From positions 1-41,743 of the IMG/VR virus record IMGVR_UViG_3300048592_000871: DNA of 41,743 nt; one strand, 5' to 3'. A program made the position numbers and the translations under genes. The notes under the pieces were generated by a model, which was given only the letters and a program-made list of their open reading frames with translations, did not search any database and had not been told where the DNA came from. The DNA is from a virus. Within the stretch, counting starts at the first letter, position 1. Each line of letters opens with the position of its first letter. This document shows positions 1 through 41,743 of this stretch, piece after piece.

Positions 1-1232
1 CGACGGCCAAGCTGGTGCCATACGCCCGCAATGCGCGCACCCACTCGGACGATCAGGTGACACAGATCGCCGCGTCGATCGCCGAGTTCGGATTCACCAA
101 TCCAATCCTGGCAGGCAGCGATGGGGTGATCGTCGCCGGACACGGACGGCTTGCTGCTGCGCAGAAGCTCGGGCTCGAGGCTGTGCCGGTGGTCGTGCTC
201 GACCATCTGAGCCCCACGCAGCGCCGAGCCCTGGTGATCGCCGACAACCGCATCGCCGAGAACGCGGGTTGGGACGAGGCGATGCTGCGCATCGAAATGA
301 CTGACCTGCAGGACGCCGACTTCGATCTGTCGCTTACCGGTTTCGATGCGGACGCGCTGGCCGAGTTGATGGCGGGCGATGAGCCGGATGGCGAGGGCGA
401 AACCGATGACGATGCGGTGCCCGATGTGTCCGAGACACCCATCTCGCGCTCGGGCGACGTCTGGTTACTGGGTGGCCACCGCCTGTTATGCGGCGACTCC
501 ACCGTGGCGGAGAGCTACGACCGCCTTCTCGATGGAACGCAGGTAGACATGGTCTTCACCGATCCGCCGTACAACGTGAACTACGCCAACAGCGCCAAGG
601 ACAAGATGCGCGGCAAGGATCGCGCGATCCTGAATGACAACCTCGGCGACGGCTTCTACGATTTCCTGCTGGCAGCTTTGACGCCGACCATCGCGCATTG
701 CCGGGGCGGCATCTATGTGGCGATGTCGTCCAGCGAACTGGATGTGCTGCAGGCCGCATTCCGCGCCGCCGGTGGCAAGTGGTCGACGTTCATCATCTGG
801 TCCAAGAACACCTTCACGCTGGGCCGCGCCGACTACCAGCGCCAGTACGAGCCGATCCTGTACGGATGGCGCGAGGGCGCGCAACGCCACTGGTGTGGCG
901 ACCGCGATCAGGGCGATGTCTGGAACATCAAGAAGCCGCAGAAAAACGACCTGCACCCAACGATGAAGCCGGTGGAACTGGTCGAGCGGGCGATTCGCAA
1001 TTCGAGCCGTCCCGGCAACGTAGTGCTCGATCCGTTCGGCGGTTCAGGCACCACGATGATCGCCGCAGAAAAATCGGGGCGCATCGCAAGGATGATCGAA
1101 CTCGATCCGAAGTACGTCGATGTGATCGTGCGCCGTTGGCAGGGCTGGACGGGCAAGCAGGCCACCCGGGAGTCGGATGGCGCGTTGTTCGATGATCAGG
1201 CGACGAGCGAGTCCTCGACGATCTCGCAGTGA
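1..1232 (+). CDS. ParB-domain / DNA methyltransferase fusion (5' partial)
   Basis: Prophage-type site-specific DNA methyltransferase with an N-terminal ParB/Srx-like domain. The reading frame is open back to base 3 (codons before the GTG at 15 read T-A-K-L), so the true start lies left of the window. The ParB part shows the typical GHGRLAAAQKLG and IADNRIAE motifs. The methylase part shows motif IV DPPYNV (about residue 185 of the visible protein) and, near the C-terminus, HPTMKPVEL followed by motif I DPFGGSGTT. The order IV then I indicates a beta-class N6-adenine or N4-cytosine methylase. Such fusions sit near packaging genes in many prophages and may protect phage DNA from host restriction; that role is inferred. 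Its last 37 bases overlap the convergent gene at 1196-1564. Confidence 0.9.
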   Translation, partial: TAKLVPYARNARTHSDDQVTQIAASIAEFGFTNPILAGSDGVIVAGHGRLAAAQKLGLEAVPVVVLDHLSPTQRRALVIADNRIAENAGWDEAMLRIEMTDLQDADFDLSLTGFDADALAELMAGDEPDGEGETDDDAVPDVSETPISRSGDVWLLGGHRLLCGDSTVAESYDRLLDGTQVDMVFTDPPYNVNYANSAKDKMRGKDRAILNDNLGDGFYDFLLAALTPTIAHCRGGIYVAMSSSELDVLQAAFRAAGGKWSTFIIWSKNTFTLGRADYQRQYEPILYGWREGAQRHWCGDRDQGDVWNIKKPQKNDLHPTMKPVELVERAIRNSSRPGNVVLDPFGGSGTTMIAAEKSGRIARMIELDPKYVDVIVRRWQGWTGKQATRESDGALFDDQATSESSTISQ

Positions 1233-1564
1233 ATCACAAAGCCCGTCAGGTAAGGCAGGCCGCGCGGGATGCCGTACTGCTTGCTGGTCTGGCGGCCAAT
1301 CGTCCAGCTCGTCCAGCGCTGAGTGGCCGTGTTGATCGCGTCTGCCAGGGTCTGCCCCTGGTACAGCCCGTTCTGGACATCGTCCGCAAAGTGGCGTCCG
1401 TGGCGGCTGTCGAGGAAGACCCGTACCGACTCGAGGGGCTGGCTCGTGGCGTCCGAGACGGCGGTCATCGCCAAGGGCCACGCGGCGCTGGCGTGCTCGT
1501 TCATCGTGCCCCAAAAGCCCCAGCTTTCGTTCTGGGTGGCAGGGATCTGGTTCGTGGTGTTCAT
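1196..1564 (-). CDS. Hypothetical prophage accessory protein (122 aa)
   Basis: I do not recognise a named family. The start is the ATG at 1564 (MNTTNQIPATQ), chosen because an AAGGAG Shine-Dalgarno sequence lies a few bases upstream (around 1572-1577). The longer frame reaching 1630 runs through the repeated 28-bp leader element and is probably not translated. The protein is soluble-looking, Trp- and Ala-rich at the N-terminus (WGFWGTMNEHASAAWPLAM), with no membrane segment. It is the last of three minus-strand genes (with 1663-2184 and 2268-2456) that share the same leader. Its 3' end overlaps the convergent methyltransferase gene by 37 bases. Function unknown. Confidence 0.7.
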   Translation of the reverse strand: MNTTNQIPATQNESWGFWGTMNEHASAAWPLAMTAVSDATSQPLESVRVFLDSRHGRHFADDVQNGLYQGQTLADAINTATQRWTSWTIGRQTSKQYGIPRGLPYLTGFVIHCEIVEDSLVA

Positions 1565-1604
1565 CGTTGGCTCCTTGGGGTCTGATCGTTGCGACACCCG
1601 TAGT

Positions 1605-1632
1605 AACGCGCTGTTCGATTGAGAAGCCAAGC
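1605..1632 (-). repeat. 28-bp leader element, copy A
   Basis: First of three copies of a bipartite element. On the + strand it reads AACGCGCTGTTC (1605-1616), six variable bases, then GAAGCCAAGC (1623-1632). It lies 40 bases upstream of the ATG of the minus-strand gene 1196-1564. The other copies (2224-2251, 2495-2522) precede the other two minus-strand genes at similar distance. The purine-rich flank GAGAAAGA (minus-strand sense) upstream is also shared with copy B. Its nature (operator, promoter, RNA leader) is not known. Confidence 0.75.
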
Positions 1633-1662
1633 GGGTCTTGGCCTCTTTCTCGATCTTTCTGA

Positions 1663-2184
1663 TCAGGCAATCCGGTAGATCCGCTCACCGCCCGTGGCCT
1701 TGTCCGAGACGATGGTCAGGCCAAGCTTTTTCTTGAAGGCGCCGGCAAAGGTGCCGCGCACGGTGTGCGCCTGCCATCCGGTCGCGCCGCAGATCTGAGC
1801 AATGGTGGCGCCTTCGGGGCGCTGCAGCATCCGGATCACTTCGGCCTGCTTGCTGTTCTCGCGAGTGCGGGGCTTGGCAGTCGCCTGCTCAGGACCCTTT
1901 TCCTTGGCCCACGTGGCCTCGGCTGTCGTCACGGCGGATTCGATCTCGGGGTCTGACGCGACAGGCGCGGGACGAGCCCGCCCCATCGCGTCGTAGCCCT
2001 CGGCGGCAATGAACCAATCGGTACCGTCGGTGGTGATCAGGGCGCGATTGAAAAGGCCGTCGATGACCTTCTTGCGAGCGCCGCCTTTGATGTTGTCGGG
2101 GAACCAGTCGATCTTGCCGCCGGTGTGTTCGAGGGCGTAGGCCAGTATCGAGTGCTGGGCCGGGGTGAATTGGGTGGTGGTCAT
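1663..2184 (-). CDS. DUF3489 domain protein
   Basis: A 173-aa protein that looks like the DUF3489 family, whose C-terminus resembles a winged-helix/HTH domain. The C-terminal third carries the family signature: KQAEVIRMLQRPEGATI, then ATGWQAHTVRGTFAGA, then a KKLGL strand. The N-terminal half (TPAQHSILAYALEHTGGKI, WFPDNIKGGARKKVIDGL) looks like a second, related unit. The start at 2184 is supported by AAGGAG six bases upstream. A longer frame to 2634 is open but runs through the leader repeats and lacks a ribosome site. It lies in a minus-strand group of small accessory genes beside the packaging genes. A regulatory or DNA-binding role is plausible but unproven. Confidence 0.8.
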   Translation of the reverse strand: MTTTQFTPAQHSILAYALEHTGGKIDWFPDNIKGGARKKVIDGLFNRALITTDGTDWFIAAEGYDAMGRARPAPVASDPEIESAVTTAEATWAKEKGPEQATAKPRTRENSKQAEVIRMLQRPEGATIAQICGATGWQAHTVRGTFAGAFKKKLGLTIVSDKATGGERIYRIA

Positions 2185-2223
2185 TTTCTGCTCCTTGGCA
2201 GTGGTTGATGGGGTGACGTGATG

Positions 2224-2251
2224 AACGCGCTGTTCCCAATTGAAGCCAAGC
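2224..2251 (-). repeat. 28-bp leader element, copy B
   Basis: Second copy: AACGCGCTGTTC (2224-2235), six variable bases, GAAGCCAAGC (2242-2251). It lies 39 bases upstream of the DUF3489 start at 2184, between it and the DUF6900-like gene. The six central bases differ in all three copies (+ strand: GATTGA, CCAATT, CAGATG) while the arms are identical. Confidence 0.75.
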
Positions 2252-2267
2252 GTTTTCCGCTTCTTTC

Positions 2268-2456
2268 TCAGTCCGGCTTCGCAGCCTGCCGACCCGCCTC
2301 GTAAGCGGCCATCAGGGCGCTTTTGACGGCCCAGACGCTGACATCGTGGAAGTCCATTCGGTTGCTGTTGCGAGTCTCCAAGGACTCGATGAACAGGTGG
2401 TCTAGCGCAATTTTCTGGAGCAGGTTTTCGAGGTCCTTGTCGTCTTGCCTGGTCAT
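2268..2456 (-). CDS. Small DUF6900-like protein (62 aa)
   Basis: A 62-aa acidic/helical protein resembling the DUF6900 family by its ESLETRNSNRMDFHDVSVW core followed by an Ala-rich helix ending AAYEAGRQAA. The start ATG at 2456 has AAGGAG about eight bases upstream. Function is unknown; homologues accompany DUF3489 genes in mobile elements. It is the first of three minus-strand genes reading away from the terminase genes. Confidence 0.75.
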   Translation of the reverse strand: MTRQDDKDLENLLQKIALDHLFIESLETRNSNRMDFHDVSVWAVKSALMAAYEAGRQAAKPD

Positions 2457-2494
2457 GTGCGTCTCCTTGTGACGTCGTTGATGCTGCTGACATG

Positions 2495-2522
2495 AACGCG
2501 CTGTTCCAGATGGAAGCCAAGC
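2495..2522 (-). repeat. 28-bp leader element, copy C
   Basis: Third copy: AACGCGCTGTTC (2495-2506), six variable bases, GAAGCCAAGC (2513-2522). It sits in the 118-base divergent space between the DUF6900-like gene (starts 2456, minus) and the small terminase gene (starts about 2575, plus), 38 bases upstream of the former. A lambda-type phage would carry its cos site just upstream of the small terminase gene, so this gap could also hold packaging sites. No cos sequence can be recognised by eye. Confidence 0.75.
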
Positions 2523-2574
2523 TCAATCCAGAGGAATGACGATCAAATGATTGAAGGGGCCACCGGTTCTCACC

Positions 2575-3111
2575 ATGGGCATTTCGATACGCGCTTACAG
2601 CCGCCACCGTGGCGTGACCGACACAGCTGTTCACAAGGCGATTCGCGCCGGGCGCATCACGCCAGAGGCTGACGGAACCATCGATGCCGACCGTGCGGAT
2701 CGCGAGTGGGCGCGCAACTCGGATGCGCCCAAGGCAGGCACCCGTGCCAAGGCGACGAAAGTGGTCGTACCGGAATCAGGCACACCGTCGACCGATGGAC
2801 CGGCCGCCTTGCCCACGGGTGGCACGTCGTTGCTCCAGGCGCGCACGGTCAACGAAGTGGTCAAGGCGCAAACCAACAGGGTTCGATTGGCCCGTCTCAA
2901 AGGTGAGCTGGTCGATCGGCCACAGGCCATCGCGCATGTATTCAAGCTGGCGCGCTCCGAGCGCGATGCGTGGCTCAACTGGCCCGCGCGCATCTCGGCG
3001 CAGATGGCCGCCAAGCTCGATGTCGATCCGCACGCCATGCACGTAGCGCTGGAAGCCGCTGTGCGCGATCACCTGCAAGAGCTGGGCGAACTTCGTCCTC
3101 GGGTGGACTGA
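2575..3111 (+). CDS. Terminase small subunit-like DNA-packaging protein
   Basis: A 178-aa protein immediately upstream of the GpA-type large terminase, the position of lambda Nu1. The N-terminus (residues 3-25, YSRHRGVTDTAVHKAIRAGRI) looks like a helix-turn-helix that would bind the packaging site. A low-complexity Ala/Thr/Pro linker follows, then a helical C-terminal part (ERDAWLNWPARISAQMAAKL) expected to contact the large subunit. The ATG at 2575 is preferred over the upstream TTG at 2551; neither has a strong ribosome site. Its TGA overlaps the ATG of the large subunit (TGATG at 3109-3113), suggesting translational coupling. Confidence 0.75.
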   Translation: MGISIRAYSRHRGVTDTAVHKAIRAGRITPEADGTIDADRADREWARNSDAPKAGTRAKATKVVVPESGTPSTDGPAALPTGGTSLLQARTVNEVVKAQTNRVRLARLKGELVDRPQAIAHVFKLARSERDAWLNWPARISAQMAAKLDVDPHAMHVALEAAVRDHLQELGELRPRVD

Positions 3112-5072
3112 TGCTGGATGTGGATTACGAAGGCGCGGCGGAAATCGAGCGCGCCTGGCGCGAAGGACTGACGCCGGACCCATTGCTGACCGTATCCGAA
3201 TGGTCGGATCGGCACCGGATGCTCTCCAGCAAGGCATCCGCTGAGCCGGGACGCTGGCGGACCAGCCGCACGCCGTACCTGAAGGCGATCATGGACTGCC
3301 TGTCGCCGACCTCGCCGGTCGAGCGCGTGGTGTTCATGAAGGCCGCCCAGCTCGGCGCGACGGAGATGGGTTCGAACTGGATCGGCTACGTGATCCACCA
3401 CGCGCCAGGGCCAATGATGGCTGTGTGGCCGACAGTGGAAATGGCTAAGCGCAACTCCAAGCAGCGTATCGATCCGCTGATCGAGGAGTCGGGTGTTCTG
3501 GCCGAGCTAATTGCACCGGCCAGGAGCCGGGACTCGGGCAACACCATTCTCGCGAAGGAGTTCCGGGGCGGCGTCCTGGTAATGACGGGCGCCAACAGCG
3601 CGGTCGGACTGCGATCGATGCCAGTGCGCTACCTGTTCCTCGACGAGGTGGATGGCTATCCGCTGGACGTCGAGGGCGAAGGCGATGCGATTTCGCTGGC
3701 CGAAGCGCGTACCCGAACCTTCGCGCGCCGCAAGATCTTCATCGTCTCGACGCCGACGATCTCGGGTGCGAGCGCCATCGAACGGGAATATGAGGCATCT
3801 GATCAGCGACGCTACTTTGTGCCCTGTCCACACTGCTCGCATCGCCAGTGGCTGCGATTCGAGCAACTGCGGTGGGAAAAGGGTCAGCCGGAGAGCGCCG
3901 CCTACGTCTGTGAGTCCTGCGATGTACCGATTTTGGAGCACCACAAGACCTGGATGCTGGAACACGGCGAGTGGCGCGCATTGGCACCAGAGAACGGCGC
4001 CAAGACCGCAGGCTTCCACTTGTCGTCGCTCTACAGCCCGGTGGGCTGGCGCAGTTGGCGTGAGATTGCCGTTACCTGGGAACTGGTCGTGAGCAAGGAG
4101 TCAGGATCGGCGGCAGCCATCAAGACGTTCAAGAACACGGAACTGGGCGAGACCTGGGTCGAGGAAGGCGAAGCGCCGGATTGGCAACGCCTCGTCGAGC
4201 GGCGCGAGGACTACCCGGTCGGATCGATTCCTCCCGGTGGACTCTTGCTGGTCGGCGGCGCTGATGTACAGAAGGACCGCATTGAGGCCTCCATTTGGGC
4301 CTTCGGTCGCGGCAAGGAGTCCTGGCTGGTCGAGCATCGCGTGTTGATGGGCGATACGGCCCGAGACGCGGTCTGGAAACAACTGGCGGATCTACTTGCG
4401 GAGAACTGGACGCATGCGTCCGGCGCGGCACTGCCGCTGGCACGATTCGCCTTGGATACCGGGTTTGCCACCCAAGAGGCCTACACCTTCGTGCGGGCCT
4501 GTCGGGACCCGCGCGTCATGGCCGTCAAGGGTGTTGCGCGTGGCGCGGCACTGATCGGTACGCCCACCGCCGTGGATATCTCGAAGGGCGGTAAGAAGCT
4601 GCGCCGGGGCATCAAGGTGTTCTCGGTCGCCGTCGGCATTGCCAAGCTCGAGCTCTACAACAACCTGCGCAAATCGGCGGATGTGGCCGAGGACGGAACG
4701 AGTCCGGTCTACCCAGCAGGGTTCATCCATCTGCCACATGTGGACGCAGAGTTCATCCAGCAGCTGTGTTCGGAACAACTGATCACACGCCGTAACCGGA
4801 ATGGCTTTCCCATCCGGGAGTGGCAAAAGATGCGCGAGCGTAACGAGGCCCTGGACTGCTACGTCTACGCACGCGCCGCCGCTTCAGCGGCAGGACTGGA
4901 TCGCTTCGACGAGCGCCATTGGCGCGAGCTGGCCCGACAACTGGGGATGGCCGATCCGCCTGAACCAACTGCCACCGTAACGACTGACGAGGCCACCCAA
5001 CGCGGTGGCCTCGCTGTTTCTGGGCCAGGTCGCCGCGCACGCCAGTTGGTGCGCAGCCGCTGGCTCTCCTGA
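3111..5072 (+). CDS. Phage terminase large subunit, GpA family
   Basis: A 653-aa packaging motor ATPase/nuclease of the lambda gpA type. It translocates phage DNA into the prohead and cuts concatemers. The Walker A-like loop is the deviant KAAQLGATE (residues 77-85) usual for this family, and Walker B is YLFLDEVD (174-181). A zinc-ribbon pair CPHC...CESC follows at about residues 237-275. The C-terminus ends in the familiar basic VRSRWL. The start at 3111 is fixed by the TGATG overlap with the small subunit; an upstream open frame back to 2970 overlaps that gene and is rejected. A perfect hairpin lies in its 3' end (4989-5012). Confidence 0.95.
   Translation: MLDVDYEGAAEIERAWREGLTPDPLLTVSEWSDRHRMLSSKASAEPGRWRTSRTPYLKAIMDCLSPTSPVERVVFMKAAQLGATEMGSNWIGYVIHHAPGPMMAVWPTVEMAKRNSKQRIDPLIEESGVLAELIAPARSRDSGNTILAKEFRGGVLVMTGANSAVGLRSMPVRYLFLDEVDGYPLDVEGEGDAISLAEARTRTFARRKIFIVSTPTISGASAIEREYEASDQRRYFVPCPHCSHRQWLRFEQLRWEKGQPESAAYVCESCDVPILEHHKTWMLEHGEWRALAPENGAKTAGFHLSSLYSPVGWRSWREIAVTWELVVSKESGSAAAIKTFKNTELGETWVEEGEAPDWQRLVERREDYPVGSIPPGGLLLVGGADVQKDRIEASIWAFGRGKESWLVEHRVLMGDTARDAVWKQLADLLAENWTHASGAALPLARFALDTGFATQEAYTFVRACRDPRVMAVKGVARGAALIGTPTAVDISKGGKKLRRGIKVFSVAVGIAKLELYNNLRKSADVAEDGTSPVYPAGFIHLPHVDAEFIQQLCSEQLITRRNRNGFPIREWQKMRERNEALDCYVYARAAASAAGLDRFDERHWRELARQLGMADPPEPTATVTTDEATQRGGLAVSGPGRRARQLVRSRWLS
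4989..5012. other. Perfect 9-bp hairpin inside the terminase gene
   Basis: GAGGCCACC (4989-4997), six-base loop, GGTGGCCTC (5004-5012), followed by GCTGTTTC. The stem is perfect and GC-rich, but the T-tract is only three bases, so it is a poor terminator. It lies about 60 bases before the terminase stop codon. Confidence 0.6.
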
Positions 5073-5089
5073 TCAACAAAGGACATCCC

Positions 5090-5581
5090 ATGAGTTTGCA
5101 GACCCGTATCGAGAGCCTGGTGATTCGCATCGCCCAGGAGTTCAACACGCTCAACGGTAAGACCGGCACGTTGGCGAGCCTGACCACCACCGACAAGTCG
5201 AGTCTGGTGGCCGCCATCAACGAGCTTCAGTCAGCCGTTCTCAGCGGCACCGGCATCGACGACGCCAACGTAGCGCTGACCACCACCTACTCGTCGACCA
5301 AGATCGTCACGCTGCTCGATACGCTCAAGACCGAGATCCTGGGCGGCGCAGATGCTGCCTACGACACGCTGGTCGAGATCCAGCAGTTGCTACAAGACGG
5401 GACCAGCGGCCTTGATGCGCTGCTCGCGGCCATCAACAACCGCGTGCGCTTCGATGCCGCGCAGACGCTGACCGTCATCGAGCAACAGCAGGCCCGATCA
5501 AACATCGGCGCCATTGCACTGACGGCCATTGGCGATGCCGACACCGACTTTGTCGCCGTGTTCGAGGGAGCGCTGGTCTGA
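5090..5581 (+). CDS. Tail-fibre-like phage structural protein
   Basis: A 163-aa protein with features of phage tail fibre or baseplate-fibre segments: an N-terminal helix, a DKSSLVAAINEL motif (residues 36-47) common in trimeric fibre repeats, and a C-terminal EQQQARSNIGA motif usually found at fibre repeat boundaries. It has a ribosome site (AAAGGA) before the ATG at 5090. The place is odd: it lies between the large terminase and the head connector, not in the tail region. It is coupled to the next gene by a TGATG overlap at 5579-5583. A fibre role is inferred from motifs only. Confidence 0.65.
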   Translation: MSLQTRIESLVIRIAQEFNTLNGKTGTLASLTTTDKSSLVAAINELQSAVLSGTGIDDANVALTTTYSSTKIVTLLDTLKTEILGGADAAYDTLVEIQQLLQDGTSGLDALLAAINNRVRFDAAQTLTVIEQQQARSNIGAIALTAIGDADTDFVAVFEGALV

Positions 5582-5973
5582 TGTCGCTTGCCGATCGAGT
5601 CGCATCTCTCGCCGCGCGCATTGGCATCGAGGTGAAAGCCAAGATCGACGCATCTCATCCGGGGCTTGCTCGCGCGTGGGTGAGCTTTGGCTACGTCAAC
5701 GGGCAGATGGTGATGCACAGCGCTCGTAACGTCGTGAGCGTGGAGCGTCTGGCGACCGGTCGTTACCGCGTCCATTTCACGCAACCGATGTCCGATACAG
5801 ATTACTGCTGGATTGCACTGGCGCGCAGCAGCACCGACAACGGCACACAGCGGGTCGCCATCGTGCGTGCCAGCACCGACCAAAAGACTGCCAACTACGT
5901 TGATGTCGCCTGCGCCACGATGGCGACGTCGTTTGCCGACTCCACCGAGATCAACCTGGTGGTGTATCGCTGA
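5581..5973 (+). CDS. Tail-fibre C-terminal-domain-like protein
   Basis: A 130-aa protein resembling the C-terminal beta-rich modules of many tail fibres: WVSFGYVNGQMVMHSARNV, then GRYRVHFTQPMSDTDYCW, then an alternating beta pattern ending TEINLVVYR. In fibres this pattern reads as W-x-F-G...I-x-x-S-x-N-V...G-x-Y-x-V-x-F-x-x-x-M. The N-terminus (MSLADRVASLAARIG) echoes that of the preceding gene (MSLQTRIESLVIRIA), suggesting partner or paralogous fibre subunits. It overlaps both neighbours by TGATG. It could be a receptor-binding protein or a capsid-surface fibre; not proven. Confidence 0.6.
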   Translation: MSLADRVASLAARIGIEVKAKIDASHPGLARAWVSFGYVNGQMVMHSARNVVSVERLATGRYRVHFTQPMSDTDYCWIALARSSTDNGTQRVAIVRASTDQKTANYVDVACATMATSFADSTEINLVVYR

Positions 5974-6194
5974 TGGCCTACACCCAATCCCAACTCGATG
6001 CGCTCGAAGCAGCGCTGGCCAAGGGCGAGCGCCGCGTGAGTTTCGGCGACAAGACCATCGAGTACCGCACCGTCGAGGAACTGGGTGCCGCCATTCGCGA
6101 GGTCAAACGAGGTCTGTTTGATGACGCCGTCGCCACCGGTCTGTGGCCAGGCGCTCCGCGCCAGATCCGCGTCGCGACCCGGAAGGCCACCTGA
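5973..6194 (+). CDS. gpW-like head-tail connector protein
   Basis: A 73-aa protein matching the lambda gpW family in size, position and pattern: YTQSQLDALEAALAKGERRV, then VEYRT-like strand (IEYRTVEEL), then a helix ending in a conserved Arg-rich tail. gpW joins after DNA packaging and is needed for tail attachment. It starts by TGATG overlap with the preceding gene and ends by TGATG overlap with the portal gene, exactly the lambda W-B order. Confidence 0.85.
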   Translation: MAYTQSQLDALEAALAKGERRVSFGDKTIEYRTVEELGAAIREVKRGLFDDAVATGLWPGAPRQIRVATRKAT

Positions 6195-7687
6195 TGAGCT
6201 GGTTCTCCAAACTTCGACGAGGTCTGTTTGGTGGCCCGTCACCGACCTATGACGGCATCGGCGGTGGCCGACGCGCGATTGCCTGGCAGGTCAGCAACCC
6301 TGGCGCGGTCGCCGCGCTGGCCTTCACCCAGAACGAGCTCCGAGCCAAGAGCCGGGATCTGGTGCGACGCAACGCTTGGGCGGCTGCCGGCGTCGAAGCC
6401 TTCGTCGCCAACGCGATCGGCACCGGCATCAAGCCGCAGTCGATGCTCCCGGACAACGCGCTTCGAGAAACCATTCATTCGCTCTGGCGGGAATGGTGTG
6501 AAGAGGCAGATGCAGCTGCATTGACCGACTTCTACGGCCTGCAGGCACTCGCGTGCCGGGCAATGCTGGAAGGTGGGGAAGCCCTGGTGCGGCTGCGCTT
6601 TCGCCGCCCGGAAGATGGTCTGGCGGTCGGTCTGCAGCTCCAAGTGCTGGAACCGGAGCACCTGCCCACGACGATGAACCTGGAGCTCCCCTCCGGCAAC
6701 GTGGTGCGGGCCGGCATCGAGTTCGATCGTCTCGGGCGCCGCGTCGCCTACCACGTGTATCGCTCGCATCCCGGCGATGGTGCGCTGGCGCCTATGTCCG
6801 GCACGGGCGGAATGGATACCGTGCGCGTGCCCGCTGACGAGATCATTCACATGTTCCGTCCGCTTCGTCCTGGCCAGATCCGGGGCGAGCCATGGTTGGC
6901 ACGAGCGCTGGTCAAGCTCAATGAGTTGGACCAGTACGACGACGCCGAACTGGTACGCAAGAAGACGGCAGCAATGTTCGCGGGCTTCATCACACGTCTG
7001 GCGCCCGAGGACAACCTCATGGGCGAAGGGCTGGCGGATGCCAACGGCGTGTCCCTGGCGGGCCTCGAACCCGGGACCATGCAGTTGCTGGAGCCTGGTG
7101 AGGACGTCAAGTTCAGCCAACCGGCAGACGTCGGCGCCAGCTACGCCGAATTCCTGCGCATGCAGTTCCGGGCAGTTGCTGCAGCGATGGGCATCACCTA
7201 CGAAATGCTCACCGGCGATCTGACGCAGGTGAACTACTCGTCGATTCGCGCCGGCTTGCTGGAGTTTCGCCGCCGCTGCGAGGCAATCCAGCATGGCGTG
7301 ATCGTTCATCAGCTCTGCCGACCGATCTGGCGGGCATGGATGGAACAGGCTGCGCTCGAAGGCGCACTCGACCTCCCCGGCTTCGTCGGACGCAAACGGG
7401 AATACCTGGCCGCGAAGTGGATTCCGCAGGGCTGGCAGTGGGTCGACCCAAAGAAGGAGTTCGACGCGATGCTCACCGCGATTCGCGCCGGACTGCTTTC
7501 ACGCTCCGAGGCCATTTCGGCCTTCGGCTACGACGCCGAGGACATCGACCGCGAGATCGCGGCGGACAACCAGCGGGCCGACGAACTCGGCCTGGTTTTC
7601 GATTCCGACCCGCGCCACGACAAAGCGCCCGTCAACGCGGCGGCGACAGCCACCCCGGCTCCGCCGCAAGAACCCCAGGACAACTGA
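6194..7687 (+). CDS. Portal protein, lambda gpB family
   Basis: A 497-aa portal subunit; twelve copies form the head vertex through which DNA enters and to which the tail joins. Family features include RDLVRRNAWAAAGVEAFVAN near the N-terminus, GEALVRLRF, LQVLEPEHLP, HMFRPLRPGQIRGEPWL and YEMLTGDLTQVNYSSIRAG. The C-terminus is a Pro/Ala-rich tail. The ATG at 6194 is set by the TGATG overlap with gpW; an open stretch back to 6143 overlaps gpW and is rejected. Confidence 0.95.
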   Translation: MSWFSKLRRGLFGGPSPTYDGIGGGRRAIAWQVSNPGAVAALAFTQNELRAKSRDLVRRNAWAAAGVEAFVANAIGTGIKPQSMLPDNALRETIHSLWREWCEEADAAALTDFYGLQALACRAMLEGGEALVRLRFRRPEDGLAVGLQLQVLEPEHLPTTMNLELPSGNVVRAGIEFDRLGRRVAYHVYRSHPGDGALAPMSGTGGMDTVRVPADEIIHMFRPLRPGQIRGEPWLARALVKLNELDQYDDAELVRKKTAAMFAGFITRLAPEDNLMGEGLADANGVSLAGLEPGTMQLLEPGEDVKFSQPADVGASYAEFLRMQFRAVAAAMGITYEMLTGDLTQVNYSSIRAGLLEFRRRCEAIQHGVIVHQLCRPIWRAWMEQAALEGALDLPGFVGRKREYLAAKWIPQGWQWVDPKKEFDAMLTAIRAGLLSRSEAISAFGYDAEDIDREIAADNQRADELGLVFDSDPRHDKAPVNAAATATPAPPQEPQDN

Positions 7688-7688
7688 C

Positions 7689-9008
7689 ATGCAACTCGTA
7701 CACCTGGCGTCCCGTCTCTACGGGACGCCGCTTCTCATTGCGCGTTCGAAACTGGATGTGATCCTGTCCGTTCTCGGCCCACGCATCGGACTGCCCGAGA
7801 TCGATACCGCCGTCCGGCTTCCCACCCCGAAGGCTGGAAATTCGGTCGGGCAGCCCGGCATCGCGATCATCCCGGTACACGGCACGCTGGTACGGCGGGC
7901 GATCGGCTTGGATGCGGCATCAGGCCTGACCTCCTATGGCGAAATCGCTGCACGCCTCGACACGGCGCTGGCGGACCCACAAGTCAGCGGCATCCTGCTC
8001 GACCTCGATTCGCCCGGTGGGGAAGCGGGTGGCGTGTTTGAGCTGGCCGCGCGGATTCGTGCCGCGAACGACATCAAGCCGGTCTGGGCGCACGCCAACG
8101 ACTCAGCGTATTCGGCCGCTTACGCCATCGCAGCTGCCGCCTCGCGCCTGACCCTGTCCCAGACCGCCGGGGTGGGCTCCATCGGTGTCATTGCGCTGCA
8201 CGTCGACCAGTCCAACAAGGATGCAAAGGATGGCATCGCCTTCACGGCGATCTATGCCGGCCAACACAAGAACGACTTTTCGCCCCATGCACCGCTGTCG
8301 CCGCAGGCGGCTTCCACGCTGCAGACGGAGGTCGATCGGCTGTACGGAATCTTCGTCAGCCAAGTCGCGCAGATGCGCGGCCTGGACAGCGACGCCGTGC
8401 GGGCGACCGAAGCCGGCTTGCTGTTCGGGGAGGCTGCTGTGACGGCAGGCCTGGCTGACGCCGTGGCCAGTCTCGATCAGGTCCTGGTCGAGTTTTCCAA
8501 CGCGCTGGGCGCACAGCGCCGTCTGGCGACACCCAGTGCAGGCACGGCCAAGCGCGGCCCACTCGCCCGCGCCTCTCCCGCGTCACCGAAAGCCAGCACG
8601 CAGATTTCCAGCCATCAACACTCTCATTTGGAGCAGAACATGACAGATCAAGAACAGCAGAACCCTCTGGACGACCCCGATCCGGAGACCACGCCGGACC
8701 CGGCAGATACCCCAGCGCCAGAACCTGCAGCACCGCCCGTGGCCGCATCGATCGCTGGAGCGCCCACCAACGGTCGGATCGAGGCACAAGCCATCGCCGA
8801 GATCTGCCTGATCGCAGGCACGCCGCAGCGCACGGCGGAATTCCTTGCCTCCGGCATGACCGAGTCCCAAGTCCGCCGGGCGCTGCTCGAGGCTCGGGCC
8901 GAACAGCCGGAGATTGCCTCGCGCATCACCGCCGATGCCGGAACCACTGTGCGACCGGAGAGCAGCCCGGTCGTTGCCGCCGTCAAGAAACTCGCCACGA
9001 AGGAGTAA
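7689..9008 (+). CDS. S49-family prohead protease with scaffold tail
   Basis: A 439-aa Ser-Lys protease of the SppA/lambda gpC type that processes the prohead. The protease domain spans residues 1 to about 280: GIAIIPVHGTLV, the DLDSPGG oxyanion segment (105-111), nucleophile Ser142 in AYSAAY, and Lys194 in GQHKND. The Ser-Lys distance of 52 residues equals that of the Bacillus SppA dyad as I recall it. The C-terminal third (from residue 318) is acidic and Pro-rich, then helical. It is a scaffold-like domain that can also start independently at the internal ATG 8640. The ATG at 7689 follows the portal stop directly, and a strong hairpin occupies codons 6-14. Confidence 0.92.
   Translation: MQLVHLASRLYGTPLLIARSKLDVILSVLGPRIGLPEIDTAVRLPTPKAGNSVGQPGIAIIPVHGTLVRRAIGLDAASGLTSYGEIAARLDTALADPQVSGILLDLDSPGGEAGGVFELAARIRAANDIKPVWAHANDSAYSAAYAIAAAASRLTLSQTAGVGSIGVIALHVDQSNKDAKDGIAFTAIYAGQHKNDFSPHAPLSPQAASTLQTEVDRLYGIFVSQVAQMRGLDSDAVRATEAGLLFGEAAVTAGLADAVASLDQVLVEFSNALGAQRRLATPSAGTAKRGPLARASPASPKASTQISSHQHSHLEQNMTDQEQQNPLDDPDPETTPDPADTPAPEPAAPPVAASIAGAPTNGRIEAQAIAEICLIAGTPQRTAEFLASGMTESQVRRALLEARAEQPEIASRITADAGTTVRPESSPVVAAVKKLATKE
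7706..7729 (+). other. Perfect 10-bp hairpin just after the protease start codon
   Basis: GGCGTCCCGT (7706-7715), loop CTCT, ACGGGACGCC (7720-7729). It begins 17 bases downstream of the ATG of the S49 gene. In mRNA this strong stem would sit at the edge of the initiating ribosome and could tune translation. Protein conservation of this segment (ASRLYGTPL) may explain part of it. Confidence 0.65.
8640..9008 (+). CDS. Nested in-frame capsid scaffold (Nu3-like)
   Basis: Internal start within the S49 protease gene, same frame: ATG at 8640 preceded by TTGGAG (8628-8633) at good spacing. The product would be 122 aa, beginning MTDQEQQNPLDDPDPE. It has an acidic/proline-rich N-terminus, then helical segments IEAQAIAEICLIAG and ESQVRRALLEARAEQ, ending in a Lys-rich tail VAAVKKLATKE. 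This matches lambda, where scaffold Nu3 is the C-terminal part of protease C made from an internal start. Scaffold proteins guide major capsid assembly and leave or are cleaved before packaging. The assignment is by analogy plus the visible ribosome site. Confidence 0.7.
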   Translation: MTDQEQQNPLDDPDPETTPDPADTPAPEPAAPPVAASIAGAPTNGRIEAQAIAEICLIAGTPQRTAEFLASGMTESQVRRALLEARAEQPEIASRITADAGTTVRPESSPVVAAVKKLATKE

Positions 9009-9011
9009 GCC

Positions 9012-9389
9012 ATGTCTGCCATTCAGGAAACCAACAACCTCGGTGATCTCCTCAAGTACGAGGCACCGAATCTGTATTCACGCGACCTGGCCACGATCGC
9101 TGCCGGCCAGAACCTACTGCTCGGCGCCATCGTCGGCCGCGACAGTACGACCGGCAAGCTGAAAGCGCTCGACCCGACCGCCACGGATGGCACCGAGAGC
9201 GCCGTCGGCGTACTCGCCACCGACGTGGACGCGACCCTGATCGACCGCGAGGACGCGTTGCTAATCACCCGCCACGCCATCGTCGCCAGCCACGCGCTGG
9301 TCTGGCCTGTCGCCGCCACTCCCACCGAGAAAACCACCGCGATCGCTCAGCTCGAAGCGCGTGGCGTCCTCGTCCGAACCGCCGCTTGA
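9012..9389 (+). CDS. Head decoration protein, lambda gpD family
   Basis: A 125-aa capsid-stabilising protein. Family pattern: KYEAPNLYSRDLATIAAGQNLLLGAIVG, then GVLATDVDA, then a C-terminal LEARGVLVRTA. In lambda, gpD trimers bind the expanded capsid and withstand DNA pressure. It lies between the protease/scaffold and the major capsid gene as in lambda C-Nu3-D-E. Confidence 0.9.
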   Translation: MSAIQETNNLGDLLKYEAPNLYSRDLATIAAGQNLLLGAIVGRDSTTGKLKALDPTATDGTESAVGVLATDVDATLIDREDALLITRHAIVASHALVWPVAATPTEKTTAIAQLEARGVLVRTAA

Positions 9390-9404
9390 TTTAGGAGACA
9401 CACC

Positions 9405-10406
9405 ATGCAGAACCCATTCACCAATCCCGCGTTCTCGATGGCGGCGCTCACTGCGGCCATCAACATTCTCCCCAACCGCTATGGCCGCATCGAGGATCTC
9501 GGCCTGATGCCGGCCAAGCCGGTGCGCCAGCGCCAGGTCATCGTCGAGGAGATGAACGGCGTGCTCAACCTGCTGCCCACCCTGCCGCCGGGTGCCCCGG
9601 GCACGGTCGGTGTGCGCGGCAAGCGCACCCTGCGTTCGTTCGTGATCCCGCATATCCCGCACGACGATGTCGTCCTGCCGGAGGAGGTTCAGGGCATCCG
9701 CGCCTTCGGCTCGGAGACCGAGATGGAAGCCGTCGCCGGTGTCATCGCGCGCCACCTGGAGACCATGCGCAACAAGCACGCGATCACGCTGGAGCACCTG
9801 CGCATGGGCGCGCTCAAGGGCGTCATTCTGGATGCCGATGGCTCCGTGCTGTACGACCTGTTCGACGAGTTCGACATCACGCCGCAGACCATCGCCTACG
9901 ACCTCGGCAATGCCGGTACCAATGTGAAGGCGAAATGCCTCGCGACCCTGGCCGCGATCGAGGACAACCTCAAAGGCGAATTCATGGTCGGTGTGCACTG
10001 TCTGTGCTCGCCCGAGTTCTTCACCGCACTGACCGGCCATGCCAAGGTCGAGAAGGCCTTCGAGAACTGGCAACAGGGCGCCATTCTGATCAACGACGTC
10101 CGCCGTGGCTTCACCTACGCCGGCATCACGTTCGAGGAGTATCGCGGACAGGCGACCGATCCCACCGGCACCACTCGTCGCTTCATCGCGGCTGGCGAGG
10201 CTCACGCCTTCCCGCTCGGTACCGTCGATACCTTCGGCACCTACTTCGCCCCGGCCGACTTCAACGAGACGGTCAACACCATCGGGCAGACGCTCTACGC
10301 GAAGCAGGAGCCGCGCAAGTTCGATCGCGGTACCGACTTGCATACCCAGTCCAACCCGCTGCCCATGTGCCACCGCCCGGGTGTGCTCGTGAAGTTGACG
10401 GTGTGA
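9405..10406 (+). CDS. Major capsid protein, gpE family
   Basis: A 333-aa HK97-fold shell protein of the lambda gpE family. Typical segments: LTAAINILPNRYGRIEDLGL near the N-terminus, VVLPEEVQGIRAFGSE, LEHLRMGALKGVILDADG, VGVHCLCSPEFFTALTGH and a C-terminal QSNPLPMCHRPGVLV. A ribosome site (AGGAG at about 9393) precedes the ATG at 9405. Its TGA overlaps the start of the next gene (TGATG at 10404-10408). Confidence 0.95.
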   Translation: MQNPFTNPAFSMAALTAAINILPNRYGRIEDLGLMPAKPVRQRQVIVEEMNGVLNLLPTLPPGAPGTVGVRGKRTLRSFVIPHIPHDDVVLPEEVQGIRAFGSETEMEAVAGVIARHLETMRNKHAITLEHLRMGALKGVILDADGSVLYDLFDEFDITPQTIAYDLGNAGTNVKAKCLATLAAIEDNLKGEFMVGVHCLCSPEFFTALTGHAKVEKAFENWQQGAILINDVRRGFTYAGITFEEYRGQATDPTGTTRRFIAAGEAHAFPLGTVDTFGTYFAPADFNETVNTIGQTLYAKQEPRKFDRGTDLHTQSNPLPMCHRPGVLVKLTV

Positions 10407-10690
10407 TGGTGCGCGTCGAGGAGTTCTACGAAGCCGCCGCCAGAACCGGACTGCTGGTGGATGCGGAGATCGATGGCAACACCATTGCCGTCGATTTCCG
10501 CTCCCCGGACGAGGCCGTACTCGACGGGCTGGTCCTCTCATCCGACTACACGATCCGCTTTCCGGCCTCGGCACTGCCGAGCCTGGCGGCAGGAGACGCC
10601 GTGTCCATCGGTGGCAATAACTACCGCGTCCGCGATATCCGCAGCATCGGCGACGGCTCCGAGCGGCGCGCCGATCTCTCCCGCATCTAG
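10406..10690 (+). CDS. Head-tail joining / attachment protein (gpFII-like position)
   Basis: A 94-aa small beta-rich protein (VRVEEFYEAAARTGL, then NYRVRDIRSIGDGSERRADL). Position directly after the major capsid gene and size match head-tail joining proteins of the lambda gpFII type. The start is set by TGATG overlap with the capsid gene. Sequence similarity to a named family is weak by eye, so the role rests mainly on synteny. Confidence 0.65.
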   Translation: MVRVEEFYEAAARTGLLVDAEIDGNTIAVDFRSPDEAVLDGLVLSSDYTIRFPASALPSLAAGDAVSIGGNNYRVRDIRSIGDGSERRADLSRI

Positions 10691-10702
10691 GAACTGCAAG
10701 CC

Positions 10703-11128
10703 ATGAACTCCATCCGCGAGCGCCTCTTGCGGGAGGTTGTCGCACGCCTGACGTCTGCGGTAGCGCCTGTCCCGGTTCTACGTTTTCCGACTGTGCCGGT
10801 CACACGCGACGCGAGCCCCGCTCTGTTGGTGTTTGCTGAGGGCGACAGCATCACCGCGCATGCCAACAGCCTCGTCGACCGGCTCCTGATGTTGCGTCTT
10901 GTTGTTGTAGCGCGCGGTGACGATGCCTTCGATCAAGCCGATCTGGCAGTCGTCGCCGCCCACGCAGCCCTGATGAGCGACACCAACCTGGGCGGTCTTG
11001 CCCTGGCGCTGCGCGAAGTCGATTGCGAGTGGGACCCGGAGGACGCCGACGCCGGAGCCGTGGCGCTGCCCGCCCGCTACGAGATCCGCTATCGCACCCA
11101 CGCACTTGATCTGACCCGAACTGGATAA
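10703..11128 (+). CDS. Tail terminator / minor tail protein (gpU-like position)
   Basis: A 141-aa protein: N-terminal helix IRERLLREVVARLTSAV, then beta strands and EVDCEWDPEDADAGAVALPARYEIRYRT at the end. The ending 'YEIRYRT' and the size are typical of tail terminator-type proteins that cap the tail tube and join it to the head. The family is assigned by synteny (between head-tail joining and tail tube genes), not by a diagnostic motif. Confidence 0.65.
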   Translation: MNSIRERLLREVVARLTSAVAPVPVLRFPTVPVTRDASPALLVFAEGDSITAHANSLVDRLLMLRLVVVARGDDAFDQADLAVVAAHAALMSDTNLGGLALALREVDCEWDPEDADAGAVALPARYEIRYRTHALDLTRTG

Positions 11129-11134
11129 CCCGAC

Positions 11135-11314
11135 ATGAACATCGAACTACTGAAACCCCATTCCCATGCCGGCGTCATCTTCGCGCCGGGCGATCTGCTC
11201 GACCTCGACGAGGCCACTGCACGCTGGCTGATCGACGCCGGCGTCGCCAAAGCCACCGACGGACTTGATGAGCCGATCGGCAAACCTCAACCCACTGCAC
11301 GCAAGGGAGACTGA
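11135..11314 (+). CDS. Small phage protein (59 aa), DUF7210-like
   Basis: A short gene between the tail terminator-like and tail tube genes. ATG at 11135, stop at 11312-11314. The sequence starts MNIELLKPHSHAGVIFAPGD and continues with LDLDEATARWLIDAGVAK. Such short 'ELLKPH.HAG...PGD.i.l.e..A.WLi..gvA' proteins recur at this position in siphophage tails and resemble DUF7210. Function unknown; possibly an assembly or joining factor. It ends two bases before the tail tube start. Confidence 0.7.
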   Translation: MNIELLKPHSHAGVIFAPGDLLDLDEATARWLIDAGVAKATDGLDEPIGKPQPTARKGD

Positions 11315-11316
11315 CC

Positions 11317-12069
11317 ATGCCTTACTTTTCTGGACAAGGGCGCGTTTACATCGGCGCCCGCGACCTCACCGGCAAGCCCCTGGGCTTGAACTACGTGGGC
11401 AACGTGCCCGAGCTAAAAGTCTCCCTCTCGGTGGAGACGCTGGAACACCAGGAGTCCACCAGCGGGCAGCGTCTCACCGACCTGCAGCTGATCAAGACCA
11501 AGAAGGGCGAGTTCGCCTGCACGCTAGAAGAACTGATCGCGGTGAACCTGGGCCTTGCGTTGTACGGCACCACCACCGACCAGGTCAGCGGCACGGTCAC
11601 CGCCGAGGTGCTGCCCAATCCCGTCACCTTGGGCAGTCTCTACCTGCTGGCCAAGCAAAACGTCTCGACAGTCGTGGTCAAGGATTCCACGGTCACGCCC
11701 AAGACGCTTCCGGCAGGTCAGTACACCCTCAACGCCAAGCACGGTTCGCTGGCGATCAACGACAAGACCACCGGCGGCCCCTACGTGGAGCCGTTCAAGG
11801 TGGACTACGCCTACGGCGCGGCGCAGAGCACGGCGATGTTCACCCAGCCGCTACCCGAACGCTGGGTGCGCTTCGAAGGGCTGAACACGGCTGATGGCAA
11901 CCGCGAAGTCGTGATCGACCTCTACCGCGTGGCGATCAATCCGGCCAAAGAGCTATCGGTCATCACCGACGAACTGCTCAAGTTCGAGCTGTCTGGCCAG
12001 GTGCTGGCTGACACGCTGAAGCCTGCCGCCGGTGATCTTGGCCAGTTCGGCCGCATCGTGTTGCTGTGA
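11317..12069 (+). CDS. Phage tail tube protein (gpV-like)
   Basis: A 250-aa major tail protein expected to stack as rings around the tape measure. Features: MPYFSGQGRVYIGARDLTG, a conserved GNVPELKVSLSVETLEHQES strand-loop, the DLQLIKTKKGEF segment, and a C-terminal FEGLNTADGNREVVIDLYR. GGAG (11306-11309) before the ATG at 11317 serves as ribosome site. The gene order tube - chaperone pair - tape measure is standard. Confidence 0.85.
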   Translation: MPYFSGQGRVYIGARDLTGKPLGLNYVGNVPELKVSLSVETLEHQESTSGQRLTDLQLIKTKKGEFACTLEELIAVNLGLALYGTTTDQVSGTVTAEVLPNPVTLGSLYLLAKQNVSTVVVKDSTVTPKTLPAGQYTLNAKHGSLAINDKTTGGPYVEPFKVDYAYGAAQSTAMFTQPLPERWVRFEGLNTADGNREVVIDLYRVAINPAKELSVITDELLKFELSGQVLADTLKPAAGDLGQFGRIVLL

Positions 12070-12077
12070 GGTGAAAA

Positions 12078-12476
12078 ATGAACGACTTCGATGCATTTCC
12101 TCCAACCGCGCTGTCCTTGGAGATCGCGGGGGCCGAGCTGGCGATCACTCCCATTCGCGTCGGCGAGATCCCAGCGCTGCTCGCTGCGGTCCGACCCTTC
12201 GCTCACCGATTGGTCGGTGCTGATCCGGACTGGCTGGGGCTGCTGGCAGACCACGGTGAGGCGCTGATCACTGGGATCGCCGTAGCCTCACGTCGCCCCC
12301 AAGAGTGGGTCGCAGGGCTGGCGATGGATGACGCCATTCGACTGGCCGCCGCCTTGTTTGAGGTGAATGCGGATTTTTTCGTGCAGCGGGTGGTGCCGGC
12401 GATCCAGCACGCCGCCGCCCGGATCAACGAACAAATGAGCGGCCCCTTGGCTGGGCTCACGCCATCCACCGTTTGA
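12078..12476 (+). CDS. Tail assembly chaperone, upstream product (gpG-like)
   Basis: A 132-aa protein between tail tube and tape measure, the position of lambda G. Such proteins bind the tape measure during tail assembly. It has a beta-rich N-terminus (ALSLEIAGAELAITPIRVGEIPALLAAV) and a helical C-terminal half (DDAIRLAAALFEVNADFFVQRV). It ends LAGLTPSTV at TGA 12474-12476. The -1 frame is open across this end and continues into the next open frame, so a fraction of ribosomes probably makes a longer G-T fusion. AGGTG before the ATG at 12078 is a modest ribosome site. Confidence 0.75.
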   Translation: MNDFDAFPPTALSLEIAGAELAITPIRVGEIPALLAAVRPFAHRLVGADPDWLGLLADHGEALITGIAVASRRPQEWVAGLAMDDAIRLAAALFEVNADFFVQRVVPAIQHAAARINEQMSGPLAGLTPSTV

Positions 12477-12664
12477 TCCATGCCGGACACCGGCTCCCGG
12501 ATGTCATGGACTACACGCTCACGCAGATGACGGCATTTCTCGATGCCGAAATGCATCGTGATCGTGAGCACGCCAGTCTCCTTTTGGGTGTAACGGCCGT
12601 TGCCTGCCAAGGCGACAAGCGATCCATCGAGCGACTACAGCGGGAGCTCGATCGTGAAGATTGA
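12473..12664 (+). CDS. Tail assembly chaperone, frameshifted part (gpT-like)
   Basis: The open frame -1 relative to 12078-12476. From about 12425 it reads GWAHAIHRLIHAGHRLPDVM followed by DYTLTQMTAFLDAE. The 'aGHr.pdv.dYTl.Q...F' pattern is typical of the frameshifted C-terminal part of tail chaperones. The only in-frame starts (TTG 12473, ATG 12506) have no convincing ribosome site, which favours expression as a -1 fusion. The slip site is not certain; a run of four C at 12443-12446 allows P-site re-pairing of CCC. The frame ends at 12664, overlapping the next gene by 11 bases. Confidence 0.65.
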   Translation: MIHAGHRLPDVMDYTLTQMTAFLDAEMHRDREHASLLLGVTAVACQGDKRSIERLQRELDRED

Positions 12665-13295
12665 TCTGACCACCGCCGGACTGTTCGACGCACGGCAATT
12701 CAGTGCCTGGTCCACCGCGCGCCGTGACGCCATCCGAGCGGCGCTGAAGCGCGGCATGCAAGCGGGTGGGCGCGAAGTACGCGACGCGGCACGTTCGCAG
12801 ATGCGCAGCGCCTTCAATGTCAAGCGCAGCAGCTTCGTCTCTTCGATGCAGGCAAAGGTGCTGGACAAGAGGACCGACCGCCTGCCGGCATTACTGGTTG
12901 GCAGCAAGATCCCCTGGCTTGGCCTGCATGAAAAAGGCGGCACTGTCTCGGGAAATCTGCTGATCCCACTGCTTCCAGGGAGGATCGGTCCCAAGCGCTT
13001 CAAAGCCGTGGTCGATGGCTTGCTGCGATCAGGCAACGCCTTCTTCGTCGAGAAGAACGGCAAGGTCATCTTGATGGCCGAGAACATCCGCGAGAACGCC
13101 TCCCAACTCACCCGCTTCAAGCGGGCCGAGCGCACTCGCACCGGAGCCAAACAAATCAAACGCGGCCAGGAGATTCCGATCGCCGTGCTGGTCAAGTCCG
13201 TCTCCCTCAAGCGGCGACTGGATTTGACCGGGTCTGTGCAGCGGTCCTTACCGCGTCTGGCGAGCGCAATTCAGAAAGAACTGGCAAAACCCTGA
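12654..13295 (+). CDS. Minor tail / completion protein
   Basis: A 213-aa protein located between the chaperone pair and the tape measure. The GTG start at 12654 is chosen for GGGAG at 12642-12646; the longer frame to 12600 overlaps the chaperone frame. The N-terminal half is helical and basic (ARRDAIRAALKRGMQAGGREVRDAA), followed by a KIPWLGLHEKGG segment and a beta-rich end (EIPIAVLVKSVSLKRRLDL). The pattern of a helical N-terminus plus 'G..i.a.nA..L..yE.GG' resembles gpZ/gp10-type tail completion proteins. Family not certain. Confidence 0.6.
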   Translation: MKIDLTTAGLFDARQFSAWSTARRDAIRAALKRGMQAGGREVRDAARSQMRSAFNVKRSSFVSSMQAKVLDKRTDRLPALLVGSKIPWLGLHEKGGTVSGNLLIPLLPGRIGPKRFKAVVDGLLRSGNAFFVEKNGKVILMAENIRENASQLTRFKRAERTRTGAKQIKRGQEIPIAVLVKSVSLKRRLDLTGSVQRSLPRLASAIQKELAKP

Positions 13296-15982
13296 TGGCC
13301 AATAACCGTGCACAACTCCTGATCACCGCCGTTGATCAGACCCGTGGCGCCTTCGATTCGATCAAGCGAAATCTTGGCGATCTGGGCAATGCGGCGCGAT
13401 CCATCAACGGACTGCTCGGCACGCTCGGTCTGGCTGTCTCTGCGGCCGGGCTCGGCGCGATGGTCAAGGCCTCGCTCGACTCGGCGGATTCGCTGTCGAA
13501 ACTTTCGCAGCGGGTCGGCATCACTGTCGAGTCACTCTCGACCCTGATCCCGGTTGCGGATCTGGCCGGCGTCTCGGGAGAGAAGTTCGAAGGTGGCCTG
13601 CGCAAGCTCGCGACCCGGATGCTCGATGCTGCGACTGGATCGGACGAAGCGGCACGCGGATTCGCAGCGGTCGGCGTCGCCATCCAGAACCAGGACGGAA
13701 CGCTGCGCGCCACCGACCAGGTCTTGCTCGACCTGGCCGACCGCTTCAAGGCGATGCCGGATGGTGCCGAAAAGACCGCGCTTGCGGTGGATCTGTTCGG
13801 CAAATCGGGCGCCGACCTCATCCCGTTCCTCAACCAGGGGCGTGATGGCGTCGAGGCGCTCACGACGGAGTTGCAAGCATTAGGCGTGCAGATTGGTGGC
13901 GACACCGCTGCCCAGGCCGAGGTCTTCAACGACTCGCTCGCCAAGGTGCGTCTGGCGATCACGAGCATTGGCAATCGCGTGATCGAAGCCTTCCTGCCAG
14001 CCATGAACGACATGGCCAACGGGATGGTGGAGTCGGCGAAACAAGGTGGCTCGCTGCGCACGGTCCTGGACGGCGTAGTACTGGTTCTCAAAACCCTGGC
14101 GCTGGGTGCAGCCACCGTAGGTAAGGCATTTGTGGCGCTGGGTGAAGCGATCGGCGCTGGCATGGCGGCTGCCGTCGAGGCGCTATCTGGCAACGTGTCC
14201 GGTGCCAAAGCCATCATCTCGGAACTCAAGGGCAGTCTGGTCCAGCGTCTGGATGAACTCGCCAATTTCCGCGACAGCCTGTTCGATCCGAAGCCAATTG
14301 AGGTGCGAGCTCCGGCGATCGTTGCCGATCCCACCTTGATCGATCGACTGCGCACACCGGGACGAGCCACCGGTGACAACGGAACCGCAAGATTGGCGCT
14401 CGCCAAGGCTCAGGCCGATGCCGAGCTGAAACTGCTCAAGGATGCGCTGGATCGGCAGTCGCGCAACCTGGATGAAGCACTCGATGGGCGGCTGATCTCG
14501 CTGGCGGACTACTTTGCGGCCAAGACAGCCCTGGAAATACGTGAGAGCGATGCCGAGATCGCCCGCACGCAGACCTTGCTGGCCGAGCAGCAGCGTATCG
14601 CTGCATCAGCGGCTGACGAAGGCGCGCGGATCAAGGCCCGCGCCGAGGTGGCCAAGATCGAGGCCGACCTCATCGTGCTCAACAACAAACGGGCTGATGT
14701 CGAGGTCGCTAACGCGCGCAAGGCGGCTGACGCCGAACGCGAGCTGGCCGACGCGCTGTCACAGGCGCGCAAGGAACTGGCGCAAATCACAGGACAAGCC
14801 AGTGCCGCCGATCGTCAAGCCGCGATCGAGCGCGGTTACCGGGATCTCAAAGCCAGACTGCTGGCCGAGAACGATGCCGGCGGCGTGTCGCTCATCGACC
14901 GCCTGATCGACGTAAAAGCGGCGCAAGGCAACCTGGCTGCGTTGGAAGTCGAGTGGCGGCAGGTGACCGAGCGATTGCGCAATGCGCAGGAGGCCATCCA
15001 GACCCAGCAGCAGGCTGGACTGCTGACCGAAGCACAGGCTCGACAGCAAATCGTGGCTCTGCAGCAGCAATCGGCCACCGAGATGGAACGTCTGCTGCCA
15101 ACGATGCAACAGGCGGCGCAGGCCATCGGGCCGGATGCGGTGATTCGCGTGCAGGCATGGCGCAACGAGCTGGAGCGCACCAAGCTGGTCGTCGATGAAA
15201 TGGCTCCACTGTGGAACCGCATCGGCGAGAGTTTCGGCGGTGCGCTCAACGGGATGATCACCGGCGCGCAGACCTGGCGCAGCGCCATGTCGAGCATCTT
15301 CCAGCAGGTGGCCGATGCCTTCCTGCAGCAGATCGTGATCCAGCCGTTCCAGCAGTGGATCGCGATGCAGGCGCGCATGCTGGCGATCAAGTTGGGCTTC
15401 GTGCAGCAGGAGCAGGCCGTGGATGCAGCGGCCAGCGCCACGACCGTGGCTCAAAAATCAGCTGAAACCACCGCTGTGGTCTCGATGGACGCTGCCAAGG
15501 CAGGTGCTGGTGCGGCAGCGTCGCAAGCCTCCATCCCCTTTGTGGGGCCGGCGCTTGCGGTAGCGGCGATGGTGGCCATGGTCGCGGCAGTGATGGGGCT
15601 TCTTGGCAACGCGAAGAAATTCGCCTCGGGCGGCTTGGTGATCGGCCCCGGCACTTCGAGCTCGGATTCGATCCCGGCGCGCCTGTCGGCCGGTGAATTC
15701 GTCATGAATGCTTCTGCGGTGAAACGGGTCGGCGTGGATTTTCTGCAATCCATCAATGGCCTGTCGAATGGACCGCGTGTTTCCGGCCGCACTCTGGCCT
15801 TCGCCGCCGGCGGTCTGGTACCGGAGGCGCTACCTCAGCAGGCGCAAGGACAAGCGGTGCGCATCGTCAACGTCATCGACCCGGCGATGGCCGCCGACTA
15901 CCTGAACTCGTCCTCGGGTGAGAAGACCATTCTCAACATACTGCAACGCAACGCGGGTGCGGTGCGGCAGGTGCTGAGCTAA
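13295..15982 (+). CDS. Tail tape measure protein
   Basis: An 895-aa protein that sets tail length and is ejected during infection. The N-terminal TP901-type region has DQTRGAFDSIKRNLGDLGNAARSI-like amphipathic repeats and GLGAMVKASLDSADSLSKLSQRVG. Long coiled-coil stretches fill about residues 360-640 (many Ala/Glu/Arg/Gln, e.g. LLAEQQRIAASAADEGARI). A membrane segment lies near residues 745-770 (PALAVAAMVAMVAAVMGLLG). The C-terminal signature is FASGGLVIGPGTSSSDSIPA followed by LSAGEFVMNASAV. The start is set by TGATG overlap with the preceding gene. Confidence 0.92.
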   Translation: MANNRAQLLITAVDQTRGAFDSIKRNLGDLGNAARSINGLLGTLGLAVSAAGLGAMVKASLDSADSLSKLSQRVGITVESLSTLIPVADLAGVSGEKFEGGLRKLATRMLDAATGSDEAARGFAAVGVAIQNQDGTLRATDQVLLDLADRFKAMPDGAEKTALAVDLFGKSGADLIPFLNQGRDGVEALTTELQALGVQIGGDTAAQAEVFNDSLAKVRLAITSIGNRVIEAFLPAMNDMANGMVESAKQGGSLRTVLDGVVLVLKTLALGAATVGKAFVALGEAIGAGMAAAVEALSGNVSGAKAIISELKGSLVQRLDELANFRDSLFDPKPIEVRAPAIVADPTLIDRLRTPGRATGDNGTARLALAKAQADAELKLLKDALDRQSRNLDEALDGRLISLADYFAAKTALEIRESDAEIARTQTLLAEQQRIAASAADEGARIKARAEVAKIEADLIVLNNKRADVEVANARKAADAERELADALSQARKELAQITGQASAADRQAAIERGYRDLKARLLAENDAGGVSLIDRLIDVKAAQGNLAALEVEWRQVTERLRNAQEAIQTQQQAGLLTEAQARQQIVALQQQSATEMERLLPTMQQAAQAIGPDAVIRVQAWRNELERTKLVVDEMAPLWNRIGESFGGALNGMITGAQTWRSAMSSIFQQVADAFLQQIVIQPFQQWIAMQARMLAIKLGFVQQEQAVDAAASATTVAQKSAETTAVVSMDAAKAGAGAAASQASIPFVGPALAVAAMVAMVAAVMGLLGNAKKFASGGLVIGPGTSSSDSIPARLSAGEFVMNASAVKRVGVDFLQSINGLSNGPRVSGRTLAFAAGGLVPEALPQQAQGQAVRIVNVIDPAMAADYLNSSSGEKTILNILQRNAGAVRQVLS

Positions 15983-16014
15983 CCGATACACCGAATCCAG
16001 CAAGGACCACACAC

Positions 16015-16845
16015 ATGACGGCCTACGTCGGCTTCGTCGACAACTCGACGATGCTCGCCCACCACAAGATGCTCGAAACGATTCGGGATGTCTGTCTTAC
16101 CGAGGGTTGGACCATCCTCCGCTACGACACTGCCATCGCGAATCGTGAACTGTTGATGATGGCACCCGGACTATCGGGCACTGAGCAAATCTTCTGCGGC
16201 GTCTACTGCTACCAGGACAGCAACGCGGACTACTACAACCTGGCGGTGGCGGCCATGAAGGGCTATGTCGCCGCCAACTCGTTTCTGACCCAGCCGGGCA
16301 TCTCGCCAGTTCTCGGTGTGCCCGCTCACAACCAACGCATCGACTACTGGCTCTCGGTGAATGGTCAGCGGCTGAATGTGGCGATGAAGGTCGGCACGCC
16401 GGTCTACGAATCCTTCGGGATCGGCAAGTTCTTCCCCTACGCATCGCCGGGCCAATATCCCCAGCCATTGTTCGCGGCTGGAATGCTGACCAGCGCGTCC
16501 GCCACACGCTATTCCGAAACAACCCACACGATGCCGTGGAAAGGTAATCGCAACAACCTGCGGATGCATTTCAACGACGGCACCTGGAAAGCCCCTCTCG
16601 CCACACCCTGGGGCCAATCGACGATGGCCAACGCCTGTCGCCCGGCAGAGAGCACCTACGCGCTCTACCCGGTGATGCTTTACGACTCGGGAAATATCTA
16701 CGGCGCGCTGGACGGGATCTATCACATCACCGGCTTCGACAATGTTGTCGAGAACACGCTTGTCATCGACGGCAAAAACTACGTCGTCATCCAGGACGTC
16801 AGCCGCACATCGTTTGGCGACTACATCGCACTGGAGCTTGTCTGA
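16015..16845 (+). CDS. Phage tail-region protein A (276 aa), function unknown
   Basis: An unrecognised protein following the tape measure. It begins MTAYVGFVDNSTMLAHHKML and is rich in aromatic residues (Tyr, Trp, Phe). The C-terminus reads ITGFDNVVENTLVIDGKNYV then VIQDVSRTSFGDYIALEL. It shares a domain layout and a C-terminal pattern with the next gene (LTLGSERWFIAPVYRK...AMAVRY), so the two look like diverged paralogues. It is linked to it by a TGATG overlap at 16843-16847. Likely a virion tail component, judged by location only. Confidence 0.65.
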   Translation: MTAYVGFVDNSTMLAHHKMLETIRDVCLTEGWTILRYDTAIANRELLMMAPGLSGTEQIFCGVYCYQDSNADYYNLAVAAMKGYVAANSFLTQPGISPVLGVPAHNQRIDYWLSVNGQRLNVAMKVGTPVYESFGIGKFFPYASPGQYPQPLFAAGMLTSASATRYSETTHTMPWKGNRNNLRMHFNDGTWKAPLATPWGQSTMANACRPAESTYALYPVMLYDSGNIYGALDGIYHITGFDNVVENTLVIDGKNYVVIQDVSRTSFGDYIALELV

Positions 16846-17777
16846 TGCCCTACGTCACCGGGCTGGCCAACAGCGCCAGCGATCTGCTCAATGCCGTGGT
16901 CATCGCCGGGACCGATAACGGCTGGTCCTGGGACTCTGCCAACAGCATGCTCTACAAGGGCGACATCTACGGTCGCCTCACCGTCAGCGGCTTGAACTTG
17001 TTGGTGCAAGCGGCGCTCGGCTACTCCGGCGCCACACTGGTCACGCCGGCGGCCAAGTTGGTCGGCGTCACCAACCGGCTCGGGCAAGCCGGCAACACAC
17101 TGCTGAGTTATCCGGTGACGTACCACATCTTCATCCACACGGCGCCGGACGACATCATCGTGGCGGTGAACTACCAAGTGATGTGGTGGCAGTGGCTGTC
17201 GCTCGGCCAGGCGCGTGGCTTTGGTGTGCTCGGCAATGCGGTTTGGCACTGGGGTACCGCGACGTCAGATATCAGTACCGGTGCTGGCGTGGCGATCGAC
17301 TCCAATGGCAGCACCGGCAGCGGTGGAGGTAACACCTCTGGCGCACCCTTCTGGCAGTCCAACGACACCACCGGCGTCCAGAACAGTTCGATCTACCTGA
17401 ACTTCAACGGCCACGGCTGGTGGAACAACCCGGTGGGCGTTTCCACTGGGAACCCGAACAACGCCCGCGCCACCATTGCGGTACCGACGCTGTTGCTGAC
17501 CCAGCCCAACAACTGGAACGGGGAAGCCGTGCTGGCGCGCATTCACATCATGGCGGCACAACCTTCCAGCTTCTGGTCGCATGTCGCGGAGCTTCCGCAT
17601 TTGCGGATGACGCGCAACGACAACATCGACGACGGCCAGATCCTGACGCTTGGGTCGGAGCGCTGGTTCATTGCACCGGTGTATCGCAAGAACACCGCGA
17701 GCCGTGCCGCGTCGCCATACAACGGCGCGAATCACTCCGGGACGATCGCGATGGCAGTCCGGTACGACGGCCCCTGA
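16845..17777 (+). CDS. Phage tail-region protein B (310 aa), probable paralogue of A
   Basis: An unrecognised protein beginning MPYVTGLANSASDLLNAVV. The middle has a Gly/Ser/Asn-rich loop (STGSGGGNTSGAPFWQSND) and Trp-rich strands (VMWWQWLSLGQ; FNGHGWWNNPVG), suggesting a surface-exposed beta structure, perhaps carbohydrate-contacting. The C-terminus repeats the pattern of the upstream gene: ILTLGSERWFIAPVYRK then a small-residue loop and an 'IAMAVRYDGP' strand. Virion role inferred from its place between tape measure and tail-tip genes. Confidence 0.65.
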   Translation: MPYVTGLANSASDLLNAVVIAGTDNGWSWDSANSMLYKGDIYGRLTVSGLNLLVQAALGYSGATLVTPAAKLVGVTNRLGQAGNTLLSYPVTYHIFIHTAPDDIIVAVNYQVMWWQWLSLGQARGFGVLGNAVWHWGTATSDISTGAGVAIDSNGSTGSGGGNTSGAPFWQSNDTTGVQNSSIYLNFNGHGWWNNPVGVSTGNPNNARATIAVPTLLLTQPNNWNGEAVLARIHIMAAQPSSFWSHVAELPHLRMTRNDNIDDGQILTLGSERWFIAPVYRKNTASRAASPYNGANHSGTIAMAVRYDGP

Positions 17778-17810
17778 TCTGCCCACGTAACCCTACTCGA
17801 GAACTTTGAC

Positions 17811-19502
17811 ATGCCCGTTCTGACAGGCATGGTGCTCGATCGCGCTCACGCTGGTTCACTGAACCCGCTCCTGAGCATCGACGGGTATCAGGTTGCCGCC
17901 ATCTATCCGTACACCGCCAGCGATACGCCACGTGCGGAGAAAGGAGCGCGAAGCTACGCCAGCGACATCACAGTTCCTGCGCAGCGGGCACTGACTGGCA
18001 TGCAGGTGCCGAGCTACTTCGAGGACTACTACTTCCGCGTGCACCTGCTACCCGGGCGCATCAACCTCGGCAGCCTAGCCTCGGAGCAGAGCCGCACGAT
18101 CGAGGTCTGGAACGCACGGCTGACACCGAACACCTTGGCGTCCCTGACCGCGACCGGCGCAGAAGGCATGACGCTGATCGGGCCGGCACCAGCACCCACT
18201 GTGTTTGCCGCCAATGAATCGCGGCTCTATACGCTCGCGGTCACGCCGAATGGTCCGCCCACCGTGAATGCGACGTTTCTGTTCGCATTTGCTTTCGACG
18301 ATGCCGCTTTGCTGGCAACCGGACGCCGTATCGTCGGATGGATCTTTGCGCCGAACTGGGTGCAACCGGTCATCGAGCGGCTGGAATGGCTCACGGATGT
18401 TATGGAGTCCCATGCCGGATTCGAGCAGCGCGTGCGCTTGCGTGCCGGTGCAAGGCGCAGCTTTGAGTACAGCGCCTTGGTCGGCTCGGACACCGAGCGC
18501 GTAAAGATGGAAAACCTGCTGCTGTCCTGGCAGGCGCGGGTCTTTGGCCTGCCGCTTTGGACCGACGTCGCGCTGGCGGCAGGACCGATTCCCGCCGGCG
18601 CGACTTCCATTGCCGTGACGACCGCGAATCGGGACTTTGCCGTCGGCGGCTTGGTTGGACTGGTTCTGGGCATGGAGTCGGAGTTTGCCGAGATCACGGC
18701 GGTCCTTCCCACGTCCCTGACGATCAAGAGCCCGCTGGACACTACCTGGCCAGTCGGCACCAAGATCCTGCCGGTCCAGCCTGCGCGGTTGCAGAACGAG
18801 CTGGGTCTGACCTACCTGAGCGATGCCATCGGCCAGGCCACTGTCCGCTTCCAGCTCGAAGACGAGTGGCTGCTGCCGGCCGCCACACAAACCTCGGACT
18901 ACCGGGGCTTACCCGTCCTGCTTACCGCCACCAATTGGACCGAGGATGTGGATACCGACTACGCCCGCAAGCTCAACGAGCTGGATTTTCTGACGGGGCG
19001 TCGCGTCATCGACGATCTTTCGGGCATTGCCACGGTTCGCCGGACGCATCGGTGGCTGATCACCGGGCGCGCCTCGATCGCTGCGTTCCGCGCATGGCTA
19101 GCCGCCCGCGCCGGCAGGCTCACGACATTCTGGATGCCCAGCTTCCAATCCGACTTGAAAGTGGTGAGCCCGATCGGCGCCTTCGACTCGGCCATCACCG
19201 TGGAGAACCGTGCCTACGCCGCCAACGTGGCAGCCGCCGTTGGTCGGCGCGACATCATGATCGCCACGACTTCCGGCAGCCGCTACTACCGGCGCATCAC
19301 GGGCGCCACCGCGCTGTCGCCCAGCACCGAAAACATCGCCATCGACAGCGTGGTGGGCGCGGCGTTGCTGCCCGAACAGATCCGCCATGTGTCGTTCATG
19401 AAGCTGGTGCGGCTGGACAGCGATTCCGTCGAAATCGCTCATCACACCGACGACATCGCGGAGGTATCGATATCCGTCAGAAGTATTCGAGATGACACAT
19501 GA
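17811..19502 (+). CDS. Phage minor tail protein (563 aa)
   Basis: A large protein directly upstream of, and overlapping (ATGA at 19499-19502), the BR0599-type gene. The central part (ERLEWLTDVMESHAGFEQRV, then LRAGARRSFEYSALVGSD) is typical of tail proteins of this module. It recurs more weakly in the second half (LEWLT/LTATNWTED and RRTHRWLITGRASIAAFRAW), so the protein probably has a repeated two-domain build. The C-terminus is beta-rich and ends VEIAHHTDDIAEVSISVRSI. It probably forms part of the tail tip; exact role unknown. Confidence 0.7.
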   Translation: MPVLTGMVLDRAHAGSLNPLLSIDGYQVAAIYPYTASDTPRAEKGARSYASDITVPAQRALTGMQVPSYFEDYYFRVHLLPGRINLGSLASEQSRTIEVWNARLTPNTLASLTATGAEGMTLIGPAPAPTVFAANESRLYTLAVTPNGPPTVNATFLFAFAFDDAALLATGRRIVGWIFAPNWVQPVIERLEWLTDVMESHAGFEQRVRLRAGARRSFEYSALVGSDTERVKMENLLLSWQARVFGLPLWTDVALAAGPIPAGATSIAVTTANRDFAVGGLVGLVLGMESEFAEITAVLPTSLTIKSPLDTTWPVGTKILPVQPARLQNELGLTYLSDAIGQATVRFQLEDEWLLPAATQTSDYRGLPVLLTATNWTEDVDTDYARKLNELDFLTGRRVIDDLSGIATVRRTHRWLITGRASIAAFRAWLAARAGRLTTFWMPSFQSDLKVVSPIGAFDSAITVENRAYAANVAAAVGRRDIMIATTSGSRYYRRITGATALSPSTENIAIDSVVGAALLPEQIRHVSFMKLVRLDSDSVEIAHHTDDIAEVSISVRSIRDDT

Positions 19503-20308
19503 CCTACGCCAGCCGAGAAGCATCCACGGATGCCAGCAGTCCCGTCGAGTTGTATGAATTTCGCCGAGGCGGCGAAGGCTGGCGCTACACCAGTGCCGCA
19601 CAGAATGCGATCTACGCGACCTACACCTACAGCGCAGTGCCGATTAGACGCGGCAGCATCGAGCAGACCACTGAGATCGGCAAGGCAGGACTTCGCGTCA
19701 CCTTTGCGCGCGACGTCGAAGTTGCCCAGGACTTCATCTCCACACCACCGTCCGAAGTCACCTTGCTCACCCTGTACCGGCAACATCGCGGCGATGGCGA
19801 AACCGTCGCGGTGTGGATGGGGCGCGTGCTCAATGCGGAATGGCGCGGGTCGGAAGTCGAGCTCAACTGCGAGCCGGTTTACACCAGCCTGCAGCGCATC
19901 GGCCTGCGGCGGCTGTATCAACGCAACTGCCCGCATGTGCTCTACGGAACGGCCTGCGGCGCAAGCGCGGTCGTGTTTCGGGTCGCTGGAACGGTCACCT
20001 CGATCAATGGCACGTTGCTGAGCATCCCGGCCGCTGCAGGGATTGCAGTTGGCCATTTCGCCGGCGGCTACGCGACCTGGGCGGCCAATGGCATCACCGA
20101 AAAACGCATGATCGTCAGTCACAGCGCTGATGCCATCACCTTGTCGGCCGTTCCTCCGGGGCTGGCCATTGGCGATGCCATCTATCTGTACCCCGGCTGC
20201 GATCGCACCCTGAGTGCCTGCCACGCAAAGTTCGGCAACAGCGCCAACTTCGGCGGATTCCCGTTCATTCCGACCAAGAATCCCTTTGGTGGCAGCCCGA
20301 TTTACTGA
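19499..20308 (+). CDS. Phage BR0599 family tail protein
   Basis: A 269-aa member of the BR0599/DUF2163-type family found in tail-tip modules of siphophages and gene transfer agents. Evidence: SSPVELYEFRRGGEGWRYTS near the N-terminus, LYQRNCPHVLYGTACGA in the middle, and the characteristic end PGCDRTLSACHAKFGNSANF followed by GGFPFIPTKNP. Paired Cys residues near the C-terminus may bind metal or form disulfides. Starts by ATGA overlap with the upstream gene. Confidence 0.85.
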   Translation: MTYASREASTDASSPVELYEFRRGGEGWRYTSAAQNAIYATYTYSAVPIRRGSIEQTTEIGKAGLRVTFARDVEVAQDFISTPPSEVTLLTLYRQHRGDGETVAVWMGRVLNAEWRGSEVELNCEPVYTSLQRIGLRRLYQRNCPHVLYGTACGASAVVFRVAGTVTSINGTLLSIPAAAGIAVGHFAGGYATWAANGITEKRMIVSHSADAITLSAVPPGLAIGDAIYLYPGCDRTLSACHAKFGNSANFGGFPFIPTKNPFGGSPIY

Positions 20309-20331
20309 AACCACTTTGCCGAGGGACCATC

Positions 20332-20562
20332 ATGTGGGCAGCCATTGCCGTTCTGATCGTGAGCGTACTGATTCAGTACGCCCTGCAACCCAAGACACCG
20401 CAACCCCAAGCCGCTGAACTCAAGGATTTCGATGCGCCGACCGCCGATGAAGGTCGTCCCGTGCCCGTTGTGTTCGGCACCGTGCTGGTGAAGAGCGCCA
20501 ACGTGGTGTGGTACGGCGATCTGCGCACCACACCGATCAGATCCAAAGGTGGAAAGAAATGA
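20332..20562 (+). CDS. Small membrane-anchored tail-module protein (76 aa)
   Basis: N-terminal hydrophobic helix (MWAAIAVLIVSVLIQYAL, residues 1-18), then a Pro-rich stretch and a conserved GRPVPVVFGTVLVKSANVVW segment. The 'VPVVFGT..v...nvvWyGD' motif also occurs at the start of tail-tip (J-like) proteins of this phage group, so it may dock with the tip protein encoded two genes downstream. Its TGA overlaps the next ATG (ATGA at 20559-20562). Confidence 0.75.
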   Translation: MWAAIAVLIVSVLIQYALQPKTPQPQAAELKDFDAPTADEGRPVPVVFGTVLVKSANVVWYGDLRTTPIRSKGGKK

Positions 20563-20777
20563 CCGACATCCTGGTGACCCACAGCGACATGCGCCGCTTG
20601 GGCTACTGCAATCGTGGCGCACGGGATTGGTTTGCGCGACACCGGCTCGACTGGAGCCAATTCATCGACCAGGGACTGCCCGCGCCCCTACTGTTGGCAA
20701 CCGGGGACAGCATGGCCGAGGACGTGGTTGCCGCCGCCCGCGAACGCATCGGCTCCGAGGTGAACGATGGGCGGTAG
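20559..20777 (+). CDS. Small conserved tail-module protein (72 aa)
   Basis: A 72-aa protein: HSDMRRLGYCNRGARDWFAR followed by HRLDWSQFIDQGLPAPLLLA. Short proteins of this pattern ('mr..gyC..G.R.wF..hglDw..F...Gi.a..ll.tgD.ma..vv') precede host-specificity genes in many phages of Gram-negative bacteria; function unknown. It overlaps both neighbours (ATGA upstream, 11 bases downstream), so it belongs to the same translation-coupled tail-tip unit. Confidence 0.75.
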   Translation: MTDILVTHSDMRRLGYCNRGARDWFARHRLDWSQFIDQGLPAPLLLATGDSMAEDVVAAARERIGSEVNDGR

Positions 20778-22953
20778 TAGCAAGTCGCAAACAGTCGGCT
20801 ACCGCTACTTCCTGGGGATGCACCTCGCGATCTGCCACGGACCGGTCGATGCCATCACCGAGATCCAAGTCGGCGAGCGCCAGGCCTGGAGCGGCAACCT
20901 CACCGCCAGCGGCCGGATCACGGTCAACATGCCCGAGCTGTTCGGTGGCGAAAAGCGCGAAGGCGGCATTTCTGGCGCCATCGATGCTGCGTTTGGTCAG
21001 GCGGCGCAGACACCGAATGATTACCTCGTATCAAAGATCGGCTCGCCGCAGCCGGCCTATCGCGGGGTTCTGAGTCTGATTTTGAGGCAGGTGTACATCG
21101 CCGCGAACAACCCCTACATGAAACCTTGGGCGTTGCGTGTGAAACGGTGTTTTCGCGACTGGTATTCCGCAAAGGCGGAAATCAACGGCGCCGCCAACCC
21201 GGCGCACATCGTCTACGAATGCCTCACGAACTCCGCCTGGGGCATGGGGTATCCGACGGCCAGCATCGACGACGCCTCGTTTCGCGCAGCGGCGGATGTG
21301 CTTTTCAGCGAGGGTTTCGGGCTCAACATGATCTGGCTGCAGCAGAGCAAGATCGAGCAGTTCGTCAAGGAAATAATGGATCACATCGGCGGTGTGCTCA
21401 CGACCTCGCCGTCGACGGGACGCTTCGTCCTGAAGCTGATCCGCGCTGATTACACCGTGGCCACGCTTCCCGTCCTGAACCCGGACAACGTGATCGAGCT
21501 GGAGAGCTTTCAGCGGGCGGCCTGGGGCGAGACGACCAACGAGATCGTGCTCATTTACACCAAGCCGGACACTTTCAAAGACACCAGCATTGCAGTCCAG
21601 GACTTGGCCAATATCCAGGCACAGGCCGCTGTGGTGTCGCAGACGCGGCGCTACCCCGGCATTACCTCGGACAATATTGCTGCCCGGGTCGCGATGCGCG
21701 ATCTGGCCGTCGTATCCACGCCGCTTGCCAAGGTCCGCTTGAAAGTGAACCGCGAAGCCTGGCATCTGTACCCGGGCGATGTGTTCAAGTTGGAGTGGCC
21801 TGCCCTCGGGATCGCCGGACTGGTGATGCGAGTTGCGGGCGTCGATGGCGGCTCACTCACGAGCGGCGCCATCAGCATCGACGCGGTCGAAGACGTATTC
21901 GGGTTACCGTCAGCGGCCTACACCGCATCCCAGCCAACCGGCTGGACCGACCCTGTGCCCGCGCCATCCGCGACAACACCTCGACGTTTGGTCGAGGCCC
22001 CTTACTGGGATGTCGCCCGCGCGCTGTCCGCCTCCGAGCTGGCCTATCTCGACGCCACGGACTGTTATCTCCAGACCCTGGGCGGGCGCCCGGCCCCTGG
22101 GGCCATGAACTACGACCTGTACAGCAAGACGAACTCGGCCACGACCTACAACCAGCGTGGCCAGGGTGAGTTCTGCCCCACGGCGGTTCTCGCCACCAGT
22201 CTCGCCCAGGAGGTGACGAGCACGACCACCTACAGCGGCGAGCTCGACATCGATCTGGTCGCTACCGGGACCTATGCCTACATCAACGATGAAGTTGTCC
22301 TGGTCACTGCCATCAACACGACCACGCAGAGCATGACCCTGACCCGTGGCGTTATGGACACCGTACCGGTCAGCCACGCGCCCGGCAGCCGGATCTGGTT
22401 TGCCGATGGTGCGCAGGGCATCGATCCGACCGAGTACGCCGCTGGAGAGACGGTCAACGCACGACTGCTCACCGTGACCGGAAAAGGCACGCTGGCGCTG
22501 GCATCGGCACCGACCGACTCCCTGGCCATGAACCGCCGGCAAAACCGGCCATACCCACCCGGCAACGTGAGGGTAAACAACGTGGCCTATCCGGCGGTCG
22601 CCAAAGGCGATCTGGTCATCTCCTGGGCGCATCGCGATCGACTCAGCCAGACGGTGAGCCTGGTGCCCCAGAGCAACGCCAACATCGGCCCCGAAGCCGG
22701 GGTGACGTACACGCTGCGGATCTACGGGGAAGCGGGCAGCCTGCGGCGCACCTACACCGGCCTGACCGGCACCAGCCAGACCTACACCCTGGCAGACGAC
22801 ACCGCTGATTCTGGCCTTGGCCGACCCAACGCTGCACTGCGCATCGAGCTCGAATCCAACCGCTCGGGCGTGATCAGCCTGCAGAAGCACTCGATCGCCT
22901 TCGAGCGTGCGGGCTACGGACTTCACTATGACAAGTACTACGGAGGCATCTGA
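20767..22953 (+). CDS. Tail tip / host-specificity protein (J-like)
   Basis: A 728-aa tail-tip protein expected at the distal end of the tail, where it contacts the host receptor or its fibres. N-terminal domain: GGSSKSQTVGYRYFLGMHLA, GPVDAITEIQVGER, and PYMKPWALRVKRCF. The middle has NMIWLQQSKIEQFVKEIMDH and LTTSPSTGRFVLKLIRADY, typical of the phage-tail hub domain. The C-terminal third carries Thr/Ala-rich beta segments and a fibronectin-like module (VTYTLRIYGEAGSLRRTYTG). Starts inside the preceding gene and ends TGATG into the DUF2793 gene. Confidence 0.85.
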   Translation: MGGSSKSQTVGYRYFLGMHLAICHGPVDAITEIQVGERQAWSGNLTASGRITVNMPELFGGEKREGGISGAIDAAFGQAAQTPNDYLVSKIGSPQPAYRGVLSLILRQVYIAANNPYMKPWALRVKRCFRDWYSAKAEINGAANPAHIVYECLTNSAWGMGYPTASIDDASFRAAADVLFSEGFGLNMIWLQQSKIEQFVKEIMDHIGGVLTTSPSTGRFVLKLIRADYTVATLPVLNPDNVIELESFQRAAWGETTNEIVLIYTKPDTFKDTSIAVQDLANIQAQAAVVSQTRRYPGITSDNIAARVAMRDLAVVSTPLAKVRLKVNREAWHLYPGDVFKLEWPALGIAGLVMRVAGVDGGSLTSGAISIDAVEDVFGLPSAAYTASQPTGWTDPVPAPSATTPRRLVEAPYWDVARALSASELAYLDATDCYLQTLGGRPAPGAMNYDLYSKTNSATTYNQRGQGEFCPTAVLATSLAQEVTSTTTYSGELDIDLVATGTYAYINDEVVLVTAINTTTQSMTLTRGVMDTVPVSHAPGSRIWFADGAQGIDPTEYAAGETVNARLLTVTGKGTLALASAPTDSLAMNRRQNRPYPPGNVRVNNVAYPAVAKGDLVISWAHRDRLSQTVSLVPQSNANIGPEAGVTYTLRIYGEAGSLRRTYTGLTGTSQTYTLADDTADSGLGRPNAALRIELESNRSGVISLQKHSIAFERAGYGLHYDKYYGGI

Positions 22954-23306
22954 TGCCCGCAATCACTGACCCGAACCTGGGACTCAACTACGGCTGGACG
23001 CTCGGCGAAAGCGGCTGGGGCGTCGGCATGGACGCCAACCTGAAGCGGCTGGGCGCCGTCGTCAGTCTTTCGGTCAAAGACCGCGATCTGGCGACGCCAC
23101 CGGCCAGCCCGGTTAATGGCGATCGTTACCTCATTCCCGCTGGCGCAACCGGCGTCTGGAGTGGCAAGACCGACCAGATCGCGGCGCGCATCGCGGGCGT
23201 CTGGGAATACCACATCCCTAAAGTCGGCTGGCTGTGCTTCATCGAGGACGAGGCTGTGCTCTCGGCCTACAAGGTCACCGGCTGGAGTCCCGGCATCGCC
23301 ATCTGA
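22953..23306 (+). CDS. DUF2793-like phage tail protein
   Basis: A 117-aa protein with the DUF2793 pattern: N-terminal 'MDANLKRLGAVVSLSVKDRD', then PPASPVNGDRYLIPAGATG, then VWEYHIPKVGWLCFIEDEA. DUF2793 domains are usually part of tail-fibre or tip proteins of lambdoid phages. It is the last gene of the tail block; a strong terminator follows 20 bases after its stop. Confidence 0.85.
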   Translation: MPAITDPNLGLNYGWTLGESGWGVGMDANLKRLGAVVSLSVKDRDLATPPASPVNGDRYLIPAGATGVWSGKTDQIAARIAGVWEYHIPKVGWLCFIEDEAVLSAYKVTGWSPGIAI

Positions 23307-23326
23307 TCCATTTCCCCTGAACCCCG

Positions 23327-23351
23327 AAAACCCGCCCACGTGGCGGGTTTT
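23327..23351 (+). terminator. Rho-independent terminator after the tail genes
   Basis: AAAACCCGCC (23327-23336), loop CACGT, GGCGGGTTTT (23342-23351): a perfect 10-bp stem flanked by A and T runs, so it could work in both directions. It separates the tail-tip block from the lysis cassette. Confidence 0.85.
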
Positions 23352-23371
23352 GCATTTCTGGAGCCTGCCCT

Positions 23372-23671
23372 ATGACTGACCCACAAAAACCCGCACTGGT
23401 CGACAACACGCTCCTCCTGCGCAAGGAGGATTTCGAAGAACTTCTGGACCGCGCCGCCGAGCGCGGCGCCAGGCGTGCACTTGCCGATGTTGGTTTGGAC
23501 GGTGATGACGCCGCCCACGACATCCGAGAACTGCGCGGCCTGCTCGATGCCTTCAACACCGCCAAGCACACCGCCTGGCAGACCGTCATCAAGATGATCA
23601 CCACTGGATTCCTGCTGGCGCTGGTGGCGGGCGCCCTCATCAAGTTCAAGGTGTTCGGAGGTGGCCAGTGA
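23372..23671 (+). CDS. DUF6127-like membrane protein of the lysis cassette
   Basis: A 99-aa protein with a soluble N-terminal helical part (RKEDFEELLDRAAERGARRA, then IRELRGLLDAFNTAKHTAWQ) and one C-terminal membrane segment (TTGFLLALVAGALIKF). Resembles DUF6127. It is first in the lysis cassette and overlaps the holin start (GTGA at 23668-23671). It could be a second holin-like or antiholin-type protein; topology suggests the N-terminus stays in the cytoplasm. The ribosome site is weak (GGAGCC at about 23360). Confidence 0.75.
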   Translation: MTDPQKPALVDNTLLLRKEDFEELLDRAAERGARRALADVGLDGDDAAHDIRELRGLLDAFNTAKHTAWQTVIKMITTGFLLALVAGALIKFKVFGGGQ

Positions 23672-24144
23672 TCGAGACGCTTCTTGGTGGTCTGCTCGGC
23701 GGCGCGTTTCGCCTGGCACCTGAGTTCCTCAAGTGGCTCGACCGCAAGGGCGAACGCGGCCACGAGCTGTCGATGCAGGACAAGGCGCTCGAATTCGAGA
23801 AGCTACGCGGTGCGCAGCGCATGCACGAAATCGGTGCCGGCGCCGATGCGGCATGGAACGTGGGCGCGATCGAGACGCTGCGCGAAGCGGTTCGCACCCA
23901 GGGCGAGAAGACCGGCGTGCGCTGGGCCGATGCCTTGTCGAGCAGCGTCCGCCCAGTCATCACATATTGGTTCATGGCGCTGTACTGCGCTGCCAAGACA
24001 GCGGCCTTCGTGGCTGCCATTGAAGGCGGTGCCGACTGGGGAGTCGCCATCGTCCACGCATGGACCGAAGCCGACCAAGCCCTGTGGGCCGGCGTGCTGA
24101 ACTTCTGGTTCATCGGGCGCGTGTTCGATCGGGTCCGGCAATGA
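23668..24144 (+). CDS. 3TM-type holin
   Basis: A 158-aa holin expected to open the inner membrane for the endolysin. Family pattern: N-terminal IETLLGGLLGGAFRLAPEFL, a charged stretch (LKWLDRKGERGHEL), then WADALSSSVRPVITYWFMAL and two further hydrophobic segments (AAKTAAFVAAIEGG; WAGVLNFWFIGRVF). GTG start at 23668, with GGAGG at 23657-23661 as a good ribosome site, overlapping the previous stop (GTGA). It is followed by the endolysin with an ATGA overlap. Confidence 0.85.
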   Translation: MIETLLGGLLGGAFRLAPEFLKWLDRKGERGHELSMQDKALEFEKLRGAQRMHEIGAGADAAWNVGAIETLREAVRTQGEKTGVRWADALSSSVRPVITYWFMALYCAAKTAAFVAAIEGGADWGVAIVHAWTEADQALWAGVLNFWFIGRVFDRVRQ

Positions 24145-24617
24145 TCCAGATTCCCCAGGCGGCCATCACCCTGGCGAAGCGGTTCGAAGGATTCCATCGA
24201 ATTCCGAGGTCAGAACCTCTGCGCCGGGCCCATCCCTATATCTGCCCAGCCGGCTACTGGACGATTGGCTACGGGCGTTTGTGCAAGCCAGACCATCCAC
24301 CGATCAACGAGGAAGAGGGCGAGACCTACTTGCGTCAGGATCTGCGCACAGCACTCACCGCCACGCTTCGCTACTGCCCGGTGCTGGCCGCCGAGCCAGA
24401 GGGGCGACTCGCGGCCATCGTCGACTTCACCTTCAACCTCGGTGCGGGGCGGCTTCAAACGTCGACACTGAGGCGACGCATCAACCAGCGAGACTGGGCC
24501 GCTGCCGCAAAGGAGCTTAGGCGCTGGGTCTATGGCGGTGGAAAAGTGCTGCCGGGACTGGTGGCGCGGCGCAGTGCCGAGGTGGCAATGATCCTGCGCG
24601 AATCGTCGGCAGACTGA
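24141..24617 (+). CDS. GH24 phage lysozyme (endolysin)
   Basis: A 158-aa muramidase that cleaves peptidoglycan. N-terminal catalytic segment: Glu16 in KRFEGF, Cys35 in YICPAG, Thr41 in WTIGYG. The spacing Cys-x5-Thr matches the E-(D/C)-T variant of this family, with Cys in the place of T4 Asp20. The distance from Glu16 to Cys35 is longer than usual because of an inserted basic segment (RIPRSEPLRRAH). VDFTFNLGAGRLQTSTLRRR and the C-terminal GLVARRSAEVAMI are also conserved. No signal peptide or SAR helix is visible, so export depends on the holin. It ends the phage late region. Confidence 0.9.
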   Translation: MIQIPQAAITLAKRFEGFHRIPRSEPLRRAHPYICPAGYWTIGYGRLCKPDHPPINEEEGETYLRQDLRTALTATLRYCPVLAAEPEGRLAAIVDFTFNLGAGRLQTSTLRRRINQRDWAAAAKELRRWVYGGGKVLPGLVARRSAEVAMILRESSAD

Positions 24618-24684
24618 CACGTCCAATCACTCCCGCAAGATACAGGTGTATGCGCACAGAGCATATTTGATGTAAACTATGCTT

Positions 24685-24699
24685 CCAATGACTTATTGG
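24685..24699. promoter_or_regulatory. Inverted repeat, possible operator for the XRE gene
   Basis: CCAAT (24685-24689) and ATTGG (24695-24699) around GACTT, lying 8 bases before the ATG of the XRE regulator in an AT-rich patch (24660-24700) unlike the GC-rich flanks. TATGCT at 24678-24683 could serve as a -10, but no good -35 is visible. Autoregulation is a guess from position. Confidence 0.4.
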
Positions 24700-24707
24700 A
24701 TGATGTG

Positions 24708-25046
24708 ATGACAGCCTTCGAAAGCGTTGAAGAACTCATCCGGGCGGCACGCAACGGGCGCAGCCAGAAGGAATTCGCTGATCTCTTGAAGGTAGATCAG
24801 TCGATGGTGAGCAAGTACGAAAGGGGTAAGGCCAGCCCGCCCATCAGCGTCATCAACCACTGCATGCGTCTGGTGCATACGGCTGAGAGCGAAGCGACTC
24901 CGACGGCGGAACAACTCGCTGAACGGGTTCGCGTGACCTTGGCCGACCCCGATTTGGGGCAGGTACGCTCGGCGTTTTCCCGCTTGGTGGACGCCTTCGC
25001 GTCCGAACATGCGCAGCCCCGCACAGCGGGCACTGTGCTTCAATGA
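24708..25046 (+). CDS. XRE-family transcriptional regulator
   Basis: A 112-aa protein with a Cro/C1-type helix-turn-helix at about residues 8-50 (GRSQKEFADLLKVDQSMVSK then YERGKASPP). The C-terminal half is helical and variable. The ATG at 24708 is taken as start; TTG 24696 and GTG 24705 are possible. No clear Shine-Dalgarno is present. It follows the phage endolysin by 90 bases and precedes the DUF5131 gene by 14, so it may control that gene and itself. It is not a typical phage C1 repressor, since it lacks a LexA-like protease domain. Confidence 0.8.
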   Translation: MTAFESVEELIRAARNGRSQKEFADLLKVDQSMVSKYERGKASPPISVINHCMRLVHTAESEATPTAEQLAERVRVTLADPDLGQVRSAFSRLVDAFASEHAQPRTAGTVLQ

Positions 25047-25060
25047 CGTAGGAGGCCGAT

Positions 25061-25810
25061 ATGGCGACGCAATCGACCATCGAATGGACGGAGCAAACTT
25101 GGAATCCGACTACCGGATGCACCAAGGTCTCGCCCGGCTGCAAACACTGCTACGCCGAGGTGATGGCGCGGCGACTCCATGCGATGGGCGCTCCCGGCTA
25201 CGAGAACGAGTTCCAGCTCACTTTGCACGAGAACCGCCTTGAACAGCCTCTGACGCGCAAGAAGCCGACCGTGTACTTCGTCAACAGCATGAGCGATCTG
25301 TTTCACGAAGACGTGCCGGACAAGTTCCTCGACAGTGTGTTCTCGGTCATTGATGCAACGCCACATCACACGTATCAAATCCTAACCAAGCGTGCCGAGC
25401 GGTTGCCCGAGTATTTCGCACGCCGCGCTTGCCCGCAGAACGTGTGGCTGGGAGTGTCCGTGGAGGACAAAAAGTACGGCGTGCCGCGCATCGCTCACCT
25501 GCGCAAGGTGGATGCGCACATTCGCTTTCTGTCCGTCGAGCCGCTGCTTGAAGACCTAGGCCGCATCAACTTGCGCGATATCCACTGGGTGATCGTTGGC
25601 GGCGAATCCGGCCCGAAGGCACGTCCCATGCGCGAGGAATGGGTGGCAAACGTCCAGGCACGGGCTGAAGCCGCAGGCGCAGCGTTTTTCTTCAAACAGT
25701 GGGGCGGCTGGGGTGCCGACGGCGTCAAGCGCCACAAGAAGGCAAACGGGCGTATCTTCCGTGGTCGCACCTGGGATGACTATCCGCAGACGGCGGAGAC
25801 GCAGCTATAG
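25061..25810 (+). CDS. DUF5131 (Gp37/Gp68 family) three-Cys-motif protein
   Basis: A 249-aa protein of the phage Gp37/Gp68 family. The three-Cys motif is Cys20-x6-Cys27-x2-Cys30 followed by Tyr31 (GCTKVSPGCKHCYAE), resembling the radical-SAM cluster motif, though activity is unknown. Other family marks: IEWTEQTWNPTTGC at the N-terminus, VYFVNSMSDLFHEDVPD, YQILTKRAERLPE, NVWLGVSVED, RFLSVEPLLEDLG, VIVGGESGPKARPM and FFFKQWGGWGADG. AGGAGG about 7 bases before the ATG at 25061 is a strong ribosome site. Its stop codon overlaps that of the convergent TcmP gene within the palindrome CTATAG (25805-25810). DUF5131 and TcmP are known genomic partners. Confidence 0.88.
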   Translation: MATQSTIEWTEQTWNPTTGCTKVSPGCKHCYAEVMARRLHAMGAPGYENEFQLTLHENRLEQPLTRKKPTVYFVNSMSDLFHEDVPDKFLDSVFSVIDATPHHTYQILTKRAERLPEYFARRACPQNVWLGVSVEDKKYGVPRIAHLRKVDAHIRFLSVEPLLEDLGRINLRDIHWVIVGGESGPKARPMREEWVANVQARAEAAGAAFFFKQWGGWGADGVKRHKKANGRIFRGRTWDDYPQTAETQL

Positions 25811-26701
25811 CGTGTCCAGTATGTCTTTGGCGATCTTGGTCGCCAATCCGTATGCTGCTGGCTTTGGGTTCGACGCCGCGAAGTAGAGCGCGAATAGCGG
25901 CGCGCCGCTCGGATTTCTGGAATCGCCTCCCTGATACAGAACCTTGGGATCGGTCACGGCTGAAAACAGCCCCTTAAGGCGACTGGACACGAAGTTCAGC
26001 ATCTGACGGTGATCGGCGTTGCGTTCATCTCCATCATCCCCACCAAATAAGTCCGTTTGTCGTTTCTGCACATAAAACGCCTTACGCCATTCGTCGGTGC
26101 CCAGCACGCGGGTCAACGATGCCTCCTTGTCGGTATCCATTGCGTCGGCATTCTTCGCGGCCTGACGATACAACCCGGCGTAGGGGAACAAATACCAAAC
26201 ATCAATCGCGCCTGTCTTGGCTATCGCCTCCAGCGTTGACCACTCGACGTGCATCCCGAACGGATCAAGAAAAAGCACCGCGCGCTCACGTTGCCACTGG
26301 TATTGCCCGCACAAGGCTTTCAACGCAGCATTAGCATCGCTCTGGATCACTTCGATAGTCTTGCCCGGATACTCCGTACTCAGCGCGTTCAGGGCAGCCA
26401 ACTTCTTCGGTCGAAGCTCGATGAAGCAGAATTTGTGAAATGAGGGGTTGGTGGCCAAGGCTCTGCGCGCGGAGCCGTCGATGCTGGTTTTCTCACCATC
26501 CACTTTTATCTCGCAGCGGCCCGTACCAGCAAAAGCGTCGATATAAAGCCTGGTAAAGTTCTGCTTGCTGAGCGCGGTATTGAAAGCCACGAGGTACTTT
26601 TCCAGCGCCTCCAGCTTGATGCGAGTCCAGACACCACCGAACGCATGCCCATCATCCGGTCCCGTGTCGTCGCCAAATATGGATTCGTCCAGCACGCTCA
26701 T
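25805..26701 (-). CDS. tcmP: Three-Cys-motif partner protein TcmP
   Basis: A 298-aa TcmP-family protein, named for being encoded near three-Cys-motif (DUF5131) proteins. It looks like a Rossmann methyltransferase-type fold: YIDAFAGTGRC (residues 53-63, motif I-like), CFIELRPKKLAAL (acidic motif II-like), and VLFLDPFGMHVEW (142-154, motif IV-like). The partner function is not known. It is the last gene of the minus-strand defence operon, 12 bases after the helicase stop, with an AAGGATGA ribosome site that begins in that stop codon. It faces DUF5131 tail-to-tail. Its DNA looks less GC-rich than the helicase gene, suggesting separate acquisition. Confidence 0.85.
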   Translation of the reverse strand: MSVLDESIFGDDTGPDDGHAFGGVWTRIKLEALEKYLVAFNTALSKQNFTRLYIDAFAGTGRCEIKVDGEKTSIDGSARRALATNPSFHKFCFIELRPKKLAALNALSTEYPGKTIEVIQSDANAALKALCGQYQWQRERAVLFLDPFGMHVEWSTLEAIAKTGAIDVWYLFPYAGLYRQAAKNADAMDTDKEASLTRVLGTDEWRKAFYVQKRQTDLFGGDDGDERNADHRQMLNFVSSRLKGLFSAVTDPKVLYQGGDSRNPSGAPLFALYFAASNPKPAAYGLATKIAKDILDTL

Positions 26702-26713
26702 GTCGCGTCATCC

Positions 26714-29503
26714 TTAATGCATCAGTGGCGTGCTACCGCCAACAATTTCTACGTAACCGATCAGCTCCGCCGAGTAGCTACCATCGCCGTTCGCAGCCCC
26801 TTTGTGTTTCAGCTCCCGCTGCAGCGTTGGCTCTACCGCGCGGGTAAATAGCTCGATGCGCTGCTCCGGCAAGAATTGCGGTGTCGTGGCAGGCGCCTGG
26901 AGGTAGCGTTCGCACTGACGCTCCACCGCCGGAACACGTGTGCCATCCTGCTTGACGGCAATTGGTTGAACGACGACGCGACGCTCGCCGTTGCCTGCTG
27001 ATGCCTCAACCATCCACAGCGACAGCAATACCGGCGTATCCATGTCTCCGGTAACAGCAATACCAATATCCTCAGGCGGCACACTGCGCCAGCGACCAAG
27101 CTCCTCTTGCACTAAGGGATGATCCAAACCCATCAGCTCCAGATCGTCGTGGCTGGTGGCGGCATCCCGGCTAAGGGTAAATCGCGTACGGCGCACGCCA
27201 TCGACGGTCACCAGGTCATAGGTTTCGTTGTCGATCTTGATCAGCTTCTGCTGGCGGTCGGCCACCGCAGCGGCAAAGAAACGCACCAGTCGGTCCAGAC
27301 TCGACGACACGTCGGCGAAGGGTTTGTAGTCATCAAGACTGAAACCCTCCAAGTCCTGGAACAGATCGAACACCACCTGCCGAGCCTCGCGAGAATTCGA
27401 CAGAGCCGCCTCCAGCTCGACCTGTGTGCGTTTCAGCTCGGGATCGGACAACGCCTCCTGATAAAGGCGGTCGTAGTTGAGCCGCTCGGACAACTGGCCC
27501 AGAATCTGGGCACGCAGATCCTCGGCGACATTCCCTTGGTCGTCGACTTTCCCAACCGTCCTGGCGATCTCGGTGAGCTTCTCATCGAGCAGCAGGAAGA
27601 TGCGTCCCTCAATGGTGTCCGACAGCACCAGGTTGTAGACCTGTGCCGTATGGTTCTGCCCGTAACGGTGGATGCGGCCGATGCGCTGCTCCACATCCAT
27701 CGGGTTCCACGGCAAATCGAAGTTGAACAAGATGCGCGCGAACTGAAGGTTAATGCCTTCACGCCCGGCTGCGGTACAGACCAGCACACGTGGGCCGTCC
27801 TTCTGACGGAACCGGCGCTCTGCTGCCACCTTGGCACCGTGATCTCCACCGCGCAGCACCGCAACACCCTGACCGGGGAAGGTCTGGTCAATCTCACGGG
27901 CGATCAGGTCCACAGTACCGAGGTAGGTGGCGAACACCACAATCTTCTCGTTCGGGTTCTGCCGCCACAGGATGCCAAGGCCGTCCAGCAGCTTCTGCGC
28001 CTTGGTTTCACGCTGCTGCGGGAAGACCTTGAGCAGATCGCCGATACGCAGCCGTTCTTCAGGCAGGTGCAGCTCCACGACAGCCGATGCGGCTTCTTCA
28101 GCGTGGGCAGCCCCGTATTCGCTACCGTAGGGGTCAGAGGCCAGCTCCAGCGCTTCCTCATCCAGCTTTTTAACGAGCCGGTACTTGAGATCGGCGAGCA
28201 CACGATCCACTTCGCTGCGACCGATGCTGTCGCGCGCCACACCGAATTCCTCGTGTATCAGTTCGCGAGCCTCCTCCATAAGGCGTTCTCGGCCCTCGAT
28301 GTCGAGGTCTTTGTCCCGCAGAAATGCCTCGTGCAGCGTCAGCATCAGCAGACGGCGCTTGAGGGTACGCCGTACAGCGGCAAAGCTTGATGCCGCGATC
28401 TTCTGGAAGATCGCCATCAGGAAGCCAAGCGCCTGACCTTTGCCCCCCTGGCGGCGCGCCAGATTGAAGCCGTCTTCCAGGTACTCGCGCAGCTTCTCGT
28501 AAAATCGGCGCTCCTCCTCGTTCATGAGGAAGGACTCGGTATGCACCCAGCGCCGCGCAAACAGCGGCGACCCATCCGGCTGGCAAGCATCTGCCTTGGT
28601 GCGCCGGTACATCACCGTGTTGAGCCTGTGCCGGTGCTCCAGCATTTCTTCAGGGCTACCAAACAGCGTCGGATTCAGCAGCTGGGCCAGCATCCAGAAC
28701 TGGAAGTGATTGCCTTGGTGTGGCGTGGCCGACAAGAGCAGCAGGTCGCGTGAATGGTCTTTCAACGCCTCGGCCAGCTTGTAGTTCTCGGTCTTTCTGA
28801 CTTTTCCGCCGGTGCGGTAGGCGGTCAGGTGGTGGGCTTCGTCGAACACCACCAGATCCCAACGCGGCGCATCCAGCAAACGCTTGATACGCGCCGGTCG
28901 CTTCAGGGTGTCGATGCTGGCGATCAGGCGGTCGTGCTTGGCGAAGGCATTTGTCTTGCGGTCGGTGATGTCGCCCTCGGAGCCGAACACCTCGAAGTCG
29001 AGGTTGAAGACCTCGTTGAGCTCACGGTGCCAGTTGTTCACGAGCCCGGCAGGCACCACCATCAGCGCTCGCTTGAGTTCGCCACGACTGGCCAATTCCC
29101 GCAGGATGAGCGCAGTTTCGATGGTCTTGCCCAGCCCGACCTCGTCGGCGATCAGATAGCGTCGCGGCGACGCGGTGGCAATGCGGTGGGTCAGCACCAC
29201 CTGGTGCGGGAGCAAGTCGATCTTGGCGGAGGTCAGCGCCGACGCGCTTTCCATCACCGGCAGCGCATGGGCCTCATAGGACAGCCATGCCTTGCGCGCC
29301 CGATCCGCGCCACCGTCCACCGCGCGGAGGATGCGCTCCGTGCGCGATAGCTCTCGGCGGATCGAACCGACAGGGACACGGCGCTCGCCAACGCCGAAGA
29401 ATGCACGCAGATAACCGTCGCGCGCCGCGTCGAGAACAACTCCCTGGCCGTACTCGTGATGGGTGATCCGCTCGCCGGGGGAAAAGACTTCGTCAACCGC
29501 CAT
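26714..29503 (-). CDS. SNF2-type superfamily 2 helicase (BREX-like defence)
   Basis: A 929-aa DEAD/SNF2 ATPase. RecA1: motif I DEVGLGKT (residues 120-127), motif II DEAH (221-224), motif III SATPHQG (258-264). RecA2: TAAGREGINLQ, NFDLPWNP and QRIGRIHRYGQ (about residues 604-614). An N-terminal segment (SPGERITHHEYGQGVVLD) looks like a small SH3/CarD-like beta domain. The C-terminus (DLVTVDGVRRTRFTLSRDAA; MDTPVLLSLWMVEASAG) is typical of helicases in BREX-like and DISARM-like loci. The ATG at 29503 overlaps the upstream stop (TAATG); an open extension to 29566 overlaps the upstream gene and is rejected. Probably drives DNA translocation or remodelling in phage exclusion. Confidence 0.92.
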   Translation of the reverse strand: MAVDEVFSPGERITHHEYGQGVVLDAARDGYLRAFFGVGERRVPVGSIRRELSRTERILRAVDGGADRARKAWLSYEAHALPVMESASALTSAKIDLLPHQVVLTHRIATASPRRYLIADEVGLGKTIETALILRELASRGELKRALMVVPAGLVNNWHRELNEVFNLDFEVFGSEGDITDRKTNAFAKHDRLIASIDTLKRPARIKRLLDAPRWDLVVFDEAHHLTAYRTGGKVRKTENYKLAEALKDHSRDLLLLSATPHQGNHFQFWMLAQLLNPTLFGSPEEMLEHRHRLNTVMYRRTKADACQPDGSPLFARRWVHTESFLMNEEERRFYEKLREYLEDGFNLARRQGGKGQALGFLMAIFQKIAASSFAAVRRTLKRRLLMLTLHEAFLRDKDLDIEGRERLMEEARELIHEEFGVARDSIGRSEVDRVLADLKYRLVKKLDEEALELASDPYGSEYGAAHAEEAASAVVELHLPEERLRIGDLLKVFPQQRETKAQKLLDGLGILWRQNPNEKIVVFATYLGTVDLIAREIDQTFPGQGVAVLRGGDHGAKVAAERRFRQKDGPRVLVCTAAGREGINLQFARILFNFDLPWNPMDVEQRIGRIHRYGQNHTAQVYNLVLSDTIEGRIFLLLDEKLTEIARTVGKVDDQGNVAEDLRAQILGQLSERLNYDRLYQEALSDPELKRTQVELEAALSNSREARQVVFDLFQDLEGFSLDDYKPFADVSSSLDRLVRFFAAAVADRQQKLIKIDNETYDLVTVDGVRRTRFTLSRDAATSHDDLELMGLDHPLVQEELGRWRSVPPEDIGIAVTGDMDTPVLLSLWMVEASAGNGERRVVVQPIAVKQDGTRVPAVERQCERYLQAPATTPQFLPEQRIELFTRAVEPTLQRELKHKGAANGDGSYSAELIGYVEIVGGSTPLMH

Positions 29504-30024
29504 TAAGACAGCCTCGGGTGGTGCAGGCCGATCCACCCCGGGCCGTCCGGGTCGCTGTTGGTGCAATCGGGGTCGATGATGCGTCCGACGTCGGCCTCAG
29601 CGCCCGCCCACAGAATGCGCCCGAGGTCGAGGTGCTGATTGCTGTGCGGGGCCGAGCACACCCACGAATAGGCTTCGGTGGCGCGGTTCATCTTCACCCG
29701 GTTCTTGCCCGTTGGCAGCCAGAACACCAGGGCGGCCTCCAGGCTGTACTCGTCCTGGAAAGCGAGCACGGCCGGCAGCAAGTCGGACTTCATCCACGCC
29801 TCTCCCTCGGTCGGGTCCATCAGGTCAACGCAGCCTTCTAGGCCCGCCACCACCAGCGTATTGCCGTCGTTGCAGGGCAGATCGTCGGGCCATTGGCCGA
29901 CCATCGCGAAAAACTGGCGGATCGAGACCACCTGCTGGGGTTGTGCCAACACCGACAGGACCTCACCACCCCACAGCAGGCTCACCCCGCGACGCTTCCA
30001 TACATCTCCCTGCAGAATCTTCAT
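29503..30024 (-). CDS. Unknown 173-aa protein in the defence operon
   Basis: I do not recognise a family. ATG at 30024, two bases after the methylase stop; its TAA overlaps the helicase ATG (TAATG), so it is clearly inside the operon. The sequence begins MKILQGDVWKRRGVSLLWGG, is Trp-rich and mostly beta/alpha (VVSIRQFFAMVGQWPDDLPC; NTLVVAGLEGCVDLMDPTEG; ALVFWLPTGKNRVKM). It has no P-loop, membrane segment or metal motif that I can see. The size recalls the small accessory genes (BrxA/BrxB/BrxF) of BREX loci, but no motif supports equating them. A dedicated partner of the helicase or methylase is the natural guess. Confidence 0.8.
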   Translation of the reverse strand: MKILQGDVWKRRGVSLLWGGEVLSVLAQPQQVVSIRQFFAMVGQWPDDLPCNDGNTLVVAGLEGCVDLMDPTEGEAWMKSDLLPAVLAFQDEYSLEAALVFWLPTGKNRVKMNRATEAYSWVCSAPHSNQHLDLGRILWAGAEADVGRIIDPDCTNSDPDGPGWIGLHHPRLS

Positions 30025-30026
30025 GG

Positions 30027-33000
30027 CTATGCCTCGTCGAAGAACAGTGCCATCTGCTGCACCTGCTGCTGATGCGAGGCGGCCCAGTTGTTGTAGATGG
30101 ACAGCGCGCGGGATGCGGCGTTTCGGGTCTGCTGCGTCGCGCCGCGCCTGCCCAGCCATTCCAATAACGCCTTCAAGGCAGCGTGTGGTTTGAAGTTTTC
30201 GTTCTTCAATGTGTCCGCCGCATTGATGCCGCTGCCGTCGAAACAGGCGCCAATCAACACCAGTGCCTGGTCGAGGTCGGAGGTGAGCTTGCGCTTGTGC
30301 TTGCCCTGCCAGTCGCGCGCAAAGTCGAGCGGATCGACCAGCGTGAACACCTTGTTCTTTTCCGAGCACCAGCCACGTTGTACAAACTCATCCGGCGTGG
30401 TGATCGAGCCACGGAGAAACTTCTGCAGCTGGTCGCGGGCGATTTCGGTCTTGCTGTCGAAGGTGCGCAGGAACTGCCGCGACATCGGCTCGGCAGTGAC
30501 CGGCGGCACTTCCTTGCCCTTGTCGGCGTCTTCGTCGATCAGCTGGTTGATACCGACCAGCGCATCCTTGACGGAGATCGCACGTCCCTCGTCCACATAG
30601 ACCTTGCCGTAGTGGCGGGAGAAGTATTCCAGCGCCTTGCCGCGCCGGATCACCTGGATGTCTGCCGCCGGCAGACCTTCCTTGGCGTGGTTTTCCAACA
30701 TGGCCTGCAGTTGCCTCACATCGGCCATCACCTCGCGACGCATCCGACCCCAGCTCACCGGTTTGGGCTCTTCGGTGCGTTTCCGGCAAACGTGGATGAT
30801 GTCGTACTCGATCTTTTGAGATCCGAACGAAGCATTTTCGCCTTTTGTTTCGTCGGAACGTACAGGATAGGTTGCCTCGAGGTAATACCCGGCATCGAAC
30901 AACGACTCCAGAACAGCCACCCAGGCTTCGTCATCGTCATGATGGAAAGTGAACGCCAGAATGCCGCCTGGCTTAAGTATGCGGTGCGCTTCCCTCCAGC
31001 AATTGGTGAGTAAACGCTGATAGAAACCATTTGGATCATCTGGTTCGCGGAAAGGGTTCGCGACAGCCTCTAGCGACTTTGGCGTGTACTCGGCGCCGAA
31101 AATTTCAGAGTATTTTCCTTTAAGCACAAGACGTAGCCAGACATAGAAGAAGTCAGCCAGCTCTGCATATTGCAGAATGCCACCGAAGGGCGGGTCTGTG
31201 ATGACGAGATCAATGCTGCTATCAGATATCTGTGACAGACCTGTAGACGAGCCACAAAAGATTTCAGACTCACCAACGTAATCTTGAGGAAATACTTTCT
31301 CGCTTTTCCCGCTGACTCTAGCTGCAAGTGTCGCATCCTTACTTCTCAATCCTTCTGCGCTAACAAGCTCCCACGGGTTGGCTTTCCAAGTGAACGCATC
31401 GAATAATCCACCAATGGCCGATTTCCAACTGCCATCTCCAACTGGGTTGAATACACTTGGCTCTAAGTTGGTGCTTCTCGGATGAAAGTTGTTGTTACTT
31501 AACGCGGCCGAGATTTGATTGTTTTTTACATGCCAAATACTGAAAGTGTTATTGCACCGCAGGTACTGCTGGAACGCGCCCAGTACATATTCGCGTACCG
31601 TCCAGTCATAATTTCCAAGGGTTGCTATAGCCTTGAGCAGTTGAGCGTGCACTAGCAACTGGCGCGGGTTGAACATTGTCCAATAGTGGGTCAATCCGTG
31701 TTCGGGAATGGCCCAGCCGTGGGTTTTCCATCCAAGAGATAGCTCGGAGCGCGGCCAGTAGTCCTTCAGATCACCATCCTTGCGCGCTTCCCATTCCGCA
31801 AACGCAGTGCCTTGTTGCCTAGCATGCGTTGAACCGTAGGCTGCAAAGAAACGACCTCTGTTAGGCTTGCCCGCCGCATCGCGCTTTGGCGCGTAGCCTT
31901 GCACAGCATAGGCAGCCATTGGCCCGGTCTTGCCGGTGTTTTTTATAGTGGTAAGAACGTCCTGCACCGTGCCGCAGGCAGAGCAGGCGTAGTGCGATTT
32001 CTTAGGCACCGTGCCTTTCTCCGGCGCGAATGTGATGTTCGTTTCCGGGCAGGTCACTTGGTCCGGCAGCGATCCGCGCACCTCCAGCAAGCGAATTTTC
32101 GCAGCGCGCTCCTGATCCCAGCGTGTGGTCGCCGCCACATCGTCCTGCGCCGAGCCGCCGTAGGACTGTCCATTCGCATCCTGCCTTGGAGCGCCAGCTA
32201 GCCATTGCGGATGCACCAGCAGGCTGAGTTCCACCTTCTTGTTCTTGCCCTTGCCGAGATTGACCATCGCGGTGTGGCCGCAATGCGGGCAGACCACGCC
32301 TTTCTTGCGGTCGAGCACGGAGAACGGGTGTTCATCCGGCGCGACGTACAGCGGCGCCTCTGGGGCCAACCGCGCGGCGTCCTCCTCAACGTGGAACTCA
32401 CCGCCGCATTTGCTGCAGGTGTGCTCCCAGTGATTGACGCTGATGGTTTTCACCGCCATCACTGTGCTGGACATGATTGGCGTGCGATGACCGCAACCCG
32501 TCACCTGACAAGGACCGTGCTTGGCCCAGAAGGTGTAGATAATTTCCGGCCCTTCGTAGCGGTAGTCCTTGCGCTCGTCACGTGGAATCGTCAGCGGATC
32601 GAAATCGGCTGGCATCACCTTCTCGGTCGGGAGATGCGTCCATGTGCCTTTCTCGCCGTTCGGGCCGTCGCAGTAGTAGTACGGCATGATCTGCGACTTG
32701 ACCTCGTCCTCGATGTCGGCGAGGAGGCGCTTCACCTCCTCGAGATCGACATTGGCCAGTTCTTGCTTGACCACGAACCATGCGACTGGGTTCAGGTCGT
32801 TGCCGACCATCTGCATGCCGAGGCGCGAGCCTTCCACCAGTGTGGTGCCGCCGCCCATGAAGATATCGGCTACCTTCACGTGCTTGAACGCGCCTTTCTT
32901 CTGGTGGTTGGCGTAGTAGTTGTCCCACACCAGCTTTGCCGTATGCGACCTGTCTTCCGGTCCCTTGGTGGCCGCCGCAATTAACATCGAGCGGAAGACG

Positions 33001-33233
33001 CTTGATTGCCGCCGCGCCCAGTATTTTGACATCTGATATATAGGCTTTTTTGCAGCCCCCGATGCCGCTTCGATAGTGGCCACCTGATTGACGGATAGGA
33101 TCGGAAAATCGACCTCCAGGCAAGTCTTGGGGCGGTTCGGGTCGTTGAAATCGACGGTTTCCATCGCGACCGTCTTGCCAGCGCCTACGGCTTTAGCAAC
33201 TTCTTGTGCGAGCAGTTCTTTTTTTGTTGCCAT
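30027..33233 (-). CDS. DUF1156 zinc-ribbon DNA methyltransferase (PglX-like role)
   Basis: A 1068-aa adenine-type DNA methylase of the DUF1156 family. N-terminus with the family segment YWARRQSSVFRSMLIAA (about 71-87), motif I VADIFMGGGTT (121-131) with acidic NDLNP after it, and motif IV ITDPPFGG near residue 679. At least four zinc-binding knuckles lie between: CQVTGCG (about 243), CSKCGG (about 274), CPHCGH (about 316), CSACGT (about 417). The C-terminal 250 residues are helical and may form a specificity or contact domain. In BREX-like systems such methylases mark host DNA. A segment at about 30820-31700 is much poorer in GC than the rest of the gene. Starts 12 bases after the PglZ-gene stop. 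Confidence 0.93.
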   Translation of the reverse strand: MATKKELLAQEVAKAVGAGKTVAMETVDFNDPNRPKTCLEVDFPILSVNQVATIEAASGAAKKPIYQMSKYWARRQSSVFRSMLIAAATKGPEDRSHTAKLVWDNYYANHQKKGAFKHVKVADIFMGGGTTLVEGSRLGMQMVGNDLNPVAWFVVKQELANVDLEEVKRLLADIEDEVKSQIMPYYYCDGPNGEKGTWTHLPTEKVMPADFDPLTIPRDERKDYRYEGPEIIYTFWAKHGPCQVTGCGHRTPIMSSTVMAVKTISVNHWEHTCSKCGGEFHVEEDAARLAPEAPLYVAPDEHPFSVLDRKKGVVCPHCGHTAMVNLGKGKNKKVELSLLVHPQWLAGAPRQDANGQSYGGSAQDDVAATTRWDQERAAKIRLLEVRGSLPDQVTCPETNITFAPEKGTVPKKSHYACSACGTVQDVLTTIKNTGKTGPMAAYAVQGYAPKRDAAGKPNRGRFFAAYGSTHARQQGTAFAEWEARKDGDLKDYWPRSELSLGWKTHGWAIPEHGLTHYWTMFNPRQLLVHAQLLKAIATLGNYDWTVREYVLGAFQQYLRCNNTFSIWHVKNNQISAALSNNNFHPRSTNLEPSVFNPVGDGSWKSAIGGLFDAFTWKANPWELVSAEGLRSKDATLAARVSGKSEKVFPQDYVGESEIFCGSSTGLSQISDSSIDLVITDPPFGGILQYAELADFFYVWLRLVLKGKYSEIFGAEYTPKSLEAVANPFREPDDPNGFYQRLLTNCWREAHRILKPGGILAFTFHHDDDEAWVAVLESLFDAGYYLEATYPVRSDETKGENASFGSQKIEYDIIHVCRKRTEEPKPVSWGRMRREVMADVRQLQAMLENHAKEGLPAADIQVIRRGKALEYFSRHYGKVYVDEGRAISVKDALVGINQLIDEDADKGKEVPPVTAEPMSRQFLRTFDSKTEIARDQLQKFLRGSITTPDEFVQRGWCSEKNKVFTLVDPLDFARDWQGKHKRKLTSDLDQALVLIGACFDGSGINAADTLKNENFKPHAALKALLEWLGRRGATQQTRNAASRALSIYNNWAASHQQQVQQMALFFDEA

Positions 33234-33245
33234 ACCGGGCGTTCC

Positions 33246-34256
33246 TTATTTTGTGAGCTCGACGAAGGGCGACAACACTTCGAGTAGTGAGAGGCCGCCA
33301 TGCGTCAGCGTCGGATAGCCGCCCTGGCTCTTCCACTTCCAGCGGCCAAGGGCCAGGAGGTGAGCGCCGTGCGGGCTGTTGATTTGTAGTGCCACGGGCG
33401 GCACAAACGGGCCAGTCTCACCCGTGCCAGCCGTGCTGCGCCCGCTGGCGAAGGTTTTCTTGAGGAACTGGCCGACCTCGCCATCCGCATCCGGGAAATA
33501 GCCGGTAGCTGCGTAGCCGTGATCCGAGGTGATGACCAGCCGGCGCCCGGTGGCCAGCCGCTCGACGAAAGCCCAGAAGTCATCGCTGCCGAGTTGGTCG
33601 GCGGCATCGCGGGTCAGCATGTCGAGGCCTTGGCCCGCACCCGATCCGTCATGCACCTTGCTGTCGGGCCAGTGGTGCCAGAACACCCAGTTTTTTGCGC
33701 CCGGCGTGCCGTTGATCAGCCCTTCGCAGTCCTTCCAGGGCATGTCGACACACTCGGTTTGCGTCGGTTGCAAGCGATGGGCAAGGCCGCCGCCGTTGTT
33801 CTGCAACTGGCTGCGGCTACCAAAGCCCAGCGCCTGGGCGAATTCATTGGTCTCGCCGGGTAGTTCGGAGGCGTTGGCCGTGACCTCGTGCAGGGTGAAG
33901 CCGCGTTCCTTGGCGCCCTGTATCAGCCACGGCAATTCGCGCAGTGAAAGGCCATCGAGGATCAGCACTGCCTTGGCGCTGTAGGGCTCGCTCCACCAGC
34001 GCGCCAAGCGATCCGAGGTGCGTTCAACGCCGCTAATTTCTGGCTCGCCGAACGCTTGCCAGAGATCCCATCCGCTGGACGACAGAAAGTGGTCCAGTGC
34101 GCCGATCTCGCGATCGCGTTTGGTGACTTCGCTGGGTGCGTTACCTGCAGCCAGTGGCTTGGACGCAATCTCGACAGCTTTATCGATGATGACCCGCCAG
34201 GCATCGGCGGCCGACCCCTTGGTCAGGTTGTGCAGTACGCCGGCGTCCAGTGCCAT
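33246..34256 (-). CDS. pglZ: Compact PglZ-domain protein
   Basis: A 336-aa protein of the alkaline-phosphatase-superfamily PglZ domain. Metal-site motifs: VLILDGLSLRELPWL (Asp101), VITSDHGYAATG (Asp-His about 242-243), and LTHGGLSLLEVLSPFVEL at the C-terminus (His about 318), the latter being the typical HGG...E ending of PglZ. It is much shorter than the PglZ of BREX type 1 (about 800 aa), so it is essentially the bare domain with a short N-terminal helical part. The ATG at 34256 shares its A with the upstream TGA (TGATG), showing translational coupling with the ATPase. PglZ is a hallmark of BREX/Pgl phage exclusion. Confidence 0.88.
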   Translation of the reverse strand: MALDAGVLHNLTKGSAADAWRVIIDKAVEIASKPLAAGNAPSEVTKRDREIGALDHFLSSSGWDLWQAFGEPEISGVERTSDRLARWWSEPYSAKAVLILDGLSLRELPWLIQGAKERGFTLHEVTANASELPGETNEFAQALGFGSRSQLQNNGGGLAHRLQPTQTECVDMPWKDCEGLINGTPGAKNWVFWHHWPDSKVHDGSGAGQGLDMLTRDAADQLGSDDFWAFVERLATGRRLVITSDHGYAATGYFPDADGEVGQFLKKTFASGRSTAGTGETGPFVPPVALQINSPHGAHLLALGRWKWKSQGGYPTLTHGGLSLLEVLSPFVELTK

Positions 34257-36994
34257 CAGTCGTCCTCCTTCTCAAGGCTGAGCTCGAAGGTCATGCCGTC
34301 AGGCAGCTTCTTGAGCAGTTCCTTGAGTTGAGCTCCAGTGGCAGCGGACACCTTGATCGAAACTTCCGCGACCGGCGTTGCAGGGCCAATGCCCCAGCCT
34401 TCGAGCTTGCCGATGAGGTTCAATGGCGAGGTCGGCGGGTTATTGAGTGCGATCCGAGGCTTGCCACCACCGGACGCGCCACCGCCGAAGATCCCACCAC
34501 CGCCCGGAACGGGCGTGGGCTGACCGCCTGCTGGGGGCTCATTCACGCCCGGCGGCGTCGGCGTTGCTCCACCACCGAACAGACCACCAGTGCCACCAGG
34601 GGGCGGCGGTACGGGAGGCGTGCTGCCTCCCGTGGTCGGCACAGCGGAGGGTTCCATAAGGAACACTTCGTCGAGCTGCCGACCCGTGTAAGAGAGTTTG
34701 GGACGCAAGCGCTTCCACGCTGTGTCCTCGTCTTCACCCGGCTGAGCCTGCAGGTACTCAAGGCCACGCAGGTTGATGGCGATCCTGCCCCGCGCGCAGA
34801 GCCGCAGGATGCGCTCCTTCATCGAGGTTTCGCCAAGCCAGGGGATGCAGTCCTGGCCCGCCGGGCGCGGCTCCTGCAGCTCGCGGAGCAGCTTGCCCAC
34901 CGCCGAGTTGTCGGCCGCCGCTTCGAGTACGAGGTCCTCAAAGTCTTCGGGTACAAAGAGATCGTTGATCAGCGCTTCTTCGATACCCTCGGGGATCTGT
35001 GCGCCTTGCTTCTTCAAACTCTCGACGCTGAACTTGCACTGGGCCGGATCAGCGAAGTTCCAGCGATGCAGCACGGCGAAGCGGTCGAAGCGTTTCTTCA
35101 AGATGTCACGCAGTTCGCCCTGGTACTTGGTGTGGAGCTTTTTGTACTCGGGGCTCTGGCCGCTCCATTCCTGCGCCTTCATTTCGGCGCGGGCCAAGAC
35201 CAGCAGGTCGCGGTCCTGGAAGGCATTGGACGAGCCGGAGCGCGGCAGCAGGAAACGGATCGTGTTGCGGCGTTTCTGCAGGTGATCCTTAATCCAACGG
35301 CCGAGGCGTTGATCGAGGTTGTCCGGCTCTTCCGGCAACACCAGGATCGGCAGGCGATCGTCCCAGCGCTCGGGCTGCTCGGATTCATCGAGCGCCGTCC
35401 ACGGGTCCGTCAGCCAGGATTTCGGCAGCGCGATTACACGGAAGGTCTTCGCCACCTCTTCGGAACCACCGATGACGTAGCGGACCTCCTTAGCCAGTTG
35501 CGCCAGGTCGGAACCGTCGGAGAAGAGCTTGTCGTTGCGCGCACAGGCCATCAGCTTGGCCTGCGGGTTCTCTTCCTCGCGGAAGACCAGACGCGGGCCA
35601 TCCTGGTGGATGTTGAAGCTGTTCTCGACAATGGTCGCCAGCTCAACCTGGAAGGCGTTGTCATCGACGGGCTTGTCGCGCGTGATGTCGGCCTGCAGGG
35701 TGGCTGGCTCGGCGCCGGCAAGATTGCCGACCGCGATCGAGCGCAGCCACAACGCGCCTACAACCTCCTGCAGGTGCGGTGACAGGCTGGCGTGATTGGG
35801 TACGGCTTCGGTGACCGAGATGATGTTCTGCTGGGCCTTGGCTCGCAGGGAGCGGTGATGCTCGTTCGACACGGAGTCGAGTAGCGCACCGATGCCTGAG
35901 GTGTCATCGTCCAGGCGGAAGTCCGCTGCCGTGAGTACCGGGGCAGACTCGCCGCGACTCTTGTACAGATTGGCCAGGATGCGAATCATGTCGCGCGTTT
36001 CCTGCGCGTCGGTGGCGATCAGCACCTGCTCTTCGAGCAACCGCAGCAAGTGCGGTGCGTAGGGCCATGACTCGACGAACTCCTTGCGCTTGCGCTCCTG
36101 CTCGGACGATGGGACATCCAGCAGACGGAAATACTCGGAGACGTGTTTGGCGACCAGCGTCTCAATGCTGGACGGCGCGATCTGAAGGCGGTTGTCGAAC
36201 AAACGGTGCAACAGCATGCGTCGGCGATCCTGCTGTATGCGCTCGGCGTTGCCACCAGCCTTGAAGTCGATGGCGACCGGATTGACACGATGCACCTGCT
36301 GGTAGGCATCGCTGCCGCCGTTGCGTACCGAGATCACCAGCACCAGCAAATCCGGACGCTCCTTGGCGATCTCGGACAGGATCTGGATGAAGTTGAACGC
36401 CCAGTTCTTCCAGGGGTACTGCTTGGTGTTGGTCAGGCCGTCGTACCAGGTCTGGAATTCGTCAAGCAGCAGCATGGTCGGCGTGTGCTGCAACAGCTCG
36501 AGGATCAGCTTGTCGGACGGGATGTCGGTCTTGGCCGCCCCCATGCCTTCCCATTTGCCCTTGATGTAGTCGCCGTGCGGGTGCCGTTCGAACAGCAGGT
36601 CCCACAGGAACTTGTAGCGCTGGCGGTGCAGGCTTTCGCCGATCACCAGCATCCCGCTGCGCAGGGCAATCTTGCCGATCTGCGGATCACCGAGCGTCGT
36701 CGCCCAGGAGTTCAACCACGCACCTGTGGAGGTGGCGTCATTCACTGCGTGGTATAGCGCGGCCATCAAGTGGGATTTACCGAGGCCACGCTCACCGATT
36801 ACCACCACCGGACGTCCCTGGTTCGGGCCAACGGCCTCGATACCCTTCAGCAGGTCGTGGGTGGGGTACGTGATCTCCAAGAACTCCTTGGCGGCGATCT
36901 GGGTCGCGCCGGTGTTCGTGTCGTTGGAGAGCTCAATGGCTGTCCCTTTGAGGCGCTTGCCCCGAAATTCTTCTCGTAGAGTCAGTCCCAGCAT
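34256..36994 (-). CDS. DUF499-type AAA ATPase (BrxC/PglY-like role)
   Basis: A 912-aa P-loop ATPase. Walker A GERGLGKS (residues 67-74), Walker B MLLLDEFQTW (174-183), sensor-like LVISVRNGG (219-227). The middle region has the long helical DUF499 pattern (SGIGALLDSVSNEHHRSLRA; LPILVLPEEPDNLDQRLGRW). A Pro/Gly-rich linker at about residues 780-842 has two GLFGGG/GIFGGG units and precedes a small C-terminal alpha/beta domain (VSIKVSAATGAQLKELLKKL). Start ATG 36994 overlaps the upstream HTH stop (TAATG); a good-sized start region is confirmed by conserved N-terminal LREEFRGKRLKGTAIEL. Likely the motor or regulator of the defence complex. Confidence 0.9.
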   Translation of the reverse strand: MLGLTLREEFRGKRLKGTAIELSNDTNTGATQIAAKEFLEITYPTHDLLKGIEAVGPNQGRPVVVIGERGLGKSHLMAALYHAVNDATSTGAWLNSWATTLGDPQIGKIALRSGMLVIGESLHRQRYKFLWDLLFERHPHGDYIKGKWEGMGAAKTDIPSDKLILELLQHTPTMLLLDEFQTWYDGLTNTKQYPWKNWAFNFIQILSEIAKERPDLLVLVISVRNGGSDAYQQVHRVNPVAIDFKAGGNAERIQQDRRRMLLHRLFDNRLQIAPSSIETLVAKHVSEYFRLLDVPSSEQERKRKEFVESWPYAPHLLRLLEEQVLIATDAQETRDMIRILANLYKSRGESAPVLTAADFRLDDDTSGIGALLDSVSNEHHRSLRAKAQQNIISVTEAVPNHASLSPHLQEVVGALWLRSIAVGNLAGAEPATLQADITRDKPVDDNAFQVELATIVENSFNIHQDGPRLVFREEENPQAKLMACARNDKLFSDGSDLAQLAKEVRYVIGGSEEVAKTFRVIALPKSWLTDPWTALDESEQPERWDDRLPILVLPEEPDNLDQRLGRWIKDHLQKRRNTIRFLLPRSGSSNAFQDRDLLVLARAEMKAQEWSGQSPEYKKLHTKYQGELRDILKKRFDRFAVLHRWNFADPAQCKFSVESLKKQGAQIPEGIEEALINDLFVPEDFEDLVLEAAADNSAVGKLLRELQEPRPAGQDCIPWLGETSMKERILRLCARGRIAINLRGLEYLQAQPGEDEDTAWKRLRPKLSYTGRQLDEVFLMEPSAVPTTGGSTPPVPPPPGGTGGLFGGGATPTPPGVNEPPAGGQPTPVPGGGGIFGGGASGGGKPRIALNNPPTSPLNLIGKLEGWGIGPATPVAEVSIKVSAATGAQLKELLKKLPDGMTFELSLEKEDD

Positions 36995-37242
36995 TACTTT
37001 CGCCCCCCATCATTCGATTGGCCCTTGGCCACGCCATCATCTTCACGTCCGGTGTCGAGGCCTTCCATCGACTGCTGCTTGATCCACGCGTCGATGTCCG
37101 CCCGTGAGAACCGCCAAGTGCCGCCTACCTTGAACGCCGGGATCTTCTTGGCTGCGGCCAAGCGATAGACAGTTCGCTTGCCCACCTTGAGGTAGGCAGC
37201 CACGTCGTCGAGCGTGAATATTTCGCCAGTCTCGTCTTTCAT
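36994..37242 (-). CDS. Excisionase-family helix-turn-helix protein (operon leader)
   Basis: An 82-aa protein with a MerR/excisionase-type winged helix at residues 8-55: IFTLDDVAAYLKVGKRTVYR, then AAAKKIPAFKVGGTWRFSRA, then DIDAWIKQQ. The C-terminal tail is Gly/Asp-rich. It is the first gene of the defence operon and overlaps the ATPase start (TAATG). Small proteins of this type often head DUF499/DUF1156 defence operons; here it more likely regulates transcription or guides the complex to DNA than promotes phage excision. A 12-base inverted repeat lies 12 bases upstream of its start. Confidence 0.85.
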   Translation of the reverse strand: MKDETGEIFTLDDVAAYLKVGKRTVYRLAAAKKIPAFKVGGTWRFSRADIDAWIKQQSMEGLDTGREDDGVAKGQSNDGGRK

Positions 37243-37435
37243 CGCGTCCTAACCCGCTCTAGCGGCTTGCACCAGTTGTGATGGTAATCTTGGCAAGGAT
37301 ACGGCAAACTTGTGCATATTTGAACAGATAAATGGTAGGGCATCGGATGATCGAGCCAACGACCCGGCTTCAGGCTGAGCGGGGTGCAGGCGGCCACCTG
37401 AAAGACCGCCCTTAATGACCCCGGGAGCAAACAGG
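37243..37435. promoter_or_regulatory. Divergent control region of the defence operon and the nuclease cassette
   Basis: A 193-base gap between divergent genes, so promoters for both should lie here. Visible elements: inverted repeat CCGCT-CT-AGCGG (37254-37265) just upstream of the HTH gene, and palindrome CTTGGCAAG (37289-37297). A rightward promoter-like pair is TTGGCA (37291-37296) with AT-rich GCATATTTG about 18 bases on. A leftward pair, read on the minus strand, is TTGGCT and TACCAT 16 bases apart near 37358 and 37333. The stretch 37270-37335 is AT-richer than its flanks. None of these boxes is strong. Confidence 0.45.
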
Positions 37436-37945
37436 ATGAGCGGCAACCGCTGGGACCAGCCGGGTGTGCCCCACAAAGGGTGGCATTGCGTGAATGTGGT
37501 CGACCTGCGGGCCGACGGCGAGCCGGCGGACGAAACCGATTACGCGACCTGCCAGATGTGCGGCAACGAGAAGATCCGCTACGTCCACATCATGGAGCAC
37601 CCGGATCTGGACGAGAGCCTTGAGGTCGGCTGCGTCTGTGCCGAGAAGATGAGCGACGACTATGAGGGGCCGCAGCGCCGCGAAGCCAAGCTGCGCAACC
37701 GGGCCGCTCGCCGCACCCGTTGGCTACAGCGCAAGTGGCGGATCTCCTCCAAGGGAAACAGCTTCCTCAACATCGAAGGCTACAACCTCGTCGTGTATCC
37801 GACGAAGACTGGCCGTTGGGGCTACAAGATCGGCGATCGATTTGGGCCGAAGACGTACCCGACTGCGAGCGAAGCCAAGTTGGCGCTGTTCGATGACTTC
37901 TGGGCGGCAACTCAGGATGACGAGCGGCTGTGGGCCAGCGACTGA
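37436..37945 (+). CDS. Unknown Cys-motif protein (169 aa), upstream partner of the nuclease
   Basis: No family recognised. ATG at 37436 with GGGAG at 37423-37427; an earlier in-frame ATG at 37415 lacks a ribosome site. Cys39-x2-Cys42 and Cys66-x-Cys68 (TCQMCGNEK; VGCVCAEKM) could form one zinc site. A strongly basic helix follows (residues 81-102, RREAKLRNRAARRTRWLQRK), then a beta-rich part with aromatic residues (NIEGYNLVVYPTKTGRWGYK). The basic helix suggests nucleic-acid contact. It precedes the AbiJ/DUF559-like gene by 17 bases in the same direction, so the two are probably one transcript. Confidence 0.75.
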   Translation: MSGNRWDQPGVPHKGWHCVNVVDLRADGEPADETDYATCQMCGNEKIRYVHIMEHPDLDESLEVGCVCAEKMSDDYEGPQRREAKLRNRAARRTRWLQRKWRISSKGNSFLNIEGYNLVVYPTKTGRWGYKIGDRFGPKTYPTASEAKLALFDDFWAATQDDERLWASD

Positions 37946-37962
37946 ACAGGGATATAGATTCG

Positions 37963-39366
37963 ATGCCGCATGACTCACCAAGCAACACACCGCGAGACAG
38001 CAGCCACCTGCTCAAGGGCAGGAGGCCGGATCTGATCGAACTGATCGCGGCTACGCTTCATTCGGTGAAAGCGTATGACTTGCCAGCTGAATGCGAGCGA
38101 CTCGGATTGGCTACCGGGACGGGCAGCGAAGCGCACTCTAGCAAGCGCGTGTACGTGCGAAGTCGCCTCCAAGGACTGAACAATGACCAGCTTCTCCAAC
38201 TCGCACGTCAGGTCGAGCAGGACCACGTCAGTTTTTCGCTGAGCGAATTCCTCCGACTACTGGAGGAGTCGAGCGACGCCCAGACAGTCACTGAACTCAC
38301 GCGGCGCACGATCCTCAAGGCGCTGAACGACGTTGATCTCTTCGGCGAACTCCCGCTGGTCGAGCAGCTGTCCAAGCTCTGGCCATTGTCTGAAATGCGT
38401 GGTGCAGGTTTCGAGGCAAATCTGGAGGATTCCGTCCTAAGGCACTGCGTGAGCAACGAGGACTGGACGAATGTTGAATTGCTCGAGTTGGTGGGCGCAC
38501 TGAGCTGCTCCCGACAACTGTTCTTCAAATTGCTTGAGGCGGTCGTCTCCCCGAATGCCCGCAGAGGGAAGGAGCAGACGCAACTCGTTGACACACTGAA
38601 TACTCTCCTCAAGGTGGACAGCTTCCAACTACGTCCATCTGGGAGCATCTCGGGACATTCGGTGTTTGCGGTGACTCGAATCAGTGGCGGCGTATCTGGC
38701 GCGCCCAAGAATCTGATCTTCGCCTCGACGGGCCCGAAGCCCGAGATCGTCATCCAGGATGCCATCAACAACGACATCCGAATCGTCCGCAATGAAGAGC
38801 ACTGCCTCGTGTACGACCGCCCGATTCACGCCAGCGGGCTTACCAAGGAGGAGATACTCTCATGGTGGCAGGAACGGCAAGGCATCCAGGACGAATCAGA
38901 AGCACGGCGATCGCTTTCTCAACGTCTGATGGCATCCCTTGCATCGGACGGCGAGCGAAACGTATTCAGCGTCTACTATCGGGCCTTCAAGGAACTCGGC
39001 GATAAGCTGCCAGCCCTCATTCCACAGGTCTATCTGCATTACGACCCATACACGCTGGCACAGCTCGGCGGGGTTGGACGCTTGTCTCGGCAACGTATGG
39101 ACTTCCTGCTCCTGTTTAGCGACGCAGGCCGTGTGGTTGTCGAGGTTGACGGATCTCAGCACTTCGCAGAGGACGGGAAGCCGTCCCTTGCCAGGTACGC
39201 GTACATGGTGGCGGCCGATCGTGACCTCCGGCTCGCCGGGTACGAGGTCTATCGTTTCGGGGCCAACGAGCTCACCGGCCACGGGTCGGCAGAACGGATC
39301 GAAGCATTCTTCCGGCGCTTGCTTCGGAAGCACGCGGTCCTTCCCGGGGTCGGTTCGGCTCAGTGA
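37963..39366 (+). CDS. AbiJ-like N-terminus / DUF559-Vsr-like nuclease protein
   Basis: A 467-aa protein. The N-terminal 90 residues (RRPDLIELIAATLHSVKAYD; PAECERLGLATGTG; KRVYVRSRLQGLNNDQLLQL) resemble AbiJ N-terminal domains of abortive-infection proteins. The C-terminal 110 residues look like a PD-(D/E)xK nuclease of the DUF559/Vsr type: RQRMDFLLLF (Asp380), VVVEVDGSQHF (Glu394, Asp396, His400), then a helix and LAGYEVYRFGANEL. ATG at 37963; an open extension to GTG 37930 overlaps the upstream gene. Likely a phage-triggered nuclease effector. It is the last gene before the ssrA-like attachment sequence. Confidence 0.75.
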   Translation: MPHDSPSNTPRDSSHLLKGRRPDLIELIAATLHSVKAYDLPAECERLGLATGTGSEAHSSKRVYVRSRLQGLNNDQLLQLARQVEQDHVSFSLSEFLRLLEESSDAQTVTELTRRTILKALNDVDLFGELPLVEQLSKLWPLSEMRGAGFEANLEDSVLRHCVSNEDWTNVELLELVGALSCSRQLFFKLLEAVVSPNARRGKEQTQLVDTLNTLLKVDSFQLRPSGSISGHSVFAVTRISGGVSGAPKNLIFASTGPKPEIVIQDAINNDIRIVRNEEHCLVYDRPIHASGLTKEEILSWWQERQGIQDESEARRSLSQRLMASLASDGERNVFSVYYRAFKELGDKLPALIPQVYLHYDPYTLAQLGGVGRLSRQRMDFLLLFSDAGRVVVEVDGSQHFAEDGKPSLARYAYMVAADRDLRLAGYEVYRFGANELTGHGSAERIEAFFRRLLRKHAVLPGVGSAQ

Positions 39367-39382
39367 AACCATGCCAACCGAT

Positions 39383-39435
39383 CCGGAGTTTCGGACGCGG
39401 GTTCAATTCCGCAAATGGGAATCGAACTGACGTCC
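39383..39435 (+). other. ssrA (tmRNA) 3'-end fragment, probable attachment site
   Basis: From 39389 the sequence reads TTTC then GGACGCGGGTTCAATTCC (39393-39410). This matches the 3' T-arm end of proteobacterial tmRNA, e.g. the E. coli form with one difference (AATTCC for AACTCC). It then diverges from the expected CCGCC...ACCA end. No tmRNA body lies upstream; the preceding DNA is the nuclease gene. Such 3' fragments are left as att repeats by integrases that target ssrA. Bases 39418-39435 form an inverted, imperfect second copy (14 of 18 positions complementary to 39393-39410), giving a large palindrome around a 7-base spacer. Confidence 0.75.
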
Positions 39436-39899
39436 TGGGTGATGCGCTTGGCTGGTGACCTCGGCTGGGCAGAACTGGTAGGATTGCCAGCAGCAGGGGC
39501 CGGATTCCGCACCTTTCCGCAGGCGTTCGAAGCGGTTCTAAGGCGCTGAGTTACATAGGTTTGGCGCAGGGTTCCACCCCACCACCAATCGCTAAGCGCA
39601 AGTCGTTTATATTCAACGACTTGCGCGGAGCGGTCGGACGGAATTACCCTCCAAATACGGCAATTTGACCTCCATTCGGCAATTATTCGGCAACGGAAAC
39701 TTTCCCGTTTTGCCTCTCGCCGCGCGCCGTTCTGGCACCGGCTCAATACTCCTTCGCTTCACCGCTTTGCCGTTTCCCCGCTGCGGGGACCGGCGCGACC
39801 TGGGCTTGAGCTTATTGCGTCACCCGTTCGGATGATCCGGCGGCGGGCCGGGTCGACTATACTTCCCGCAGAATTCGAAGAGAACGAAACGAGGCGGCC
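39436..39899. other. Non-coding stretch between att-like site and the PEP-CTERM gene
   Basis: No convincing gene; the longest open frame (minus, 39360-39746) crosses the att-like site and has odd composition. It holds a perfect 12-bp inverted repeat at 39596-39626 (listed separately) and three copies of a CGGCAA-type repeat (39656-39665, 39675-39684, 39686-39693). A TATACT box at 39858-39863, 37 bases before the ATG at 39900, could be the -10 of that gene; no good -35 was seen. Presumed host chromosome side of the junction. Confidence 0.55.
39596..39626. repeat. Perfect 12-bp inverted repeat
   Basis: GCGCAAGTCGTT (39596-39607), 7-base loop TATATTC, AACGACTTGCGC (39615-39626). It is perfect over all 12 pairs. 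There is no T-tract on either strand, so it is not a standard terminator; it could be an operator, a REP-like element or a Rho-assisted end. Confidence 0.7.
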
Positions 39900-40568
39900 A
39901 TGTTCCGATCCGTAGCCATCGCGACGCTTTGCTTATCGGCACTCACGGCGCAGGCGGCGTCAATCATTTTCCGCGACGGAACCGACTTCCGCTCAACGTT
40001 GATGCCGACAACGTTTGAGAGCTTTGAAGATGAAGCACTAAGCTCGGGCGCCACTCTTCTTCAGACCACATACTTTTCGGTTGCTACCACACCGCTCCGC
40101 GGTGTCGGTTCGCAAGTCGGTATCTTCAATGAAGTCGGATGGGCGCCCATCGGTGTGCAGTATCTCGGCGGAGGATCTGAAACCGGCGATCCTTGGCGCT
40201 TGGACTTTACCCTTGCCTTTCCAGTTACCGCAGTCGGCTTCTACGTCATCGACGCTTCCGAGCAAGAGGCGCTAATTGGTGGTCACCGTAGCCCTTCCGC
40301 GCTTTCGCTCCTTCTGCCAAGCGGGGAGACGTTCGAGATAAGCGCCTGTCCGCCTTGCCTCGGCAATCTGAGCACGCAATATTTCGGCGTGTACACGCCG
40401 GGCGAGGCGTTTTCGAGTTTTTCGATTCTGAATACTGCTAACGATGACGGCATCGCATTCGACGGAATGTCGCTTCTAGCTGCACCGGTTCCGATCCCTG
40501 CGGCCGTCTGGCTCTTCGGCTCGGCCTTTGGACTAATGGGCCTGCTTCGTCGGAGGGCAGCCGCTTAG
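39900..40568 (+). CDS. PEP-CTERM sorting-domain secreted protein
   Basis: A 222-aa exported protein. N-terminal signal peptide MFRSVAIATLCLSALTAQAA, then a beta-rich domain (FESFEDEALSSGATLLQTTY; LDFTLAFPVTAVGFYVIDA) as in many PEP-CTERM proteins. The C-terminal sorting signal reads VPIPAAVWLFGSAFGLMGLL followed by RRRAA: the VP.P motif, a membrane helix, and a basic tail. The exosortase system cuts such proteins and anchors or releases them with exopolysaccharide. GAGG about 8 bases before the ATG is the ribosome site. It is host chromosomal, just beyond the att-like site. Confidence 0.88.
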   Translation: MFRSVAIATLCLSALTAQAASIIFRDGTDFRSTLMPTTFESFEDEALSSGATLLQTTYFSVATTPLRGVGSQVGIFNEVGWAPIGVQYLGGGSETGDPWRLDFTLAFPVTAVGFYVIDASEQEALIGGHRSPSALSLLLPSGETFEISACPPCLGNLSTQYFGVYTPGEAFSSFSILNTANDDGIAFDGMSLLAAPVPIPAAVWLFGSAFGLMGLLRRRAAA

Positions 40569-40736
40569 GTCGGACTCAACCGCCCTCAGTATCGCCGCCA
40601 CCATCGCCCCGTCTCCGCACCGCTCGAACAAGATCACCGCGGCGCCCAGATGCGCCATTGCCTGCATCCGCTGATCCTCGCCGGGCTCGCAGCGGTCTAG
40701 CAGTTCCTGGGTGAGTCGCCAGCAGTCCTGTTCCAT
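40533..40736 (-). CDS. Small hypothetical protein (67 aa), convergent
   Basis: ATG at 40736, stop at 40533-40535, overlapping the end of the PEP-CTERM gene by 36 bases. The sequence has regular amphipathic helices: MEQDCWRLTQELLDRCEPGE, DQRMQAMAHLGAAVILFERC, GDGAMVAAILRAVESDL. The open frame extends to 40994 but would run over the 5' region of the next + strand gene, so the short start is preferred. No clear ribosome site (AAGG is far). The composition looks coding, but the function is unknown and the gene is uncertain. Confidence 0.45.
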   Translation of the reverse strand: MEQDCWRLTQELLDRCEPGEDQRMQAMAHLGAAVILFERCGDGAMVAAILRAVESDLSGCPPTKQAH

Positions 40737-40818
40737 TGCGGAAGCGTGCGGCCTTGCCGGGATGCCGGCTAGTTGGCTTTCTGGTGATTTCGCCGGGATT
40801 TGACGTAACGGCCGGCAG

Positions 40819-40838
40819 TCACCCTTTTGGGTGATTTT
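40819..40838 (+). terminator. Short hairpin with T-tract, possible weak terminator
   Basis: TCACCC (40819-40824), loop TTTT, GGGTGA (40829-40834), then TTTT (40835-40838). The stem is only 6 bp. It could end a rightward transcript from the PEP-CTERM gene at 39900 or be a protein-binding site. Confidence 0.4.
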
Positions 40839-40842
40839 GCAC

Positions 40843-40883
40843 GGCGCGCTGCGGCAGATACTTGGCGCGCTACGGGGCAGATA
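40843..40883. repeat. Imperfect direct repeat upstream of the second PEP-CTERM gene
   Basis: GGCGCGCTGCGGCAGATA (40843-40860) and GGCGCGCTACGGGGCAGATA (40864-40883), about 21 bases apart, i.e. two helical turns. The pair lies 39-79 bases before the GTG start at 40922, the place for activator or repressor binding sites. Confidence 0.6.
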
Positions 40884-40921
40884 GGTGTAGCCTGCACCGA
40901 TAGCAACGAAAGGGGAATCTA

Positions 40922-41743
40922 GTGGAAACGCGCTTGTTGTCTGTACTGCTTGGCATAGTTGGCATTGCATTTCCTCTACTTGCCAACTCTGCATTGGTTG
41001 CTACCAATATCGCCGGCAGCGACGGGTCGGTATCGCTGATCAATGCGGGTTCGCCACCACAAGCAGCAGTTATTACTAACATATCGAATCTCGCAGCATC
41101 CAACCCCAATCCACCAGGCGCTTATATTATTCACGCCGGTTACAACGGCACTGCGGATGCCGCCATTTCTGACAGGTACTTTCAGGGCAGCGGGAGTGTG
41201 ATGTTTCAAGGTGGAACTTCGAGCTTGAATGCTTCCCCCAATTCCTCCACGTTTGCCGTGCTACTGGAAGTAACTCAAGGTGGACAATCCGGTGTTGACG
41301 CGATTAGTTGGTCATATACCCGTTTCGTCGGAAACTCCAGCTACGGTCTAAGCGTTGACGGATCAGGAACGGTAAACCAGCTAAGTCAGATACTCGAAAT
41401 CAATGGCGTTCCGTTTGATTTGGCGGGCACCTTCCTTGCGGGCGACAAGTTCGCCTTCACAAATTCGGGGGAAACCGGTGGCAGTTTTTTTGCTCAGGTG
41501 GACATCAATGGCGATGGCGTCCTAACAAATAGCCTGTCAATTATGGCCGAAACGTTTGGAGCAACGACCAAGCAGTTTTTTGACTATCAGACTCTCACGT
41601 TTCACGCGTGGGAGATCGTCAACGGAGATTTCATCCTCGGTACGTTCGACGCAAATTTTGGCGCAGTAACTATTGATCAGGTCTGGCCACATGGCGATGT
41701 ATTCGATGTGGTTTCTATTGTGCCAGTCCCCGCCGCCGCCTGG
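40922..41743 (+). CDS. Second PEP-CTERM secreted protein (3' partial)
   Basis: Open from GTG at 40922 to the window end (274 codons, no stop). AAAGGGGA at 40909-40916 is a strong ribosome site. Signal peptide: ETRLLSVLLGIVGIAFPLLA then NSALVATN. The mature part is Ser/Thr/Asn/Gly-rich and beta-structured, with a dockerin/EF-hand-like VDINGDGVLTN calcium loop (about residue 197). The visible end reads VSIVPVPAAAW, the opening of a VP.PAA-W PEP-CTERM signal, so the membrane helix and basic tail should follow just outside the window. Probably an exopolysaccharide-associated surface protein. Confidence 0.85.
   Translation, partial: METRLLSVLLGIVGIAFPLLANSALVATNIAGSDGSVSLINAGSPPQAAVITNISNLAASNPNPPGAYIIHAGYNGTADAAISDRYFQGSGSVMFQGGTSSLNASPNSSTFAVLLEVTQGGQSGVDAISWSYTRFVGNSSYGLSVDGSGTVNQLSQILEINGVPFDLAGTFLAGDKFAFTNSGETGGSFFAQVDINGDGVLTNSLSIMAETFGATTKQFFDYQTLTFHAWEIVNGDFILGTFDANFGAVTIDQVWPHGDVFDVVSIVPVPAAAW

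Follow-up and report, generated by a model that had tools for sequence, protein, structure and literature searches.

A convergent DUF5131-TcmP gene pair with overlapping stop codons at the border between phage genes and defence cargo

The window analysed here, IMG/VR virus record IMGVR_UViG_3300048592_000871 (41,743 nucleotides, without a host genome), contains two genes on opposite strands that end inside the same six bases. Phage structural genes occupy its plus strand, along with a lysozyme, an HTH gene and DUF5131. Read inward from 37242, the minus strand has genes for a small HTH protein, a DUF499 ATPase, possibly a PglZ, a DNA methyltransferase, an SNF2 helicase and TcmP. As the earlier note had read it, the two stop codons are the halves of the palindrome CTATAG (25805-25810), with TAG on each strand and an overlap of 6 bp. 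The locus raises the question of whether DUF5131 and TcmP are partners, and what their shared stop does. The features concerned are listed below.

24060-24617, plus strand: phage lysozyme, the final conserved late gene ahead of the cassette, kept in relatives (PF00959, 1e-31)
24696-25046, plus strand: XRE-type HTH protein, immediately 5' of DUF5131 (HTH_3, 2.4e-10)
25061-25810, plus strand: DUF5131 (Gp37/Gp68 family), with a predicted spore-photoproduct-lyase-like radical-SAM fold and the motif CX6CX2C (PF07505, 9.7e-109)
25786-25810, plus strand: final 7 or so codons of DUF5131 (its 3' end), varying with TcmP type (DNA homology, protein tails)
25805-25810, both strands: CTATAG, holding both stops in a 6-bp tail-to-tail overlap
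25805-26701, minus strand: TcmP (type A), probable RlmJ-like class I SAM methyltransferase (TIGR04474, 1e-56; profile and fold)
26714-29566, minus strand: SNF2/BrxH-like helicase, immediately upstream of TcmP on the TcmP strand
30027-33233, minus strand: DNA methyltransferase (HmaB/PglX-like)
33246-34256, minus strand: possible stand-alone PglZ (motifs ILDGLSLRELP and ITSDHG, by eye)
34256-36994, minus strand: DUF499 AAA+ ATPase (PF04465, 4.3e-8)
36994-37242, minus strand: small HTH protein, MAD1/excisionase-like (PF12728, 8.4e-20; NF047737 over cut-off)

A fusion of ParB-N and an N6/N4 DNA methylase (15-1232) adjoins the terminase genes at the left-hand end of the phage region. On the other side, the defence region reaches further than the listed genes, because a protein with AbiJ N-terminal domain 3 (37930-39366, 2.9e-48) adjoins the BR-like operon. 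A PEP-CTERM-like secreted protein, recognized by eye at 39900-40568 with no Pfam match, is probably a host gene outside the prophage.

Sequence and structure comparisons indicate that DUF5131 is probably an iron-sulfur enzyme. The cysteines of its Cys20-x6-Cys27-x2-Cys30 motif, singled out in the earlier note, are invariant in alignments of 65 and 58 rows, and CX6CX2C occurs in 143 of 144 DUF5131-homologous ORFs scanned (duplicates counted). The structure model (pLDDT 93.7) predicts a radical-SAM barrel fold, for which spore photoproduct lyase (SPL) provides the only PDB folds with E < 0.001 (TM-score 0.56). DUF5131 matches PADLOC PDC-M41B over nearly its full length (5.7e-113) and matches TIGR04471 along most of its length, but at 91 bits against a cut-off of 355 bits. 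The canonical CX3CX2C motif is absent from the protein, PF04055 is not among its profile matches, and searching the PDB sequences with its own family profile gave no match.

TcmP is probably an RlmJ-like SAM methyltransferase acting on RNA or DNA. It scores 192.8 bits against TIGR04474 (curated cut-off 53 bits, E 1e-56) and matches PADLOC PDC-M41A over nearly its full length (2.5e-85). Its methyltransferase-like motifs, also remarked on earlier, are borne out by a SAM-binding motif I, D55-x-F57-x-G59-x-G61, and by an invariant D146 in DPFG. The top fold matches of its model (pLDDT 92.3) are DUF519/RlmJ, and RlmJ is its best PDB profile match (E 0.005); the DPPY catalytic motif of RlmJ is not found in TcmP, which has DPFG in the window and DPYG in the consensus. 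Weak TIGR04474 matches of about 285 aa, confined to positions 20-136, are probably RlmJ and were left out of the TcmP counts. Both DUF5131 and TcmP are under strong purifying selection, with dN/dS of about 0.04-0.07 where dS was computable. One related TcmP (L005:6001-6837), 88% identical to that of the window, matches up to residue 219 and is apparently cut by a transposase-like ORF.

Two predicted enzymes of this kind invite the question of partnership. Relatives were drawn from viral contigs via both DUF5131 and TcmP, and about 870 genomes (some drawn twice) were sampled via the TcmP profile, together with phage and plasmid records. In three genome samples collected through TcmP only, every fetched match over the cut-off adjoins DUF5131, the two exceptions being L162 and L163, the latter a fragment at the edge of a contig. 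The claim that the two families form a real unit holds in this sense: they are neighbours in nearly every genome with TcmP. Single-sequence scans of viral contigs with other TcmPs returned contigs already in the DUF5131 scan, and no DUF5131-TcmP fusion was seen among the long DUF5131 ORFs checked.

The association is looser from the side of DUF5131. A tblastn search of phage records finds DUF5131 in 161 and TcmP in 5, the TcmP search being insensitive, and DUF5131 is common in phages without a detected TcmP, so it works there without TcmP or with another partner. The earlier note held that random orientation and distance, or loss of one partner without consequence in close relatives, would refute its reading. 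The orientation is not random, but the close relative L022, whose DUF5131 is 89% identical, has no TcmP behind it, which goes part of the way towards such a refutation. In a Nostoc and a haloarchaeal plasmid (L121:2835-4897 and L126:2858-4849), TcmP adjoins a CX3CX2C radical SAM protein rather than DUF5131. These neighbours are PA0069/Rv2578c-like and match TIGR04470, and the pair is divergent in Nostoc; their identity hints at the nature of DUF5131.

Removal of near-copies left 92 non-redundant adjacent DUF5131-TcmP pairs, whose orientation is non-random: 51 are convergent, 26 run DUF5131 then TcmP, 15 run TcmP then DUF5131, and none is divergent. Overlaps of 4-46 bp occur in 45 of the 51 convergent pairs, the other six having none. 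Other convergent neighbours in these annotated regions, counted by hand as a small baseline, overlap in 4 of 16 cases (Fisher p 3.6e-6). Orientation also follows TcmP length. Short TcmPs are convergent in 43 of 53 pairs, and in 10 of 15 after removal of everything more than 40% identical (p 0.0008 vs 25%); long TcmPs usually point the same way as DUF5131. All 26 phage-borne short-TcmP pairs are convergent and overlapping, although the viral sample overstates the generality of convergence because it was gathered mainly via the window's type of DUF5131. Genomes sampled by TcmP alone show convergence for 10 of 17 short TcmPs and for 2 of 26 long ones. Convergent pairs range from proteobacterial prophages to a Synechococcus phage, five Gordonia phages, and Nocardioides and Deinococcus plasmids, and their orientation requires nine changes on the TcmP tree. 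The tail-to-tail arrangement is real and old. On pSymA and pAt (L124 and L131) the arrangement has three genes: DUF5131 and then a long TcmP share a strand, and the end of a short TcmP meets that of the long one tail-to-tail. The S. meliloti symbiotic plasmid is reported to carry TcmP beside hna (PMC12445080).

The exact form of the joint is less constant than the arrangement. The 6-bp palindrome is not general: close relatives of the window have YTATAR, and elsewhere the overlap is YTAR (4 bp) or spans 8-46 bp. Predicted promoters and intrinsic terminators were no more frequent than in shuffled sequence, and the junction has none. The end of TcmP contains a 7-bp near-palindrome (25829-25850), which was rejected as a terminator because it has no T-run and is not conserved in L004. 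In L026 (6744-7034), sequence resembling an IS5-family transposase starts directly after the TTAG stop of DUF5131.

Comparison of the closest relatives shows what changes at this joint. The window's phage lineage is defined by the conserved HTH gene and DUF5131, with the lysozyme in most members, and the HTH protein is 46-91% identical across 24 related loci. Among the closest relatives, DUF5131 is 87-93% identical, whereas TcmP falls into types A and B that are just 20-24% identical to each other. Type A is found in the window, L002, L003, L013 and L016, and also in L004 at 80%; type B is found in L012, L014, L017, L019 and L023-L025. DNA homology between type-A and type-B loci ends at 25785-25789, 21-25 nt ahead of the DUF5131 stop, and the protein tail past RTWDDYP varies by TcmP type. 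On a DUF5131 DNA tree built without this tail, the types are scattered, with 5 changes (4-5 in bootstrap; shuffled mean 5.2), at least 3 of them forced by well-supported branches. The nearest DUF5131 to that of the window, in L011, is followed by type-B sequence, as judged from 40 bases past the stop, the contig ending before a full TcmP. Both types keep DUF5131 as neighbour.

The genes beyond TcmP change as well. On its strand, relatives carry DUF499/HmaC (L003), TIR (L002), PLD-like (L025) or HNH (L014) genes in place of the window's Type-3-BR-like operon. Other phages have an integrase or S24 repressor gene in that place, and in Gordonia phages TcmP directly follows the immunity repressor, a position that suggests lysogenic expression. 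The earlier note had assigned DUF5131 to an XRE regulator and the lysis genes, which stands, and TcmP to a BREX-like operon, which describes the window alone, since relatives carry other defence genes. The window's operon resembles Type-3 BR (PMC12839542) in its DUF499 ATPase, N6-methyltransferase and BrxH-type helicase, and it ends in TcmP. For the stand-alone PglZ of that system, 33246-34256 has motifs by eye and no profile match. An iSTAND component is present in 82% of Type-3 BR systems (PMC12839542), and no further ORF of obvious fit was found in the window's operon; the Type-3 BR paper does not mention TcmP (PMC12839542).

Since TcmP type and cargo vary beside a constant DUF5131, the shared stop separates a phage part that stays fixed from cargo that can be exchanged. 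Close phage relatives swap TcmP and the defence genes behind it at this joint, an exchange of gene content for which we infer recombination as the route. The earlier idea of a bridge between phage and defence operon is thus true in a structural sense, the junction lying between phage genes and defence genes. It could go back to one old joining event, with later recombination further upstream. IS5-type elements have the target motif YTAR, the same as the 4-bp shared stop, and stop overlaps may be insertion targets for such elements.

The best explanation, which we hold with moderate confidence, is a two-enzyme PDC-M41 cassette of a temperate phage in which DUF5131 is the fixed anchor and TcmP and its cargo are exchangeable. 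From the known biochemistry of the two families, the simplest reading is that a radical-SAM-like enzyme shares its RNA or DNA substrate with a base methyltransferase. The SPL-like DUF5131 and the RlmJ-like TcmP would probably perform successive or joint chemistry on one nucleic-acid substrate; a joint modification reaction had been proposed before, and the predicted SPL and RlmJ folds fit it, which makes it plausible. This chemistry may serve defence or self-marking in the lysogen, and the PADLOC listing and neighbouring genes suggest a defence role for the candidate pair. HTH-DUF5131 would form the fixed part that closes the late/lysis region in the window's phage lineage. TcmP, on the opposite strand and last of the defence genes beyond, would be swapped together with that cargo, presumably by recombination using the conserved DUF5131 gene as homology. 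The overlapping stops would then be the exchange joint, inherited, compact and tolerated, rather than a general antisense switch.

A more specific version, to which we give a fairly low probability, treats the pair as a split modification enzyme, with a fixed radical-SAM-like half in the phage and a swappable methyltransferase half. The last codons of DUF5131 would be carried along with TcmP, matching tails to partners, and the joint would serve as a docking point for defence cargo. If this version is true, temperate phages exchange defence cargo at the joint.

Other readings give the contact between the genes a different weight. Expression of DUF5131 (lytic/late) and TcmP (lysogenic/defence) could be exclusive or mutually limiting through antisense or collision control, making the pair a switch. 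The convergence and overlap of 26/26 viral short-TcmP pairs agree with this idea, as do the frequent company of TcmP with repressor or integrase genes, including its place directly past the immunity repressor in Gordonia phages, and the lack of a terminator between DUF5131 and TcmP. However, 41 of the 92 pairs are co-directional, many of them in contact or overlapping, which implies co-expression, so that mutually exclusive expression, as the earlier note had suggested, is not supported as a general rule. The overlap itself varies from 4 to 46 bp, is missing from six convergent pairs, and is not needed for function because long TcmPs are mostly co-directional with DUF5131. We regard such a switch as quite improbable.

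It is also unlikely, if slightly less so, that an accessory phage gene, DUF5131, and unrelated defence cargo, TcmP, were compacted together and are passively inherited as neighbours in a gene-exchange site. Many phages and the close relative L022 do carry DUF5131 without TcmP, and short convergent overlaps occur between other phage genes too (4/16). Such passive inheritance is hard to reconcile with the adjacency of TcmP and DUF5131 in nearly all TcmP-sampled genomes, in three orientations and several phyla, and with the retention of DUF5131 as neighbour by type-A and type-B TcmPs alike. The pair might instead act in counter-defence or prophage self-protection, an SPL-like repair enzyme and a methyltransferase restoring or marking RNA or DNA that host or rival defences have damaged or targeted. 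The closest folds belong to SPL, a radical SAM enzyme that repairs DNA, and to RlmJ, which modifies rRNA, and TcmP is the last gene beside differing restriction-like operons. The pair also lies far from restriction systems, for example beside integrase or repressor genes, and we give this role a low probability.

Set against known systems, the window's pair corresponds to the PADLOC candidates PDC-M41/PDC-M30 (A, TcmP; B, DUF5131), matching both M41 models with the two genes adjacent and in 6-bp contact, while the long TcmP of another locus matches M30A best. Both are defence candidates by name only, and a literature search on DUF5131, Gp37/Gp68 and PDC-M41 found nothing on function or mechanism, with TcmP mentioned just in passing, in two papers. 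Among the NCBIfam models TIGR04474 (TcmP) and TIGR04471/TIGR04470 (radical SAM mobile pair A/B), TcmP passes its cut-off and DUF5131 fails that of TIGR04471. Because the pair is already a PADLOC-DB candidate and NCBI named TcmP for its partner, it is a member of a recognised but still uncharacterised class. The literature searched contains no survey of the pair's orientation, no assignment of these folds and no account of partner and cargo being exchanged at the joint, all of which are described here. DUF5131 differs from spore photoproduct lyase in having CX6CX2C where the lyase has CX3CX2C, at 14% identity. TcmP keeps motif I and the motif-IV Asp of RlmJ (23S rRNA A2030 N6-methyltransferase, DUF519), but has DP[FY]G for DPPY, at 10-12% identity. 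Both families are widespread and named by motif or number only; their predicted folds and near-obligate pairing offer a testable function, in which a radical SAM enzyme and a methyltransferase would act on RNA or DNA. The swapping seen at the joint suggests that phages carry a site at which defence genes change hands.
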